NCBI RefSeq assembly: GCF_000787395.1
Contig: NZ_JRAA01000002.1
Span: forward strand, 310,001 to 374,000
Source: Solemya velum gill symbiont
GTDB taxonomy: Bacteria; Pseudomonadota; Gammaproteobacteria; Chromatiales; Chromatiaceae
Direction of reading: 5' to 3'
Length of the DNA stretch: 64,000 bases
Part shown: in pieces, positions 1 to 64,000 of the stretch
Layout of the letters: the number at the start of each line of letters is the position of its first letter
How positions within the stretch are numbered: the stretch's first letter is position 1
Program-made: the position numbers and the translations under genes
Notes under the pieces: generated by a model
The model's input: only the letters and a program-made list of their open reading frames with translations
Databases searched by the model: none
Told to the model about the DNA's origin: nothing

Positions 1-1992
1 ATCAACCTCGAATGCTGCATCCTCTCCTTCATCACCCCAGCGCACATCGACAAGACGTGCACGATCATCCTCTTTCATGTGGCGCACAACTGAACAGTCG
101 CTACGGTGCACGGTAACCCCGCGTCCACGCGTGATGTACCCGATGATGGAATCCGAGGGTACCGGCTTGCAGCACTTGCCAAGATGCGTCATCAGGTCAT
201 CGATTCCATCGACGGTAATGTCTGCACTTGCACCGTGTGTTGATTTTCCACGTTGCTGACGTTTCTTAACTGTCTTTTTGGGTTTCTTCTCGCGTTCCTC
301 TCGATGGCGCCAGCCAGCGATCTGTACGGGTGAAACGTCACCGCGTCCAATCGCAGCATAGAGATCATCCACCCCTTTCAGGTTAAATTCAGGAGCAATT
401 TTTGCCAGCTCCGGACGTTCAAAACCGAGTCGCGTCAACTCTCGTTCAAGGCTCGCCTTACCCATCTCGACATGGCTGTCGAAATCCTGGTGCCGGTACC
501 AGCTCTTGACGCGATTGCGCGCACGAGAGGTTTTGATATAGCCAAGGTGAGGACTCATCCAGTCACGTGACGGTCGCTCCTCCTTGTGAGTCAGAATATC
601 GACAGTCTGGCCACTTTCAAGTGGCGTATTGAGAGGCACGATATGACCATCGATGCGTGCGCCACGGCAGCGATGGCCGACACTGGAGTGAATTGCGTAG
701 GCAAAATCTACTGGAGTTGAGCCATTTGGCAACTCGATCACTTTGCCTTGCGGTGTCAGCACATAGACCTGGGTCTGTTCATAATCCTGGTGCACATCGC
801 TGGCCAGAAGACTGCTCTCTTGTTCACTTTCGGGTTCGCGCTGCTCAAGCCACTGCCGCATCCAGCTGATGCGACGCTCGAGATCATCGCTGCTGCCTTT
901 CTGTTCCTTGTAACGCCAGTGCGCGGCAACACCATGCTCGGCATGGGAGTGCATCTCATGCGTACGGATCTGGATCTCGAGTGGCTTCTCATCCGGGCCA
1001 ACGACAACCGTGTGAATCGACTGGTAGAGGTTGGCCTTGGGGGTCGCGATATAGTCGTCAAACTCCCGCGGAATATGTTTCCAGATGCTGTGCACAATAC
1101 CGAGTGCCGCATAACAGTCTGCAACGCTATCGACCAGTACTCGCACGGCTCGAACGTCGAAAATATGCTCGAAGCCCGACTGCTTGCGGTACATTTTCTT
1201 CCAGATACTGTAAAGATGCTTGGGACGCCCGCTGATGTCGGCACGAATGTCATTCTCGCTGAAAGCATCCTCCAGCATCGCGACTGCATGCTTGATGTAG
1301 GCGATGCGCTCATCGCGCCGCTCCTCAAGCTGCTTGGCAATCGAGCGGTATTGCTCAGGTTCAAGATATCTCAGCGACAGGTCCTCAAGCTCCCACTTGA
1401 GTTGCCACACGCCAAGGCGATTCGCCAGCGGCGCAAAGATATCCCGTGTATTACGGCTGAACTGGGACTGATAATTTTCATCGAGATGGGAGAGCCTGCG
1501 CATCAGGTGAACACGCTCGGCAAGCAAGATCAGAACCGCACGTACATCAGATGAGATACCCAGCAGCATACGACGCAGGTTCTCACTGTGCTCCTCGCCC
1601 TTCTCTTCACGGCCAGTGAGCACACCGGGAGAGAGCTGCTGGATCAGCAGAAGATCCTTGACCAGGCCTGCTACCATGGCACCAAAAATCGCTTCAATCT
1701 CTTCCTGTGTTTTCAGATCATTGCCGACAATACGATAGAGCAGCGCTGCGCTCACTGTCTCGTCATCCATCTCCAGCTGAACCAGAAGGTCAGCCACTTG
1801 CATGGCATAGAGTGAGAGCTGTTCACCGGTTCTGTCCTGGAGCTCTGCGAGCAGTTCGAAGCACAGCTCTACCGCATGAAGAAGCCCCTTGCGGGCTTTC
1901 TCATCTGTTGCCTTCGGCAAGCTGTCGCACCAGGCTTTTACTGCGGCCTGGTCCAGACGGTCATTCGGAAAACGTTTCGCCCTGCTGACCAT
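1..1992 (-). CDS. relA: RelA-type (p)ppGpp synthetase, C-terminus beyond window
   Basis: GTP/GDP pyrophosphokinase that makes the stringent-response alarmone on starved ribosomes. The visible 664 residues hold a degenerate HD hydrolase domain (about 20-190), the synthetase domain (about 230-350), a TGS domain (about 400-460) and the start of the regulatory C-terminus; the ACT/RRM end lies outside the window. The HD pair of the hydrolase is replaced (LLYRIVGND where HDxxED is expected), and the synthetase carries the EFDD (ExDD) motif near residue 310 followed by YQSIHT. Both features are typical of monofunctional RelA rather than SpoT. The ATG lies just downstream of the DUF1015 stop codon in the same frame (TGA GTC ATG), so the two genes are probably cotranscribed and translationally coupled. 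Confidence 0.95.
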   Translation of the reverse strand, partial: MVSRAKRFPNDRLDQAAVKAWCDSLPKATDEKARKGLLHAVELCFELLAELQDRTGEQLSLYAMQVADLLVQLEMDDETVSAALLYRIVGNDLKTQEEIEAIFGAMVAGLVKDLLLIQQLSPGVLTGREEKGEEHSENLRRMLLGISSDVRAVLILLAERVHLMRRLSHLDENYQSQFSRNTRDIFAPLANRLGVWQLKWELEDLSLRYLEPEQYRSIAKQLEERRDERIAYIKHAVAMLEDAFSENDIRADISGRPKHLYSIWKKMYRKQSGFEHIFDVRAVRVLVDSVADCYAALGIVHSIWKHIPREFDDYIATPKANLYQSIHTVVVGPDEKPLEIQIRTHEMHSHAEHGVAAHWRYKEQKGSSDDLERRISWMRQWLEQREPESEQESSLLASDVHQDYEQTQVYVLTPQGKVIELPNGSTPVDFAYAIHSSVGHRCRGARIDGHIVPLNTPLESGQTVDILTHKEERPSRDWMSPHLGYIKTSRARNRVKSWYRHQDFDSHVEMGKASLERELTRLGFERPELAKIAPEFNLKGVDDLYAAIGRGDVSPVQIAGWRHREEREKKPKKTVKKRQQRGKSTHGASADITVDGIDDLMTHLGKCCKPVPSDSIIGYITRGRGVTVHRSDCSVVRHMKEDDRARLVDVRWGDEGEDAAFEVD

Positions 1993-1995
1993 GAC

Positions 1996-3234
1996 TCAGT
2001 CGAGAACATGGCTGATCAAACCGTCAGCCAGTTTGGGCTCAAACCAGGTTGTTTTAGGCGGCATGATCTCGTCGGCGTCTGCAACTGCCATGAGCGCCTC
2101 CATGGTGGTCGCATAGAGAGAGAATGCAACCGCCATTTCTCCCGAATCAACGCGCGCTTCAAGACCTTCCATGCCGCGAATACCACCAACAAAATCGATG
2201 CGATTGTCACGGCGCTGATCAGTGATCCCGAGAATAGGATCGATCAGGTTGTCTCCCAGCAGGCTCACCTCGAGCCTGGCAACAGGATCCTGTGGGATTT
2301 TTTCAGGCGGCAGTGCGAGGTGATACCAGTTACCTGCAAGATACATACCGAACTCTGCCGGGCTGTGCGGCTTGACCGAATCGGCAGACTCATTAACGAC
2401 GAAATTCTGTGCGACGGCATCGAGGAAGGCGCTTTCATCAAGCCCATTGAGGTCACGGATGACCCGGTTGTAATCGAGAATCTGCACCTGGTCGTGAGGA
2501 AACAGTACCGAAAGGAAATAGTCATGGCTTGCTTCCGTGCCGGCAGCACCCTGTTCACGGCGGCTGTGTGCAACACGACTTGCCGCTGCGGAACGGTGAT
2601 GCCCGTCGGCAACATAGACAGCATCCATTGCATCAAATGCACCGGTCAGTTTCTCAATCGCTGCAGTATCGCTAATTACCCACAAACTGTGCTGCACGCC
2701 ATCGGCCGCAGTCACATCAACATCCGGAGTCGTCTTACTGGTCTCCAGCAAAATGGTATCGACAACCGTGTCAGCACGATAAGAGAGAAACACCGGACCG
2801 GTTTGTGCGTTCAAGGCTTCGATCTGGCGCACCCTGTCATCCTCTTTCTGCGGCCGGGTCAGCTCATGCTTCCTGACACGATTAATGTCATACGCATCTA
2901 CAGAGGCAACAGCAACCAGTCCTGTCTGTACATGCTCGCCCATCACCAGGCGATAGGCGTAGTAACAAGCTGTGTCGTCACGCTTGAGAATCGATTCTGC
3001 GATCATGTGATCGAGATTCTCGCGTGCCTTGCTATAGACTTCAGGTGCATAGGGATCAGTGCCCTGCGGCAGGTCGATCTCCGGACGTGAGATATGCAGA
3101 AAGCTCCATGGACGGCCCTCTGCCATGGCTCTCGCCTCGTCGGCATTCATCACATCATAGGGCGGCGCAACGACATCATCAGCACGTCCCTCAACGGGGC
3201 GCAAGGCACGAAATGGCAGTATCAGTGAAGGCAT
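1996..3234 (-). CDS. DUF1015 family protein
   Basis: Conserved protein of 412 residues, close to the usual length of the DUF1015 family. Recognisable parts are the N-terminal APPYDVM segment (about 23-29), which is near-invariant in the family, and the YVADGHHR motif (about 210-217), which looks like a ligand or metal site. No signal peptide or membrane segment is visible, so it is cytoplasmic. The biochemical activity of the family is not established to my knowledge. It lies directly upstream of relA, separated by three bases, which suggests cotranscription. Function unknown; family call is secure. Confidence 0.85.
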   Translation of the reverse strand: MPSLILPFRALRPVEGRADDVVAPPYDVMNADEARAMAEGRPWSFLHISRPEIDLPQGTDPYAPEVYSKARENLDHMIAESILKRDDTACYYAYRLVMGEHVQTGLVAVASVDAYDINRVRKHELTRPQKEDDRVRQIEALNAQTGPVFLSYRADTVVDTILLETSKTTPDVDVTAADGVQHSLWVISDTAAIEKLTGAFDAMDAVYVADGHHRSAAASRVAHSRREQGAAGTEASHDYFLSVLFPHDQVQILDYNRVIRDLNGLDESAFLDAVAQNFVVNESADSVKPHSPAEFGMYLAGNWYHLALPPEKIPQDPVARLEVSLLGDNLIDPILGITDQRRDNRIDFVGGIRGMEGLEARVDSGEMAVAFSLYATTMEALMAVADADEIMPPKTTWFEPKLADGLISHVLD

Positions 3235-3345
3235 TCAACAGGTCTCCGAAAAAAATAATCTCCCGATTGTTCCAGAAGTCGGGACATTTGCACAATTTGA
3301 ATCTGTTATGACGATATTCTCTCTGTAGCCTGAACCCGGCAGTAA

Positions 3346-3459
3346 TTTCGTCATCCCGGACACCATTTTCGCCATCCCGGGCGCCAATTTCGTCACCCCG
3401 GGCCTGATCCGGGGTCCATCAGGAACAGCATACACATGGATACCGGCTCAAGGCCGGTA
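3346..3459. repeat. Three 21-bp tandem units and a REP-like palindrome
   Basis: Three imperfect copies of a unit starting TTTCGTCATCCCGG begin at 3346, 3367 and 3388, exactly 21 bp apart. The third leads into a palindrome (CCCCGG, 7-nt spacer, CCGGGG), and TACCGGC/GCCGGTA form a second perfect 7-bp hairpin at 3441-3459. It resembles the dispersed intergenic repeats that contain 'GTCATCCCGGGC...GGATCCA' in many proteobacteria. A related fragment occurs near 36480-36510. It sits between the DUF1015 and DUF3108 genes and may act in transcript 3' ends; no function is shown. Confidence 0.6.
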
Positions 3460-3482
3460 AGACAATGTTGTGGAATCTACAC

Positions 3483-4319
3483 TCAGGAACTGGTCAGTTC
3501 AAACCGGATACGCCCTTGATCACTGGGCATTTCCAACTGCAACGGCAGACGATCGGCGCTTTTGCTGATCCACAGGTAGAGAGGAGGCTGTTTTTGATTT
3601 CTGCCGATATCCTTCTCATTAATAACCAGTTTCCAGCACGCCTGCTTTTTACCGTGAATCGTCAGCGAAACAGATTTCTCCAGATTAACCTTGTACCTAA
3701 GTTGATGGCTGCCATCGGTGCCCGCAAACTCCTGGCTGTAGCCGTCATCGAGTGCAACAGAACGCAAATGCTGGATCAGGGCCCAGCGATCCAGTGCGCC
3801 ATTTACCAAGGGTTTACTCTTCTGCTTCCTCACCATTGGTTCAATGTTGTCCGGTGCAGAAGGTTCAAGGTAGCGCCTGGCCTCACCTGGCAAGCTATCC
3901 CCCTTGCTGGCAAGTTCATACCTGTCGATTGTACGGCCATCTGCAGAACGCACCGAGAAACTGTGCTTGTAACCATAAGGCTGATACTTCTTGCCATTTT
4001 TATTTTGGCGTTTTTCAAAGGAGAGTGACTGTGGCGGATTTTCCAGATATGCACTGCGGAAGAGAAAACGTGTCGGCGCCAATGATTCCAGCAGGCTGTG
4101 ATTCTCCGATGACATGCGTACCTCGGTGAGGGTGCATTGCGTATCAGCACAGCGCTTCTTCCGATCAGTCGTGATGGTTGCGTCGGCAAGCGACATCCAG
4201 CCGTAGAGAGTCACTGCGCCCTTCAGCTTGACGATGTAGTCGAGACGCTCAGCCGCCTGGGCCTGTGCTGACAGGGATAGCGCAGCAATGGCAAGCAGGT
4301 GTAAAATTGACTTTCGCAT
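3483..4319 (-). CDS. DUF3108 periplasmic protein
   Basis: Exported protein of 278 residues from the ATG at 4319, chosen because it begins directly with a signal peptide (MRKS, hydrophobic core, cleavage near AQA/AE). An upstream ATG at 4340 would add seven residues with no benefit. The mature part is basic and predicted beta-rich, with the alternating pattern and C-terminal PLQLEM segment of DUF3108 proteins, which are thought to fold as periplasmic beta-structures. No catalytic motif is visible. The gene is divergent from the 2OG-oxygenase-like gene. Function unknown; the family call rests on overall pattern. Confidence 0.65.
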   Translation of the reverse strand: MRKSILHLLAIAALSLSAQAQAAERLDYIVKLKGAVTLYGWMSLADATITTDRKKRCADTQCTLTEVRMSSENHSLLESLAPTRFLFRSAYLENPPQSLSFEKRQNKNGKKYQPYGYKHSFSVRSADGRTIDRYELASKGDSLPGEARRYLEPSAPDNIEPMVRKQKSKPLVNGALDRWALIQHLRSVALDDGYSQEFAGTDGSHQLRYKVNLEKSVSLTIHGKKQACWKLVINEKDIGRNQKQPPLYLWISKSADRLPLQLEMPSDQGRIRFELTSS

Positions 4320-4367
4320 ATTGATTATTTGTTTTACCAACTTACTTCCAAGACATTTTCTGCTGCT

Positions 4368-4883
4368 ATGAGTTCACCTGATAATACCGGTGTCAGCTGT
4401 CACCATATCAATAACTTGCAACTGCTTGATGCTGTTCGGCAACGCTTTGAGCAGCTGCTTGATGATGAGTCAACCAACAAGACCCACCACTTTGACGGTC
4501 GTTTCGAAAATATCTACCCGGACAAATCCAGGTTTCCCGAGATGGATCAGCTCTCTGTTTTCCTGCTCGATCTTGCCAGGCAACGGCTCGGCACAGAAGC
4601 AGAATTACAACTTGGTTACTGGTTCAACCTGATGGGACCCGGGCATACCACCAGCCTGCATACACACGAAGAGAACGATGAACTTCTTTCAGGCGTCTGC
4701 TACCTGCAAGTGCCTGATGAGTCGGGTGATATTGTCTTCCCTGCTGGTGATAACACACACAGGCTGACGCCGCAAACCGGAGATGTCTACCTCTTTTCGC
4801 CAAGCCTCCCCCACCTGGTCGAGAAGAACTGCAGCAGCGAAAACCGGCTATCGGTCGCCTTTAATATCGGCCCTCGTCGCTGA
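4368..4883 (+). CDS. Putative 2OG-Fe(II) oxygenase
   Basis: About 171 residues. The C-terminal half carries the double-stranded beta-helix signature of the TIGR02466-type putative 2-oxoglutarate/Fe(II) oxygenases: an HTHEEN segment (metal ligands H and E in the HxD/E position) followed by GVCYLQVP, then SPSLPHLVEKN with the distal histidine and NRLSVAFNI with the likely 2OG-binding arginine. The substrate is unknown; relatives often act on proteins or small metabolites. The ATG at 4368 avoids overlap with the divergent DUF3108 gene; an in-frame ATG at 4329 would add 13 residues. Its 3' end overlaps the convergent membrane-protein gene by about 23 bp. Confidence 0.75.
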   Translation: MSSPDNTGVSCHHINNLQLLDAVRQRFEQLLDDESTNKTHHFDGRFENIYPDKSRFPEMDQLSVFLLDLARQRLGTEAELQLGYWFNLMGPGHTTSLHTHEENDELLSGVCYLQVPDESGDIVFPAGDNTHRLTPQTGDVYLFSPSLPHLVEKNCSSENRLSVAFNIGPRR

Positions 4884-5226
4884 CCTCGAGGCGCTCGGTC
4901 TCGGCGAGTACGACACGCACACCTTTGACGGTCCGGAAGGATCGATCATCGATATCGTTACGATGAGCCTGGTAAAGAACGCTGTCACCGGTCTGTGAAT
5001 TCACCACGCGCACTTCGACAATTTCTGTGGCATCACGCCAGCTGGTCAGCATCCATAATGCAGCACCTGCGATCATCACACCAAGGGCAACCACCGCTGC
5101 AATCTTCAATGCACGTTTGTTGTCATTTGTTTCAATGGTCTGCGGACCACTCCGGGGCGCTTTGCGACGAAACATCAGCATTACGACAATGATGACCGCG
5201 ATGGTCAGGAGAATTTTTGTAATCAT
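4861..5226 (-). CDS. Small membrane protein, function unknown
   Basis: About 121 residues from the ATG at 5226, which begins directly with a hydrophobic helix (MITKILL, residues 1-18). A basic linker (FRRKAPRSG) follows, then a second transmembrane helix (about 38-60), and a soluble C-terminal domain with WRDATEIVEVRVVNSQTGD. Topology suggests an inner-membrane hairpin with an exposed C-terminal domain of about 60 residues. No family recognised. It is convergent with, and overlaps, the oxygenase-like gene, and is divergent from the small gene at 5308. Confidence 0.7.
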   Translation of the reverse strand: MITKILLTIAVIIVVMLMFRRKAPRSGPQTIETNDNKRALKIAAVVALGVMIAGAALWMLTSWRDATEIVEVRVVNSQTGDSVLYQAHRNDIDDRSFRTVKGVRVVLAETERLEVSDEGRY

Positions 5227-5307
5227 GCGCACAGTATACAAGCTGGGTAGTACAAGTGAAGCGCTATTCGGGTTACACTTCGACAAATTTTTACAGAGAC
5301 AGATCCA

Positions 5308-5592
5308 ATGGCAGAAACACCTGACGAACTAACAGTAAACTGGAGCGAGGATGGCATTGACGTCGTTAAGGAACTCGACAAGCAAATCCTGACAAAAGGC
5401 GCGTGGACGACCATCATCTACCGTTTCCAGGAGTGGAATCGCAGCAAGGAAGAGTACGGTGCTGACAAGTACACCATCCGCCGCTACCAGAAGCGCAATG
5501 GCCAGTACCAGCAAAAGTCCAAGTTCAACATCTCCAGCAAGGAGCAAGCGCAGAAGATTATTGATGCGTTGAGTGAGTGGACTAAGGACTAA
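5308..5592 (+). CDS. Conserved small protein, possible PC4/YdbC-like fold
   Basis: A 94-residue soluble charged protein. It contains a beta-rich central part (WTTIIYRFQEWN, KYTIRRYQKRNGQY) and a C-terminal helix with the pattern FNISSKEQAQKIIDAL. This arrangement recalls the small single-stranded-DNA-binding PC4/YdbC-like proteins, but similarity is weak and the call is an inference. No cysteines, signal peptide or membrane segment. It stands alone between divergent and convergent neighbours. A REP-like element follows its stop. Confidence 0.7.
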   Translation: MAETPDELTVNWSEDGIDVVKELDKQILTKGAWTTIIYRFQEWNRSKEEYGADKYTIRRYQKRNGQYQQKSKFNISSKEQAQKIIDALSEWTKD

Positions 5593-5619
5593 GAGCGGCG
5601 TCTCGTGACCGCCATGGAT

Positions 5620-5692
5620 GGCGAAAGTGCCGGTTTTGCAGGAGCTAAAACCGGTCCGCGATGATCGGCCCGAGGCGAGCCTCCTACAGCGT
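5620..5692. repeat. REP-like intergenic element
   Basis: The stretch contains AAAACCGG-type and GGCCCGAGGCGAGCC palindromic segments and ends in CTCCTACAGCG. Read on the minus strand it starts GTAGGAGGCTCGCCTCGGGC, a form common as a dispersed repeat between genes of gammaproteobacteria. A shorter related palindrome is at 56070-56092. It lies between convergent genes (5308-5592 and sbcB), where such hairpins often protect transcript ends. Confidence 0.6.
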
Positions 5693-5699
5693 TAGCTAT

Positions 5700-7139
5700 T
5701 CAGGCGAACCCCAGTTCCTGCGGCCATGCCGCGAGATGTTTCATAAGGCCGACCGTGCGTTCATCCTGACGCTCTTCGAGCATCGCCTCGATACGCAGGT
5801 AAAACTCGTCGATGGTCAGTGTGCTGCCGTATGCGCCGTCAAACAGGCGTGCCCTGCAGAAATCTGCCCACTGTCGCTGCTCCTCTTCCGAGAGATATTC
5901 TGGCCAGTTGCGTGCACGGTAACGAAAATAGAGAGTCTGTAGACGCTCATCCTTGAATGCAGGACGTAAACCGGCAAGCTCGGTTGGCGAACTCTCCAGC
6001 ACCTGCTGGCACAATCGTGTATCGGCCTGGTTTAAAAAGCCATCATAGAGTGCAGAATCTGCATCTCCCTCACCAAAATCCCGCTTCTCGCCGTAGAGCT
6101 GTTCAAGACGCCCTGTCAGTGTGCTGTCGTCCAGAATCTGTTGGCGATGCTGCTCTATCTTGTCTAGATCTATTTCCCAGCGTTGAGTCGCTTCGGGTGT
6201 CAGTGTTCCCATTGGTGCCACTGCCGGTGACTTGTTGATATGCACTCCCTTGAGAGCGACACGTTCTACACCATCCGGCATCTCTGCTTTCGGTGTAAAC
6301 AGGTTCTCCTGTAACTCCTCAACACTTGATTCGAGCAGTTGAGCAGGATCCTGGCGCAAATCGAAAACGATTACCTCGTTGGAGTTGACCGGGTGTGTCA
6401 GTAGCGGCATAACCACACCGATGCAGCCACGCTCGGCAGGATACATACCTGAGACATGCAGGAAGGGTGCGCCCGTCGCCACGTCGATCAGCTTGGATAC
6501 GGCTGCTTTTTTACGCAGACCGAAGTAGTAGTCGAACAGTCGTGGCTGATGTTGGCGAATCAGTCTTGCCATGCCGATGGTGGCATAGACATCGACCATC
6601 GCATCATGCGCACCCTCGTGATCAATACCGTTCGCCGCAGTCAGGTGTTCAAGACGAAAACTGGCGTTGCCGTCTTCGCGTTGCGGCCACTCGATACCTT
6701 CCGGTCGAAGTGCAAAGGTCATACGCACCAGGTCAAGAATATCCCAGCGAGAGTTTCCGTTCTGCCATTCGCGTGCATAGGGCTCGTAATAGTTACGATA
6801 GAGACCGAAACGGGTCACTTCGTCATCGAAACGGATACTGTTGTAGCCAACCCCACAGGTACCCGGCAGTGACAGCTCTGCATGAATTGCACGAAAAAAC
6901 TCTGCCTCGTTAAGACCTTCTCGAAACGCCTTCTGCGGAGTGATCCCGGTAACCAAAACGGCCTCCGGATGTGGCAGGAAGTCAGCTGTTGGCCTGCAGT
7001 AGTGCATCACCGGCTTGCCAACAATCTCCAGTTCCAGGTTTGTACGCACGCCGGCGAACTGGGAAGCACGATCACGTCTTGGGTCAACACCCCATGTTTC
7101 GTAGTCGTGCCAGAATAGGGTTACATCAGACAAGCTCAA
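5700..7139 (-). CDS. sbcB: Exodeoxyribonuclease I
   Basis: Single-strand-specific 3'-5' exonuclease of 479 residues, the usual family length. The N-terminal DEDDh domain is intact: WHDYETWG (D and E, about residues 10-14), SIRFDDEVTRFG (about 102-113), and HDAMVDVYATIGMARL with the catalytic H and D (about 177-192). The SH3-like and helical C-terminal domains follow. It acts in mismatch repair and suppresses RecF-pathway recombination in recBC mutants of E. coli. It is monocistronic here, with a short gap to the upstream secreted-protein gene. Confidence 0.95.
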   Translation of the reverse strand: MSLSDVTLFWHDYETWGVDPRRDRASQFAGVRTNLELEIVGKPVMHYCRPTADFLPHPEAVLVTGITPQKAFREGLNEAEFFRAIHAELSLPGTCGVGYNSIRFDDEVTRFGLYRNYYEPYAREWQNGNSRWDILDLVRMTFALRPEGIEWPQREDGNASFRLEHLTAANGIDHEGAHDAMVDVYATIGMARLIRQHQPRLFDYYFGLRKKAAVSKLIDVATGAPFLHVSGMYPAERGCIGVVMPLLTHPVNSNEVIVFDLRQDPAQLLESSVEELQENLFTPKAEMPDGVERVALKGVHINKSPAVAPMGTLTPEATQRWEIDLDKIEQHRQQILDDSTLTGRLEQLYGEKRDFGEGDADSALYDGFLNQADTRLCQQVLESSPTELAGLRPAFKDERLQTLYFRYRARNWPEYLSEEEQRQWADFCRARLFDGAYGSTLTIDEFYLRIEAMLEERQDERTVGLMKHLAAWPQELGFA

Positions 7140-7168
7140 CCTCCCTGTCCATCTTGATTAATAGCTTT

Positions 7169-8710
7169 CTACCTGACACCGACAACAGGCATCATATCGA
7201 TGTCACATTTTCCGCCAATACTGACTTTTTTCGTTTGCGCTTCCCCGGTACAGGATTCGCCTATGTCACGGACACGGCATTTGAATTCAACCAACTTGCC
7301 GCTATTCAGCCAGAAAGGTGTCTTCCGGTAGCGCTCGACATTATTAAAGCGGCACTTGCTCGATACCCCATAGGGTGTGCAACGTGTCGGTTTTTTCAGT
7401 GAGACTTTACGCCCGTCAATTACAAAACCCTTGTATGTATCGGAGATGGTCACCTTATCTGCGCCATCATCGAGCTTGTAGCGAAAGTCCCTGAAGCTGT
7501 AACCATCACCCTGCTCTTTATCGACCTTGATACGCTGGTTGACGAGAAGAATATAATCACCGTTCTTGCCCGCTGCTGCCGCGGTGATAAATTCAACTGC
7601 ATCATGATTCGGAAAACAGGCTCCCATGGCGGGTGGATGATAGTAGTGGCGCAGGCTTGTCAGGGCTGCCGAATCGGTATCGACAAAGCGTTCCTGCAGC
7701 GCATCTTCAGAATCAAACAGGATAGAACTTATATCGCCTACCGACTGTGAATACATCGCCTGTAACTTGGTAAATGGTGCCTCGTCTGCGAGATCGGTGC
7801 GCAGAAAGCAGGAGGTCAGCCCGGATGTCTGGGTCAGGTAGGCATCCCAAATGTTGTACTGGGAAACGGCCGATGCAGCACCCTGAAAATCCCCCTCGAA
7901 ACCACAGCCTTGCGCTGAACTGCACTGGCCAATCACACGATTACGAATCGACAGGGCGATAATATTCCGCTCACAGGCACCGTAGGCACTACAACCCCTG
8001 CCGATGTGCCCCTCGTAAATTGCAGTGCGCATGACATAGTCAAGGTGCTTGGCCTTGTTGAGTTTGTCATTCGACCACTTGCGCCTGTTCTTGTGAATGA
8101 ATTTCTCCCACGCATCAGCGAGCGCATCGCGTCGGCCAGTCAGATGTCGGTTGGCTTTTTCGCACTGGGAGGAGTTGTGGAATGTGCGAATAATTTCATC
8201 ATAGTCATTCTCTGCACGTGCCGGTGTGCCACCGTGACCCTTGGGCGCAAAAAATGGCTGTTTTGTACGATTCACCAGGCGTTTTGCATTCATCACGTAT
8301 TTCACTTTGCTGTCGCAGTGATGATTCTGCACCATCAAGCCTTCACGCGAGGCGATCTTATCCATTTTTCTCTTGGTAGAGGCAGCGGTAGCCTTGTTTG
8401 CATCAAACAGGACCTCAAAACCGACATACGGGGTGCCATCGCTGGCTGTCAGCGGTTTGCCGTTATGAATCACCAGGCATGGAACGACCCAGGAGCCCTG
8501 AGCAAGGCTGCCAGCAACCTTCTTTTTACCGCTGCGTGCGAATTGATCCTTCTTGTAGTAGGGGATTTTGGCATCCCCGGCAAACTGGTAGAGCGTCATG
8601 GCAGGTGCGGCAGGAACTTTGGCAAACGCCGGCTGAAGCAGCACTACAAGTACGGCAAATGCGAAAATTTGCATCAGCCACGCGTGCCTCTTTCTATTAT
8701 CCTTCGTCAA
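7169..8710 (-). CDS. Large secreted protein, unknown function, Cys-rich
   Basis: A secreted protein of about 513 residues that I do not recognise. A signal peptide is clear: basic n-region (KDNRKRHAW), hydrophobic core and cleavage near AFA/KV. The TTG at 8710 gives the best signal peptide and has AGGGG ten bases upstream; ATGs at 8782 and 8674 are alternatives, but the latter loses the basic n-region. The mature part has more than a dozen cysteines, several in a central block (GRGCSAYGACERN, GQCSSAQGCGFEGDF), which suggests disulfides in the periplasm. A GHIGRGC...ALSIRNRV region is helix-rich and could be an enzymatic core. No catalytic triad or known lytic motif was identified. Confidence 0.75.
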   Translation of the reverse strand: MTKDNRKRHAWLMQIFAFAVLVVLLQPAFAKVPAAPAMTLYQFAGDAKIPYYKKDQFARSGKKKVAGSLAQGSWVVPCLVIHNGKPLTASDGTPYVGFEVLFDANKATAASTKRKMDKIASREGLMVQNHHCDSKVKYVMNAKRLVNRTKQPFFAPKGHGGTPARAENDYDEIIRTFHNSSQCEKANRHLTGRRDALADAWEKFIHKNRRKWSNDKLNKAKHLDYVMRTAIYEGHIGRGCSAYGACERNIIALSIRNRVIGQCSSAQGCGFEGDFQGAASAVSQYNIWDAYLTQTSGLTSCFLRTDLADEAPFTKLQAMYSQSVGDISSILFDSEDALQERFVDTDSAALTSLRHYYHPPAMGACFPNHDAVEFITAAAAGKNGDYILLVNQRIKVDKEQGDGYSFRDFRYKLDDGADKVTISDTYKGFVIDGRKVSLKKPTRCTPYGVSSKCRFNNVERYRKTPFWLNSGKLVEFKCRVRDIGESCTGEAQTKKVSIGGKCDIDMMPVVGVR

Positions 8711-8799
8711 GGTAGCTGTTCCCCTGTTGTGAAAGTCGTTATTCGTCACAGTTTTTGTGTAAAATCTCAGGCTGAATTGCATGACACAAGAGGTTTCTC

Positions 8800-9012
8800 A
8801 TGCCCTATTTTGTTTACGAAATCGAAAAACCGCGTACTCTGACGCACCTCGAAACCTTTGCGAAGTATCGTGAAGCAAAGCAGCACGTGCGTCAACTTCG
8901 CGAGGAATCCGGTGATGTCGAAAGATACCGCATGATTTTCGCCAAAAATGAGATTGAAGCTGAAACGCTACTGACTGCACCGCGTGAAGAACGCGTCATC
9001 GGTGAAGACTAG
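8800..9012 (+). CDS. Small conserved hypothetical protein
   Basis: A 70-residue charged protein with SD-like AGAGG nine bases before the ATG. It starts with a beta strand (MPYFVYEIEK) and continues as a helical segment rich in Arg/Glu (YREAKQHVRQLREE), ending in RVIGED. The pattern suggests a small cytoplasmic alpha/beta protein. No family assigned. It lies 18 bp upstream of another small gene (9031) on the same strand and is divergent from the secreted-protein gene, so the two small genes probably form one transcript. Confidence 0.7.
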   Translation: MPYFVYEIEKPRTLTHLETFAKYREAKQHVRQLREESGDVERYRMIFAKNEIEAETLLTAPREERVIGED

Positions 9013-9030
9013 CCTGATCCCGGCAGTTGG

Positions 9031-9339
9031 ATGAGTCAAAGCCCTCCCACTCTCTCCGAATTTAACGCGCAAGTTGCCAGCCTGGTTGATCAATTCGGCC
9101 CGGCTGCATTTTGCGCTATGCCCGGTGAGCGACCCGAATACACGCTCTTTGTGGAAGATGCCCGGGTGATTGCCGAACCGAGGAGCGCGCCACGATACCC
9201 CTACGGGCTGCATTGTGAACTCCGCACAGGTTTACCCGACGACCAGGTTGCTGACTATCTGAACAAGTGGCTGACCACAGGGGAAGCCTACGAGGAGTTC
9301 CTTGGAATGAATGTGTGCCGCTATAACTGCCAGGATTAA
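9031..9339 (+). CDS. Hypothetical protein
   Basis: A 102-residue acidic protein, cytoplasmic by absence of signal or membrane segments. It contains two cysteine sites (FCAMPG, and a C-terminal MNVCRYNCQD). The C-terminal CxxxC could bind metal but this is only a possibility. It follows the 70-residue gene closely and ends convergent with glgC. No family recognised. Confidence 0.65.
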   Translation: MSQSPPTLSEFNAQVASLVDQFGPAAFCAMPGERPEYTLFVEDARVIAEPRSAPRYPYGLHCELRTGLPDDQVADYLNKWLTTGEAYEEFLGMNVCRYNCQD

Positions 9340-9383
9340 ATCGATCCAAGGCTGATTTAATCTTCACATTTCCCGGTCCCTTG

Positions 9384-10661
9384 TCACCGTGCCATATGCG
9401 TTGACTGGCCAAGCATGTCAGGCGTCACCAGCACCACACCCTTGTCTGTCACCCTGAATCCGCGTGCCAGGTCAGCTTCTTTGTCTTCACCAATCACTGT
9501 CCCTTCAGGGATTACGCATGCACGGTCAATAATCGCCTTGTTAATCCTGCAGTTGCGACCAATTTCAACACCGGGCAATACGACCGAGTGCCTGACTTCT
9601 GAGTACGAGCATACGCGTACGTGTGAGAAGAGCAGCGTGTGATCCAGGTAGGCACCGGAAACCAGGCATCCACCCGATACCATTGAATCAACTCCCATGC
9701 CGCGGCGTTCGCTGTCATTAAAGACGAACTTCGCTGGTGGCAACTGCTCCTGGTGCGTCAGGATCGGCCAATCGTCATCGTATAGATTGAGTTCTGGAGT
9801 TACATTGATCAATTCCATGTTCGCTTGCCAGAAAGCATCCAGGTTTCCCACGTCGCGCCAGTAAGCACGTTCATTGGTCTCAGGGTCCCTGAATGGATAT
9901 GCCATCACTTTGCTGCGACTGATCAGGGACGGGATGATGTCCTTGCCGAAATCATGGGACGAATCAGGGTTATCGGCATCGGCAATCAGTTCATCGAAGA
10001 GAAACTCGGTGTCGAACACATAGTTACCCATGGATGCGAGGCACAAATCCGGATGGCCCGGAATCGATTCCGGTGCAGCAGGTTTCTCCTCAAAACCGAT
10101 CACCTGCTGATTCTCGTCTACCTTCATAACGCCATAGTCGTTCGCGGCCTCTTCGAGAGGGACCTCGAGACAGGAGACTGTCATCTGGGCACCGCTTTCT
10201 GCATGAAAGGCGAGCATCGGACCATAGTCCATCTTGTAGATATGATCGCCTGAAAGGACGAGCACGTACTTGGGCATGTGCGTCCTGATAATGTCGAGGT
10301 TCTGATAGATGGCATCGGCAGTGCCCTTGTACCACTCACCGCCAACACGTTGTGAAGCAGGAAGGATCTCAAGGAAATCACCTGTTGCAGAATTGAGGTG
10401 ACTCCAGCCCTGAACCAGGTGACGAATCAGTGAATGCGCCTTGTACTGCGTTAACACACCAATGCGCCGAATCCCGGAGTTCAGACAGTTGGACATGGGG
10501 AAATCGATAATGCGGAACTTCCCCCCGAAATAGACGGCAGGTTTTGCTCTCCATGCTGTCAACTCATGCAGTCTTGAACCCTGCCCTCCAGCGAGTACGA
10601 GTGCAATAGTATCTCTCGTCAGACGGCTGACGTATCGTAATTGCTGGGTAGAATCGTTCAT
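9384..10661 (-). CDS. glgC: Glucose-1-phosphate adenylyltransferase
   Basis: Makes ADP-glucose from glucose-1-phosphate and ATP, the first committed step of glycogen synthesis. The 425 residues match family length. The N-terminal nucleotidyltransferase domain has [15 protein letters not shown] (about 22-36) and [20 protein letters not shown], with the PCK-like FRIIDF site, a [12 protein letters not shown] metal site (about 139-150) and EEKPA. The C-terminal left-handed beta-helix follows. No other glg gene is in the window. It lies downstream of the polyol operon on the same strand with a 148-bp gap, so regulation may be separate. Confidence 0.95.
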
Positions 10662-10809
10662 AATCGATAGCCCTGTTATTGTGCAAATCCGGCCTGAGTC
10701 AACCCGTTAAAAGTACGACCAGGGAAATGATACAGCTTGTATTGTCACCATAACACCGCCTAATGAAACCAGGTCATCTGATATCGCTTCCCGGCCAATA
10801 TGATCTTGT

Positions 10810-11751
10810 TTAATCTTTACTCTCTTTCAATACTTCGTCGAGGCGCGGTAAATCGGCACCGCGTCGTGAACATGTAATGGCTGCTGCCGTGACGGCAAAT
10901 CCCATCAATTCATCCAGTTGTTCGGAGCTGAGTGACCTGATGACCTGTTTCGGTTCACCCCACTGTGCGAGGCGTGTCAGCAGTGCCGCCTGGAAGGTAT
11001 CACCGGCGCCGACCGTGTCGACGAGCTTCCCCACCCTCGGGCTCCTGGTAACGGACAATCCACTCTGAGTCCAGCATTTGACATCGCTTGAACCATCGGT
11101 AATCACCACGAGCTGTGTACCCGCCTTTATCAGGGCATCGGCAAACTCTTCATGATCACGACCAGGATAGAGATAGTCGACATCTTCTGCGCTGATTTTC
11201 AGCAGGTCAGCTTTTTCCGCGTATTCCCACAGGCGTTGTCGCCACACTTCCATGTCTGGCTGTATGCTTGGCCGGATGTTCGGGTCAATAGAGATGAAAC
11301 GATCTGACATCTGCTTCATAAGGTCTGCAAATGCATCAGCAATCGGTTGCATCACCAGCGAGTAGGAACCGAAATGAAGGCCTGTGACCGCGTCTCCAAT
11401 GACTGGCAGTGATTCATTCGAGAGACTGCAATCCGCTGACCCTTGACCGTAAAACGCATAGCTGGGCTGACCCTGTTCATTGACGCCAACAATCACAATC
11501 GTTGTACGACGGCCATTTCGCACAAGGTAGTCCGTGTTCACCGATTCGGATTCGAGCATCTGAACCAGGCGGTTACCCAGTTGATCGGTCGAGATACCGG
11601 TCAACAGTGCTGACTGCTGGCCAAGCCGTGCAAGTCCAATGGCAACATTGAAGGGTGAACCGCCTGCTCGCGCAGTCATGTTGAAGGTTGCAGGATTGTC
11701 TCCCTGGTCAGGAAACACGTCGTATAAAGCTTCTCCGCAGACAAGAAACAT
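10810..11751 (-). CDS. PfkB-family carbohydrate kinase, probable fructokinase
   Basis: ATP-dependent sugar kinase of 313 residues. Both PfkB signatures are present: AGGSPFNVAIGLARLG near residue 30 and DTVGAGDTFQAALL near residue 247, the latter with the catalytic aspartate of GAGD. It starts GEALYDVFP, as in fructokinases. It is the last gene of the polyol operon, three bases after the dehydrogenase, and most likely phosphorylates the fructose formed by polyol oxidation, like the kinase of the Pseudomonas mtl operon. Direct substrate specificity cannot be read from the sequence. Confidence 0.88.
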   Translation of the reverse strand: MFLVCGEALYDVFPDQGDNPATFNMTARAGGSPFNVAIGLARLGQQSALLTGISTDQLGNRLVQMLESESVNTDYLVRNGRRTTIVIVGVNEQGQPSYAFYGQGSADCSLSNESLPVIGDAVTGLHFGSYSLVMQPIADAFADLMKQMSDRFISIDPNIRPSIQPDMEVWRQRLWEYAEKADLLKISAEDVDYLYPGRDHEEFADALIKAGTQLVVITDGSSDVKCWTQSGLSVTRSPRVGKLVDTVGAGDTFQAALLTRLAQWGEPKQVIRSLSSEQLDELMGFAVTAAAITCSRRGADLPRLDEVLKESKD

Positions 11752-11754
11752 GGC

Positions 11755-13230
11755 TCAGGCTACCTTGCTGACATAGGATTGAAGCGTTGCCTCGGTACCA
11801 TTTTCCCATAATGAACCAAGCGCATCCGAAAACTGGGAAACAAAGGCTTCATTGCTGCCCATGTTACCGAAAATATCCGACATGCCGAGGAACGCCTTGG
11901 GTTCAGAGCGAGCCAGCTGTGCATTTTTCTGTAAACGCTCAGCTTTCTCGTCATCAACACTCAATGGTTTGCCGCTGTCATCCGTTCCCGCACAATATCG
12001 GCACCACAAGGCAACCTCGAGAGCAAGACCATTCACCGGAAGACCCTGCTCCAGCCTGTCCGCGATCGTTGGCAGAATAAACTTGGGCTGTCGATTGGAA
12101 CCATCCAGGCAGAGGCGCGGAATCGTATCTCCAATCTCGGCATTGGAGAATCGCTCCTGTGTCTTGTCGAGGTACTGGTTGAAATCAACACCGGGAACCG
12201 GCGGAACAGTCGGGATGATCTCTTCTGTCTCAAGCCTTTCGAGGAATGCCTGGACCAGTGGCGTACCCATGGCATCATGTGCATAGTGGACACCAAGCAG
12301 TGCGGAAGGATAGGCAATTGCTGCGTGACCGCCATTAAGAATACGCAGCTTCATTAGTTCGTAGGGCGATACATCCTGCACAAACTCCACACCAACCTCT
12401 TCAAGCGCCGGACGCCCCTGGCAAAAGTTGTCTTCGAGTATCCACTGGCGAAATGGTTCGCATACAACGATGCCCGGATCGTCGATGCCGAACTTCTCTT
12501 CCACCATTGCGCGCTCACGATCACCCGTAGCCGGTGTGATGCAGTCCACCATACCGTTCGGAAAGGTAACATTCTCCTCGATCCATCCGCTCAGCTCCGG
12601 CGCAATCAGTTCGGCCATGCCGAGAACTGCACGTCTGGTCACGTCTCCGTTATGCGGCAGGTTGTCGCATGACATAACAGTGAACCCCGGCATGCCTGCG
12701 GATTGGCGTATTTTCAGAGCAGTGACAATCGCTCCGAAAACCGTGCCCGGCTCTCCCCCGTTGGCTGCGTCGGACCGAATGTCGGGATGGTTCGCATTAA
12801 AGCCGCCAGTTTCAGGATCGATATAATAGCCGCCCTCGGTGATCGTCAGGGAGACGATACGAATCTCTTCTGTCATCATTGCCCGAACAAGTGCCTGGCT
12901 GGATATTTCAGCAAAATCGATCATCGATCCGCAAACACGGGCCGTATAGCCACGTGGATCAAGCTCGATCACCGTACTCAACCAGTCCTGGCGAGACAGC
13001 AGCTCACGCTTCGCCGCATCATACTGCATGATGCCCGCGCCAATGATTCCCCAGTCATGGCTCAACCCCTTGTTGAAGAGTCGGTCCAGGTAAACGCCCT
13101 GGTGGGCACGGTGGAAGTTGCCGACACCGATGTGGAGAATTCCCGGCGTTATCGCACCCCTGTCATAACGTGGAACAGAGACGCTGGATGGAAGTGAACC
13201 CAGGGTGTCATTATTCAGTATCTTCGTCAT
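11755..13230 (-). CDS. Mannitol-type polyol dehydrogenase
   Basis: NAD-dependent long-chain polyol dehydrogenase of the mannitol 2-dehydrogenase family (491 residues). The N-terminal nucleotide site reads HIGVGNFHRAHQGVYLDRL (about 34-52). The catalytic lysine lies in MKLRILNGGHAAIAY (about 292-306) with the N and H of the KxxxxNxxH pattern. Relatives act on mannitol, sorbitol or arabitol, or on fructuronate; the polyol transporter and fructokinase neighbours favour a hexitol oxidised to fructose. The ATG at 13230 is preferred over a TTG two codons upstream. It is separated from the ATPase gene by about 51 bp. Confidence 0.9.
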   Translation of the reverse strand: MTKILNNDTLGSLPSSVSVPRYDRGAITPGILHIGVGNFHRAHQGVYLDRLFNKGLSHDWGIIGAGIMQYDAAKRELLSRQDWLSTVIELDPRGYTARVCGSMIDFAEISSQALVRAMMTEEIRIVSLTITEGGYYIDPETGGFNANHPDIRSDAANGGEPGTVFGAIVTALKIRQSAGMPGFTVMSCDNLPHNGDVTRRAVLGMAELIAPELSGWIEENVTFPNGMVDCITPATGDRERAMVEEKFGIDDPGIVVCEPFRQWILEDNFCQGRPALEEVGVEFVQDVSPYELMKLRILNGGHAAIAYPSALLGVHYAHDAMGTPLVQAFLERLETEEIIPTVPPVPGVDFNQYLDKTQERFSNAEIGDTIPRLCLDGSNRQPKFILPTIADRLEQGLPVNGLALEVALWCRYCAGTDDSGKPLSVDDEKAERLQKNAQLARSEPKAFLGMSDIFGNMGSNEAFVSQFSDALGSLWENGTEATLQSYVSKVA

Positions 13231-13281
13231 AATCAATCTATCCGGTTGTCTGCATTTACATGGCTGATGTCAGCAACAGCG

Positions 13282-14283
13282 CTAGCCAATCGCCTGTTCA
13301 TTCTCATCAAACCGGTAAATATTCTCGGGTTCAGCAGAGAGATAAACGGTGTCGCCGTGATTCAGATCAACGTTGCCATCACTTCTGACAGTGAAGTTAG
13401 AGCCATCATTCAGGGTGACATAAAGAAATGTGTCTGAACCGAGATGCTCGGCCACACCAACTGTGCCCTTCCACATTCCGCTCTCTCTCGAACAAGCAAG
13501 GTGTTCAGGACGCACGCCGATGGTGTGTGCACCATGTTTTTGTGCAGCTTCACCGGAGAGGAAATTCATGTTCGGCGAACCGATAAAACCGGCAACAAAC
13601 TTGTTCGCAGGTTTGCGATACAGTTCGAGTGGGCTGCCGACCTGCTCGATCACGCCCGCTCTCAGTACCACGATCTTGTCGGCCATGGTCATTGCTTCAA
13701 CCTGGTCATGCGTCACGTAAACCATCGTTGTCTTGAGGTCCTGATGCAGTTCTGATATCTCCAGGCGCATGTTGACGCGCAGCGCCGCATCGAGATTGGA
13801 GAGTGGTTCGTCAAACAGGAAGGCCTTTGGTTCACGCACGATGGCACGACCGATTGCAACACGCTGACGCTGCCCTCCCGACAACTGGCCGGGTTTGCGG
13901 TCAATATAATCAGATAGGTTGAGTATGTTTGCAGCAGCATCAACTTTCTTGTCGATGTCGGCCTGTTCCAGGCCCGCCATCTTGAGTGGAAAGGCGATAT
14001 TTTTACGTACGGACATGTGGGGATAGAGGGCGTACGACTGGAATACCATCGCCAAGCCCCGCCTTGCAGGACGGATGCTTGTTGCATCCTCTCTATCAAT
14101 TGCAATGGAACCGGAGGAAACATCTTCCAGTCCCGCGATAAGTCGCAACAGGGTGGACTTGCCACAACCCGAGGGGCCGACGAAAACTACGAATTCGCCT
14201 TCATTGATTTCCAGGTTCAGGGGCGGGATAACCTCGACGTCCCCGAAACTTTTTGTAACATTTTCAAGTGTGATACTTCCCAT
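13282..14283 (-). CDS. Polyol ABC transporter ATPase (MalK/SmoK type)
   Basis: ATP-binding subunit of 333 residues in the CUT1 (MalK/UgpC/SmoK) family. Walker [10 protein letters not shown] (about 37-45), signature [14 protein letters not shown] (about 134-147), Walker [13 protein letters not shown] (about 154-165) and the H-loop (YVTHD) are all intact. The C-terminal regulatory OB-like domain is present (about 235-333, with GVRPEHL). It would energise the two permeases encoded immediately upstream in the operon. Start ATG lies 9 bp after the permease stop. Confidence 0.93.
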
Positions 14284-14292
14284 GATTTGCTC

Positions 14293-15123
14293 CTATTTCA
14301 CAGCGCCGAAGGTGAGACCGCGTACTAACTGCTTTTGACTGAACCAGCCCATGATCAGGATTGGTGCAATAGCCATTGTTGAAGCGGCTGAGAGTTTTGC
14401 GTAGAAAAGCCCTTCAGGGCTGGAATAACTGGCGATAAAAGCTGTCAGTGGTGCAGCTTTTGCAGCCGTAAGATTGAGTGTCCAGAAAGCCTCGTTCCAG
14501 GCAAGGATGATGTTCAACAGCATCGTGGAGGCAATTCCGGGTACTGCCATCGGCGTGAGTACATGAATAATCTCTGCCCACAAGCTGGCACCGTCCATGC
14601 GGGCAGCCTCAAGGATTTCACCGGGGATCTCCTTGAAGTAGGTATAGAGCATCCACACGATGATCGGTAGATTGATCAGTGTCAGAACCAGTACCAGGCC
14701 GGTCAGTGTATCGAGAAGCCCCGTATCCCTGAACAGAAGATAAATAGGAATCAGGACACCGACAGGAGGCAGCATCTTTGTAGAAAGCATCCACATCAAG
14801 ACATTCTTGGTGCCCTTGGCGGGTACGAATGCCATCGACCAGGCTGCCAGAATTGCGATCAGCAGGCCCAGCAGGGTGGAGCCGACAGAGATGACGACCG
14901 AATTCCAGAAATGCTGGAAGTAATTGGAGCGATCCTGAACTTCCGTGTAATTCTCCAAGGTCCAGTCAAAGCCGAGGAACATCGGTGGTGATGCAATTGC
15001 ATCGGCCTCGGTTTTGAAACTGGTCAGGATGGTCCACAGAATGGGGAAGAAAATCAGCAAGCCGATTCCCCATGCAATGGCAGTCATTATGATTTTACGG
15101 CTATCTATAGCTGTGTGTGACAT
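14293..15123 (-). CDS. Polyol ABC transporter permease (MalG/SmoG type)
   Basis: Inner-membrane permease of 276 residues with six predicted helices, the first at about 12-35. The EAA motif that contacts the ATPase is visible as EAARMDGASLWAEIIHVLTP (about 177-196). It follows the other permease with only three bases between them, so the two are translationally coupled. Together they form the channel of the CUT1 polyol importer. Confidence 0.92.
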   Translation of the reverse strand: MSHTAIDSRKIIMTAIAWGIGLLIFFPILWTILTSFKTEADAIASPPMFLGFDWTLENYTEVQDRSNYFQHFWNSVVISVGSTLLGLLIAILAAWSMAFVPAKGTKNVLMWMLSTKMLPPVGVLIPIYLLFRDTGLLDTLTGLVLVLTLINLPIIVWMLYTYFKEIPGEILEAARMDGASLWAEIIHVLTPMAVPGIASTMLLNIILAWNEAFWTLNLTAAKAAPLTAFIASYSSPEGLFYAKLSAASTMAIAPILIMGWFSQKQLVRGLTFGAVK

Positions 15124-15126
15124 GCT

Positions 15127-15999
15127 TCAGGCCTCCAGGTTCTTGCCGATCATCCGCATCAGGAAGATCGCGACAATGTTTGCCAGGACGACAGCCACGA
15201 TGCCACCAGCCGAACCCCCGCCCACATCAAACTGCAGCAGAGACTGCGCATAGACGAGGTAGGTAATATTGGTGGATGCGTAACCGGGTCCACCGTTGGT
15301 GGTAACCAGGATTTCAGCAAATATCGACAGCAGGAAAATCGTCTGGATAAGGATGACGACGGTAATCGCTCTCGACATGTGCGGAAGAATGATATGAACA
15401 AAGCGGCTCATTTTTCGTGCGCCGTCCATCTTTGCGGCTTCCAGTTGCTCCTTGTCGAGTGATTGCAGTACAGTCAGCAGGATCAGGGTGGCAAAGGGCA
15501 GCCACTGCCATGCAACGATCATAATGATTGAGAAAAGCGGCGCATGGGCAAAAAAGTCGAAGGGTGCCAGTCCCATTGCTTTTGCAGCGTGAGCGAACAA
15601 CCCGTTGACAGGATTCATGAACATATTTTTCCACACCAGTGCTGACACAGTCGGCATGACGAAGAAAGGTGCAATGACGAGGATGCGTACGATCCCCTGC
15701 CCCCACATTGGCTGATCAAGCAGCAAGGCAAGAGCAACTCCACCTGTTATGGTGATGACAAGAACACCTGCGACAAGCAGGAAAGTATTTCCAAGAGCCG
15801 CAAAAAATGCCGGATCGGTGAGGAAATACTCGTAATTCATGAAACCGATCCACTCCTCCATACCTGGCGACAGCAGGTTGTAATCGAGGAATGAAAAATA
15901 GAGCGTCATCGACAGGGGAACAATCATCCAACCGAGCAGTAGAAGAACTGCCGGAGAAATCATGAAGCGCGCTGCGATGCGTGAATGATCGGTAGCCAT
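15127..15999 (-). CDS. Polyol ABC transporter permease (MalF/SmoF type)
   Basis: Inner-membrane permease of about 290 residues with six predicted helices. The EAA loop is EAAKMDGARKMSRFVHIILP. The ATG at 15999 (MATDHSR) is chosen because AAGAGGG lies about ten bases upstream; an ATG at 16059 would add an unlikely 20 residues inside the gap after the binding-protein gene. Partner of the permease at 14293. Confidence 0.92.
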   Translation of the reverse strand: MATDHSRIAARFMISPAVLLLLGWMIVPLSMTLYFSFLDYNLLSPGMEEWIGFMNYEYFLTDPAFFAALGNTFLLVAGVLVITITGGVALALLLDQPMWGQGIVRILVIAPFFVMPTVSALVWKNMFMNPVNGLFAHAAKAMGLAPFDFFAHAPLFSIIMIVAWQWLPFATLILLTVLQSLDKEQLEAAKMDGARKMSRFVHIILPHMSRAITVVILIQTIFLLSIFAEILVTTNGGPGYASTNITYLVYAQSLLQFDVGGGSAGGIVAVVLANIVAIFLMRMIGKNLEA

Positions 16000-16074
16000 A
16001 GTAAGAAACCCTCTTGTTAAAATGAGAGAGGTGAGATGCCGGCCTGCTAAGGCCGGCACCCCGGAAAGGTCACA

Positions 16075-17385
16075 CTACTTGATGTAGCGAGCCTTTTTCA
16101 TGGCGCGCTCGGTGATTCTCTGCGCATTCATCAGGGGCTGGTCAGCAGTGACAGTGCCGGCGAGTGCGGCTGAGAACTGCTGGCCGACAGTCGTTGCAAT
16201 GCCCTGGAACTCAGGAATGGCAACGAACTGAACACCAACATATGGAACCGGATCAACAGCTGGATTTTTTGGGTCAGCAGAATTGATGCTGTCGAGAGTC
16301 ATCTGGGCAAAAGGAACTTTTGCATACTCTTCGTTTGCATAGAGAGAGGCACGAGTACCAGGAGGAACATTGGCCCATCCCTCTTTGGATGCAACAAGAT
16401 CCAGGTATTCCTTGGAGGTTGCCCAGGCAACAAACTTCTTCGCGCTCTCTGCCTTTTGCGTACCAGCCGGAATAGCAAGGCTCCACGCCCACAACCAGTT
16501 ACCGCGTTTGCCGAGTCCCGCATCCGGTGCCAATGCAAAACCGACCTTGTCAGCAACCTGGCTGTCTTTCGGATTGGTCACGAATGAGGCCGCAACCGTG
16601 GCGTCAATCCACATGCCACATTTACCGGACTGGAACAGTGCAAGGTTTTCGTTGAAGCCGTTGGAGGATGCACCTGGAGGGCCGGCATCGTTCATCAGGT
16701 CAATGTAGAAATTGAGGGTCTTCTTCCACGCCTCGCCTGTAAACTGTGGCTTCCAATCCATATTGAACCACCTGGCTCCGAAGGAGTTAGCAGTCGCAGT
16801 CAGGAAAGCAACATTTTCACCCCAACCGGCTTTACCACGCAAACAGATACCGTAAGTTTCATTCTGCTTATCTGTCATTGCACGTGCAGCCTTACCGATA
16901 AAGTCCCAGGTGGGTGCTTGCGGCATAGTGAGGCCTGCTTTTTCCATCAGGTCCTTGCGATACATCACCATAGAGCTTTCTGTGTAGAAAGGCGCAGCAA
17001 AGAGATTATCGTCAACCGTCAGGCCACCACGGATGGCTGGCAGAATATCATCCACATCGTAGGATTCAGGCAGATCGTTAAGAGAAACGAGCCAGCCTTT
17101 CTTGCCCCAGATAGGAACCTCGTAGGTACCAATTGTCATTACGTCGTACTGACCGCCCTTGGTTGCAACGTCTGTCGTAACACGCTGACGCAGTATGTTT
17201 TCTTCCAGCGTTACCCACTCGACCTCGATGCCCGGGTTCTTGGCTGTGAAATCATCGGTCAGCTTCTGCATGCGGACCATGTCACCATTATTGACCGTAG
17301 CAATAGTGAGTTTCTCAGCCAGGACGGGAGTCGCGATCATGCAAGCCGCTGTTGCACCTGCAAGGACACGGATCAAATTCTTCAT
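16075..17385 (-). CDS. Polyol ABC transporter substrate-binding protein
   Basis: Periplasmic solute-binding protein of 436 residues, CUT1 class, that delivers the polyol to the two permeases. The ATG at 17385 is preceded by GGAGG and opens a signal peptide ending near VLA/EKL. The mature chain has the cluster-D type layout with an aromatic-rich groove (WVTLEENILRQRVTTD). It is the first transporter gene of the operon and lies directly downstream of the candidate operator at 17405-17449. A cotranslated upstream ATG at 17451 falls inside that operator and is less likely. Confidence 0.92.
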   Translation of the reverse strand: MKNLIRVLAGATAACMIATPVLAEKLTIATVNNGDMVRMQKLTDDFTAKNPGIEVEWVTLEENILRQRVTTDVATKGGQYDVMTIGTYEVPIWGKKGWLVSLNDLPESYDVDDILPAIRGGLTVDDNLFAAPFYTESSMVMYRKDLMEKAGLTMPQAPTWDFIGKAARAMTDKQNETYGICLRGKAGWGENVAFLTATANSFGARWFNMDWKPQFTGEAWKKTLNFYIDLMNDAGPPGASSNGFNENLALFQSGKCGMWIDATVAASFVTNPKDSQVADKVGFALAPDAGLGKRGNWLWAWSLAIPAGTQKAESAKKFVAWATSKEYLDLVASKEGWANVPPGTRASLYANEEYAKVPFAQMTLDSINSADPKNPAVDPVPYVGVQFVAIPEFQGIATTVGQQFSAALAGTVTADQPLMNAQRITERAMKKARYIK

Positions 17386-17404
17386 TTCTGCCTCCAAATA
17401 CTTC

Positions 17405-17449
17405 GAATAATTATTAACGAATAATTGCTTAGTCAGTGAGCAATTATTC
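17405..17449. promoter_or_regulatory. Candidate operator of the polyol operon
   Basis: A perfect 11-bp inverted repeat, GAATAATTGCT (17419-17429) and AGCAATTATTC (17439-17449), with a 9-bp spacer. A third half-site copy, GAATAATTATT, sits at 17405-17415 in direct orientation. The array lies 20-64 bp before the binding-protein start and next to a promoter-like region, the expected place for the SorC-type regulator encoded upstream. Assignment to that regulator is inference. Confidence 0.6.
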
Positions 17450-17466
17450 ATTTTATCTAGTCGCTA

Positions 17467-17481
17467 TTGACACAATGTCAA
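17467..17481 (-). promoter_or_regulatory. Possible -35 region in a short palindrome
   Basis: TTGACA-CAA-TGTCAA is a perfect 6-bp inverted repeat, so a consensus -35 hexamer reads on the minus strand at 17481-17476. The best -10 candidates downstream are TAGATA (16-bp spacing) and TAAAAT (20-bp spacing), neither ideal. It would place the transcription start inside the operator array, consistent with regulated expression of the polyol operon. Confidence 0.4.
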
Positions 17482-17678
17482 CATATTTTTTTCATTTATC
17501 TGTCATAAAGCTGACAAAGGGAAAGCATGAGAGGCACATAATTGCGCTGCACAATTGATTAACAACTTATTGTTACTAATGGATTTAGTCTCTTCTACGT
17601 GCGTGAGTGGAAGCTTGTGGGGGCGTTGAAAATAATTAATCGTCCATCTGATTGAAAAGGCTTCTGTAAGAGAGAATT

Positions 17679-18632
17679 TCAGCCAACCAGTGCAGTTGCA
17701 GTGGACTCGTCAGTGATCAAACCAGTAATCCATCGGCCGGCAAGTGCAGCCTGAATCGCGGGTAATTTGTTGTTTCCACGCGCAACACCGATCGTATGAC
17801 ATGACGGCGGTTGTTCGAGTTGTACACTCGCAACGCGTGAGTTTGTTTCACCCTTGATGATTGTTCCATCATTATCAAAGGCCCAGCCAACAACCTCTCC
17901 AATGGCCCCGGCGGCAATCAGTCCATCCAGCTCTGTCTGTGTTATAAAACCGTCTGTCAGCATGGGCGGTGCCTCGTTGATTTCGCCAATACCAACAAAA
18001 GCGACATCTGCAGATTTGGCCAGGGCGATATTACTCTTGATGGGTTTTTGCGCACAGAAAATGTCGCGCTCCTTGCTTGAGGTTGCAACGACAGGAACTG
18101 CCATAGGGTAGTGAGGTGCTTTTATTGTCTCGCCGAGGCGCATGATGACATCGTTGAAACTTGCAGAGCCATCAGGCGCAAGGTTGCCTACCAGGGACAC
18201 AACCTTGTGTTGCGGACAGTTCATCGGTGTGAGTTGCTTCACTGCTTCACGTAGCTCGCGGCCGGTGCCGAGGGCCATAACGATTGGCTCTTTTGATTTG
18301 AAATAACGTTCCATCTGATTGGCCGCAACCTCGGCGATTCCGATTGCGGGGTCGTCCGATGTCGGATCCGACAGGGTCACTTCACAGGATTCCAGGCCAT
18401 ATTTTTCCGTCAGCTGCTGGGCCAGTTCCATGCAGTGTGCGATGGGATGATCCAGCCTGACCTTGATAAGGCGCTCGCGCATTGCCAGAGAAACCAGGCG
18501 TTGGGCAGACTGCCGGGAAATACCCATCTTTTCAGCAACCTCATCCTGGTTGTTATGCGCAACATAATAGAGCCAGCCTGCGCGTGCGGCATCATCCAGG
18601 CGATCCTGTCCACTCTTGCTGCGTTTAGCCAT
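17679..18632 (-). CDS. SorC-family transcriptional regulator
   Basis: A 317-residue regulator with an N-terminal helix-turn-helix (about 20-55, NQDEVAEKMGISRQSAQRLVSLA) and a C-terminal sugar-phosphate-binding domain of the SorC/DeoR-like (NagB-type) fold, recognisable by ALGTGRELREAVKQL and VSLVGNLAPDGSASFND. It lies upstream of the polyol operon on the same strand and is the obvious candidate regulator. Family members respond to phosphorylated sugars. The gap of about 230 bp to the transporter holds the candidate operator. Confidence 0.9.
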   Translation of the reverse strand: MAKRSKSGQDRLDDAARAGWLYYVAHNNQDEVAEKMGISRQSAQRLVSLAMRERLIKVRLDHPIAHCMELAQQLTEKYGLESCEVTLSDPTSDDPAIGIAEVAANQMERYFKSKEPIVMALGTGRELREAVKQLTPMNCPQHKVVSLVGNLAPDGSASFNDVIMRLGETIKAPHYPMAVPVVATSSKERDIFCAQKPIKSNIALAKSADVAFVGIGEINEAPPMLTDGFITQTELDGLIAAGAIGEVVGWAFDNDGTIIKGETNSRVASVQLEQPPSCHTIGVARGNNKLPAIQAALAGRWITGLITDESTATALVG

Positions 18633-18836
18633 AAAACCATCTACCAGTGTGTACGAATTTTATTTAATAGTAGCAAAGCTTGAGCAAAGAGGTGTATCAG
18701 CAACTCCCTGGAGTGAATGCATCATGCAAGAAATTAACAAACCCGGATGCTATCTGAACCCGGAGAGGAAGATATGCTACACCCTATGTAACTATGTAAT
18801 AATAATGATTGTTGAAATGCAGCTGAAACCCAGGTC

Positions 18837-19391
18837 ATGTCCAATAAGCAATATGCAATTACCCTTCTTTTTTCCTCCCTGTTGATTTACCCGATTCAGA
18901 TTCTGGCTTCTGAACACGAGCATGATCACGAACACCATGCAGCCCATGTCCATGGTGAAGCGCAATTATTGATTGCCGTGGACAGTCATCATCTCGACAT
19001 TGAATTCTCAAGCCCTGCGATGAACCTTGTCGGTTTCGAGTATCAACCTCAAAACAATTCACAATTGGAAGCCGTCAAATCTGCGATTGATATCCTGAAT
19101 CAGCCAGATCAGCTATTCATCCTGCCTATAGATGCCGAATGCGAAGCCCTTTCTCTCAACGTCGAATCACCTTTCAGCGGACATGAAGAACACGCTCATG
19201 GAGAAGAAACACATAGTGACTTCGCAGCGCACTACCACTTTCAATGTGCAAATATGTCTCAGCTAAAAAGAATTGAAATCAACATTTTCAAGCAGTTTCC
19301 CGCAACAGATGTCATCGAGGTTCAGAGCATTTCGAGGCAGGGACAGCAAAAGAGAGACTTGACGCCAGAACACAACAGCGTGGAACTCTGA
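18837..19391 (+). CDS. zrgA: ZrgA/DUF2796-type zinc-binding periplasmic protein
   Basis: About 185 residues with a signal peptide (cleavage near LAS/EHE). The mature N-terminus is a His/Asp/Glu cluster (EHEHDHEHHAAHVHGE), and a second cluster (GHEEHAHGEETH, then HYHFQC) lies near residues 120-140. This matches DUF2796, the ZrgA family, which helps zinc uptake in Vibrio together with an ABC transporter. The next two genes encode an ATPase and an FtsX-like permease, supporting that role. The start is an ATG with no strong Shine-Dalgarno sequence. Zinc regulation is likely by analogy, but no clear Zur box was found upstream. Confidence 0.85.
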   Translation: MSNKQYAITLLFSSLLIYPIQILASEHEHDHEHHAAHVHGEAQLLIAVDSHHLDIEFSSPAMNLVGFEYQPQNNSQLEAVKSAIDILNQPDQLFILPIDAECEALSLNVESPFSGHEEHAHGEETHSDFAAHYHFQCANMSQLKRIEINIFKQFPATDVIEVQSISRQGQQKRDLTPEHNSVEL

Positions 19392-19428
19392 GACAGAGCC
19401 GCACTGCACTGACACTATCGGAATATTC

Positions 19429-20142
19429 ATGCAAAAAACGTGTGCAATAAAGATCACAGATCTTCGCTTTGGTTGGCGTAAAAACCTGCCTGAAGTGTTG
19501 CACATTCCCGAATTCGAAGTGGATCGCGGCGAGCGCATCTTCCTTCGCGGTGCCAGTGGCAGTGGCAAGAGCACGCTGCTGGCACTGATTGCGGGTGTCA
19601 GCCTGCCATCAAGCGGTGATGTTGAGGTGCTTGGAAATACAATCAACCGTATAAATGGATCAGGGCGAGACCATTTCCGTTCCGATCATATCGGTTTTGT
19701 GTTTCAGATGTTCAACCTCATCCCCTACCTCTCCGTCCTTGAAAACGTTGCCTTGCCTTGCCATTTTTCGCGTTCACGCAAGCAGAAAGCAACAGCATCA
19801 GGAATCAGTCTGCATGACGAGGCGACTCGGCTGCTGCAACATCTGGATATGGCACATGCCGATCTTTTACATCGACCTGTAACTGAGTTGAGTGTCGGGC
19901 AGCAACAGCGAGTCGCAACGGCCCGTGCACTGATCGGTGCACCTGAAATCATTATTGCCGATGAACCCACCTCTGCACTTGATAGCGAGATGCGCGAAAC
20001 ATTTATCCGGCTGCTGTTCCAGGAGTGCGACGCGACTGGCTCAACACTGCTTTTCGTCAGCCATGACAAGCAGCTTGAATCGCTCTTTGAGCGCCATGTC
20101 ACCCTGGAAGAGATCAATACGGCACGGCAGGGAGTTAACTGA
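19429..20142 (+). CDS. ABC transporter ATPase of the zrg-like cluster
   Basis: A 237-residue ATPase of the LolD/MacB type. Walker A GASGSGKST (about 37-45), Q-loop (FVFQMFNL), signature LSVGQQQRVATARA (about 147-160) and Walker B IIIADEPTSALDSE (about 169-182) are intact; the signature has V for the usual G. It overlaps the permease start by the TGATGG junction (stop and start share bases at 20142), so the two are translationally coupled. In Vibrio the equivalent is the ZrgB position. Confidence 0.88.
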   Translation: MQKTCAIKITDLRFGWRKNLPEVLHIPEFEVDRGERIFLRGASGSGKSTLLALIAGVSLPSSGDVEVLGNTINRINGSGRDHFRSDHIGFVFQMFNLIPYLSVLENVALPCHFSRSRKQKATASGISLHDEATRLLQHLDMAHADLLHRPVTELSVGQQQRVATARALIGAPEIIIADEPTSALDSEMRETFIRLLFQECDATGSTLLFVSHDKQLESLFERHVTLEEINTARQGVN

Positions 20143-21401
20143 TGGCGACACTCTACCTTGCGATTAAAAGCCTGTTGAACCGCCGTTTTACCGTCGGCCT
20201 GACTCTTCTGAGCATTGCCTTGAGTGTCTCCCTGTTACTGGGTGTAGAGCGCCTGCGGGTGGAATCACATAACAGCTTTGCCAACACCATCTCGGGAACA
20301 AACCTGATCGTCGGTGCGCGTAGCGGAGCCATCAACCTGTTGCTCTACTCGGTATTCCGTATCGGTGACGCCACCAACAACATTTCATGGAAGAGTTACC
20401 AGAAATTTGCAGACCACCCCATGGTCAAGTGGACCATCCCTATTTCACTGGGTGATTCACACAAAGGCTACAGAGTGATGGGTACCAACCAGGACTATTT
20501 CCGCCATTACAGTTACGCTGACAAGCGCCCGTTGGCACTTGCCGAGGGCCTGCCCTTTGAGCATGTCTACCAGGCGGTACTGGGGCACGAGGTAGCAAAA
20601 AAGCTCAATTACACTCTTGGGCAAAAGATCATTATCGCCCATGGCGCCGGCAAGACCAGCTTCACCATGCATGATGACAAGCCTTTCGAAATCGTAGGCA
20701 TACTCAAGCCGACAGGCACCCCTGTTGACCGCACCGTACATATCCCGCTGGAGGGTATTGAGGCGATTCACGCGAACTGGGTTGGCGGCAGAGAGGTGGC
20801 CGGGCTGAAAATCAGCGCAGATGAGGCACTTGAGAAAGAGCTGACACCCAAGTCGATAACGGGATTCCTCGTTGGCCTCAAAAGTATAATAGCCACCTTC
20901 CGAGTACAACGAGAAGTGAATGACTACCGCAAGGAACCCCTGCTTGCTATCTTGCCCGGAGTCGCACTTCAGCAACTCTGGGACCTCATGAGCGTGGCAG
21001 AAAATGCACTTTTTGTCGTCACCATCCTGGTCGTTTCGATTGGCCTGATCGGCATGCTGACGGTGATGCTTGCCGGCCTGAATGAACGTCGGCGCGAAAT
21101 GGCAATCCTGCGTTCGGTCGGTGCGCGTCCGGGACATATCCTGCTGCTGATCACCGGAGAGAGCTTTCTGCTCAGCCTGATTGGGATCACATTGGGCCTG
21201 CTGCTGCTCTATACCAGCCTGTTTTTTGCCCAACCGATCATGGAGAGTCAATATGGACTCCACTTGCAGATCAGCCTTCCGTCACTACGGGAGTACCTGA
21301 TCCTGGGCCTGGTTGGAACTTCCGGCCTGATCATTGGCCTAATACCTGGTTATCGCGCCTATCGTTACTCCCTTACCGATGGCATGAACATACGTTTATA
21401 G
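20142..21401 (+). CDS. FtsX/MacB-like ABC permease of the zrg-like cluster
   Basis: A 419-residue permease with one N-terminal helix (about 10-32), a large extracytoplasmic domain (about 40-270, MacB-PCD-like) and three C-terminal helices (about 285-315, 330-365, 380-405). The FtsX-domain pattern (NERRREMAILRSVGARP) precedes the third helix. It works with the upstream ATPase. The type is mechanotransmission rather than classical import, so the transport role in zinc acquisition is by analogy with the Zrg system. Confidence 0.88.
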   Translation: MATLYLAIKSLLNRRFTVGLTLLSIALSVSLLLGVERLRVESHNSFANTISGTNLIVGARSGAINLLLYSVFRIGDATNNISWKSYQKFADHPMVKWTIPISLGDSHKGYRVMGTNQDYFRHYSYADKRPLALAEGLPFEHVYQAVLGHEVAKKLNYTLGQKIIIAHGAGKTSFTMHDDKPFEIVGILKPTGTPVDRTVHIPLEGIEAIHANWVGGREVAGLKISADEALEKELTPKSITGFLVGLKSIIATFRVQREVNDYRKEPLLAILPGVALQQLWDLMSVAENALFVVTILVVSIGLIGMLTVMLAGLNERRREMAILRSVGARPGHILLLITGESFLLSLIGITLGLLLLYTSLFFAQPIMESQYGLHLQISLPSLREYLILGLVGTSGLIIGLIPGYRAYRYSLTDGMNIRL

Positions 21402-21412
21402 AGGTCCTTTTG

Positions 21413-21955
21413 ATGAAATCATGGTTTGTTGCACTACTATTCATATCCAGCAGTTTTTTCCTTCATCCCGTCAATGCTGAACAGGCAGAGGAACTGGAAT
21501 GGGACGCAATGATTCCCGAGGATTTTCTGCCTGAAAAGATCTATGAAAAATTTGGCGACATCAACGAACTGGATGACAATGATCCCAGGGCCCAGAAAGT
21601 GCTTGAAGAACTGCAAGCAGCGTGGGATGCAGCACCTGTGGTGGAGAGCCTGGATGGAAAACGGGTCAGGCTTCCTGGCTTCGTGGTACCAATCGAAGGA
21701 GATGGTGAGAAGCTCAGCGAGTTTCTACTCGTGCCATATTATGGCGCCTGCATTCACGTCCCCCCTCCCCCGGCCAACCAGACCGTCTATGTCAAAGTGC
21801 CCAAGGGCGATGCCAAGATACGACAGGCTTTCGATACTGTCTGGGTAAGTGGCACGATGAGCGCAAAATCCTTCGACAGTGATCTTGCAACCGCCGGTTA
21901 CCAAATCGAGGCAGAAGAGGTGACGCCCTACGAAGAAGAGATAATACGGGAATAA
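21413..21955 (+). CDS. DUF3299 lipid/periplasmic protein
   Basis: About 180 residues with a signal peptide (MKSWFVALLF, cleavage near VNA/EQ). The conserved core is LPGFVVPIEGDGEKLSEFLLVPYYGACIHVPPPPANQ, spread over about 78-120, which is the hallmark of DUF3299: a cysteine followed by an HVPPPP motif. This may be a metal or haem-like ligand site. The ATG at 21413 has GAGG eight bases upstream; a TTG one codon earlier is an alternative. It is coupled to the next gene by TAATG. It occupies the ZrgD-like position of the cluster. Confidence 0.8.
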   Translation: MKSWFVALLFISSSFFLHPVNAEQAEELEWDAMIPEDFLPEKIYEKFGDINELDDNDPRAQKVLEELQAAWDAAPVVESLDGKRVRLPGFVVPIEGDGEKLSEFLLVPYYGACIHVPPPPANQTVYVKVPKGDAKIRQAFDTVWVSGTMSAKSFDSDLATAGYQIEAEEVTPYEEEIIRE

Positions 21956-22251
21956 TGAATACCTGCTGGCGTTCAGCCACCTGTGTCATCATCATTTTCG
22001 GAAGTCTGGTTACGCAGACGCAGGCCTACGCCTATTCATGCCACCTGCATGCACCAGACGACTATGTATCCTTCAGTAAACAACCCCTTGTCATCCCCGG
22101 GGTTGGCAACCAGGCAGAGTGCGAAAAGCTGAACCTGCAACGCTTCAGCTCAAGAGGCAGATGCCACTGCACTCAAGATACCTTTGCAACCGGAAGAGAG
22201 ATGCCTTCAGACTTTTTAGCACCTGGGCAACGAAAAGAGCAGTTACCCTGA
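21955..22251 (+). CDS. Small secreted Cys-containing protein
   Basis: A 98-residue exported protein. Signal peptide to about residue 25 (cleavage near TQAYA/YS). The mature part has about six cysteines (SCHLH, ECEKL, RCHCT), suggesting disulfides or metal binding, and is the last gene of the zinc-linked cluster. Start overlaps the previous stop by one base (TAATG). It may be ZrgE-like, but the similarity cannot be verified here. Unassigned otherwise. Confidence 0.65.
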   Translation: MNTCWRSATCVIIIFGSLVTQTQAYAYSCHLHAPDDYVSFSKQPLVIPGVGNQAECEKLNLQRFSSRGRCHCTQDTFATGREMPSDFLAPGQRKEQLP

Positions 22252-22440
22252 GAGGTAATCCACAATAAAAAAACAACCTGGTGATTTAACAAAGCCGACT
22301 TATCTGTCAAACTGCAATGAATGTTTGCCACTACAACTGCCTGCTTTGACTGAACCTAACCAAACAACCGGAGACTTTCCACTGTCTGTTGGACAAATGA
22401 AGCAATCCCTACTGATGAACAACACTTAACGAATTGCCTG

Positions 22441-23502
22441 ATGAATGAATCTACCCCAAAGTACATTCTGGTAGAAAACTACATACTCCAAGCGATAAGA
22501 AACAAGGAGTTTACTGACAAGTTGCCAGGTGAACGCATCTTGGCAAAAAAGCTGGACATCTCCTACATGACAGTCCGCAAGGGAATCACCAACCTGGTTG
22601 ATCAGGGCACACTCTATAAAATTCCGACCAAAGGCACCTTTGTCAATAAGAGACGTCAGCGCAAGAAAATCACCCATACGATCGGTTATTTTCTTGATAG
22701 TCGTATCCAGTCAGGCATTTCAAATCCATACTACTCACTGCTTTTCAATGCGATTGAAAAAAAGGCCTCGAAACAGAATTTTTCTGTAATCTATTTCACA
22801 GACAGCAATGAAACAGCACTACAAAAGACCTTAAGCAAGTTGGATGGCGTCATTGCCACCTGTTTTCCCAGGCTCGAAGAGACGATTCAGCTAATCAAGC
22901 AGACGGTCCCGGTCGTTGTTCTCGAGAACAGTGCCGCCGATAAATCAATACCATCGGTCATCATCGACAACTTCAATGCCAATATGGAAAGTGTGGATTT
23001 CATCTGCTCTCTCGGCCATCAACAGATTGGTTTTATGACCAGCCTTGAGGATTCAGATATCGGTAACGACCGCTATACGGGCTACTTGCACGGACTCAGA
23101 CAAAACGGCATCACACCGGATGAAAAACTTCTCTTCAAAGGAGATAACTCCTTTGAGTCTGGTGCCGAAGGCGCTGAATACTTCCTGGCACTGGAGAATT
23201 CGCCGACAGCAATCATCTGTGCAAACGATTCCATGGCGCTCGGCACCATGAGTAAACTGAATGAGGTCGACCTGAAAGTTCCCGACGACATCAGCATCAT
23301 AGGTTTTGACGATATTGAAATTGCATCACAGATCACTCCGTCCCTGACGACGGTCTCAGCGCCTGTGAATGAAATTGCAGAAAAGGCATTTTCCGCACTC
23401 CATAAACTGATCCAGGGTGGACAACCTGAATTCCGCCATATCTCCTTGTCAGCCAAGCTGATTATCCGGAAAAGTTGCTCTGAAAAGAAAAAACGGCTGT
23501 GA
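22441..23502 (+). CDS. GntR-LacI hybrid regulator (AraR-like)
   Basis: A 353-residue regulator. The N-terminus is a GntR-type winged helix (about 1-70: PGERILAKKLDISYMTVRKGITNLVDQGTLYKIPTKG split here as shown), and the rest (about 80-345) is a LacI-type periplasmic-binding-like effector domain with GYFLDSRI, VIIDNF and IIGFDDIEIA segments. This architecture is that of AraR, in contrast to LacI-type HTH repressors. The effector and targets are unknown; no sugar operon is directly adjacent (the next gene is a convergent hydrolase). AT-rich upstream DNA holds no clear Shine-Dalgarno. Confidence 0.85.
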   Translation: MNESTPKYILVENYILQAIRNKEFTDKLPGERILAKKLDISYMTVRKGITNLVDQGTLYKIPTKGTFVNKRRQRKKITHTIGYFLDSRIQSGISNPYYSLLFNAIEKKASKQNFSVIYFTDSNETALQKTLSKLDGVIATCFPRLEETIQLIKQTVPVVVLENSAADKSIPSVIIDNFNANMESVDFICSLGHQQIGFMTSLEDSDIGNDRYTGYLHGLRQNGITPDEKLLFKGDNSFESGAEGAEYFLALENSPTAIICANDSMALGTMSKLNEVDLKVPDDISIIGFDDIEIASQITPSLTTVSAPVNEIAEKAFSALHKLIQGGQPEFRHISLSAKLIIRKSCSEKKKRL

Positions 23503-23553
23503 CCTGACCGAACACCCGCTATCGTTTATTTCTGATGGAGCCAAAATGAACGA

Positions 23554-24411
23554 TCATGGCAGTTTATTGTTTAGCAAGTACTCTTCCATGATCTTCAAGC
23601 GCCGTCGATGGACCAACCAGTCATAATCCATAAAGGGATGCCCAAACTCTTCATCCCTCAGTATCACAGCACCTTTTTGTTGCGCCTTATCGACCAGTTC
23701 CTGTGACATGGCAAGTGGAATTACCGTGTCATTTCGCCCGACAATAAACATGCAATGACTACAATCGTCAGGCAGATGGTTAACGTGATCATACTCTTCC
23801 GGACACCCGTAATCGGACAGACGACTCGGCGCGGAATCGACAATAATCCGATCCAGCCCGGTGTGCTGCTCAAATCCATTCAGGAAAGCTATACCACCGA
23901 ACGACATGGCATAGATCAGATGTTTTTCATAGTCAGCCGAGTTAAGCGCGGCAATGACCTCCATATAGTCACTGACAATTGCTTTTAGACGCCGTCTCCC
24001 TTCAGAACGACCATAGCCACGAAAGTCATAGATATAGACATCGAATCCAGCCGATGAAAAGCGCGCAAACTCACTAATAAGCCGGTCTGCAAGGATGGCA
24101 TTTCCCTGCAGCACAAGCAGGTACCCCTCTGGCGTGATCAATTCTCCTTCGTTTCCTGTTGCTTTCAGTTTATAGCCACGTAACACCCTGTGGTCTTTTG
24201 TTTCGAAAGAGATATCTTCCACATGATTCAAATCTGACAGTTGGTTTGCATTGGGCTTTCCAGCCAGCCTGCTCCATAGCCAGAATGTAAGGGGTTCTTT
24301 GAGGCCGCAAACACTCTGCTCCAGGCTCATATCACCATCCCTCTGCTCTGCAGAGACGGAGCATGAAAATACCGTGAGAAGAGAAAACAAGATCAGGAAT
24401 CGATTGAACAT
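23554..24411 (-). CDS. Secreted alpha/beta hydrolase
   Basis: A 285-residue alpha/beta hydrolase with a signal peptide (cleavage near VSA/EQ). The predicted triad is Ser in AMSFGG (about residue 169; A replaces the first Gly of GxSxG), Asp in VGRNDTVIP (about 226) and His in EFGHPFMDYD (about 257). The oxyanion region is LQGNAI, and YIYDFRGYGRSEGRR matches the family hallmark. This is the BAAT/YhfR-like group of membrane-associated hydrolases, possibly acting on lipids or esters in the periplasm; the substrate is unknown. Confidence 0.8.
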   Translation of the reverse strand: MFNRFLILFSLLTVFSCSVSAEQRDGDMSLEQSVCGLKEPLTFWLWSRLAGKPNANQLSDLNHVEDISFETKDHRVLRGYKLKATGNEGELITPEGYLLVLQGNAILADRLISEFARFSSAGFDVYIYDFRGYGRSEGRRRLKAIVSDYMEVIAALNSADYEKHLIYAMSFGGIAFLNGFEQHTGLDRIIVDSAPSRLSDYGCPEEYDHVNHLPDDCSHCMFIVGRNDTVIPLAMSQELVDKAQQKGAVILRDEEFGHPFMDYDWLVHRRRLKIMEEYLLNNKLP

Positions 24412-24511
24412 ACATAGATGAGTATAGAGGAATCAAATCAGAATAGGGGCAGCTGCATTCAGGCTTCTTACATTACATTTGGCAGTTGAAGTGAATACCG
24501 GAAGAGCCGTC

Positions 24512-25030
24512 CTACCTCTGTGCATCAAAATTGTCTGCGATCCACAACCGCAAGCGCAGACCAGGAGCGGACGAGTAACCGACATCCCTGAAACGGATTT
24601 CGCCCTGCCTGTCGATGATAAAACTCATCGGCACGCCCACCACCCCCCAACGCTGGCTGATTTCTCCATCAGCATCATTGACCACGTCAAAGCTCAACTC
24701 CTCTTCCTGCAGGTGCTGACGAATCTCTGCATCGCTTCCGGATGAGAGTGCCACGGTGATCACCGGGTAATCTTTAGCGATTGCATCGACACTGTTGTCA
24801 ACAAAGCCGCACACGGGACACCAGCTAGCCCAGAAATGAACCAGCAGGGTCTCACCTCTGTAGTCACCCAGGTTGACCATTTTCCCTTCAAGCGTGATAG
24901 CGGTAATATCCGGGGCTACACCGCTTGCCGATTCGCGTGTACGCCACAGGTTGACGCCAAAAACCACTGCCATAACCAGCAAGAGTTCAAGCGCAAGTAG
25001 CATCAAGGTGCGACGCCGGATTTTCATCAT
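24512..25030 (-). CDS. Thioredoxin-like protein disulfide oxidoreductase (ScsD-like)
   Basis: A 172-residue membrane-anchored TlpA-type protein. The N-terminus is one helix (about 6-28) that anchors it, then a thioredoxin domain with WASWCPVCGF (active-site CPVC, about 69-72) and a GVPMSFIID cis-proline loop. It faces the periplasm and can reduce or isomerise disulfides, like ScsD or ResA. It lies between a lytic transglycosylase and a hydrolase with no cytochrome-maturation genes nearby, so a CcmG role is less likely. Confidence 0.85.
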   Translation of the reverse strand: MMKIRRRTLMLLALELLLVMAVVFGVNLWRTRESASGVAPDITAITLEGKMVNLGDYRGETLLVHFWASWCPVCGFVDNSVDAIAKDYPVITVALSSGSDAEIRQHLQEEELSFDVVNDADGEISQRWGVVGVPMSFIIDRQGEIRFRDVGYSSAPGLRLRLWIADNFDAQR

Positions 25031-25049
25031 GGGGGGGAAGGTCTGTTAA

Positions 25050-25727
25050 TCAGCCAGCATCGCCGCTGGTGAAGTTACGACGCAGATTTCTTAATACGAT
25101 ATCGACGTACTTCTGCGTCTCCTTGTAGGGAGGAACGGTACGACCATATTTGAGCACCGCATGTTCACCGGCATTGTAACCGGCCAGTGCCAGGGCAAGA
25201 TCATTATTGAAACGGTCGAGCAGTTCACGCAGGTATTTTGCTCCACCCTCGATATTCTGCTTCGGGTCAGTCCTGTCAGAAACACCGAGTCTCTTTGCGG
25301 TTTCCGGCATCAACTGCATCAAGCCGGTTGCACCTGTACGGGATATAGCTGTGACGTTGTAGTTAGACTCAGCCTCGATTACTGCATGAATCAACTCAGG
25401 TGGTAAACGGTACTTTTCCGCCATGAGGTTGACTATGTTGGAAAAACGTTTGTCGCTGACCTGTTTCTTGCTCTTCTTCTGCACCTTCTCGTCTGCAAGC
25501 AGTTCATCCAACTTATCAGCTATGGACTCGGGTTTACGCCCCTCTACATCACCCCAGTTGAGATGAATGGTATTGAGATAACGGTAGGGAGTTTCCAACT
25601 GCTCATCCGAATAGGCCAGGGTTCCGTCCGGTGCAAGATAGACGTAGACAGTCCCGGCCAAAAGTTGGCCAACTGGCAACAATAGAATGATTAGCGCCAA
25701 TGCCGTTTTCTTGCCGGATTGAAGCAT
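25050..25727 (-). CDS. Lytic transglycosylase, SLT family
   Basis: A 225-residue peptidoglycan lytic transglycosylase. A signal peptide (cleavage near LLA/GT) is followed by a DUF4124-like strand region (VYLAPDGTLAYSD), a linker and an SLT domain (about 95-205). The catalytic Glu is in HAVIEAESNYN (about 116-120), with GATGLMQLMPETA and AGYNAGEHAV as the usual substrate-groove motifs. It cleaves MurNAc-GlcNAc bonds with 1,6-anhydro ends. A TGA codon closes it 19 bp before the thioredoxin-like gene. Confidence 0.9.
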   Translation of the reverse strand: MLQSGKKTALALIILLLPVGQLLAGTVYVYLAPDGTLAYSDEQLETPYRYLNTIHLNWGDVEGRKPESIADKLDELLADEKVQKKSKKQVSDKRFSNIVNLMAEKYRLPPELIHAVIEAESNYNVTAISRTGATGLMQLMPETAKRLGVSDRTDPKQNIEGGAKYLRELLDRFNNDLALALAGYNAGEHAVLKYGRTVPPYKETQKYVDIVLRNLRRNFTSGDAG

Positions 25728-26076
25728 GCAGTGATTTCCCCTTTATTAACAACAACAGGATAGCTATTTGTTGAAGTCTTTACCAGTTTGATTAATAGAG
25801 ATTCCAGGCAGGACGCTGCCTGAACTTCTCACAGAGCCTGTGGATAACTCTGTGGAAACAAACAGGTCAATTGAAGCTGTTTTCAGGCCCGGTTTTTTGC
25901 CTGATAGAGTAAGCCAAACAGCTAAAGTCTAATTTATCTAAATATTCTATTAGTTACAGGCTATTGTGAAACTCTTCTGTAGCCTTTATTCGGTAAACTC
26001 GATTTTTACACCACAAAAAGCAGCATGTGGAAAAGCGCGATTGCCCCGCCCCACACTGCTGCTCACTAATCCAGAC
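25728..26076. other. Intergenic region with DnaA-box-like sites
   Basis: A 349-bp AT-rich gap. It contains one perfect DnaA box (TGTGGATAA, 25839-25847) and two near matches, TGTGGAAAC at 25851 and TGTGGAAAA at 26026. No DnaA-associated genes, no GATC cluster and no AT-rich unwinding block were noticed, so an origin is unlikely. No gene is visible. Confidence 0.5.
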
Positions 26077-26691
26077 TCAGCACTCGAAAAAATCGATCTC
26101 GCCGCTCTGGATATCATACTCGGCACCCGTAATCACCAGGCCCTGCTCTTCGGTCAGCTTCTCCAGCAATGCCGAGCCATGGCGCAACTGGTTCACAGAG
26201 GCGCGTACATTTGCTCTAGTTGCGTGCTTGACGAACTCCTCCTGGTCTTCCCACAGGGGGGTGGATACCAGGGACTCTATCGATGGGCGAATACGGTCCA
26301 CGATCGCCTGGATATTCTTTGAACGCTCGCCAACCGGACGGTGCAGTTCATCGATCGTGGCACGGATTGCCCCACAGTGGGTATGCCCCATCACCACAAC
26401 AAGAGGCGTTTTAAACTGCTCAGCTGCAAATTCCACGCTGCCGACCTGTGAGGGTGCCACGATATTTCCAGCGACACGAATCACGAAGAGGTCACCCAGC
26501 CCCTGGTCGAAAACTATTTCGGCAGGCACACGGGAATCTGAACAACCCAGTATGATCGCAAATGGCTCCTGCCCGGAGACGAGCTGATCACGGCGATTTG
26601 TGTCAAACAACTCTTCGCCATGTCCGGTTCCGGATACAAAGCGCCTGTTGCCTTCCTGTAATCGCTGCAATGCCTGTTGTGCTGAAATCAT
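26077..26691 (-). CDS. Beta-class carbonic anhydrase
   Basis: Zinc enzyme interconverting CO2 and bicarbonate. The ATG at 26691 has GGAG about eight bases upstream and gives a protein of about 204 residues. The metal site is intact: C and the D/R dyad in GCSDSRVPAE (about 49-58), and H/C in GHTHCGAI (about 107-114). In sulfur oxidisers it often feeds bicarbonate to carbon fixation, but no Calvin-cycle gene is in the window. The gene stands alone before the gap at 25728. Confidence 0.93.
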   Translation of the reverse strand: MISAQQALQRLQEGNRRFVSGTGHGEELFDTNRRDQLVSGQEPFAIILGCSDSRVPAEIVFDQGLGDLFVIRVAGNIVAPSQVGSVEFAAEQFKTPLVVVMGHTHCGAIRATIDELHRPVGERSKNIQAIVDRIRPSIESLVSTPLWEDQEEFVKHATRANVRASVNQLRHGSALLEKLTEEQGLVITGAEYDIQSGEIDFFEC

Positions 26692-26898
26692 CAATCGCTC
26701 CCCGTAGCTATCCTGGATTGAAGCATACATCTGTTGCACAGCAAAAAACCGCTGTTACTCTAACGTTTTGAATGTTTATTGACCAGTTGTTTACGCGTTA
26801 GAATACAGCAATCGAAAATGTACGCATCTGCGTACCTCGATTGTAACAATGAATAATTATATTTTTTTGCTGAGTTTCAAAAAACCGGAGTAATCATT

Positions 26899-27498
26899 AT
26901 GAATCCTCTTGCTTCTCGCGGCGGTACCATCATTCTTGGTGTCGTCCTTTCAGTTATTTTTATTTTCCTCCTGGGCGGAGAAGGCACAACCAACATTACT
27001 GAACTGACTGTCTGGTTCCATGTTGTAGTCGGTATTGCGTGGGTAGGCCTCCTATACTATTTCAATGCTGTGCAGATGCCAGCAGTAGCCCAGGCACTTG
27101 CAGACGGTGACCCGGGTCCCGCAGCAATCAACAAGTATGTCGCACCACGCGCACTCTTCTGGTTCCGCTGGGCTTCTCTTCTAACCTGGCTGTCAGGTGC
27201 TGCGGCTCTCGGCAAGATGGGTATCATGGGCGCGGCATTTACCTTTGAAGGTTTTACCTTTGCCACTGCAAGCATCAACGCCATCGGTATGGGTGCATGG
27301 CTGGGTACCATTATGCTGCTTAACGTATGGGGTCTGATCTGGCCAAACCAGAAAAAGATCCTCGGCATGAAGCAGGCAACACCTGAAGAGATCGCCAAGG
27401 CGAAGAAGATTGCCACGACCGCATCGCGCATTAACACTGCACTGTCGATTCCGATGCTTCTTGGTATGACCGCTTACGGACACGGCTTTCCGTTCTAA
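26899..27498 (+). CDS. PuuD-like membrane protein
   Basis: A 199-residue membrane protein with about five helices (about 10-28, 36-55, 85-105, 130-150, 172-195). It resembles the membrane part of the urate hydroxylase PuuD family (COG3748), in which a FHVVVGIAWVGLLYY-type helix with a conserved His is typical. The cytochrome c domain of full-length PuuD is absent. The histidine in the WFHVV helix may bind haem. Function is inferred from family only. A rho-independent terminator (27552-27583) follows. Confidence 0.8.
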   Translation: MNPLASRGGTIILGVVLSVIFIFLLGGEGTTNITELTVWFHVVVGIAWVGLLYYFNAVQMPAVAQALADGDPGPAAINKYVAPRALFWFRWASLLTWLSGAAALGKMGIMGAAFTFEGFTFATASINAIGMGAWLGTIMLLNVWGLIWPNQKKILGMKQATPEEIAKAKKIATTASRINTALSIPMLLGMTAYGHGFPF

Positions 27499-27551
27499 CT
27501 GCCTGTCAATGATGTATCAAATCCGGCCTGGCTGGATTTAAAACGATAGCT

Positions 27552-27583
27552 AACCCCGGTAATTCTGCCGGGGTTTTGTTTTA
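27552..27583 (+). terminator. Rho-independent terminator
   Basis: AACCCCGG stem (27552-27559), 8-nt loop, CCGGGGTT (27568-27575), followed by a T-rich tail. Ends the PuuD-like gene. Confidence 0.85.
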
Positions 27584-27601
27584 TTGACTGTAGCCTAAAA
27601 T

Positions 27602-27632
27602 AAAAAATCCCCGCCCGGAGGCGAGGATTTTT
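27602..27632. terminator. Bidirectional terminator
   Basis: Imperfect 11-bp stem (27605-27615 with 27620-27630, one mismatch) flanked by A- and T-runs on both sides. Placed between convergent genes; serves the sulfur-globule-like gene at 27664 on the minus strand. Confidence 0.8.
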
Positions 27633-27663
27633 CCGTATTAACTACAGTTGTATAACTGTAATC

Positions 27664-28071
27664 TTACTTGGCAGCTTCAGGAGCGATAGGCGCCTGAGGA
27701 GCAACTGGAGCTACAGGAGCAGCAACAGGAGCGTAGCCGTAAGGAGCGTAACCGTAGCCGTTACGGCTGTTGTAACGGTTGTCCCAGTTGTTGTAACCAC
27801 GACCGTAGTAGCTGTTGTTGGTGTCGCCGTCGAATTCGGTATCGGCATCAGCGTCTGCGTCCATGCTGAAGTTGAAGCTTCCACGACCTTTGCCACGACC
27901 ACGGCCACGACCTTCACCACGTCCGTCTCCGTAACCGTAGCTGTCGTTGTTCCAACGGCTGTCGTTGTATGAGTTGTTGTCGTCACCGAAGAAAGGCATG
28001 TCCCAATCAGCGATAGCAGCAGATGAACCCATGATGGCAGCGATCGCTGCAGCAGTAATAATCTTTTTCAT
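27664..28071 (-). CDS. Sulfur-globule-like secreted protein (Gly/Asn/Tyr-rich)
   Basis: A 135-residue secreted low-complexity protein from the ATG at 28071 (GGAGATTCAA precedes it). After a signal peptide (cleavage near AIA/DW) the mature chain is rich in Gly, Asn, Tyr and Asp, with DDNNSYND, GRGEGRGRGRGKGRG, DADADAD, NNSYYGRGYNN, and a Pro-rich tail (APVAPVAPQAP). It has no cysteine. This composition resembles the CV1-type sulfur globule envelope proteins of purple sulfur bacteria such as Allochromatium, which coat periplasmic sulfur globules. The match is by composition, not by a defined domain, so the call is tentative. No sgp neighbours or dsr genes are in the window. Confidence 0.6.
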   Translation of the reverse strand: MKKIITAAAIAAIMGSSAAIADWDMPFFGDDNNSYNDSRWNNDSYGYGDGRGEGRGRGRGKGRGSFNFSMDADADADTEFDGDTNNSYYGRGYNNWDNRYNSRNGYGYAPYGYAPVAAPVAPVAPQAPIAPEAAK

Positions 28072-28311
28072 TTGAATCTCCAAAAATATTTAAAAAGTAT
28101 TAAAGTTTTAAAATCTGTTTGATCCGGGCTTGGTGCCTCGTTTCAATGGAGATAAGTTTATTAGAATTTACTGATATTTCAATATTTATTTTCATTGTTA
28201 TTTCTAATCAGACCGATCGTTATTATTAATTCAAGTGGTTGGCTTTCGTTTTCAGCCACCATGGTACATATAATGAGAAGACTCCCCGCCCGTAGGTGAG
28301 GAGTTTACCTA

Positions 28312-28342
28312 CAATAAAGCCCGGCAATGCCGGGCTTTATTG
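28312..28342 (-). terminator. Terminator of the isc operon
   Basis: A perfect 14-bp inverted repeat (CAATAAAGCCCGGC / GCCGGGCTTTATTG) with a 3-nt loop AAT. It lies downstream of the lipoprotein gene at 28365, the last gene of the isc operon on the minus strand. Confidence 0.85.
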
Positions 28343-28364
28343 GGTGTCAAAAAACTGATCAGGA

Positions 28365-28655
28365 TTATTGCAGGCTATTACGCAGTGGCGTTGAAACCCC
28401 TTGCACATTACATTCTCCGGCAAGATAACCGGCAACGCGTTTGTCCGCACAGGCATCACAGCCGTTGGATGCTGTCTTCCATTTACCGCTTTCCGGCATC
28501 CATGCACAGACGGGATCGTACTGCATGGTACACATCTGTGGGCGTGGCTCTTTACATTGTGTCAATTCCTGCGGTACCTGCTGGACACTATCGCTATCTG
28601 CGGCCTGGCAGCCACCGAGAAGTACTAACAGTAGAATTGGCAGGAGTCGCAGCAT
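28365..28655 (-). CDS. Small lipoprotein with Kazal-like cysteine pattern
   Basis: A 96-residue lipoprotein from the ATG at 28655, whose start overlaps the iscX stop (TGATG). The lipobox is LLGGC (cysteine about residue 16). The mature part carries six cysteines spaced C-x6-C-x6-C and C-x2-C near the end, and the segment MQYDPVCAWMP with SNGCDAC, which recalls a Kazal-type inhibitor fold. This looks like a small envelope protein unrelated to Fe-S assembly but cotranscribed with it; its function is unknown. A GTG one codon upstream is an alternative start. Confidence 0.7.
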   Translation of the reverse strand: MLRLLPILLLVLLGGCQAADSDSVQQVPQELTQCKEPRPQMCTMQYDPVCAWMPESGKWKTASNGCDACADKRVAGYLAGECNVQGVSTPLRNSLQ

Positions 28656-28855
28656 CACTCGCTCTCTTCAATCCATGACATCTGGATTGCCTCAAGAATT
28701 TTCTCACCGCAACGCTCGGGGTCATCATCAAAATCGGGCAGTTCCATGACCCAGTTACGCAGGTCAACAAAATTCACGGTTTTCGGATCGACATCAGGAT
28801 AAGTCTCATCCAGTTCAATAGCGATATCGAGTACATCTGTCCATTGCAGTGACAT
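28655..28855 (-). CDS. iscX: IscX, Fe-S assembly accessory protein
   Basis: A 66-residue acidic protein, exact family length. It has the IscX pattern MSLQWTDVLDIAIELDETYPDVDPKTV (fragmentary as shown) and the C-terminal helix with DPERCGEKILEAI. IscX binds IscS and iron and modulates cluster assembly. It is the penultimate gene of the isc operon. Confidence 0.95.
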   Translation of the reverse strand: MSLQWTDVLDIAIELDETYPDVDPKTVNFVDLRNWVMELPDFDDDPERCGEKILEAIQMSWIEESE

Positions 28856-28868
28856 CGTTCAGTTCCTC

Positions 28869-29207
28869 TTAATGATTTTCAGAAACCATGTTGATGGTGT
28901 ACTTGGGAATCTCCACGACCAGGTCCTCATCACCGACAACCGCCTGGCAACTGAGACGTGACTCAGGCTCCAGACCCCATGCCTTGTCGAGCAGGTCATC
29001 CTCAATCTCGTCAGACTCTTCCATCGAATCAAATCCCTCTCGTACGATGACGTGGCATGTGGTACATGCGCACGACTTCTCACAAGCGTGCTCGATCTCA
29101 ATCCCATTGGCAAGAGCCGCATCACATACGGTCGTACCGGGCTCAGCCTCGATGACCGCCCCATCAGGGCAAATTTCGTGATGTGGAAGAATAATTATCT
29201 GTGTCAT
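28869..29207 (-). CDS. fdx: Isc-type [2Fe-2S] ferredoxin
   Basis: A 112-residue adrenodoxin-like ferredoxin. The four cluster cysteines are in [20 protein letters not shown] (three cluster ligands at C-x5-C-x2-C, about residues 42, 48, 51) and in RLSCQAVV (about 87). It supplies electrons for cluster assembly on IscU. It overlaps the hscA stop by four bases. Confidence 0.95.
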
Positions 29208-31096
29208 TTTGAGTCATCCTCGCTGGACTCGAATTCGCTAACCGTATGACCCGCCATCGCTTCGCGAATTCCGGCATTCATACGACGTTCAACATAGAAC
29301 TCACAACCGGATTCCAGCTGCTTGATTGCATTTTCTATTGCATCGACATCATCCAGTTTTGCAGACTCGATGACGCTGTTCAGATGCGCATCGATCCCTG
29401 CCCTCTCTTCTGCCGAGAGCAACTGGTCACCATCAACTGTCAGCGCTGCCTGCAGTGCCTCAATGACTCGATACGCCTCTACCTGTTGTTCGCGCAGGCG
29501 ACGTAGGTCCCGATCCTCTTCAGCATGTGCAACTGATGCACGCAGCATGTCGGCTATCTCGTTATCCGAGAGGCCGTATGAAGGTTTGATATCGACGCTG
29601 GCTTTTGTTCCGCTGGTCTCTTCCATCGCCTCGACACTGAGCAAACCGTCAGCATCGACATTGAAAGTGACACGAATACGTGCGGCGCCAGCCACCATCG
29701 GTGGAATGTCGCGCAACTCAAAGCGCGCCAGTGACCGACAGTCATCAACCATCTCGCGCTCACCCTGTACAACGTGAATCGCCATTGCTGTCTGGCCATC
29801 CTTGAATGTCGTGAACTCCTGCGCACGTGCGACCGGAATCGTGGTATTGCGCGGAATCACCTTCTCCACCAGTCCGCCCATGGTCTCGAGACCGAGCGAG
29901 AGCGGATTCACGTCGAGAAGCAGCATTTCACCATCCGGATTGTTACCCGCAAGCTGATTCGCCTGTTGGGCGGCGCCGATTGCAACGACTGAATCAGGAT
30001 CAATACTGACCAACGGTTCGCGTGCAAAGAAATCACAGACCTTTTCACGTACACGAGGCACGCGGGTCGAGCCGCCAACCATGACGACATCTTCAATTTC
30101 ATCAATATCGACTGCAGCATCCCGCAGTGTGCGGCGGCAGGCTGTAATGGTTTTGCGTATCAGTGGGTCGATCAGGGTATTGAGTGTTTCAACATCAAGT
30201 TCACCCTGCCAGTTCGAATCGTCTGCCAGTTGCATCACGACCGTTGTCGAATCAGCCTCTGTCAGTGCTTCTTTGGCATGGCGTGCCGCGTGCATCAGGC
30301 GGCGCTGAATCATTGGATCTGCATCATTGCTGATCCCGGCCTGCTGCATGATCCAGCCGGCAATGGCATGGTCAAAATCATCCCCCCCGAGTGCGGAATC
30401 ACCGCCTGTCGCCATCACCTCAAAAACACCGCGAGTGAGTCGCAGGACGGAAATATCAAAAGTACCACCGCCCAGATCAAAAATGGCATGGATGCCATCA
30501 GCACCCTCGTCAAGCCCGTAGGCTATGGCTGCCGCGGTCGGCTCATTGAGCAGACGATAGACATGCAGGCCTGCAAGTTTTGCTGCATCCTTGGTGGCTT
30601 GGCGCTGGGCATCATCAAAATAGGCGGGAACTGTAATCACAACACCGGATAGCTCTCCTCCGAGTGAATCCTCGGCACGCCGGTTAAGACACTTGAGAAT
30701 CTCTGCAGATACCTCGACCGGACTGACGTCACCGGCACGGGTTTTGATTCGAGGCACTGATGCTTCACTGTCAGCGAACTGCCATGGCAGTTGCTCACCC
30801 AGGCTCATGACATCGGCAATCCCACGTCCCATAAGACGCTTGATTGAGGAAATAGTATTGAGAGGATCAGTAGTAGCACGTTCTCGAGCCTGCTGGCCCA
30901 CGAGGATGCCCTCCTCACTGTAACTGACGACAGACGGCAGCAGATGGTGGCCATCATGGTCCGGCAAAGTTTCTGACGTACCACTGCGCACTGTAGCTAC
31001 CAGTGAGTTGGTGGTACCAAGATCGATGCCGGCAGCCAGCCTGTGTTCATGTGGTGCCTGCGCCTCGCCCGGCTCGGCAATCTGCAGCAACGCCAT
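29204..31096 (-). CDS. hscA: HscA, Fe-S chaperone (Hsp70)
   Basis: Specialised Hsp70 of 630 residues. The ATPase signatures [13 protein letters not shown] (about 23-35), the phosphate loop [14 protein letters not shown] (about 206-219) and [14 protein letters not shown] (about 350-363) are present. The C-terminal substrate-binding domain follows. It receives IscU from HscB and drives cluster transfer. Gene order hscB-hscA-fdx-iscX is the standard one. Confidence 0.96.
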
Positions 31097-31644
31097 TATC
31101 CAAACTCCTCTTCAAGTTGCGCCTCGACAGCCTGTGCCTCGGCATACAGCTTGTTGAGAAATTGCATTTTCCGCACTGTTTCGCGGGCATCTTCGAGATT
31201 TTCTTTTGACGGTGTTTCGAAATCGACCGTGATCCTGCTGACCAGGGCCTTGATCATACCGCTCACTCTGTCCATGAATTCGCCTAGAGTATCGAAACTG
31301 TCATCAGTGTGACGCAGCGCCTCGAGATCCTCTCTCATTTCCAACTGCTGCATCAGGAATGCTGCATCCCTGGTTGTTTCCGCCCCCAACTCCATATCGA
31401 CACCGTGCAGCGACAGCAGGTACCTGGCACGCAGCATTGGATCCTTGAGGGTTTCGAAGGCTTCGTTGACATAGGCAGCAGACTGCAGCGCCTTGCGCTT
31501 CTCCTCATCGCTGCCGGCAGCATAGCGATCAGGGTGCACCGCACCCTGCAGCTCACGGTAGCGTTCGCGCAGGGCTGGAATCTCTACCTGGTATTCTGCA
31601 GGCAGGCCAAAGAGTTCGAAATAGTTTTTCGACAGATCAAGCAT
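31096..31644 (-). CDS. hscB: HscB, J-type co-chaperone
   Basis: About 182 residues from the ATG at 31644 ([13 protein letters not shown]). The J-domain contains HPDRYAAGS (HPD, about 36-38), and the C-terminal helical bundle binds IscU. The short upstream extension to 31689 is unlikely as it does not fit the family start. It overlaps the hscA start by one base (AT-rich junction at 31096). Confidence 0.93.
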
Positions 31645-31658
31645 AGGAAGGGGGCAAG

Positions 31659-31982
31659 TCAGATTGTAAAACTTTCCCCGCAGCCACACTCATCCTTGAC
31701 GTTGGGATTGTTAAATTTGAAGCCCTCGTTGAGGCCTTCTTTACCATAGTCGAGCTCGGTTCCGTCAAGGTAGACAAGGCTCTTTTTGTCGATGATCACC
31801 TTGACACCATGATCTTCAAAAATTTCGTCGTCATCGTTCATATCGTCGACGAACTCCAGCACATACGCCATTCCCGAACAGCCTGATGTTCTCACACCCA
31901 GGCGCACACCAAGTCCCTTGCCGCGATTGGCAAGAAAACTCGAAACGCGACTGGCTGCTGCGTCGGTCAGCGTAATGCCCAT
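31659..31982 (-). CDS. iscA: IscA, A-type Fe-S carrier
   Basis: A 107-residue A-type carrier from the ATG at 31982 (MGITLTDAA), the exact E. coli length. The three ligand cysteines are visible: GCSGMAY (about 35) and CGCGESF (about 99 and 101). An in-frame ATG at 32042 inside iscU is not credible. It lies one base after the iscU stop. Confidence 0.94.
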
Positions 31983-31983
31983 A

Positions 31984-32367
31984 CTAGCCTTCCTGTTTCG
32001 ACTTGAAGTCAGTGATGGCTGCCTGGATTGCATCCTCGGCAAGCACCGAGCAGTGTACCTTCACCGGTGGCAATGCCAGTTCCTCGGCGATCTCTGTGTT
32101 CTTGATCTGCTGAGCTTCATCAAGCGTCTTGCCCTTGACCCATTCGGTCAGCAGGCTGCTTGAAGCGATAGCCGAGCCACAACCGTAAGTCTTGAACTTG
32201 GCGTCTTCGATAACACCGTCATCATTAACCTGGATCTGCAGACGCATAACGTCACCACATGCAGGAGCACCAACCATGCCGGTACCGACATCCTTGGATT
32301 CCTTATCCATAACACCAACATTACGTGGATTCTCATAATGATCGATGACTTTTTCACTATATGCCAT
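31984..32367 (-). CDS. iscU: IscU, Fe-S scaffold
   Basis: A 127-residue scaffold. Cluster ligands are in ACGDVMRL (about 37, followed by D39), [10 protein letters not shown] (about 63) and HCSVLAEDA (about 105-106). LPPVKVHC is the HscA-recognition motif. It is one base from iscA and about 19 bp from iscS. Confidence 0.96.
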
Positions 32368-32386
32368 GACATTTACCTCTAGTTAG

Positions 32387-33601
32387 TTAGTGTGCTGCCC
32401 ACTTGACAGATTTCAGATCGATACCTTCCTTGTACATGTCCCAGAGGGGTGAAAGTTCACGTAACCTCTCGACTTGTTCACGGGTTTCCTTGATGACGTA
32501 GTCGACCTCTTCGTCCGTGGTGAATCTTCCTATTGTAAATCGGATTGAGCTGTGAGCCAATTCATCTTCACGACCCAGTGCGCGAAGCACGTAGCTTGGT
32601 TCGAGTGACGCAGAGGTACAGGCAGAACCGGAAGAGACCGCCATATCCTTGAGCGCCATCATCAGGCTCTCGCCCTCGACAAAATTGAAGCTTATATTGA
32701 GGTTACCCGCAATACGGCGATCGAGATCACCGTTGACATAAACCTCTTCCATATCCTTGAAACCGTCAAGCAGGCGCGTACGCATCTGCAGCAGGCGCTC
32801 ATTGTCGCTGGCCATCTCTTCCCTGGCGAGACGGAAAGCGGCACCCATGCCGACGATCTGGTGTGTTGCCAGGGTACCTGAACGCATTCCGCGCTCATGC
32901 CCACCACCATGCATCTGCGCCTCGACACGGACTCGCGGCTTGCGCTGTACGTAGAGTGCGCCGATACCCTTGGGGCCATAAATTTTGTGTGCTGAAAAAC
33001 TCATCATGTCGACCTTGAGTTCAGCCAGGTCGATCGGTACCTTGCCGGCGCTCTGTGCTGCATCAACATGGAAGATGATTTTGCGCTCACGGCAGAGTTC
33101 TCCAATTGCCGCAATGTCCTGTATGACACCGATCTCGTTGTTGACGTGCATGACAGAAACCAGAATGGTGTCTTCACGCATAGCGCCCTTGAGAAGATCA
33201 AAGTCCAGCAGGCCATCATCTTTAGGGTCCAGGTAGGTGACCTCGTAGCCTTCACGCTCGAGCTGGCGACAGCTGTCGAGCACAGCCTTGTGCTCGGTTT
33301 TCATTGTGATGATGTGCTTGCCCTTCTTATTATAGAAGTGTGCAGCACCCTTGATCGCGAGATTGTCTGACTCGGTTGCACCCGATGTCCAGACGATTTC
33401 ACGAGGGTCAGCATTGACCAGTTCAGCGACCTCTTTACGTGCATTTTCGACCGCCTCGTCTGCTGCCCAACCGAAAGCGTGGGAGCGTGATGCGGGATTA
33501 CCGAAATTCCCGTCGAGGGTAAGGCAGTTGCACATTGCCTCGGCTACGCGCGGATCGACCGGCGTTGTTGCCGAGTAGTCAAGATAGATTGGCAGCTTCA
33601 T
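32387..33601 (-). CDS. iscS: IscS, cysteine desulfurase
   Basis: PLP-dependent cysteine desulfurase of 404 residues from the ATG at 33601 ([14 protein letters not shown]), matching E. coli. PLP lysine lies in [16 protein letters not shown] (about 206), and the persulfide cysteine in [13 protein letters not shown] (about 328). It supplies sulfur for clusters and tRNA thiolation. An upstream ATG at 33610 is less like the family. It is the first gene after the IscR-type promoter. Confidence 0.96.
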
Positions 33602-33672
33602 ACTGTTCAACTCATTTTATAAAATTCTAATATTTCAGCAAAATGACCCAAAAACGGTCATTCCGGGCGCAA

Positions 33673-33704
33673 ATCATACTTAACCGAGTAAATTAGTCAA
33701 GAAT
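33673..33704 (-). promoter_or_regulatory. IscR-type promoter of iscS
   Basis: On the minus strand a sigma70 promoter reads TTGACT (33700-33695), 16-bp spacer, TATGAT (33678-33673). It overlaps a 25-bp sequence at 33680-33704 that agrees with the E. coli IscR type-1 (holo-IscR) consensus at 21 of 25 positions by my count (ATTCTTGACTAATTTACTCG...). This implies [2Fe-2S]-IscR repression of iscS, although no iscR gene is in the window. Confidence 0.75.
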
Positions 33705-33753
33705 CGACGATCGCGCACACTCTGCTGTTGCTGGGAATAACTTAGTGTTTTAC

Positions 33754-34575
33754 TCAGTTATTATCAACCGTTGACTTACTGGGGCTATTTGCCACAGGTG
33801 CGTCTCCATCGAGTCGCTCCAGCTCATCAGCGGTAGAAATTATCTCGCATTGGTCGAGTGAAGGCAGATCGAACTGTGCCTCCATACCAAGCGCTTTCAT
33901 CGATTGGCACATTTTCTCCATGCGCTGATCCATGACATGAATGTGGTCCAGCATGCAGTTGACCGCATGTGCCACCGGGTCGGCTGCATCTCGTGTTACA
34001 CCGTAGGCATCAAAGCCCATTTTCTCAGCTATTTCACCACGATGCGGCGCATCCGCCTCTTTCTTCGGCTGAATCAGGTTGCCAGGCACACCGACAACAG
34101 TCATGCCCGCAGGCACATCCCTGACAACAACAGAGTTAGAACCGACACGTGCCTTTTCACCAATCTCGATCGGGCCCAGAACCTTGGCGCCAGCACCGAC
34201 AACAACACCATTGCCGAGCGTCGGATGCCGCTTGCCCTTCTCCCAACTGGTACCGCCAAGAGTCACACCATGATAAAGGGTGCAGTCGTCACCAATCACG
34301 GCAGTCTCACCAATAACCACACCCATTCCATGGTCAATGAAAAAACGCTTTCCGATAGCTGCCCCGGGGTGAATCTCGATGCCGGTCAGCAGCCTCGAAA
34401 TGTTGGATAGAATGCGTGCCAGCAGTGGTAATTTAAAATTCCACAGCCGATGTGCTGCGCGATGCATCAGAACCGCATGAAATCCGGGATAAGTCAGTAC
34501 GATCTCGAACGTATTCCGGGCGGCCGGATCACGTTCGAATACGACAGCTATTTCCTCTTTCAGTCTTTGAAACAC
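33754..34575 (-). CDS. cysE: Serine O-acetyltransferase
   Basis: Makes O-acetylserine from serine and acetyl-CoA for cysteine synthesis. The GTG at 34575 has AAGGGG upstream and gives 273 residues, starting [16 protein letters not shown] as in the short CysE types; the upstream ATG at 34632 lies inside trmJ. The hexapeptide left-handed helix has [19 protein letters not shown] and the active-site His of DHGMG (about 105). The C-terminus extends past the usual peptide. It stands where iscR is found in E. coli and would supply cysteine to the desulfurase operon. Confidence 0.92.
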
Positions 34576-34579
34576 GCTA

Positions 34580-35335
34580 TTACCCCTTGCTGGTTTCATC
34601 ACGACGCATCGACTTGCGACCCTGTGCGGCACTCAGAATGCCACGCAGCAGGTTCAACTCCTCGTCGTCGGGTGCCGCACGCATAAAAAAGCGCCTTAGC
34701 TTTCTGATCAGTTTGTCAGATTTTCTCGGATCTGAAAAATCGATATCCGTAAGGGTTTGTTCCAGGTGCTGAATAAAACCCTCAAACTTCTCCACTTCGG
34801 CCGGCAACTGCCCCTGCTGCTTTGCCGGTCCCACCTCATTACTTGCCAGTAGCACCTCGTAAGCAAGCAATTGTACAGCCATCGCCAGGTTGAGCGAACT
34901 GAAATCAGGATTGGTCGGGATATTGACCAGGTAGTGGCACAGATCGAGCTCCTCGTTGGTGAGGCCTGAATGCTCACGCCCGAATACCAGCGCAACATCT
35001 GTCTCATCATAATGAGAGACGACTTTTTCTGCTGTTTCACGTGGTGTCATCTGGGGCCAGGTAATCGTGCGCAGGCGTGCACTGGCACCGATCACCAGGC
35101 GACAGCCTGTCACTGCCTCTTCGAGGCTGTCGACACAGCGTGCATTCTCAAGCAACTCACCGGCACCTGAGGCACGGGCAGTGGCACCCTCGTGCGGAAA
35201 CAGCCGCGGACGTACCAGCACCAGCTTGTCGAGACACATGTTCTTCATGGCGCGTGCAGCTGCACCGATATTTCCGGGATGCGATGTCGCAATCAGAACA
35301 ATTCGTACACGTGAAAGGGGCAAAATCTTCTCCAC
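34580..35335 (-). CDS. trmJ: tRNA Cm32/Um32 2'-O-methyltransferase
   Basis: A 251-residue SPOUT methyltransferase of the TrmJ/SpoU class that methylates position 32 in the anticodon loop. The N-terminal trefoil knot region carries [21 protein letters not shown], spread over about 10-32, and the knot contains [14 protein letters not shown] and [15 protein letters not shown]-like motifs. Its TAA stop is followed closely by the cysE GTG. In E. coli trmJ is also upstream of the isc genes and divergent from suhB. Confidence 0.95.
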
Positions 35336-35401
35336 AAAATCAATTCACGTATTGTAGCTTTCTTTTGCCTTGGCAGCATACTTCCTGTATGCTCGCGCGC
35401 C

Positions 35402-36199
35402 ATGAACCCTACGACAACAATAGCAGTCCGCGCAGCCCGTGCAGCCGGGCGTGTCATTTCACGCTACAGCGAGCGCCTCGACGCAATCAAGATCGAAACC
35501 AAGAAGCGCAATGACTTCGTCAGTGAAGTGGATCGTGCTGCCGAACGCGAAATTATCTCTACGATTCGCGCCGCATTTCCTGACCACGCCATCATTGCCG
35601 AGGAGTCGGGCGTCCATAAGGGTAACGACTACCAGTGGATTATTGATCCTCTCGACGGTACCACCAACTACCTGCACGGCTTCCCACAGTACGCCGTCTC
35701 CATCGCCCTGCGTTTCAGGGGTGAGCTGACTGTTGCCGTTGTTTATGATCCATCCCGTGATGAGCTCTTCCATGCATCAAAGGGCGAAGGTGCCTACCTA
35801 GATGACAGACGTATACGGGTCACCCAGAAAAAAGGACTTGAGGGCGCACTGCTTGGAACAGGAATCCCGTTCCGTGATCTCACCCACGCTGACGCCTACT
35901 TCGGTATGATGCGCGACCTGATTGTCGACACTGCGGGTGTGCGTCGTCCCGGTTCGGCCGCTCTCGACTTTGCCTATGTTGCAGCTGGCCGTCTCGACGG
36001 TTTCTGGGAACTTGGACTGGCACCATGGGACTTTGCCGCCGGTGCACTGCTGGTCAAGGAAGCAGGCGGTATGGTCACTGACATTGCCGGTGGTGAGCGT
36101 TATCTTGAGTCCGGCAATGTTCTCGCCGGTGGTCCGCATCTTCACCATTTCCTGGTAGATAGAGTCAAACCGTATCTCAACGAAAATCTGACTTTTTAA
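35402..36199 (+). CDS. suhB: Inositol-1-monophosphatase family
   Basis: A 265-residue phosphatase. The metal and catalytic motifs are present: EESG near residue 68, WIIDPLDGTTNYLHGFP (about 80-96, the DPLDGT metal site) and WDFAAGALLVKEAGG (about 209-223). SuhB also takes part in rRNA antitermination in E. coli. It is divergent from trmJ as in E. coli. A terminator-like hairpin lies in the downstream element. Confidence 0.95.
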   Translation: MNPTTTIAVRAARAAGRVISRYSERLDAIKIETKKRNDFVSEVDRAAEREIISTIRAAFPDHAIIAEESGVHKGNDYQWIIDPLDGTTNYLHGFPQYAVSIALRFRGELTVAVVYDPSRDELFHASKGEGAYLDDRRIRVTQKKGLEGALLGTGIPFRDLTHADAYFGMMRDLIVDTAGVRRPGSAALDFAYVAAGRLDGFWELGLAPWDFAAGALLVKEAGGMVTDIAGGERYLESGNVLAGGPHLHHFLVDRVKPYLNENLTF

Positions 36200-36228
36200 C
36201 GCCTCTCTTTGTTTGAGGACTCTCCGTT

Positions 36229-36348
36229 ATTGGCGCCCGTACGTGACGCCGGACATCACAGGAAAAAGCGAAAAACTGTTTGAGTGATCGGAGATCACGA
36301 GTTTTTTTCGCGCTGTGATGGCCAAGTTACGTGCGATCAGGCGTCAAT
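36229..36348. repeat. 120-bp imperfect hairpin element
   Basis: Ends ATTGGCGCC (36229) and GGCGTCAAT (36340-36348) pair imperfectly. Inside are nested arms: ACATCACAG against CTGTGATGG, AAAAACT against AGTTTTT, and a core GTGATC-gga-GATCAC (36284-36298). The core with the following T-run could end suhB transcripts. The whole looks like a small non-autonomous mobile or REP-like element. No coding capacity. Confidence 0.6.
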
Positions 36349-36365
36349 GAGGAGCTGTTTCTTTG

Positions 36366-36395
36366 CCTACTTTCTTGTCAGCACAAGAAAGTAGG
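36366..36395. repeat. 13-bp perfect inverted repeat
   Basis: CCTACTTTCTTGT (36366-36378), loop CAGC, ACAAGAAAGTAGG (36383-36395). Similar 'CTTTGCCTACTTTCTTG...' motifs are common intergenic repeats. With the 120-bp hairpin and a REP-like fragment near 36480-36510, it fills the 417-bp gap after suhB (36200-36616), in which no gene is seen. Confidence 0.65.
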
Positions 36396-36616
36396 GTGGG
36401 TGCGAGCCACCGCGCGCTTTCTAAATCAATATTGACGCGAAGCGTCTCTCATAACAATAAATCATCACATCAATCAGGATGGCTCCCGAGTCAAGCCCGG
36501 GTGACGCTATTGAAGGGCATGCGCTTGTGACATCAGGAACGCTGTGATATACCTACTCCATGCTCACGCAGATGAGCAAACATAATAAAGAATCACTGCT
36601 GTTGGATAGGATAGAA

Positions 36617-36961
36617 ATGAATAAAATGCTCACCTCCGTGATCATCCCCCCGATGGGCGCATGCCGCTATGGCTGCGGTACATCCTGCGCTGCCCCGATC
36701 TCGGTTTTCTGGCTGGCTGGTGTCGTCGCCATCATCTACTCACTGTTTGGCGGACCTACTGGTGCAGAAGGTGTTGATTTCTACACCCTCGCCCTCGGCG
36801 TTGTCATGTGGTTCATCGCTTCAATGTGGACCCTGTTGACCATGAGTGGCCTCGAGGAAGATCGCTGCAAGGGAATTTTCAGCCCGCTTAACAACAAGGT
36901 GTCACCGATGGTCGACGAAACAGACCCGATGGACGAAGTTCGCAAGGCGAAACAAGGCTAG
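36617..36961 (+). CDS. Small Cys-containing membrane protein
   Basis: A 114-residue inner-membrane protein from the ATG at 36617 (AGGAT upstream). Its N-terminus carries ACRYGCGTSCAAP, a three-cysteine motif (about 15-22) that could bind metal or a cofactor. Two helices follow (about 28-45 and 56-80). The C-terminus is charged. Function unknown. An ATG at 36560 is possible but has weaker support. Convergent with rarA. Confidence 0.7.
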   Translation: MNKMLTSVIIPPMGACRYGCGTSCAAPISVFWLAGVVAIIYSLFGGPTGAEGVDFYTLALGVVMWFIASMWTLLTMSGLEEDRCKGIFSPLNNKVSPMVDETDPMDEVRKAKQG

Positions 36962-36969
36962 CTGACTGG

Positions 36970-38286
36970 CTAATCGGCCTGCTTGTCTTTTGACCTGAGC
37001 CAGGCAAGTTTCTCGGCAATTTTCTGTTCCAGCCCGCGGTCGACCGGAAAGTAGTATCGACTGCCATCAAGCTCTTCCGGCAGATAGCTCTCCCCCGCCG
37101 CATAAGCATCCGGCTCGTCATGTGCGTAGCGGTACTCCTTGCCGTAATCGAGCTCTTTCATCAGTTTTGTTGGCGCATTACGCAGGTGTAGCGGCACTTC
37201 CAGCGAGCCTAAATCTTTGGCCTCACGCATTGCCGCCTTGTAAGCGAGATAAGCTGCGTTGCTCTTTGCCGCTGCCGCCATGTAGATGATGGCCTGTGCA
37301 ATTGCAAGCTCACCTTCAGGAGAGCCGAGACGCTCCTGCACTTCCCACGCATCCAGTGCGATGCGAAGTGCACGCGGGTCGGCATTACCGATATCTTCTG
37401 ATGCCATACGTACGACACGACGTGCAATATAGAGCGGATCACATCCACCATCTATCATGCGACAGAACCAGTAAAGCGCACCGTCAGGTGATGAACCACG
37501 TACGGATTTATGCAGGGCCGAGATCTGGTCGTAGAATGCCTCACCGCCCTTGTCGAAACGACGCACTCGCCCTGCAACCAGTTCGGCGACCGTATGCGAG
37601 TCGATCACATCCCCGTCGCACAGGTCAGCGGCTATCTCCAGGAGGTTGAGTGCACTCCGTGCATCTCCATCCGCTGCTTCCGCGATCAGTTCTACCTGCT
37701 CAGGTTCTATGTGTAACTTGCGCCCGCCGAGGCCACGCTCTTCATCTTCAAGTGCCCGCTGCAGCACCTCGACGAGTGACTCCTTATCCAGCGCCTGCAG
37801 AACGTAAACACGCGCACGCGACAGGAGTGCATTGTTGAGTTCAAACGAGGGGTTTTCTGTTGTCGCGCCAATGAAGACGATAGTTCCATCCTCGACATGC
37901 GGCAGAAAGGCATCCTGCTGTGACTTGTTGAAGCGATGTACCTCATCGATAAACAACAGTGCGCTCTTGCCCACTTGGCGCAGCTGTTTCGCCCTGTCGA
38001 CGGCAGCGCGAATCTCCTTGACGCCCGAGAGCACGGCAGAAAGCTTGATAAACTCGGCCCCCGAGTGAGTTGCCAACATCGACGCAAGCGTCGTCTTGCC
38101 GGTACCGGGTGGCCCCCAGAAAATCATTGAGTGCAGGCGATCACTCTCAATCGCCTGGCGTAACGGGGTACCCTCTCCGACAATTTTGACCTGCCCTCGA
38201 AACTCTTCAAGGGAACACGGACGCATGCGGTCAGCAAGCGGGCGGTAACCAGCCTGCTCACTGTCGCTGTCGAAGAGGTCTTCCAT
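36970..38286 (-). CDS. rarA: Replication-associated recombination protein RarA
   Basis: A 438-residue AAA+ clamp-loader-like ATPase acting at stalled forks. Walker A GPPGTGKTT (about 55-63), Walker B LLFIDEVHRF (about 109-118), sensor-type TTENPSFELN and the C-terminal MgsA tetramer domain with YGKEYRYAHD are present. It shares a stop/start overlap with lolA (38286), as in E. coli. Confidence 0.96.
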   Translation of the reverse strand: MEDLFDSDSEQAGYRPLADRMRPCSLEEFRGQVKIVGEGTPLRQAIESDRLHSMIFWGPPGTGKTTLASMLATHSGAEFIKLSAVLSGVKEIRAAVDRAKQLRQVGKSALLFIDEVHRFNKSQQDAFLPHVEDGTIVFIGATTENPSFELNNALLSRARVYVLQALDKESLVEVLQRALEDEERGLGGRKLHIEPEQVELIAEAADGDARSALNLLEIAADLCDGDVIDSHTVAELVAGRVRRFDKGGEAFYDQISALHKSVRGSSPDGALYWFCRMIDGGCDPLYIARRVVRMASEDIGNADPRALRIALDAWEVQERLGSPEGELAIAQAIIYMAAAAKSNAAYLAYKAAMREAKDLGSLEVPLHLRNAPTKLMKELDYGKEYRYAHDEPDAYAAGESYLPEELDGSRYYFPVDRGLEQKIAEKLAWLRSKDKQAD

Positions 38287-38891
38287 CAGTGCTGCCAGAC
38301 ATCCATCGAGGGTGGTGTGACGAACTTGAACAGCTCACGTTCAAGTTGTGGATTGCGTTTCACATCAGAAAAGATGAAACGGGTTGTCTGTCCAAACTTG
38401 TCCTTCATTTCGAGGCTTGCAAGTTGCTCGCCACTAAAACCGATGCGAACCACTTCAACCTGGCTCTCAGTCTCTTTTGGCGCAAGGTCAGTCCACTCGA
38501 TTCCACCATCGGATGAACTGTCAATGACTGTGAAATGGGTTTCCACACCGGCCTCGTCAGCGAGTAGCTGGGCTGGTGTACCGCGCAGTGCTATCTCCTG
38601 GGACTGGTGTGATACCTGTTCAAGGTCACGATCGAGCAGCCACACACGCTTGCCGTCTGCCACGATCAGTTGCCCCTCGTCACCCTTGTAGTCCCAGCGA
38701 AACTTCCCCGGCCTGCTGAGATAGAACACCCCTTTCTGCGAGTAAGTGACGCCATCATCGCTTTCAATGAGCTGGGTAAAATCAGCCTTGAGAGTTTTCA
38801 GGCCGCCAAGAAAGCCATCCACGCGGGAGGCGTCTGCCATGGTCGTACTGCATACCAACAGCATCGAGACTATTACTGCTATTTTTTTCAC
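38286..38891 (-). CDS. lolA: Outer-membrane lipoprotein carrier protein
   Basis: A 201-residue periplasmic carrier that shuttles lipoproteins from LolCDE to LolB. A signal peptide (cleavage near ADA/SR), then the LolA fold with YLSRPGKFRWDY (about 57-68) and a hydrophobic cavity pattern. Located between ftsK and rarA as in E. coli. Confidence 0.95.
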   Translation of the reverse strand: MKKIAVIVSMLLVCSTTMADASRVDGFLGGLKTLKADFTQLIESDDGVTYSQKGVFYLSRPGKFRWDYKGDEGQLIVADGKRVWLLDRDLEQVSHQSQEIALRGTPAQLLADEAGVETHFTVIDSSSDGGIEWTDLAPKETESQVEVVRIGFSGEQLASLEMKDKFGQTTRFIFSDVKRNPQLERELFKFVTPPSMDVWQH

Positions 38892-38932
38892 TTAGACTCC
38901 GTGTCGTATTCCGGTATAGGCCAACTCGCCTG

Positions 38933-41293
38933 TTACTCAACCGGTGGCGGCGCAAGCACCGTCCTGTTGCCATTATTCTCCTGTGCGGAGACGATACCGA
39001 TGCGTTCCATCTCCTCGATCATACGTGCAGCACGGTTGTAACCGATCTTGAGTCGGCGCTGTACACCTGAAATCGAGGCACGGCGCGTTTCGGTTACAAT
39101 CTGTACCGCTTCATCGAAGAGTGGATCAGCGTCCTCGACATCAACACCAGACGCTTCAGCAGATAGACCCGGAATCGGCTCCGAAGGTTCCTCGAGAATC
39201 TCGTTCAGATAACTCGATTGGCCATGTTTCTTGATGAACTCGACCACCGCATGCACTTCGTGATCATCGACAAAGGCACCGTGCACACGTTTGGGTATAC
39301 CGGATCCGGGCGGCAAATAGAGCATGTCACCATGGCCGAGAAGATGCTCGGCACCCTGCTGGTCAAGAATAGTACGCGAGTCGACACGCGAAGAGACCTG
39401 GAAGGCAACACGTGTCGGAATGTTCGCCTTGATGAGACCGGTAATCACATCAACCGAGGGACGCTGTGTTGCCAACAGCAAGTGAATACCGGCAGCACGT
39501 GCCTTCTGTGCGAGTCGAGCAATCAACTCCTCAACCTTCTTGCCGACCACCATGATCATGTCTGCAAATTCGTCGACCACCACCACGATATAAGGCATTT
39601 TTTCCAGTTCAGGCGCCTGCGGCAGCTCTGCATCCTCATCAAGGACCAGGTTGGGGTCGATTGTGAATGTCGGATCGGTAAGTGGTGAGCCTGCCTTTTC
39701 GGCATCGGCGACTTTCTTGTTGTAACCACCGATATTTCGCACCCCGAGTGAAGCCATCAACTTGTAACGACGCTCCATCTCGGCGACACACCAGCGCAGC
39801 GCATTGGCTGCATCAGACATATCGGTAACCACCGGGCACAGCAGGTGAGGAATACCTTCATAGACCGACAGCTCGAGCATTTTCGGATCGATCATGATGA
39901 GACGAACCTCGTCAGGGCGTGCCTTGAAGAGAATACTCAGGATCATCGCGTTAACGCCGACGGACTTTCCCGAACCCGTGGTTCCTGCAATCAGCGCATG
40001 TGGCATGCGGGCGAGGTCCGCAACTGTCGGGTGACCGGCAATATCCTTGCCGAGGCTCACTGTCAGAGGTGACTTCGACTTGTCATACTGTTCCGAACGC
40101 AGCACCTCGCTGAGATAGACAATCTCGCGCTGCTCATTCGGAATCTCCAGGCCGATATAGCTCTTGCCGGGGATATTCTCGACAACACGCACGCTGATGG
40201 TGGACATGGAGCGTGCCAGGTCATTGGCAAGACTGGTGACCTTGCTGGCCTTGGTACCGGCAGCAAGTTCAATTTCGAAAAGAGTGACGACAGGACCCGG
40301 GTGGACATGTTTGACCAAAGCCTCGATACCAAAGTCTGCCAGTTTCAGTTCGACCAGACGAGACATTCCCTGCAATGACTCCTCCGAGTACTGCTGAACA
40401 CGCTCCTCTGGCTCATCAAGAAGCGCCAGTGGTGGCAGTTCAGTATTAGGATCAGGCTCGAACAGTGTGACCTGCTTCTCCTTCTCGACTCGTTCACTCT
40501 TGACGATTTTCTGTACCTTCGGCTCGATACTGGGCAACTCGCGTTTCTTGGCGCGCCGTTTCTCCACCTTGAGCGCCTCGCTGCGTTTCTGTTTTGCCTC
40601 TTTCGCCTCTTTCGCCTCCTCCTGCTTCTCCTTGTGCAATTCGAAAAGTCGTTGGATCCAGGCAAAGAAATCGAGCGTCATGCCGCCAATCCAGTCCATC
40701 AGGGCAAACCAGGAGAGACCGGTGAAAAGTGTCAGTCCTGCGAGGAAAAGTGCGGCCAACAGAAGCGTTCCACCCACCGGGCTGAGTGCTTCAACCAGGC
40801 CGGGAGCAATCGTCTTGCCGAAAATACCGCCGGCACCATGGCTAAGGCCAAGACCAAAATCCGTCAGGTGAAGGGCACCAAGGCCACAGCCACTGATAAT
40901 GGTTAGCGCAAAACCACTCCAACGGATCAGGAAAAGCGGCGTGTTGAGGTGGTCATCGGGCGTACGCTCTTTCATGAAAAGCCAGCCACTCCAGACGATC
41001 ATGATAGGAAAGAGCAGAGCGAAAATTCCGAAAAAGGCATAGAAAACATCGGCAAACCAGGCGCCTGCAGGGCCACCTGCATTATGGACACCATTGCGCT
41101 CACCGACATAGGACCAGCCCGGATCATCAGGAGAATAGGAAAGGAAGGCAAGCAGGAAATAGGCCGCGATAGCTATTACCAGAACAAAGGCACCTTCGCG
41201 CAGACGCTCCCTGATTCCCCTGTTCCCGATATTCGCATTTTTACTCAACGACAAATTTCTCCCCAACTGTGGCGCAGAGTGCTTTACCCGCAC
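38933..41293 (-). CDS. ftsK: DNA translocase FtsK
   Basis: Septal DNA translocase of 786 residues. The N-terminus has four membrane helices (about 35-190), then a charged linker rich in KEAKEAKQK, then the ATPase motor with [14 protein letters not shown] (Walker A, about 434-447) and [13 protein letters not shown] (Walker B). The C-terminal gamma winged-helix domain (about 720-780), which reads KOPS sequences, is present. It segregates chromosomes and activates XerCD at dif. It is divergent from trxB. Confidence 0.96.
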
Positions 41294-41362
41294 TCTGTCA
41301 TTCCGTTTATAATATATATATCTTACATGGTGATGCAGAACAAACTGCGATCATTATTCTAA

Positions 41363-42340
<978 letters not shown>

Positions 42341-42359
42341 TGGATAACGGGGTGTAACA

Positions 42360-43073
42360 ATACTCATCTCACTCGAAGGAACTGACCCGGCAACGCCATT
42401 TCCGGACCCGGAAATGGCGGAAAAAGAGCCAGATGGTCTTCTCGCAGCAGGTGGTGACCTTGAACCCATCCGGCTCGTCAATGCATACAGCTCGGGGATA
42501 TTCCCATGGTACAGCGAAGGTCAGCCGATCCTGTGGTGGTCACCTGACCCGCGTACCCTGCTCTTCCCCGGTAAGCTGCACATATCGAGAAGCCTGGCAA
42601 AACGTTTGCGGCAGGGGCGTTTTGAAATCTCTTTCGATCTCGACTTCAACCGCGTGGTCTCTGCCTGCGCAACTGTTTCACGCAAGCAGCAGGATGGCAC
42701 CTGGATCGTCGACAAAATGCAGGCTGCCTACAAACGCATGCATATCCTGGGATTCGCCCACTCGGTCGAGGTGTGGCAGGATAAGGAACTTGTAGGCGGA
42801 CTCTACGGCATGTCGATCGGCAAGGCCTTCTATGGCGAGTCGATGTTCAGCCTTGTGCCGGATGCATCCAAGGTTGCCCTTGTCATGCTGACAAAACGCC
42901 TGCTTGCATGGGGATTTCATTTCATCGACTGCCAGGTTGTCACCAGCCACTTGGTGTCACTGGGAGCCGAGACAGTTACACGCCAGGATTTTCTGCAACT
43001 CAATCAGCTGGCGGTAGAATCAGAAGAGAAATTTGAATGGCGACAGGAGGCGGTAACAACAAATGATGCATGA
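42360..43073 (+). CDS. aat: Leucyl/phenylalanyl-tRNA-protein transferase, probable AUA start
   Basis: N-end-rule enzyme that adds Leu or Phe from tRNA to proteins with basic N-termini. The first ATG (42414) would drop the conserved N-terminal region, but the same frame upstream reads [18 protein letters not shown], which aligns with family N-termini. The family's initiator Met aligns with the ATA codon at 42360. A GGGGTG lies five bases upstream (42349-42354), an ideal distance. No ATG, GTG or TTG occurs between the in-frame stop (TAA at 42345) and 42414. The core has GLLAAGGDL (about 28-36), [12 protein letters not shown] and [11 protein letters not shown]. Overlaps bpt by a few bases. Confidence 0.85.
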
Positions 43074-43812
43074 TGAGACCAGTGTCAGCGTTACCCTCTA
43101 TGTTGGCGTTCCGCACCAGTGCAGCTATCTCGAAAACGAGACCACGACACTGCACATCATCGACCCCCAGTTCAGCATGAATTCTGCCTTTTACGGCGGC
43201 TTGCTGGCACAGGGTTTCAGGCGCAGCGGCGATATGGTCTATCGGCCCGGATGTGAAAAATGCCATGCCTGTATACCGGCACGCATTCCAGCCACCTATT
43301 ACAAAGCCAACAGATCACAAAAACGCACCTGTAAAGTAAACCGGGATATCGACATTCGCTACCGCTCGCAGGCTGGTTTCAGTGATGTCCATTTTGAACT
43401 CTACAATCGCTACCTGGAATCACGCCACCAGGAAGGCGGTATGGCTGAGCACACCCAGGAACAGATGGAACAGTTCCTCGGTTGCAGCTGGGGTGAAACC
43501 GAACTGATCGAAGGCTGGCTGGATGATCAACTGGTGATGGTTGCTGTTACTGACAGAACGCCCAATGCTCTCTCTGCACTCTACACCTTTTTCGATCCGC
43601 AACTGCACAAGCGCAGCCTTGGGACATTTGGCATCCTGTGCCAGCTCGAACGCTGCACGCAGCTGGGACTGCCATGGCTCTATCTTGGCTACTGGATAGA
43701 GAATTGCCGCAAGATGTCCTACAAGCAGGCATTTAAACCGATTGAACTGTTACAAGAAGGCGAATGGAGTTTCCTTGATGACACCCGGCTGTTTCAAGAC
43801 CTCGGGTTTTGA
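43063..43812 (+). CDS. bpt: Arginyl-/leucyl-tRNA-protein transferase (Bpt/ATE-like)
   Basis: A 249-residue transferase of the bacterial Bpt family, which adds Leu to acidic N-termini. Motifs PHQCSYLE (cysteine about 20), [18 protein letters not shown] (about 59-76, with CxxC), ARIPA and [10 protein letters not shown] are typical. Start uses ATG at 43063 or 43066. Together with aat it forms the N-degron module; the usual infA neighbour is missing here. Confidence 0.93.
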
Positions 43813-43861
43813 ATCAAGCCAGGCGCGAAGTCAACTCCATTCAACCTTATCCGGCATTTCC

Positions 43862-44179
43862 CTATAAAGTGCTGCCGAATGATTTATCCACTGCGCCTGG
43901 CGGGACAGGCAGGCCTGCAAGTTTGCAGCCAAGCGCGATCGGTCCACCGGGCAGTAGTTGATACAGATATTTTCTCCCGCCGGCAAAATGGAATTTTTCA
44001 TCAAGGGCGTCGGTCAGTTTTCGAACATTGATCGCCGGTGTCTCATCCCGCGAATAATACTCCTGCAGGGCAGAGATCAATTCCAGGTGGGGTTTGCCAA
44101 GCTTGATATTCTCTTCACCTGCAATGCGCTCGGCATCGTCCAGGCTCCAGTCACTTGGGGCATAGGGAAAGTCAGCCAT
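43862..44179 (-). CDS. DsrC/TusE-family protein with a single, displaced cysteine
   Basis: A 105-residue DsrC-fold protein: SDWSLDDAERIAGEENI, ELISALQEYY, INVRKLTDALDEKF and GGRKYLYQLLPGGP match the family. The C-terminal arm reads GCKLAGLPVPPGAV, so the CysB position is kept but the penultimate CysA, which carries sulfur in DsrC and TusE, is an alanine, and eight residues extend past it. TusE normally shows the reverse (CysA only). It is probably a regulatory or sulfur-relay paralogue (RspA-like in part) rather than a functional DsrC. It is convergent with bpt. Strong start at 44179. Confidence 0.85.
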   Translation of the reverse strand: MADFPYAPSDWSLDDAERIAGEENIKLGKPHLELISALQEYYSRDETPAINVRKLTDALDEKFHFAGGRKYLYQLLPGGPIALGCKLAGLPVPPGAVDKSFGSTL

Positions 44180-44363
44180 TTTCAGTTTCTCCTCTTGAAA
44201 TGGTTACGCACTTAATCCACGGTGAGTCCGGTTTATTCCGGAAACCGCTTTTTCTTGTTGTATATTTAAGTGTAGATGGCGTTTCCAGAATTTCATCCGT
44301 ACGTAAATCAGGGAATTAAACCGGTATGTTGAAGAGCTGAATTATTGATACAGGCTTTCCCGT

Positions 44364-45434
44364 TTATCTGGCCACTGCCTTCAAACGTGCTTTCGATGGC
44401 ACCATCAGAGCAAGCCCCAAAGATACAACCGCCATACCAGCACCAGCCAGAAATACACTGGAAGGAGATACCATCCAGATCAGGCCAAAGGTTACAGGTA
44501 TAACAACCGCAGCGATGTGATTAATTGTAAAAGAGACACCAGCAGTAGATGCGATATCTTTCGGATCGGCAATTTTGTGAAAATAGCTGTTAATTCCTAT
44601 CGCCATGGCAAACAAAAGATGGTCAACCACGTATAACACGGCTGCTACCCAGCCTGTCTCTACAAAGGCGTAGGAAACAAAAATGAAAACCAGGCCGATA
44701 TATTCCAGTGCCAGTACACGTTGCTCGCCCCAGTGGCTGATCAGACGCCCTATCCTCGGAGCCAGGGGCGTATTGATGACGTGGTTAACCAGTAGCAGCA
44801 AGGCGATATCAGATACGCTGTAGCCAAACTTCTGAACCATCAGGAAGCCTGCGAACACCATGAAGATCTGGCGGCGGGCACCGCTCATGAAAACCAGTGC
44901 GTAGTAAAGCCAATAGCGCTTTCTGAGCACCAGGTGCTTATGTTGCGGCTCATGGTGAGGAAAAGCAGGAAACCATCTCCATGCCAACAGGGCAACAAGC
45001 ACAGCTCCAATACCGGCAATACCATAAAGCCAGACATAATCGAGCTGAAACCACTCGATACCTGCCCAGATCCCGCAAAAGACGATGATGGATGCAACCG
45101 ACCTGGCAGATGAGAGTCGCCCCATGATTAGCGGGGATCGCGCTTTATCAACCCACTGCAGGGTCAGCGACTGCTGCAAGGTAAAGTAGTAGTGAAACCC
45201 CACCGACATCAATACAGTCGTAAAATAGAGCCCGGCTTCAGTTGACAGCAGTCCGGTCATAGCTACACCAAGACCAAGCAGAGCAATGGAGATCAGCGCG
45301 AAGCTCTGTTCGCGAATCAGCAGCAGGATAAAAATAGTGGTAAAAGCAAGAAATCCCGGTACTTCACGCAAGCTCTGCAATATGCCGATTTCTATCCCGC
45401 TAAAGCCGGCCTTTTCCACTACAAAATTATTCAA
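44364..45434 (-). CDS. MFS transporter, N-terminus lost to a frameshift
   Basis: A major facilitator protein with about eleven helices in 356 residues. The annotated TTG start is artificial: the same reading frame continues upstream as FPDFAAWLTLLNNFVVEK, a natural first helix, but runs into a stop at 45486. In another frame an ATG at 45493 opens MPESLKK. One extra base in the A6 run at 45473-45478 (minus strand) joins the two into MPESLKKTGIFPDFAAW..., a credible N-terminus. The gene may be broken or the base may be a sequencing or assembly slip. Substrate unknown. Confidence 0.7.
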   Translation of the reverse strand: MNNFVVEKAGFSGIEIGILQSLREVPGFLAFTTIFILLLIREQSFALISIALLGLGVAMTGLLSTEAGLYFTTVLMSVGFHYYFTLQQSLTLQWVDKARSPLIMGRLSSARSVASIIVFCGIWAGIEWFQLDYVWLYGIAGIGAVLVALLAWRWFPAFPHHEPQHKHLVLRKRYWLYYALVFMSGARRQIFMVFAGFLMVQKFGYSVSDIALLLLVNHVINTPLAPRIGRLISHWGEQRVLALEYIGLVFIFVSYAFVETGWVAAVLYVVDHLLFAMAIGINSYFHKIADPKDIASTAGVSFTINHIAAVVIPVTFGLIWMVSPSSVFLAGAGMAVVSLGLALMVPSKARLKAVAR

Positions 45435-45493
45435 CAGCGTTAGCCAGGCAGCAAAATCAGGAAATATTCCGGTTTTTTGAGTGATTCAGGCAT
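45435..45493 (-). pseudogene. Displaced 5' end of the MFS gene
   Basis: The ATG at 45493 and codons up to the A-run (MPESLKK) lie in a different frame from the body of the transporter. Joining needs one added base within 45473-45478. Whether this is biological or a homopolymer error cannot be decided here. Confidence 0.6.
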
Positions 45494-45531
45494 AGCGTGT
45501 TTTCATCTCAAAGGCACTTATCTTGTGGCAC

Positions 45532-45560
45532 AAAAAAAGCCGGGCTGAAACCCGGCTTTT
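45532..45560 (-). terminator. Terminator of the rplS operon
   Basis: AAAAGCCGGG / CCCGGCTTTT stem (45535-45544 and 45551-45560) with a 6-nt loop; read on the minus strand it ends in seven T. Follows rplS. Confidence 0.85.
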
Positions 45561-45589
45561 CGTACACAAGGCTTGGTAGCCCCTGTAAC

Positions 45590-45931
45590 TTATACCTTTT
45601 CCTTGATACGCGCAGATTTTCCTGCACGCTCACGCAAGTAGTAAAGCTTGGCGCGACGAACGTCACCGCGACGCTTGACCTTGATCTCAGCAACGCTGGG
45701 GCTGTGAGTCTGGAAGACACGCTCAACACCTTCGCCGTGTGAAATCTTGCGCACTGTGAATGCCGAGTTCAGGCCACGGTTACGCTTTGCGATGACAACA
45801 CCCTCGAATGCCTGCAAGCGCTCGCGGTTACCCTCTTTTACCTTCACCTGTACGACGACGGTATCACCCGGGCCGAAATCAGGCACATCGCGGACCTGTT
45901 CCGCTTCAAGCTGCTCGATGATGTTTCCCAT
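45590..45931 (-). CDS. rplS: Ribosomal protein L19
   Basis: Large-subunit protein of 113 residues at the 30S-50S interface. [26 protein letters not shown] (about 19-44, only fragments quoted) and [22 protein letters not shown] are characteristic. Last gene of the rpsP-rimM-trmD-rplS operon, two bases after trmD. Confidence 0.97.
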
Positions 45932-45933
45932 TG

Positions 45934-46686
45934 TTACTCTTCCTCACACTTCTGCTGCTCATGCGCAGCGATAAATTGATTTAACAAATTCGTCTCTTCG
46001 GCACTCATTGAGCGCCCTTCCAGCAAGTCGGGTCTGCGTAACCACGTACGACCCAGTGCCTGCTGCAACCGCCACTGGCGGATTTTTTCATGGTCACCGC
46101 TAAGTAATACCTGCGGTACCGCCAGCCCGTCAATCTCTTCCGGCCTGGTAAAATGCGGACAATCAAGCAAACCACCCACATGTGAATCCTGTTGTGCCGA
46201 CTGTGCATGCCCGAGGGCATCTGGTAGCAGGCGGATAATGGCATCCATCATGACCATTGCCGGGAGTTCACCACCCGAAAGCACATAGTCACCAATCGAC
46301 CACTCTTCATCAACATCCAGTTCAAGCAGGCGTTCATCGATTCCCTCGTAACGCCCTGCAAGCAGTATCACTCCTTCACGCTTGCTCATCTGCAGTGCCG
46401 CTTCCTGGTCAAAGCGCCTGCCTTGTGGACTCAGGTAGATTACCTTGCTACCCGGCGCTGCCTTGCGTGCATCTTCAATTGCAGCTCGCAGCGGTTCCAC
46501 TTTCATCACCATGCCGGGGCCGCCACCGTAGGGGCGATCATCGACAGTGCGATGGACATCCTGCGTGTAATCCCTCGGATTCCAGCAATTAATCGATGCA
46601 ATTCCCTTATCGATCGCCCTGCCGGGTATGCCGCAGCGTATCGCTTCGAACATCTCCGGAAACAGGGTTACCAGGTCAAATCGCAT
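45934..46686 (-). CDS. trmD: tRNA (guanine-37-N1)-methyltransferase
   Basis: A 250-residue SPOUT enzyme that makes m1G37 and prevents frameshifting. The knot motifs [11 protein letters not shown] (about 85-95), [12 protein letters not shown] (about 108-119) and [12 protein letters not shown] (about 130-141) are intact. Third gene of the operon. Confidence 0.97.
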
Positions 46687-46691
46687 CCGCG

Positions 46692-47207
46692 CTAGAACTC
46701 CGGATCCCAGTCAACAACCATCAGGCCATTTTCCAGGTCAACTTGCTTGACGACATCCGGTTCGATAAAGGGGATCAGCCGTTGCCGCTCACCCTGTACC
46801 ACCATGACATCATTCGAGCCTGTTTCAAACAGATAGTCGATTCGGCCAAGCAGTTCACCGTCGACAGTCTGTACGGACAGGTTTTCAAGATCTGTCCAGT
46901 AATAATCGTCCTGCGATGAAGGCGGCAGCTGCGATCTCTCGACAGCGATATCACACTCCAGCAGTTCAGCTGCCTGGTTGCGATCATTAACACCTTCAAT
47001 TTTGGCAACGACTGTTTTGCCGTGCCTGCGCCCTGAGACGACCTTGATCCCTTCCCATTTACCATCGCGACGTATCAGCCACGGGGTATATTTAACGATT
47101 CCTTCACGCGGATCCGTATGGGAGAAAATCTTCACCCAGCCCTGGACTCCATGGAGTCCCGATATGCGCCCCAGAACCACGAGGCGCTGGCCGGATTTGT
47201 CAGCCAA
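46692..47207 (-). CDS. rimM: 16S rRNA processing protein RimM
   Basis: A 171-residue protein for 30S maturation, binding S19. [20 protein letters not shown] (about 12-31) and the PRC-barrel-like C-terminus (about 95-171) with [15 protein letters not shown] are present. Second gene of the operon. Confidence 0.96.
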
Positions 47208-47223
47208 GACTGACCTCTTGCAA

Positions 47224-47478
47224 TCAGGCAGCAGCCTGTTTGCGATAATTCTTCACCAGTTCCTGAACGCGCTCGGACTGCTGTGCGCCCTGGCCGACCC
47301 AGTGGTCAATACGGTCAAGTTCAACGCGCAGACGCTCTTCCTGGCCGCGAGCAACCGGGTTGAAAAAACCGATACGTTCAATGTAACGACCGTCACGCGC
47401 ATTGCGGCTGTCGGTCACAACAAGGTGGTAGAAAGGACGTTTTTTCGCGCCAGTTCTAGAAAGACGGATGGTAACCAT
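47224..47478 (-). CDS. rpsP: Ribosomal protein S16
   Basis: Small-subunit protein of 84 residues. Starts [21 protein letters not shown] and contains [19 protein letters not shown], both near-invariant. First gene of the operon; the usual ffh neighbour is replaced by the cmoB gene upstream. Confidence 0.97.
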
Positions 47479-47571
47479 TCATTTATCCTATTGAATACAA
47501 AAGCTTTTCCTCCAGACACCCGGAAGAAAAACGAAACAATCTGACCCTCAGGGGTCATCAGTAAAGCGCGA

Positions 47572-47599
47572 ATTATACGCAAATCCACGCATTTGTGAA
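47572..47599 (-). promoter_or_regulatory. Promoter of rpsP-rimM-trmD-rplS
   Basis: TTCACA (47599-47594) and TATAAT (47577-47572) on the minus strand, 16-bp spacing. Near-consensus, as expected for a ribosomal operon. A GC-rich palindrome at 47634-47649 upstream may end cmoB transcripts. Confidence 0.7.
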
Positions 47600-47657
47600 G
47601 TAAAAAGTTGAGTAAATTCAAGCAAAAGGACAACCCGGGGATTCCCGGGAAACTCCC

Positions 47658-48635
47658 TTATAGCGTGGCGATCAGCGTTGCCCTCAGCGGTGCCGGGTAG
47701 CCCTCGACGGTTTTCAGCGAATCCCGGGGGTCAAGGAAGTCTGGTAGGGACTCAAACTGCATCCATTCGGTCGAATGCTGTTCTTCTATAAATGTACGAT
47801 TCAGGTCGACCAGGCGTACATCCCTGAAGCCCGCACGGCGCAGCCAGATCATCAACATCTCAGTCGATGGAATAAACCAGACATTGCGCATCTTGGCATA
47901 GCGCGATTCCGGTACCAGCACGCTATTTTCGCCCCCCTCGATAACGAGTGTTTCAAGCACCAGCTCACCGCCTGGCCGGAGAAGGTTTTTCAGATCGAGG
48001 AGATGCTCGATGGGCGAGCGCCGGTGGTAGAGAATCCCCATCGAGAAAAGCGTATCGAAACCGAGTCCCCGTGACGGCAACTGTTCAATACCGATCGGCA
48101 GAAGATGGACAGGCCAGTCGTTGCCGATAAAATGACGCACAGCATTGAACTGCATCAGGAACAGCAGGCTTGGATCAACACCAACCACCAGCGATGCACC
48201 CTCTCCCGCCATGCGCCATGCGTGATATCCACTGCCGCAACCGATATCGAGAACGCTGCGCTTTGCCAGTGGGGAGATGTGCGGTTTGACGCGCTCCCAT
48301 TTCCAGTCGGAACGCCACTCGGTCTCGATATCAACACCATGTAGATGGAATGGTCCCTTGCGCCAGGGACTCAGGCGCAACAGCAGTGCTTTGAGTGCAT
48401 CCCTCTCTTTTTCAGGAAGAGACGAGGTCACTGCAACACACTGCCCAAGATCGACCTCACCGTCAGCGATTTCCGGCAACTCATCCAGCACTGCCTGCCA
48501 ACGCGGCACATCACCATGGCGGCGCTGTGCAAATAACCGCTCAAGATCCTCGGGCAGGCTCTCTGCCCAGGCCTCCATACCCAACTCACGCAGGGAAGCC
48601 GTGAGCCGCTGCAGGTCAATCAGTTGGGTTTGCAT
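47658..48635 (-). CDS. cmoB: tRNA U34 carboxymethyltransferase
   Basis: Uses carboxy-SAM made by CmoA to form cmo5U34. About 325 residues from the ATG at 48635 (MQTQLIDLQ); the ATG at 48662 inside cmoA is less likely. PWRKGPFHLHGVDIETEWRSDWKWER (quoted in part, about 110-135) and the SAM site VLDIGCGSGYHAWRM (about 137-151) match the family. Overlaps cmoA by 16 bp. Confidence 0.95.
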   Translation of the reverse strand: MQTQLIDLQRLTASLRELGMEAWAESLPEDLERLFAQRRHGDVPRWQAVLDELPEIADGEVDLGQCVAVTSSLPEKERDALKALLLRLSPWRKGPFHLHGVDIETEWRSDWKWERVKPHISPLAKRSVLDIGCGSGYHAWRMAGEGASLVVGVDPSLLFLMQFNAVRHFIGNDWPVHLLPIGIEQLPSRGLGFDTLFSMGILYHRRSPIEHLLDLKNLLRPGGELVLETLVIEGGENSVLVPESRYAKMRNVWFIPSTEMLMIWLRRAGFRDVRLVDLNRTFIEEQHSTEWMQFESLPDFLDPRDSLKTVEGYPAPLRATLIATL

Positions 48636-49354
48636 GCGATCCAGGAGGAGAAGTTGAGGCACTGGAACCAGCGCGTAATATCGATAAAACCGCTCTGCCC
48701 GAGACGCTGCATGTGCTGCTCTTCAGTCTCCGGAACCAGCACATTTTCAAGCGCTGTACGCTTCTGGCTGATCTCCAGTTCGCTGTAGCCATTGGCACGT
48801 TTGAAATCGAGATAGAGCGATGTCATGCGTTCGGAAGCCTGCGGGTCACTATCGATCACCTTCTCGGATAGGATCAGTACCCCGCCCGGGCGCATGCCGG
48901 AATAGATTCGCGCGATCAGAGCGTCCCTATCTTCCGGAGGAATAAACTGCAAGGTGTAGTTGATAGCGACAACGGAGGCGTCTTCAATCAGCTCGTTACG
49001 AATGTCGGCGCACACGAAACGAACTTCTGCACCTGTGTCGTCACTTGCCAGGCATGCCTGTTTGGCAGCATCGATCATCGCCTGCGAATTATCGATACCA
49101 ATAATAGTACAGTCCGACTGATCGAGATGCTTGTGCATGGCGAGTGTGGTTGCTCCAAGTGAACAACCGAGGTCGTACAGATGGCTACCGGGCTGGGCAT
49201 AGCGACCAGCGAGCACGCCACTCATGGCAACCGCCGTGGCATAGCCGGGTACAGAACGACGTACCATGTCCGCGAACACACTGGTCACACGCTCGTCGAA
49301 GACAAAGGCCTCGAGATCGGATTGCAGGTCAGCGAAAATCCGGTCGCGTGCCAT
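48620..49354 (-). CDS. cmoA: Carboxy-SAM synthase
   Basis: Converts SAM and prephenate to carboxy-SAM for CmoB. About 244 residues from the ATG at 49354. LYDLGCSLGATTLAM (about 57-71), IIGIDNSQAMID and YTLQFIPPEDRDALI are typical. The ATG overlaps the SET gene stop (TAATG). Confidence 0.96.
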   Translation of the reverse strand: MARDRIFADLQSDLEAFVFDERVTSVFADMVRRSVPGYATAVAMSGVLAGRYAQPGSHLYDLGCSLGATTLAMHKHLDQSDCTIIGIDNSQAMIDAAKQACLASDDTGAEVRFVCADIRNELIEDASVVAINYTLQFIPPEDRDALIARIYSGMRPGGVLILSEKVIDSDPQASERMTSLYLDFKRANGYSELEISQKRTALENVLVPETEEQHMQRLGQSGFIDITRWFQCLNFSSWIACKPN

Positions 49355-49695
49355 TACTCCCACTCATCGCCGTAGTGAAAGGTGAGTTCTTCGCCTGTCG
49401 CTATATCGCGGGTCGCGAAAAGATCGGGGCCTTCGAATTCTGCATTGCCATCTGCCTCGTGGTTGAGGAAGCGCAGCAGGTTCTTGCCGCTGATACCGTA
49501 GATATCATCATGATTATCCGGATCGTAGACCCACAACACATACATACCATTGCGTGATGCACGCGGCCCGGCATAGGTGCCGATATACTCGCCTTTTTCA
49601 AACGGCACTGCAGCGAACAGGCCAGTGCCGTGAATGGCTGAATCTGCTGAATAGACATAATGACTCAGTTCGTTGTTGGATACTCTCTTGCTCAT
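49354..49695 (-). CDS. SET-domain protein
   Basis: A compact 113-residue SET-domain protein, presumably a lysine methyltransferase or a relative. SAIHGTGLFAAVPFEKGEYIGTYAG (in part, about 18-40), RFLNHEADGNAEF (the NHS/NHE pseudoknot, about 75-87) and GEELTFHYGDEW (about 101-112) match the family. The ATG at 49695 overlaps the previous stop by four bases (ATGA), and its own stop overlaps cmoA. Bacterial substrates are not known; possible targets are ribosomal or DNA-binding proteins. Confidence 0.82.
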   Translation of the reverse strand: MSKRVSNNELSHYVYSADSAIHGTGLFAAVPFEKGEYIGTYAGPRASRNGMYVLWVYDPDNHDDIYGISGKNLLRFLNHEADGNAEFEGPDLFATRDIATGEELTFHYGDEWE

Positions 49696-50510
49696 AACTC
49701 CTCGTCCAGCGGCAGGCTCTGTGCCGCAACATAATGACCTGTGCCAATCTCCTGCCAGCCAACCTGGTGCTGACGCACCTCTCCATCGACACTGTAGATA
49801 GCGGCAATCTGCGACAGGCTGATAAACTCTTTCGATGTACCACGCCACATGACAATCAGTTTCTCGACCAGTTCCAGGTCGTCACGACCGGCAACAATGC
49901 GCCAGTGTTGCCCCTGCGGCAACAGCTTGAGACTGGCGTCAAACAGCTCCTCGTGCAGATGCGCAAGACAGTTTGGCTTGACGCGCATCATCTCCTCGGG
50001 TGAAGCAACCGTCACCGGTAGCTGCACAACAGTTGATTCAACATCCATCATGACCGGGTAAAAAGGTGTTTGCCCGCGCGTATCTGAGGCAAACTTCAAA
50101 CCCGCATCCTGTTCGCATGCGAAAAGCTCCGGGTGCAACTGGTAGTTTGCTGCGGCATGCATCTGTGGCTGTTCACCAAACAATTCTGACCATTCTGACA
50201 CACCCCTGTTCCACTGTTCACGAATCCAGGATGCATCGGCATGAGCTGCCTTGTTGCTCCACATCTGCGGATCATGACTGCTCATACCAACGTCATGTCC
50301 GGCAGCTGCAATCGCTTTCAGACTCTCGGCCTGGCGCCTGATCTCACCACGGCCGGCCAGGCGGCGCGTCCAGGGAAGTGCGTGATCGGTGCCGGTCGAT
50401 ACAAAGAATGTCGCACTGATCTCGTAGGATCGCAACAGTTCCAGAATCTGCGTAAGTGGGTCACCACAGGCTGAAACCGTGTTGATCATAATGCTCAGTG
50501 TGATCCGCAT
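49692..50510 (-). CDS. ArnD-like polysaccharide deacetylase relative, probably inactive
   Basis: A 272-residue NodB-fold protein most like ArnD (deformylase of undecaprenyl-phosphate-aminoarabinose). Aligned by eye, the metal ligands fail: the first Asp pair (RIDVDT in ArnD) is LSIMINT here, and the AWDH segment is SSHDPQMW. The second substrate region SDTRGQTPFYPV is kept. A catalytic deacetylase is therefore unlikely; a binding or regulatory role is possible. It is the first gene of a four-gene overlapping chain to cmoB. Confidence 0.75.
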   Translation of the reverse strand: MRITLSIMINTVSACGDPLTQILELLRSYEISATFFVSTGTDHALPWTRRLAGRGEIRRQAESLKAIAAAGHDVGMSSHDPQMWSNKAAHADASWIREQWNRGVSEWSELFGEQPQMHAAANYQLHPELFACEQDAGLKFASDTRGQTPFYPVMMDVESTVVQLPVTVASPEEMMRVKPNCLAHLHEELFDASLKLLPQGQHWRIVAGRDDLELVEKLIVMWRGTSKEFISLSQIAAIYSVDGEVRQHQVGWQEIGTGHYVAAQSLPLDEEL

Positions 50511-50563
50511 TGAGTTCCAGTCGTTTATTCAGTTATTGAAATTAATGTGAGAGGAGAGATGGA

Positions 50564-50806
50564 TCAACTGCCCGTGGAGTATTTTGCTTCAACCGTTGCA
50601 ATGGCGTCATCCAGCGTACAACTGGTTTCTCCGTAAACCGCCATGATCTCTTTTAGTTCGATAAGTACCTGGCGGCGCTGCACATCATTGAGGCTTTCCG
50701 TGTCAGGAAGAGTGCGCCCTGCTTCCAGCTCTGCAATGTAGCCCCATACGGCTTTGCAGCCATTCTGGCAGAGCGATTCAACGACGATTTCGACAGCTGT
50801 GTGCAT
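50564..50806 (-). CDS. Small hypothetical protein
   Basis: An 80-residue soluble protein with two N-terminal cysteines (LCQNGCKAVWGY, CxxxC) and a helical acidic body. It lies upstream of the ArnD-like gene, 54 bp away on the same strand, and may belong to that transcript. No family recognised. Confidence 0.65.
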   Translation of the reverse strand: MHTAVEIVVESLCQNGCKAVWGYIAELEAGRTLPDTESLNDVQRRQVLIELKEIMAVYGETSCTLDDAIATVEAKYSTGS

Positions 50807-50943
50807 TTATTCAATGAATCATCAGTGGGAGATTCTGATTATTATAGCGCGGTAAGCGCCTGTTTCGCATCTTCAAACAGCCTTTATCAATTCCCGGCAC
50901 GATATCTGCTTGTCATTGGACATGACAATCAGACTGGACTGTT

Positions 50944-51726
50944 ATGAAACCAGGCAATTTACTGGTCTTTACCGATCTTGACGGCACTCTTTTAGAGCAT
51001 GATGGCTATTCATGGGATAAAGCCCGCACTGCATTGGTGCGCCTGCACGAAAGTGGCGTTCCGACTATACCGGTATCAAGCAAGACATTGGCTGAACTCG
51101 AAGTGCTGGCAGAGCTCATCGGTTTCAACGGTCCGATTGTCGGGGAGAACGGCTGCGTGATTCGTTTTCCTGATTGTGAAATCGATATCGCTCCACCCGG
51201 TTATGAAAGGATTTGCACATTTCTGGAAGATTGCAGAATAAGAGATGGCTACCAATTCACCGGTTTTGCCGACATGAGCGTGGAAGCGGTTACCGAATCA
51301 ACAGAACTATCGTTTGAAGAAGCGGCACTGGCCAAGCAGAGACTGGCATCGGAACCCCTGCTGTGGCAAGACAGCGCAGCAAGGCTGCAGGCATTCAAGC
51401 TGCAGGCTGAACATGCCGGATTGGTCACACTACATGGCGGCCGTTTCCTGCACCTGCTCGGCAACACGAACAAGGGCGAGGCTCTTAACTCAATCACCGA
51501 GTGGTACCGCGGCCAGGGTTATGCAATCAAACAAACGATTGCCCTTGGAGATAGCGACAACGACCGCCTGATGCTTGAAGCAGCAGATGTCCCCATCATT
51601 ATCCGCAAACCGGACAAATCACACATAACACTCGAAGAGCGCACTGATGCACTGCTCAGCAGCAAACCCGGACCTGCCGGATGGAACGAAATGATCCTGC
51701 AACAACTTGACACTATCAGGAGTTAA
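50944..51726 (+). CDS. gpgP: Glucosyl-3-phosphoglycerate phosphatase (MpgP/GpgP-type HAD)
   Basis: A 260-residue HAD phosphatase of the MpgP group. Motif I FTDLDGTLLEHDGY (nucleophile D, about 10), motif II in TIPVSSK (about 41-45) and motif III/IV in IALGDSDNDRLML (about 199-211) are intact. It removes the phosphate from glucosyl- or mannosyl-3-phosphoglycerate. Two bases upstream of the GT81 synthase, which points to glucosylglycerate. Confidence 0.88.
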   Translation: MKPGNLLVFTDLDGTLLEHDGYSWDKARTALVRLHESGVPTIPVSSKTLAELEVLAELIGFNGPIVGENGCVIRFPDCEIDIAPPGYERICTFLEDCRIRDGYQFTGFADMSVEAVTESTELSFEEAALAKQRLASEPLLWQDSAARLQAFKLQAEHAGLVTLHGGRFLHLLGNTNKGEALNSITEWYRGQGYAIKQTIALGDSDNDRLMLEAADVPIIIRKPDKSHITLEERTDALLSSKPGPAGWNEMILQQLDTIRS

Positions 51727-51728
51727 CC

Positions 51729-52943
51729 ATGGCTGATTTCTACCAGCACAGCAAGCTCACCACGCTGCATAAACTGACCGATCGGCCGATTGATGAACTG
51801 GAGAATGAACTCACAAGCTTTTCAAGCACACGCCCTATGGCACTGGTTTTGCCAAGCCTTTTTTCCGAACTGGAAGGACCAGCCCTGCCAAAAATAGTTG
51901 ATGCGCTTCAGCATGCGTATTACATCGGCGACATTATCATCGGGCTTGACCGCTGCGACAGTGAGCAGTTTGCCCACGCTCAGCAGTTCTTCTCGGAACT
52001 TCCCCAGCGAACACACCTGCTGTGGCACGATGGCCCGCGCCTGAGCGCACTGGACAAGGAACTTCAAACAGAGGGATTGGCACCACCGGAGCCCGGCAAA
52101 GGTAGAAATGTCTGGTACTGTCTTGGTTATGCAATGGCACTTGAGCATGTTGAAGTTGTCGGTCTACATGACTGTGACATTCTCACTTACTCACGTGAAC
52201 TGCCGGCCAGGCTACTTTATCCGCTGAGCCACCCGCGCTTCGACTTTCAATACGCAAAAGGCTACTACGCGCGCGTTAACGGCGATCTTCTGAGCGGGCG
52301 TGTGACACGCCTGTTTGTCACTCCGCTACTGCGTGCGTTGAAAAAAATAGTTGGCTCGATCGATTACCTCGAGTACATGGACAGCTTCCGCTATCCTCTC
52401 TCCGGTGAATTTGCCATGTCACGTGATTTGCTCTCGCAGGTAAGAATTCCAAGCGACTGGGGACTGGAAGTTGGCTTGCTTTCAGAGGTCTACCGAAACA
52501 TATCACTCAAGCAGGTCTGCCAGGTCGATATTGCCGATAACTATGATCATAAGCACCAGGAATTGTCGGCCGAAGACCGTGCAGCAGGACTTGCAAAAAT
52601 GAGCACGGATATCGCCAAGTCTATCTATCGCAAACTGGCTACCGAAGGCATTGAAATCAGCCCGTCCTTTATGCGCACCCTAAAGGCCACGTATTTACGC
52701 ATCGCACTCGATTTTGTTGAAATGTACTACGACGATGCCAAAATCAACGGCCTCTCTTTCCACCGCCACTCGGAAGAGGGAGCGATTGAGGTCTTTCAGC
52801 AGAGTATTGTCGATGCGGGGGAATCTTTCGCTGCCAACCCGCTTGAGACACCATTCATTCCGAACTGGAAGCGCATTCTCTCCGCACTGCCTGATTTCGA
52901 AAAGCGCCTGTTTGATGCTGTTGCCGAGGATTCAAAGGTTTAA
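51729..52943 (+). CDS. gpgS: Glucosyl-3-phosphoglycerate synthase (GT81)
   Basis: A 404-residue retaining glycosyltransferase. It transfers glucose from a nucleotide sugar to 3-phosphoglycerate. A GT-A fold with the metal-binding DCD in GLHDCDILTYSRELPARLL (about 140) and EFAMSRDLLSQVRIPSDWGLEVGLLSEVY (quoted in part) identifies GpgS. The product is dephosphorylated by the preceding enzyme to the osmolyte glucosylglycerate. Confidence 0.9.
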   Translation: MADFYQHSKLTTLHKLTDRPIDELENELTSFSSTRPMALVLPSLFSELEGPALPKIVDALQHAYYIGDIIIGLDRCDSEQFAHAQQFFSELPQRTHLLWHDGPRLSALDKELQTEGLAPPEPGKGRNVWYCLGYAMALEHVEVVGLHDCDILTYSRELPARLLYPLSHPRFDFQYAKGYYARVNGDLLSGRVTRLFVTPLLRALKKIVGSIDYLEYMDSFRYPLSGEFAMSRDLLSQVRIPSDWGLEVGLLSEVYRNISLKQVCQVDIADNYDHKHQELSAEDRAAGLAKMSTDIAKSIYRKLATEGIEISPSFMRTLKATYLRIALDFVEMYYDDAKINGLSFHRHSEEGAIEVFQQSIVDAGESFAANPLETPFIPNWKRILSALPDFEKRLFDAVAEDSKV

Positions 52944-52957
52944 TCGCAACGAATCCC

Positions 52958-54700
52958 TCACTCTTTCTCGGGCAGCAGCCACACGGCCTGCAGGGGAAGC
53001 ATGCGCAAGGTATCAGCTGACATATCAGGTATCTCCTGGTGCAGTACGTCGAACCAGTTGACCTTTTCCCCATAGATTTCGGAGAGGTCAATCTCCATCA
53101 CCCGGCTTTTCAGGTTATGCAATGCGAGCACCTCCTGCTGGCCATCCAGGCTGGTACGCATGATTCCGAATATGCCATCCGGCAAATCAAGCACCCTCTG
53201 CGGTGCCTCCGGATGAAACGCCTTGATCCCCTGGCGGATTTTCAGGCGACGCGCGTATTCAGGGAACACCCTGCCCGTTTCGGTTAACGGATGATCGATC
53301 AGGTTCTCAAGTTCGGGACCATCCCATTTACGCCTGTTGATACTGCGCGTCATGCCTGTTCGCTCAACACCAACCGGGTCATTCGGCGTTCCTGCAAGTG
53401 CATTGATATAAACCGCGGGTATGCCTCGCAAGGCAAGCGGCATCGTCTGCGAAAGAGAAAAGCGTGATATATGCCAGCGATCTGGAATCTCTTCAGGGTG
53501 CCGGAAAGCATCAAAGTAACTGATATTCAGCTCGTAGGGACGATCCTGTCCGTCGCTGTTTGCACGCATCGAAACAAAGGCGCCTCTCGAGCGCATCTCC
53601 TCGATCAGTTCATCGACCTCGTCGTCGGGAATAATGCCTTCCAGCGGACGCAGTCCGACACCGTCATGTGACGCAGTAAAATTCAGGTATGTACAGCCGG
53701 CCGGTCGCTCCTCCTGGTCAAGATGCATCGCCCATTGCGTCAGGTAGCGTGTCGACTCCGTATGGATTGCATGCAGTATCAGCGGTGGCAGGCTGAACTG
53801 GTAAATCATGTCAGCCTCATCACCTTCACCGAAGTAGCCGATATTCTCTGCATGCGGCACATTGGTCTCTGTCAGCAATATCGCCCCCGGTTCGAGAACT
53901 TCCATCAGGGTGCGAAACAGCTTGACCACCTCGTGCGTCTGCGGCAAATGGATACAACTGCTGCCCAGCTCTTTCCATAAAAATGCCACCGCATCCAGAC
54001 GTACTGCACGTGCGCCATGGCGTACATAGTCCAGCAGGGTGTCGATAAACTCCAGCAACACCTCGGGGTTAGCGTAGTTCAGGTCGATCTGGTCATTACT
54101 GAAAGTCGCCCACACGTGACGATTGCCGCGCGGCGTCCTTACCCGACTTAACAGCGGGGATGCCCTTGGGCGCACAACCATCGACAGATTTTTTGACTCC
54201 TCTTCATCGACCTCAATGACATAGTCCCTGCCCGGCGATGCATCCTGGACATAGTTGACAAACCACAGGTGCTCACGCGACATGTGATTGAGCACCAGGT
54301 CAAACATCAGGTCGAAATTCTGCTTGAAAGCTGCAATATCATCCCAATCACCAAGGTCAGGATTGACACTGCGGAAATCTGAAACTGAAAAGCCGTCATC
54401 CGAACTGTAGGGAAAAAATGGCAAAATATGCACCATGCTGAAGACGTTATGCAGACGGCGGTCGAGAAACTGTTTCAATCCTGCCAGCGGCTTCATACCC
54501 GGATACTGGACGCTGTCACCGTACGTGATGAGCATAATGTCCTGCTCATCCCACTTGGCGCGTTTGAGGCACTCCCCCTGGCGCAGTTCAATATGGTGAC
54601 TGATCACCTGGTGCAACCGCGGCAGCAGTTCCTGCGCCTGTTCACCATAAAGCACACCAAGATGGTGCAACAGCCGGCTATCAAGATCAGTTTGCGTCAT
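52958..54700 (-). CDS. GH13_18 phosphorylase, probable glucosylglycerate phosphorylase
   Basis: A 580-residue sucrose-phosphorylase-like enzyme. Nucleophile D is in RLDAVAFLWKE (about 228), acid/base E in LLTETNVPH (about 269) and the third carboxylate in NFTASHDGVGLRP (about 336). In GH13_18 this group includes glucosylglycerate phosphorylase (E. coli YcjM and Meiothermus enzymes). The adjacent gpgP-gpgS genes on the opposite strand support that substrate over sucrose. It would release glucose-1-phosphate and glycerate. Only about 14 bp separates it from gpgS, tail to tail. Confidence 0.85.
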   Translation of the reverse strand: MTQTDLDSRLLHHLGVLYGEQAQELLPRLHQVISHHIELRQGECLKRAKWDEQDIMLITYGDSVQYPGMKPLAGLKQFLDRRLHNVFSMVHILPFFPYSSDDGFSVSDFRSVNPDLGDWDDIAAFKQNFDLMFDLVLNHMSREHLWFVNYVQDASPGRDYVIEVDEEESKNLSMVVRPRASPLLSRVRTPRGNRHVWATFSNDQIDLNYANPEVLLEFIDTLLDYVRHGARAVRLDAVAFLWKELGSSCIHLPQTHEVVKLFRTLMEVLEPGAILLTETNVPHAENIGYFGEGDEADMIYQFSLPPLILHAIHTESTRYLTQWAMHLDQEERPAGCTYLNFTASHDGVGLRPLEGIIPDDEVDELIEEMRSRGAFVSMRANSDGQDRPYELNISYFDAFRHPEEIPDRWHISRFSLSQTMPLALRGIPAVYINALAGTPNDPVGVERTGMTRSINRRKWDGPELENLIDHPLTETGRVFPEYARRLKIRQGIKAFHPEAPQRVLDLPDGIFGIMRTSLDGQQEVLALHNLKSRVMEIDLSEIYGEKVNWFDVLHQEIPDMSADTLRMLPLQAVWLLPEKE

Positions 54701-54829
54701 CGTATTACCATTTCCTCGCTTTCCTGACAGTTTATATGCAAAACCAGTGCCAATATTCTGGTCTCACCTGCTTGCATACCCCCGCCATGATTCTCTATGA
54801 TAAAAATAGAGAACATAAAGAGAACGCCG

Positions 54830-56059
54830 ATGCCGATTTCCAACTGGCCACGTGCTATCGCGCTGGTCGATATGAACGCCTTTTTCGCCTCCGTTGAACA
54901 GCTCGATTTCCCGCAGCTACGCGAGCAGCCTGTTGCCGTCACCAATGGCGAGAGGGGCACCTGCATCATCACCTCCAGCTACGAGGCGCGTGCGCAGGGC
55001 ATCAGGACCGGTATGCGATTGCGTGAGGCGCGCAAGCTCTGTCCCGGGATCGTCCAGCGCCCCGCGCGCCCTCGCCGTTATGCGCAAGTCTCAACGAAAA
55101 TCATGGGGGCACTGGCATGCATTACGCCGGATATCGAGATCTTCTCGGTCGATGAAGCCTTCCTCGACCTGACACATATGCTGCCGCTGCAGCAACGCGA
55201 TCCCGAGTGGCTCGCACAAATGATCCAGCGCCAGGTATGGAATGCCTCCAGCCTGCCCTGCTCGGTGGGACTGTCAGGCGACAAAACAACCGCAAAAGTT
55301 GCCGCAAAACAGAAAAAACCGAAAGGCATCACCGTGGTGGTGCCCTGGCAGTCCGCTGCTTTTCTCGCACCACTGCCGGTCACAGACCTGTGCGGTATCA
55401 ACCGTGGCATCGGCGGCTGGCTTGAGCAGCGTGGCGTCACAACATGCGGCCAGATGAGGCAGCTTCCCATCAGTGAACTGGCACGGCGTTTCGGTAATCC
55501 CGGCAGGCGTATCTGGTACATGGCACAGGGGCTGGACCCTGAACCCGTTATCACCACGGTTGCAGACCCCAAATCTGTCGGACATGGCAAGGTGATGCCA
55601 CCCGGTACGACTGACAGGCGTGTCGTGCTGACCTATCTCGGCCACATGACAGTCAAGGTCGCTGCACGCCTGCGTCATTATGAACTGGAAGCGTCGCTGT
55701 TCTTTTTCGGTTTGCGCACAGACTATGGCTGGCTCGGCACCAAGGTGAGGACCACGCCGACAAATGACAGCCATATCATCTACGAGGCCTGTATTGAGTT
55801 CCTGCGCGATGAGTGGCGCGGCGAGGGAATCTCACAAATCCAGGTCACTGCGCTTAACCCGGCTCAAATGCAGATTCAGCCTGACCTGTTTGCCGTGGAG
55901 GACAACCGCAAGCAACTCCTTAACCGGACCGTGGATGCCATTAACAGCAAGTTCGGAGCACTCTCAATCGCACCCGGCATCCTGGTGCAACGCTCCGATA
56001 TGCCGGACGTGATTGCACCGGCATGGAAGCCGATCGGGATACGCCAGACGATTGAATAA
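54830..56059 (+). CDS. dinB: Y-family DNA polymerase, Pol IV type
   Basis: Translesion polymerase of about 409 residues from ATG 54830; an ATG at 54797 would add 11. Catalytic carboxylates are in LVDMNAFFASVEQ (about 13) and FSVDEAFLDL (about 110, DE). The little-finger domain follows. The fingers region RGTCIITSSYEARAQGIRTG is DinB-like rather than UmuC-like. No clear LexA box was found upstream. Likely lacks a full beta-clamp peptide (QLxLF) at its end. Confidence 0.9.
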   Translation: MPISNWPRAIALVDMNAFFASVEQLDFPQLREQPVAVTNGERGTCIITSSYEARAQGIRTGMRLREARKLCPGIVQRPARPRRYAQVSTKIMGALACITPDIEIFSVDEAFLDLTHMLPLQQRDPEWLAQMIQRQVWNASSLPCSVGLSGDKTTAKVAAKQKKPKGITVVVPWQSAAFLAPLPVTDLCGINRGIGGWLEQRGVTTCGQMRQLPISELARRFGNPGRRIWYMAQGLDPEPVITTVADPKSVGHGKVMPPGTTDRRVVLTYLGHMTVKVAARLRHYELEASLFFFGLRTDYGWLGTKVRTTPTNDSHIIYEACIEFLRDEWRGEGISQIQVTALNPAQMQIQPDLFAVEDNRKQLLNRTVDAINSKFGALSIAPGILVQRSDMPDVIAPAWKPIGIRQTIE

Positions 56060-56069
56060 ATCACGCTGC

Positions 56070-56092
56070 AGGAGCCCCGAGGCGGGGCTCCT
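56070..56092. repeat. REP-like palindrome
   Basis: AGGAGCCCCG / CGGGGCTCCT (10-bp arms, 3-nt loop), related to the element at 5620-5692. It follows dinB and may end its transcript, although no T-run follows. Confidence 0.6.
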
Positions 56093-56144
56093 ACAATCCC
56101 ACTTTCTGGCAAAGGGTCTAGAATATAGGCAGAGGTAACAGACA

Positions 56145-56525
56145 ATGAAGAGATTACTGGTTTTGGTCGTTATGAGCATGTTGCTCGGCGGCTGTGTTCT
56201 GCCAACAGAAAAAGGCAACGTGAAAGAGGCTGATCCCGATAACAGAAACCACTTCGACAAAGTGACCCTGCGACCCGGCGATTCTGCAATCTGCATGGAG
56301 GAGCCATGCGCTGTCTATTTCGTCATGCCGTCCGGCGATGGTGAATTAACCATCAAGGGCAACAATGTCTACCCGGAAGCTTTTCCGGCAGGTCAGACAG
56401 TTTTCCTCGGCAGCTACTGGGGTGGCAGTTACACCTTTCATGCAGAGGGAACAGAGACCCCTGTCAGCTACCTGACAGTGATTCGCAGCGGTGGTGGCGA
56501 TGGAGACTTCAGCAGCGGCCGGTGA
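56145..56525 (+). CDS. Small lipoprotein, unknown function
   Basis: A 126-residue lipoprotein. Lipobox LLGGC (cysteine about 17). The mature domain is beta-rich with CMEEPCAVYF and several Gly-rich strands, ending in a Gly-rich tail (GGGDGDF). It looks like a small immunoglobulin-like or beta-sandwich domain. No family recognised. It follows dinB by 86 bp and is convergent with the Hyi-like gene. Confidence 0.7.
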   Translation: MKRLLVLVVMSMLLGGCVLPTEKGNVKEADPDNRNHFDKVTLRPGDSAICMEEPCAVYFVMPSGDGELTIKGNNVYPEAFPAGQTVFLGSYWGGSYTFHAEGTETPVSYLTVIRSGGGDGDFSSGR

Positions 56526-56563
56526 AGTTTGAGTGCGCAGGATTGAGCTTGTCTGCCCTTGCA

Positions 56564-57331
56564 CTATTTAAGAAGATCAAGCCAGCCAAGACCTGTGCTT
56601 GTCGTCAGGCGTGGTTTGTACTCAGCACCGACATATCCCTCGTATCCAATCGCATCGAGTACTGAAAGAATTTTCAGATAATCAACATCTCCGTTATCGG
56701 GCTCGCTGCGATCAGGCACAGCAGCGATCTGCACATGGCCGATGTAAGGCAGCGTCTGCTGCAGATGCCGCATCAGGTCTCCATGGGTAATTTCGATGTG
56801 ATAGCAGTCGAACATCAGTTTCAGGTTGGGACAATCGACAGCATCAATAATATCGATTGCATGCTCCAGCCTGGAAAGATGATAACCAGGAACGTCACGC
56901 TGATTAATCGGCTCGATGAGGATGCCGATACCATGCCTTGCAGCCCTGCTGCAGGCGTAGTCGAGATGCTTTTTTAAGACGTGGTCCGCCACAGCGCCTG
57001 CGTCCGTAACGCCGGCCATGACATGGACACTCCTGCAGTTAACATCGGCCGCATAAGAGACTGCCTCGTCAATTGCCGCGACGGCCTCATCTTGGCGTCC
57101 CGGCAATGCACACAAACCGAAGTCGCCGTTTGACTTGTCACCCGCCCAGGTATTCAGACTCAGTAATGGCAGTTGCGTCTGTACGAGCGCCTCACGAACA
57201 TCGGCTGAGGCGTAACTGAATGGCCAGTGACACTCAACTGCATCAAAGCCGGCACGCTCCGCAGCACGGATGGCATCAGCCAGTGGAAGCTCCTGCCACA
57301 GGAATCCGAGGTTTGCTGAAAATTTTCTCAT
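56564..57331 (-). CDS. hyi: Hydroxypyruvate isomerase-like TIM-barrel protein
   Basis: A 255-residue sugar isomerase/epimerase-type TIM barrel. SANLGFLWQELPLADAI, NTWAGDK, LIEPINQRDVPGYHLS (in part) and FDCYHIEITHGD match the Hyi/OtnI family; metal ligands E, D, H and E are visible (IEPIN, MFDCYH, HVQIA, GAEYKP). It would interconvert hydroxypyruvate and tartronate semialdehyde. No glycerate-pathway genes adjoin it, so the physiological role is open. Confidence 0.85.
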   Translation of the reverse strand: MRKFSANLGFLWQELPLADAIRAAERAGFDAVECHWPFSYASADVREALVQTQLPLLSLNTWAGDKSNGDFGLCALPGRQDEAVAAIDEAVSYAADVNCRSVHVMAGVTDAGAVADHVLKKHLDYACSRAARHGIGILIEPINQRDVPGYHLSRLEHAIDIIDAVDCPNLKLMFDCYHIEITHGDLMRHLQQTLPYIGHVQIAAVPDRSEPDNGDVDYLKILSVLDAIGYEGYVGAEYKPRLTTSTGLGWLDLLK

Positions 57332-57375
57332 CGTGGTTAATTACACTTCGAACAGGTTCGATGACCAGTAAAACA

Positions 57376-58002
57376 TTAATCGATATGAATGACATCCAGC
57401 AGGATCAAGCCATCCCGAAAAAGTAACAGCGCCAGAACGAATAATGCCAAACCCAGCAGGCGTATTGTGTAGATATAGACAGTACCGCTCAGAAAAGATC
57501 TTGATTTCCCGACCAGTATCGCCAACAGGATTTTTGACCCGACCAGCAGGATGTAAAAACTGCCAATAAAAGCGAATGGAGCTGCCATATTCAGATTCAT
57601 CGCCTTGCTCATGATCGGACCGCCCACACTGAACCAGAACAGGTACGGGTGGGGGCTCAGGGCATTGACCAGTATTCCTTTTGTCAGGGATCTTGGTTCT
57701 TCCGGCGGCAATTCGGATACGGGAACTTTCGGGTTCATGCCCTGGTAAGCCATGTACAAAATCACACTGCCCCCGATAAGCGAGATGATTCCGAGGAGAG
57801 TGTGAAATTCAGCCAGCTGTCCGGCAACAAACAGGGTCAGCAGGATGATTGGCAGGTCGGTAACAAGTGGAGAGAGCGCAACCTTGATGCCGGATTTCAT
57901 ACCATGTTGAAGCGTTTCTGATATCACCAGCGTCAACAAGGGACCTGGTGCAACGCCTGCAGAGATTCCCAGCAAGATTCCGATCGATAGATATTCTGTC
58001 AT
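57376..58002 (-). CDS. LysE-family exporter
   Basis: A 208-residue membrane protein with about six helices. GISAGVAPGPLLTLVISETLQHG (in part) and the PxPG pattern identify the LysE/RhtB family. Substrate is an amino acid or small amine by family. The LysR regulator is nine bases upstream in the same direction, so the pair is probably cotranscribed. Confidence 0.88.
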   Translation of the reverse strand: MTEYLSIGILLGISAGVAPGPLLTLVISETLQHGMKSGIKVALSPLVTDLPIILLTLFVAGQLAEFHTLLGIISLIGGSVILYMAYQGMNPKVPVSELPPEEPRSLTKGILVNALSPHPYLFWFSVGGPIMSKAMNLNMAAPFAFIGSFYILLVGSKILLAILVGKSRSFLSGTVYIYTIRLLGLALFVLALLLFRDGLILLDVIHID

Positions 58003-58011
58003 GACAGGCTG

Positions 58012-58923
58012 TCAGCCACTTTTCTGTTTCTCGCGTATCAGTGCGATGAGGGCCTCGGCAACCGGATGGTTGATGTTGTCACGATGGCGGGCGATCCAGA
58101 GTGTCCTGAGTATACGAAAACCGCTGACCCTGATATGACAAAGGCTGCCTCGTTCAATCTCCTCCTCGACCGCGAACCAGGGCAGGAAGCTGACATGCTT
58201 GCCGTGATCTAGCATCTCCACGATGGTATCGGTAGAGCCCACTTCCATCGCAACCGGTATCTCGTTAATGCCAATATTTCTTAGCGCCTCGTCAAGGTTG
58301 GCGCGTACAGAGGCCTGGGGTTCACGCAAAACATACTTGAGACGAGTCAGTTCATCAATGGTGATTGATTCGCTCTGACAGAGGGAATGCCCGGATCCGC
58401 ACACCAGCACCAGTTCATCATCCAGCCACTTCTGCACCATGATGTCAGGATGATCGGGCGCCTGCTCCATCAGTGCCAGGTCTGCGAGGCCGGTTGCCAG
58501 GTTTGTCTGGATACGCCTTGAGTAACGCATACGGCTCTGGATACGGTACTCGGGATGGACGTCATCAAATTGCAGCAGCAGGTCCGGCAACAGGTGTTCG
58601 CCGATGGCGAAAGAGACTTCAAGGCGCAGTCGATCATGCCCCTCGCGCAACAACTTGAGGTCATCAAGCAAAAGCCCTTGATGATCAAGAACCAGCCGCG
58701 CATAACTGTAGACACGATCCCCGGCCGGAGTGAGGCTCAGTTTGCGCCCCTTGCGCTGCATCAGGGTGACGCCATATCTCTCGTCGAGGGCACGCAGACG
58801 CTTGGTAACAGCCGGCTGTCCAACATTCATGGCACGCCCGGCCTGCTCTACTCCACCCAGCTCAACGACGGCGCGCAAGGTCGCCAGGGCTTTCAGGTCC
58901 GGTAGCTGTTTATATTCCATCAC
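58012..58923 (-). CDS. LysR-family regulator
   Basis: A 303-residue LysR regulator. N-terminal winged HTH (about 12-65: VELGGVEQAGRAMNVGQPAVTKRLRALDERYG in part), then a periplasmic-binding-like effector domain. It precedes the LysE exporter in the same transcript and is divergent from the TauE operon. The target may be either. The effector is unknown. Confidence 0.9.
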   Translation of the reverse strand: MMEYKQLPDLKALATLRAVVELGGVEQAGRAMNVGQPAVTKRLRALDERYGVTLMQRKGRKLSLTPAGDRVYSYARLVLDHQGLLLDDLKLLREGHDRLRLEVSFAIGEHLLPDLLLQFDDVHPEYRIQSRMRYSRRIQTNLATGLADLALMEQAPDHPDIMVQKWLDDELVLVCGSGHSLCQSESITIDELTRLKYVLREPQASVRANLDEALRNIGINEIPVAMEVGSTDTIVEMLDHGKHVSFLPWFAVEEEIERGSLCHIRVSGFRILRTLWIARHRDNINHPVAEALIALIREKQKSG

Positions 58924-59242
58924 GGAATATTAGCATATTATAATTCATTTGAATATAAAGGGTTTAATCCCCAAAATGCGCCCGTGAAATACAAGGGTGT
59001 GAAGCGGTTCCTTCTATTTTGAAGTGCTTCACACCGGGCGTTTTGTGCACCTGCTATGCATATTTGAGCAGAGTTGAAACAAGCAAGGCGCCCTGGTGCC
59101 CCCCTGCCTTGTGGTGTGATCGTATTCCCGAACATGACCCTGCAGCGCATCACATTCTCAGGTTGAAGCTTCAGCAGCCATCTCTCCAGGCAGAGATGCC
59201 CGTTCTGTTTTGCCGCTAAATCATTTGCCAGGAGTCATATCT
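58924..59242. promoter_or_regulatory. Intergenic regulatory region with a 10-bp inverted repeat
   Basis: A 319-bp gap between the LysR gene and the TauE operon. It has AT-rich LysR-type T-N11-A motifs near 58930-58955 and a perfect 10-bp inverted repeat GGTGTGAAGC (58996-59005) / GCTTCACACC (59026-59035), spacer 20 bp. It is a good operator candidate. No gene is seen in the gap. Confidence 0.55.
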
Positions 59243-59479
59243 ATGTCAGTCGAACACAGAAGAGCGGTAAAACGCACTCTGATCTACGGGACGATAAGCA
59301 TCATCCTTTACGCCCTTCTCTACCACTTCGAGATGGATATTCTTGAACTCTCCCAGGAAGGTAAGTGGAACTTTTATATTCCCATGTTGATTGCCTTCTC
59401 TTTCTCAATTGTGCACGGCAATTTCACTGGCCAGTTCTGGGACATGTTTGGCGTTAAAGCCAAGACCACCAAGAAGTAA
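59243..59479 (+). CDS. Small membrane protein upstream of TauE
   Basis: A 78-residue protein from ATG 59243 (GGAG eight bases upstream). Two helices (about 12-32 and 42-62) separated by EMDILELSQEGKW; the second contains FSIVHGNFTGQFWDMFGV. Basic tail. It lies 11 bp before the TauE-UspA gene and may be a partner subunit. No function known. Confidence 0.75.
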   Translation: MSVEHRRAVKRTLIYGTISIILYALLYHFEMDILELSQEGKWNFYIPMLIAFSFSIVHGNFTGQFWDMFGVKAKTTKK

Positions 59480-59490
59480 GGAAGAATATA

Positions 59491-61419
59491 ATGGATATCA
59501 GTTTTATAGATTTGACGGCAGGCAGTGTCATCCTGCTCTTCCTCATCGGTTTTGTTGGTGGCCTGGTGAGTGGTTTTATCGGTTCCGGCGGTGCTTTCGT
59601 TCTGACTCCTGCAATGATGAACATGGGCGTAACCGCAATTATGGCCGTTGCTTCCAACATGGCACACAAATTCCCGAAGGCATTTGTCGGTGCAATGAAG
59701 CGCCACAAGTTTGGCCAGGTTGATGTCAAGCTGGGTATCGTGCTTGGCATCTCGGCCGAGGCTGGCGTGCTTTACGGCGCCGGGGTACAGGAAACCATCC
59801 GTGAACTCTTCGGCAAGGCCGGTTCAAACCTCTATGTCTCCTCGGTCTTCGTCGTGGTCCTGGCAATCGTCGGTGCTTATGTATTGCGTGATGCATACAA
59901 GATGTTCTATTCAAAGAACCCTGAAGAAGAGAAGAAGACCAAGCTCGCCGAATGGGTACAGTCAGTCCACATCCCGGGCACCATGATGTACTTCAAGTCG
60001 ATCGATGCGAAAATCTCCGTACTTTTCACCATCCCGATCGGGTTTGCAACGGGTATGCTCGCAGCCACTATCGCGGTCGGCGGTTTTATCGGTGTACCGG
60101 CAATGATGTACGTACTGGGTGTTCCCGGTCTCATCGCCTCAGCCACCGAACTGGTTATCGCTTTTATTATGGGCATGGGCGGCACGATCAAATTTGCATG
60201 GGCAGGTTATGTTGATATCCGCCTTGCAATGATTATCCTCGCAGGCTCACTTTTCGGTGTGCAGCTTGGCGCAATCGGAACAACTTACGTAAAGCCTTAC
60301 ATGGTTAAAATCGTCATGGGTGTCATCATGATGATCGCCCTGATGAGCCGTGCCGTAGTCATTCCTGTCTATCTTTCAGAACTGGGCGAAATTGACCCTC
60401 TTGCACCGGGAACCATCACTATACTGAAGAACCTTAGCTTTGGATTGCTGCTGTTCGCGTTGACAACAGGTGCGGTGATCGTCTTCAAGGCCTTAATCAA
60501 GGGAATGCGGGAACACCGTGCAAAGATGGCTGCCGAGAATGCCGTACCAGGCACCTTCAGCGCACCTGAAGTTGATGTTGTAGAACATCAACTCTCGCCC
60601 ACGGGGCGTCTTGAGCGCATCATGCTGGTGACAGATAACTCGGAGCACAGTGAGTCTGCGACTGCAGAAGCAATCAATATCGCTGCTCGCTGCAAGGCCG
60701 ACCTCTTCGCCTTCAGTGTGCTGCCCACGCCAACCCTTGGGTCACCGCTTGGTCAGAACACCATGCACGATGTTGAGAAAAAGGCTGTTGTCGATCGTCT
60801 GCTGAAAGTACGCAAACAGGCAGAAGCAGTGGGTGTCAGCTGTGAGATCCTGCTGGGACATGGTGAAGAGCCTTTTGCCGAGATCGTTGACCAGGCCGAA
60901 GACAGCTCAATGGATATTATCGTTATGGGTCGCAGCGACACCAACGACCTGGTTAGATCCATGGTCGGCAGCACGGCCGAGAAGGTTATTGGCCACACTC
61001 ACAGCGATGTTCTTGTTGTTCCCCAGGGCGGCAAAATCGAGGGCAAGGGCATTATCCTGCCTGTCGATGGATCACGTTACAGCGATGCTGCTGCCGTCAC
61101 GGTACAGAATCTGGTCAAACAGTGCAGCGCACCGGTTACGATTGTCTCTGTTGCAGTTGATGAACGCCTCAAAGAGGATGCGATTGTGCATGCCGAGAAG
61201 GTACATCAATTCATGAAAGGCAATGGATTGGACGTCAAGGTTGACGTTCGGGTTGGTACCCCTTCGGAGGCAATTGTTGCTTCAGCCAGGGAGAACGGTG
61301 CTGACCTCATCGTCCTTGGCAGTCATGGCCGTACAGGTCTCGACCGCCTGCTGATTGGCAGTGTTTCCGAGCGGGTTATCGGTAATGCTGACTGTCCTGT
61401 CATGGTGGTTAAGCTGTAA
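59491..61419 (+). CDS. TauE/SafE exporter fused to two UspA domains
   Basis: A 642-residue fusion. Residues 1-350 form a TauE/SafE exporter with about eight helices (FIGSGGAFVLTPAMM near 28-42; GFATGMLAATIAVGGFIGVP near 185-204), a class that exports sulfite or organosulfur anions. Residues 373-510 and 518-642 are UspA domains. The second has the full ATP motif (G-x2-G-x9-GS, GSHGRTGLDRLLIGS); the first has GRSD where the second glycine is expected, so its nucleotide binding is doubtful. It may sense ATP or stress and control the channel. Convergent with the REC-GGDEF gene. Confidence 0.9.
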   Translation: MDISFIDLTAGSVILLFLIGFVGGLVSGFIGSGGAFVLTPAMMNMGVTAIMAVASNMAHKFPKAFVGAMKRHKFGQVDVKLGIVLGISAEAGVLYGAGVQETIRELFGKAGSNLYVSSVFVVVLAIVGAYVLRDAYKMFYSKNPEEEKKTKLAEWVQSVHIPGTMMYFKSIDAKISVLFTIPIGFATGMLAATIAVGGFIGVPAMMYVLGVPGLIASATELVIAFIMGMGGTIKFAWAGYVDIRLAMIILAGSLFGVQLGAIGTTYVKPYMVKIVMGVIMMIALMSRAVVIPVYLSELGEIDPLAPGTITILKNLSFGLLLFALTTGAVIVFKALIKGMREHRAKMAAENAVPGTFSAPEVDVVEHQLSPTGRLERIMLVTDNSEHSESATAEAINIAARCKADLFAFSVLPTPTLGSPLGQNTMHDVEKKAVVDRLLKVRKQAEAVGVSCEILLGHGEEPFAEIVDQAEDSSMDIIVMGRSDTNDLVRSMVGSTAEKVIGHTHSDVLVVPQGGKIEGKGIILPVDGSRYSDAAAVTVQNLVKQCSAPVTIVSVAVDERLKEDAIVHAEKVHQFMKGNGLDVKVDVRVGTPSEAIVASARENGADLIVLGSHGRTGLDRLLIGSVSERVIGNADCPVMVVKL

Positions 61420-61440
61420 GAAGCCTGGCTTCCATAGCAA

Positions 61441-61470
61441 TAAAAACACCCGCATCAGCGGGTGTTTTTA
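61441..61470. terminator. Bidirectional terminator
   Basis: Perfect 13-bp repeat TAAAAACACCCGC / GCGGGTGTTTTTA with a 4-nt loop, between convergent genes. Confidence 0.88.
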
Positions 61471-61502
61471 TTTGTATCTCGGATCAGTCGGTCAGATGCT
61501 TG

Positions 61503-62474
61503 TCAGCACTTGATAACAGAATATTTGAGCTTGGTCCCTTCTGAACTCTGAGCCTCGTACATATTTCGCTGGGCAATACCGTTAATCTTGGTGATCAGGG
61601 CCTCATTGATAAAGGGCATCTGCTGACTTTTGCCAAAACTGGCGATTGCGATACCAGTTGATATGCTCAGAGGCAGGTAGCTGTCATCATGAGGAATTGT
61701 CAGCCCGTTGAAGATCTCATCCAGTTTGGTTGCGTATTCTATCAGGCGCTTGGGATCGACCGTTGAGGTAAATGCAGCGAAGGTCTCACGGTCAAAACGA
61801 CACACCTCTTCCTCGACACGCTCAAAACTGAATTTAAGCGCTCGCGCAAAGGACATGAGCGCACGATTACCGGTCACATGTCCGAACCTGTTGTTGTAAT
61901 CAGCGTGGTTATCGATATGGAACATCATCAGGCACACGGCATATTTCAGGCGGCCGGCACGTTTCAGCTCCAACATCATCATGTCATGAAAGGCACCACG
62001 ACTCATCAGGCTGGTCAATTCATCAGACGCTTTACTCATCTCCGTTACGATAGTAGCAGTAGCACCGGGAGCAGCTGTCGAGGTGGAAGTCAGGTGTGCA
62101 GCGATACGCATGCGCATCCTTGTCGCACTCATCGGCTTTTCAAGAAAATCGGTAGCACCGGCCTTGAGCGCCAGCGCTTCAAGGTTCTGATCACCAAGTG
62201 CGTTGTGCAGCAGAATGGAAGTCTGGGTGTAATCCGGTATGGATCGAACCTTGTTACACAGCTCAAGACCATCCATATTACTGCCATGCATCAGGATATC
62301 GATGATAATCAGGTTAGCCTTGTAGCCCTTGGAAAAGTAGACGAATGCCTCTTCCGTTGTATTGAATATCACCAGCACTGCCATCTCATCGAGACGCTCA
62401 GTCAACATGCGCTGTGATTCAGGATCATCCTCAACGATAACGATCGTATAATCTCTACTGTAATCTTTTGCCAT
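61503..62474 (-). CDS. REC protein with degenerate GGDEF domain
   Basis: A 323-residue response regulator. The REC domain (about 10-130) keeps the acidic pair (EDDP, about 16-18), the phospho-acceptor D in IIDILMHG (about 59) and the lysine in LEKPMS (about 113). The GGDEF domain (about 150-320) is degenerate: FDRETF replaces the GGDEF core, so no cyclase activity is expected. It may act as an effector or partner. A TGA closes it before the terminator. Confidence 0.88.
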   Translation of the reverse strand: MAKDYSRDYTIVIVEDDPESQRMLTERLDEMAVLVIFNTTEEAFVYFSKGYKANLIIIDILMHGSNMDGLELCNKVRSIPDYTQTSILLHNALGDQNLEALALKAGATDFLEKPMSATRMRMRIAAHLTSTSTAAPGATATIVTEMSKASDELTSLMSRGAFHDMMMLELKRAGRLKYAVCLMMFHIDNHADYNNRFGHVTGNRALMSFARALKFSFERVEEEVCRFDRETFAAFTSTVDPKRLIEYATKLDEIFNGLTIPHDDSYLPLSISTGIAIASFGKSQQMPFINEALITKINGIAQRNMYEAQSSEGTKLKYSVIKC

Positions 62475-62581
62475 GCATCACCCTATTACTCATCATTACT
62501 GCAAACTATCGGCTCCAAGTCGCTAGTTTGCCATCATTTTTATCATTTTAGTTTCATTCGGGGAAAATTTCTTCAATCCGT

Positions 62582-62969
62582 TTATTTTAACCAGGCTTCC
62601 AACTTCAACTGCAGGTCATCAAGATGGGCCGACTTGCTGATGTAATCATCCATGCCACTATCAAGGCATTTCTTTATATCATCAGCCATTGCATTAGCTG
62701 TAACGGCAATCACCGGCAGGTGAGCGCCCGTCTGTCGTTCCGATTCACGAATTCGATTGATCAGTTCGTAACCATCCATCAACGGCATCTGAGATATCAC
62801 TGAGAAGCAGGGCATAAGAGCCTGTTTGCAGGGATTCCCAGGCTATCGCGCCATTATCAGCGAAATCGGCATCGACACCCAACATCTCCAGTTGTTTCTC
62901 GAGAAGCATCTGGTTTATCTCATTATCCTCGGCAACCAGAATCCTTGCTTGAGATGTATGCCATTCCAT
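62582..62969 (-). pseudogene. Stand-alone REC domain, single-base frameshift
   Basis: Starts ILVAEDNEINQMLL in one frame (ATG 62969, SD GAGAGGAACA) and continues MPLMDGYELINRIRE in the next. Removing the base at 62792 joins them as LLSDIQMPLMDGYEL, the exact CheY-like consensus, with D about residue 58 and K in SKSAHLDD. A single inserted T on the minus strand is the likely cause. A real mutation or a sequencing error are both possible. Confidence 0.8.
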
Positions 62970-63080
62970 AATTGTTCCTCTCCATGTCCTTGCTCTCGTT
63001 AAAGAGCTAAAGTATCAGTATACTGTATACAGATGTAGAGCGTTAACTTGCGCAACCCGGGAATCTGCGCTTCACCGGAC

Positions 63081-64000
63081 TCAGGACGGCAACTTCCTGT
63101 CCCATTTTTCCAGCCACTCCAACATCTGGTCAATTGGCATCGGCCTGGCAATGAAGTAGCCCTGCACCATGTCGCATGAGAGCTCGGCAACAAGATCCCA
63201 GTCCTCGCGATTCTCGACACCTTCTGCAATGGTCTCCAGGTCAAGTTTCCTGGCCAGGTCGATACTTGATTCAAGAATCGCACGTTGCGAATTGTCATGG
63301 CATGCCCCGTGTACAAACGCGCGGTCGATTTTCAGTTCGGAAAAAGGTGCGCGCTGCAACTGCTCCATGGATGAGTACCCTGTACCAAAATCATCGACAG
63401 AGATTGCAAACTTGTTAAGACTGAGACGCGTCAGAATCTCCATGGCCGAGGTGATATTGCTCATCAACTGGCTCTCGGTGATTTCCATGATGATGAAGGA
63501 TGGATCAACACCGACCTCATTGGCCTGGGCGACTGCATAGTCAGGCCATTCAAGATCAGTGAGCGTTTCAACAGAGATATTGACCCCGACCTTGATCGTG
63601 TATCCTGCCGCAATGAGTTTCGCGAGATTTCTGAGAGACTGCCTGTAGACAACACGCGTCAGGGCATCGACAAGGCCATTCTCTTCGGCCATGGTAATAA
63701 AGTCGTCTGGTGAAATTCTGCCCTTTTCAGGGTGCTCCCAACGCACCAGTGCCTCAGCGCTGATCACCTCAAGAGTGTTGACACTTACCTTGGGCTGCAG
63801 GTAGACCACCAGCTCATCATTCTCGATAGCATGACGCAACTCATCTACACTGACATTGATACTGGTACCGGCAACCCGCTTCTCCTGCTGATCTACTTCC
63901 TGCCGCATCTCGTGCAGCTTGTCGAGATAACCGCTCACCTCATCCGGCATGATCGGTTTGGTCAACACACCCAGCACCCTGAGATTATGTTCAGATGCCA
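63081..64000 (-). CDS. REC-EAL cyclic-di-GMP phosphodiesterase, N-terminus beyond window
   Basis: The frame is open to the window end, where LRVLGVLTKPI is the end of a REC domain. The EAL domain is complete: ISAEALVRWEHP (EAL), DDFGTGYSS, FSELKIDRAFV and ETIAEGVEN, ending QGYFIARPM. Catalytic residues for metal and c-di-GMP binding are present, so active hydrolysis of c-di-GMP to pGpG is likely. It belongs with the upstream-facing REC genes. Confidence 0.92.
   Translation of the reverse strand, partial: ASEHNLRVLGVLTKPIMPDEVSGYLDKLHEMRQEVDQQEKRVAGTSINVSVDELRHAIENDELVVYLQPKVSVNTLEVISAEALVRWEHPEKGRISPDDFITMAEENGLVDALTRVVYRQSLRNLAKLIAAGYTIKVGVNISVETLTDLEWPDYAVAQANEVGVDPSFIIMEITESQLMSNITSAMEILTRLSLNKFAISVDDFGTGYSSMEQLQRAPFSELKIDRAFVHGACHDNSQRAILESSIDLARKLDLETIAEGVENREDWDLVAELSCDMVQGYFIARPMPIDQMLEWLEKWDRKLPS

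Follow-up and report, generated by a model that had tools for sequence, protein, structure and literature searches.

The aat locus and its start region

The window analysed here is a 64,000-nucleotide stretch of the 2.70-Mb assembly (10 contigs) of the Solemya velum gill symbiont. The part of interest holds aat, the gene for leucyl/phenylalanyl-tRNA-protein transferase (Aat), flanked by two further genes. The following features, all on the forward strand, were delineated:

41378-42340, forward strand: trxB (thioredoxin reductase), the upstream neighbour of aat, an open reading frame recognised from sequence alone
42340-42357, forward strand: mini-ORF MDNGV* in another frame, its ATG overlapping the trxB stop codon (TAATG)
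42349-42354, forward strand: Shine-Dalgarno-like GGGGTG, 5 nt before ATA
42360-42362, forward strand: ATA, the proposed initiation codon of aat, aligned without gaps to the ATG, TTG or GTG starts of relatives and also ATA in the sister genome
42360-43073, forward strand: aat, 237 codons plus TGA, counted from ATA
42363-42413, forward strand: 17 codons that would be lost, together with the start codon, if translation began at ATG 42414
42394-42419, forward strand: perfect 12-bp inverted repeat with a 2-nt loop, containing ATG 42414
42414-42416, forward strand: ATG, the first conventional in-frame start, probably unused, inside the hairpin stem and with a weak Shine-Dalgarno (SD) sequence
43063-43812, forward strand: bpt/ate-type transferase gene, an open reading frame overlapping the 3' end of aat, recognised by position and sequence

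The product of aat matched PF03588 with 249.9 bits (cut-off 22.7, E 1.2e-74) and TIGR00667 with 201.5 bits (cut-off 143.55), and the search of the genome gave one aat match. The AlphaFold2 model of the protein (pLDDT 93.9) was used in a fold search against the PDB, in which the top nine chains were all Aat (TM 0.87-0.91, rmsd 1.2-1.5), one of them, 2cxa, being titled E. coli; the best matches of the PDB sequence search were Aat structures as well. By Pfam, NCBIfam, PDB sequence search and fold the product is Aat, with its enzyme activity predicted.

The original prediction had proposed that aat probably starts at an AUA codon, and had stated that no conventional start precedes ATG 42414 in the open frame. 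The codon-by-codon listing bore this out. From the in-frame TAA 42345 to ATA 42360 the aat frame reads TAA, CGG, GGT, GTA, ACA, ATA; it continues with CTC ATC TCA CTC GAA GGA ACT GAC CCG GCA ACG and reaches ATG 42414 through CCA TTT CCG GAC CCG GAA, so that ATG, GTG and TTG are all absent between TAA 42345 and ATG 42414. Other near-cognate codons do occur nearby. One is ATC 42366, which is in frame; another, confined to the sister genome, is a second ATA two codons upstream, since GTA ACA ATA of the window (from 42354) reads ATA ACA ATA there and the sister has two in-frame ATA codons.

The GGGGTG five bases before ATA is present at 42349-42354 as had been claimed, with the spacer TAACA. Its calculated duplex with a consensus 16S tail, which may differ from the genome's own, has -8.9 kcal/mol in the window; 4% of 3,000 random 20-mers of the window pair as strongly. 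The counterpart in the sister genome (-6.4 kcal/mol) is unremarkable, as 19% of the random 20-mers reach -6. The SD sequence is thus good in the window and moderate in the sister, which is supportive, short of decisive. The predicted structures are unfavourable in part: the probability that the AUA is unpaired was 0.43 for the window and 0.11 for the sister, whose SD had a value of 0.13. A candidate small hairpin, GGGGUGU-AACA-AUACUC, would hide both the SD and the AUA; the G42354-to-A change in the sister keeps the pair, this being one substitution only.

Position of the start codon in the relatives

The collections searched contained one other genome of the genus, that of the Solemya elarraichensis gill symbiont (here the sister), whose Aat is 96% identical. 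Both genomes (2/2) have ATA at the start codon of aat within nearly identical flanking DNA. In the nearest relative outside the genus (locus L111), the gene begins ATG-CTC-TTT-TCA-CTC-GAC-GGT against ATA-CTC-ATC-TCA-CTC-GAA-GGA in the window. Its N-terminus, M-LFSLDGTDPDTPFPPPSMAETDP, aligns gap-free with the window residues and puts Met on ATA 42360, in agreement with the original prediction, which had placed the initiator Met of the family on this codon. The aligned start position lies 24 codons before the GLLAxGGDL motif, and in the nearest relatives the same codon is ATG (L111, g2), TTG (11 scored g29 loci) or GTG (L009, L027). Conventional start codons at this place in more distant relatives are what would be expected if codon 42360 is the start site.

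Start codons were tallied mechanically, by taking the conventional codon nearest to the expected place between -34 and -18 codons from the motif. Among the 177 of 184 aat loci that were scored, 152 had ATG, 13 TTG, 7 GTG and 5 none; the remaining seven were missed by the motif search (L032, L054, L171, L180, L185, L189, L194). These numbers include duplicates: L002 and L031 represent one 7,220-base contig, and further overlaps of the two collections were kept in. The five loci lacking a conventional start were that of the window (L001), the sister (L002 and L031) and two cut by contig ends (L025 and L046); hence, none of the untruncated loci outside the genus among the 177 scored was devoid of a conventional start. 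Within the same family, 99 loci were scored (82 ATG, 11 TTG, 3 GTG, 3 none), drawn from 104 loci representing the best-ranked 104 of 196 matching family genomes.

The TTG starts are themselves a case of another weak start. In 11 loci, all of genus g29 (L013, L113, L116, L118, L119, L123, L126, L165, L184, L198 and L212), the TTG of aat lies directly at an upstream stop codon, apparently the end of trxB, or only a few bases away from it.

The start might instead lie at a neighbouring near-cognate codon, either AUC 42366 or codon 42354 (GTA in the window, ATA in the sister). Both share the open stretch with ATA 42360, and AUC 42366 is two codons away from it; infC of the same genome also aligns with an AUC start. 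Nevertheless, the gapless family alignment places the start at 42360, the SD would stand 11 nt from AUC 42366 and overlaps codon 42354, and the latter codon differs between the two genomes. We regard such a start as improbable. An AUA start at 42360 is the simplest reading of the sequence, AUC 42366 and codon 42354 being minor alternatives.

The segment upstream of ATG 42414 and the hairpin over this codon

A start at ATG 42414 would give a 219-residue Aat devoid of its first 18 residues. As the first conventional in-frame start, this is the codon that gene finders restricted to ATG, GTG and TTG would pick. The segment ahead of it was scored against a profile built from 52 distinct N-termini of the Aat family, each of which opens with a conventional start codon that precedes the GLLAxGGDL motif by exactly 24 codons. 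On this profile the 17-residue stretch that separates ATA from ATG 42414 obtained 37.1 bits, within the scores of the members of the profile set (28.6 to 52.2 bits). The next-best segment among 74,980 stop-free segments in the six frames of the window reached 7.7 bits, and all 100,000 permutations of the 17 residues stayed below 37.1 bits. In 47 aligned Aat proteins F14 and P15 are invariant and L5 nearly so, and in the AlphaFold2 model the mean pLDDT was 93 for residues 1-10 and 96 for residues 11-20. Between the window and the sister, codons 2-18 differ by a single synonymous change, and the amino acids are identical. Over the whole gene 55 of 238 codons differ, 46 of them silently and 9 with a change of amino acid, and the first 23 codons contain just one of these 55 (hypergeometric P 0.014; the sole such window of 215). 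The profile score, the invariant residues, the pLDDT values and the lack of amino-acid changes together argue that the segment upstream of ATG 42414 is coding. A start at ATG 42414 would therefore remove invariant residues, the Phe-Pro pair among them, and with them a confidently folded segment; the conserved N-terminus would be the cost, as the original prediction had argued.

The ATG itself appears poorly accessible. A perfect inverted repeat with arms at 42394-42405 and 42408-42419 encloses it; this hairpin is new here and was absent from the original prediction. The predicted fold has -19.4 kcal/mol over 29 nt (z -5.3 versus 200 shuffles), and the 12-bp stem pairs ATG 42414 fully in both genomes, with an unpaired probability of 0.00 in the window and in the sister. 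The single difference in the sister hairpin falls into the loop (42407). The SD before ATG 42414 is poor as well (-3.7 kcal/mol in the window, -4.0 in the sister). Altogether, the fit of the upstream segment to the family, its constancy between the two genomes and the buried ATG make a start at 42414 very improbable.

With the peptide fixed, 0.06% of 20,000 random synonymous recodings folded as well as the hairpin; a fold as good was absent from all 2,126 codon-aligned 30-nt stretches taken from six genes of the window. These tests, like the count over the first 23 codons, were selected once the hairpin had been noticed, and the repeats listed for the window include two more perfect ones of at least 12 nt with separate arms, so that selection for the hairpin is no more than plausible. 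By eye, the repeat is absent from L111. According to the structure predictions, the likely effect of the hairpin would be to block initiation at the internal AUG.

A sequencing error in the window or a decaying pseudogene would also account for the ATA, and loss of a start codon is commonly the first step in the decay of symbiont genes. The original prediction had pointed to an ATG in a close relative of otherwise equal sequence as a sign of such an error. The sister, assembled separately, carries the identical ATA in nearly identical surrounding DNA, which makes an error in the window very unlikely. The preponderance of silent over amino-acid-changing codons (46 versus 9) and 237 codons free of stops indicate that aat is under selection, against the pseudogene. 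We regard both readings as very improbable.

Finally, Aat could be begun at ATG 42340 and shifted by -1 into the aat frame before UAA 42355: this ATG overlaps trxB (TAATG), has a good SD (-9.6 kcal/mol) and opens a mini-ORF kept in the sister. The candidate was rejected, since a slippery heptamer is absent, the tRNAs reading GGG and GTG would be unable to re-pair one base back, as judged from the sequence, and the proteins of the nearest relatives begin at the ATA position with no extension toward 42340; its probability is negligible.

Taken together, the reading frame, the family alignment and the ATA in the sister genome support the predicted AUA start, and comparison of sequences leads us to conclude, with a probability of about 0.87, that translation of aat starts at AUA 42360 in this lineage of Solemya gill symbionts.

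Proposed initiation at AUA and its possible meaning

We searched the genome for tRNAs that could serve this codon. Among the 38 tRNA genes found, none has a UAU anticodon, so the idea of a special UAU-anticodon initiator tRNA was rejected. Three of the 38 have a CAU anticodon, and one of these (L155) carries the initiator motif in its anticodon stem; we take it to be the initiator tRNA. Because a UAU anticodon is missing from the tRNA genes found, the initiator tRNA must read AUA. We propose that the 30S subunit would be positioned by GGGGUG five bases before AUA 42360, and that the ordinary initiator tRNA (anticodon CAU) would read AUA with a mismatch at the third position. The product would be the full-length, 237-residue Aat, presumably with an N-terminal Met, and the hairpin may prevent the formation of a truncated one.

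The ends of trxB and of the mini-ORF lie close to the proposed start. The stop codon of MDNGV* ends 2 nt before ATA 42360, and the sister keeps the mini-ORF with one synonymous change and the overlap TGATG with trxB. Ribosomes finishing trxB or the mini-ORF could re-start at the AUA, as the sequence arrangement suggests; this arrangement is known from two genomes, and simple closeness of the genes could equally account for it. Coupling of trxB and aat via an inverted repeat (42324-42342 with 42358-42376, 79% complementary) was considered separately. In the sister the repeat has one codon missing and an A in place of a paired G (rows L003 and L004 of the alignment are disregarded), and masking of the trxB end changed the unpaired probability of the SD in the window from 0.74 to 0.11, so that the SD was not exposed. 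Poor conservation of the repeat and the failure of masking to expose the SD leave this coupling unsupported.

Near-cognate starts seem to be at home in these bacteria, to judge from infC, the gene best known for such starts. In the window genome (L129, 1474-1500, contig C1 at about 290,150) and in the sister (locus L128) the infC start aligns by eye with relatives at ATC. Out of 30 infC loci 26 were readable, and ATC stood at the aligned place in 22, both of this genus included; in 10 of the 22 the codons shown contained no conventional start. An in-frame GTG five codons upstream of the infC ATC overlaps the infC SD. Judged from the sequence, this GTG is probably not the start, and a start called there is probably wrong. 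Both genomes of the genus carry a gene for IF3. In one relative (G021, locus L237) the infC codon at this place is ATA, against ATC in most of the other relatives that were readable.

An AUA start is very rare in bacteria and normally gives low protein output. AUA starts are already known in bacteria, and aat would add a case to this small class. The available part of one report describes AUA initiation codons for S. aureus infC, ccpN and citZ, with reporters for ccpN and citZ yielding, in poor medium, about 10% of the AUG level, and ccpN up to 30% in rich medium (PMC13009471). The likeness to aat extends beyond the codon: infC and ccpN have an extended SD near the start and ccpN is conserved among relatives. 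The S. aureus genes differ in being other genes of another phylum, and in that their starts were mapped by initiation profiling, whereas comparison alone places that of aat; in contrast to aat, the available part of the report also makes no mention of a start-burying hairpin (PMC13009471). As far as the portions available to us state, one survey placed AUA in its group of the seven strongest start codons (PMC12350097), and an efficiency of up to 1% was found for ATA by Hecht et al. 2017 as cited by PMC12864459. According to a part of the latter source, a spontaneous ATG-to-ATA change in rpoS of E. coli O104:H4 still allowed RpoS to be made, at most 5-fold less (PMC12864459). This is a gammaproteobacterial AUA that replaces AUG and gives protein, as aat would; it differs in being a recent laboratory mutation, whereas the aat start is common to two species.

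Excerpts of a further source describe near-cognate starts of infC, ATT in Escherichia coli and ATC in Streptomyces, and a GTC start of Streptomyces sigR with demonstrated control by IF3 (PMC5472188). The infC genes resemble aat in having a near-cognate start, under a discrimination by IF3 that would be expected for aat too, and infC of the window genome itself aligns with ATC. They differ in that their product is IF3, which closes a feedback loop; no loop of this kind is implied for aat, whose product is not an initiation factor. As presented in the same excerpts, sigR is a parallel in that a non-canonical start, together with IF3, holds down the expression of a gene for a protein other than an initiation factor, as is proposed for aat; it differs from aat in codon, gene and function, and in that control by IF3 is demonstrated for sigR and predicted for aat (PMC5472188). 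In the open-licence literature, where the slash in the name of the enzyme makes it unsearchable, we saw no prior non-canonical aat start, a weak negative result.

In vitro, IF3 discriminates against weak pairing at the third position, according to the accessible part of PMC10158994. From this and from the AUA reporter levels in other bacteria, low and IF3-sensitive synthesis of Aat is to be expected by analogy, in line with the original prediction: the output would be roughly 1-30% of that from AUG, and IF3 may repress initiation of aat. A more far-reaching reading would be that the Leu/Phe N-degron branch is deliberately throttled and tied to the IF3 level. The AUA start and the start-proximal SD would then serve this throttling, the coding-region hairpin would have been selected to bury the in-frame AUG, the mini-ORF would link aat to translation of trxB, and aat and infC (AUC) would follow initiation fidelity up and down in concert. 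We consider this reading unlikely, and offer it as a tentative suggestion.

Few genes are known with an AUA start, and such genes are truncated when annotation admits ATG, GTG and TTG only. The AUA in two symbiont species, together with ATG, TTG or GTG in related genera, forms a natural series for asking why the start of a gene is weakened and whether this is sensed by IF3. The hairpin over the internal AUG suggests the idea that mRNA structure may be selected against a truncated product where the true start is weak. Aat determines which proteins enter the Leu/N-degron route, so how much of it is made could be important for a host-associated bacterium.
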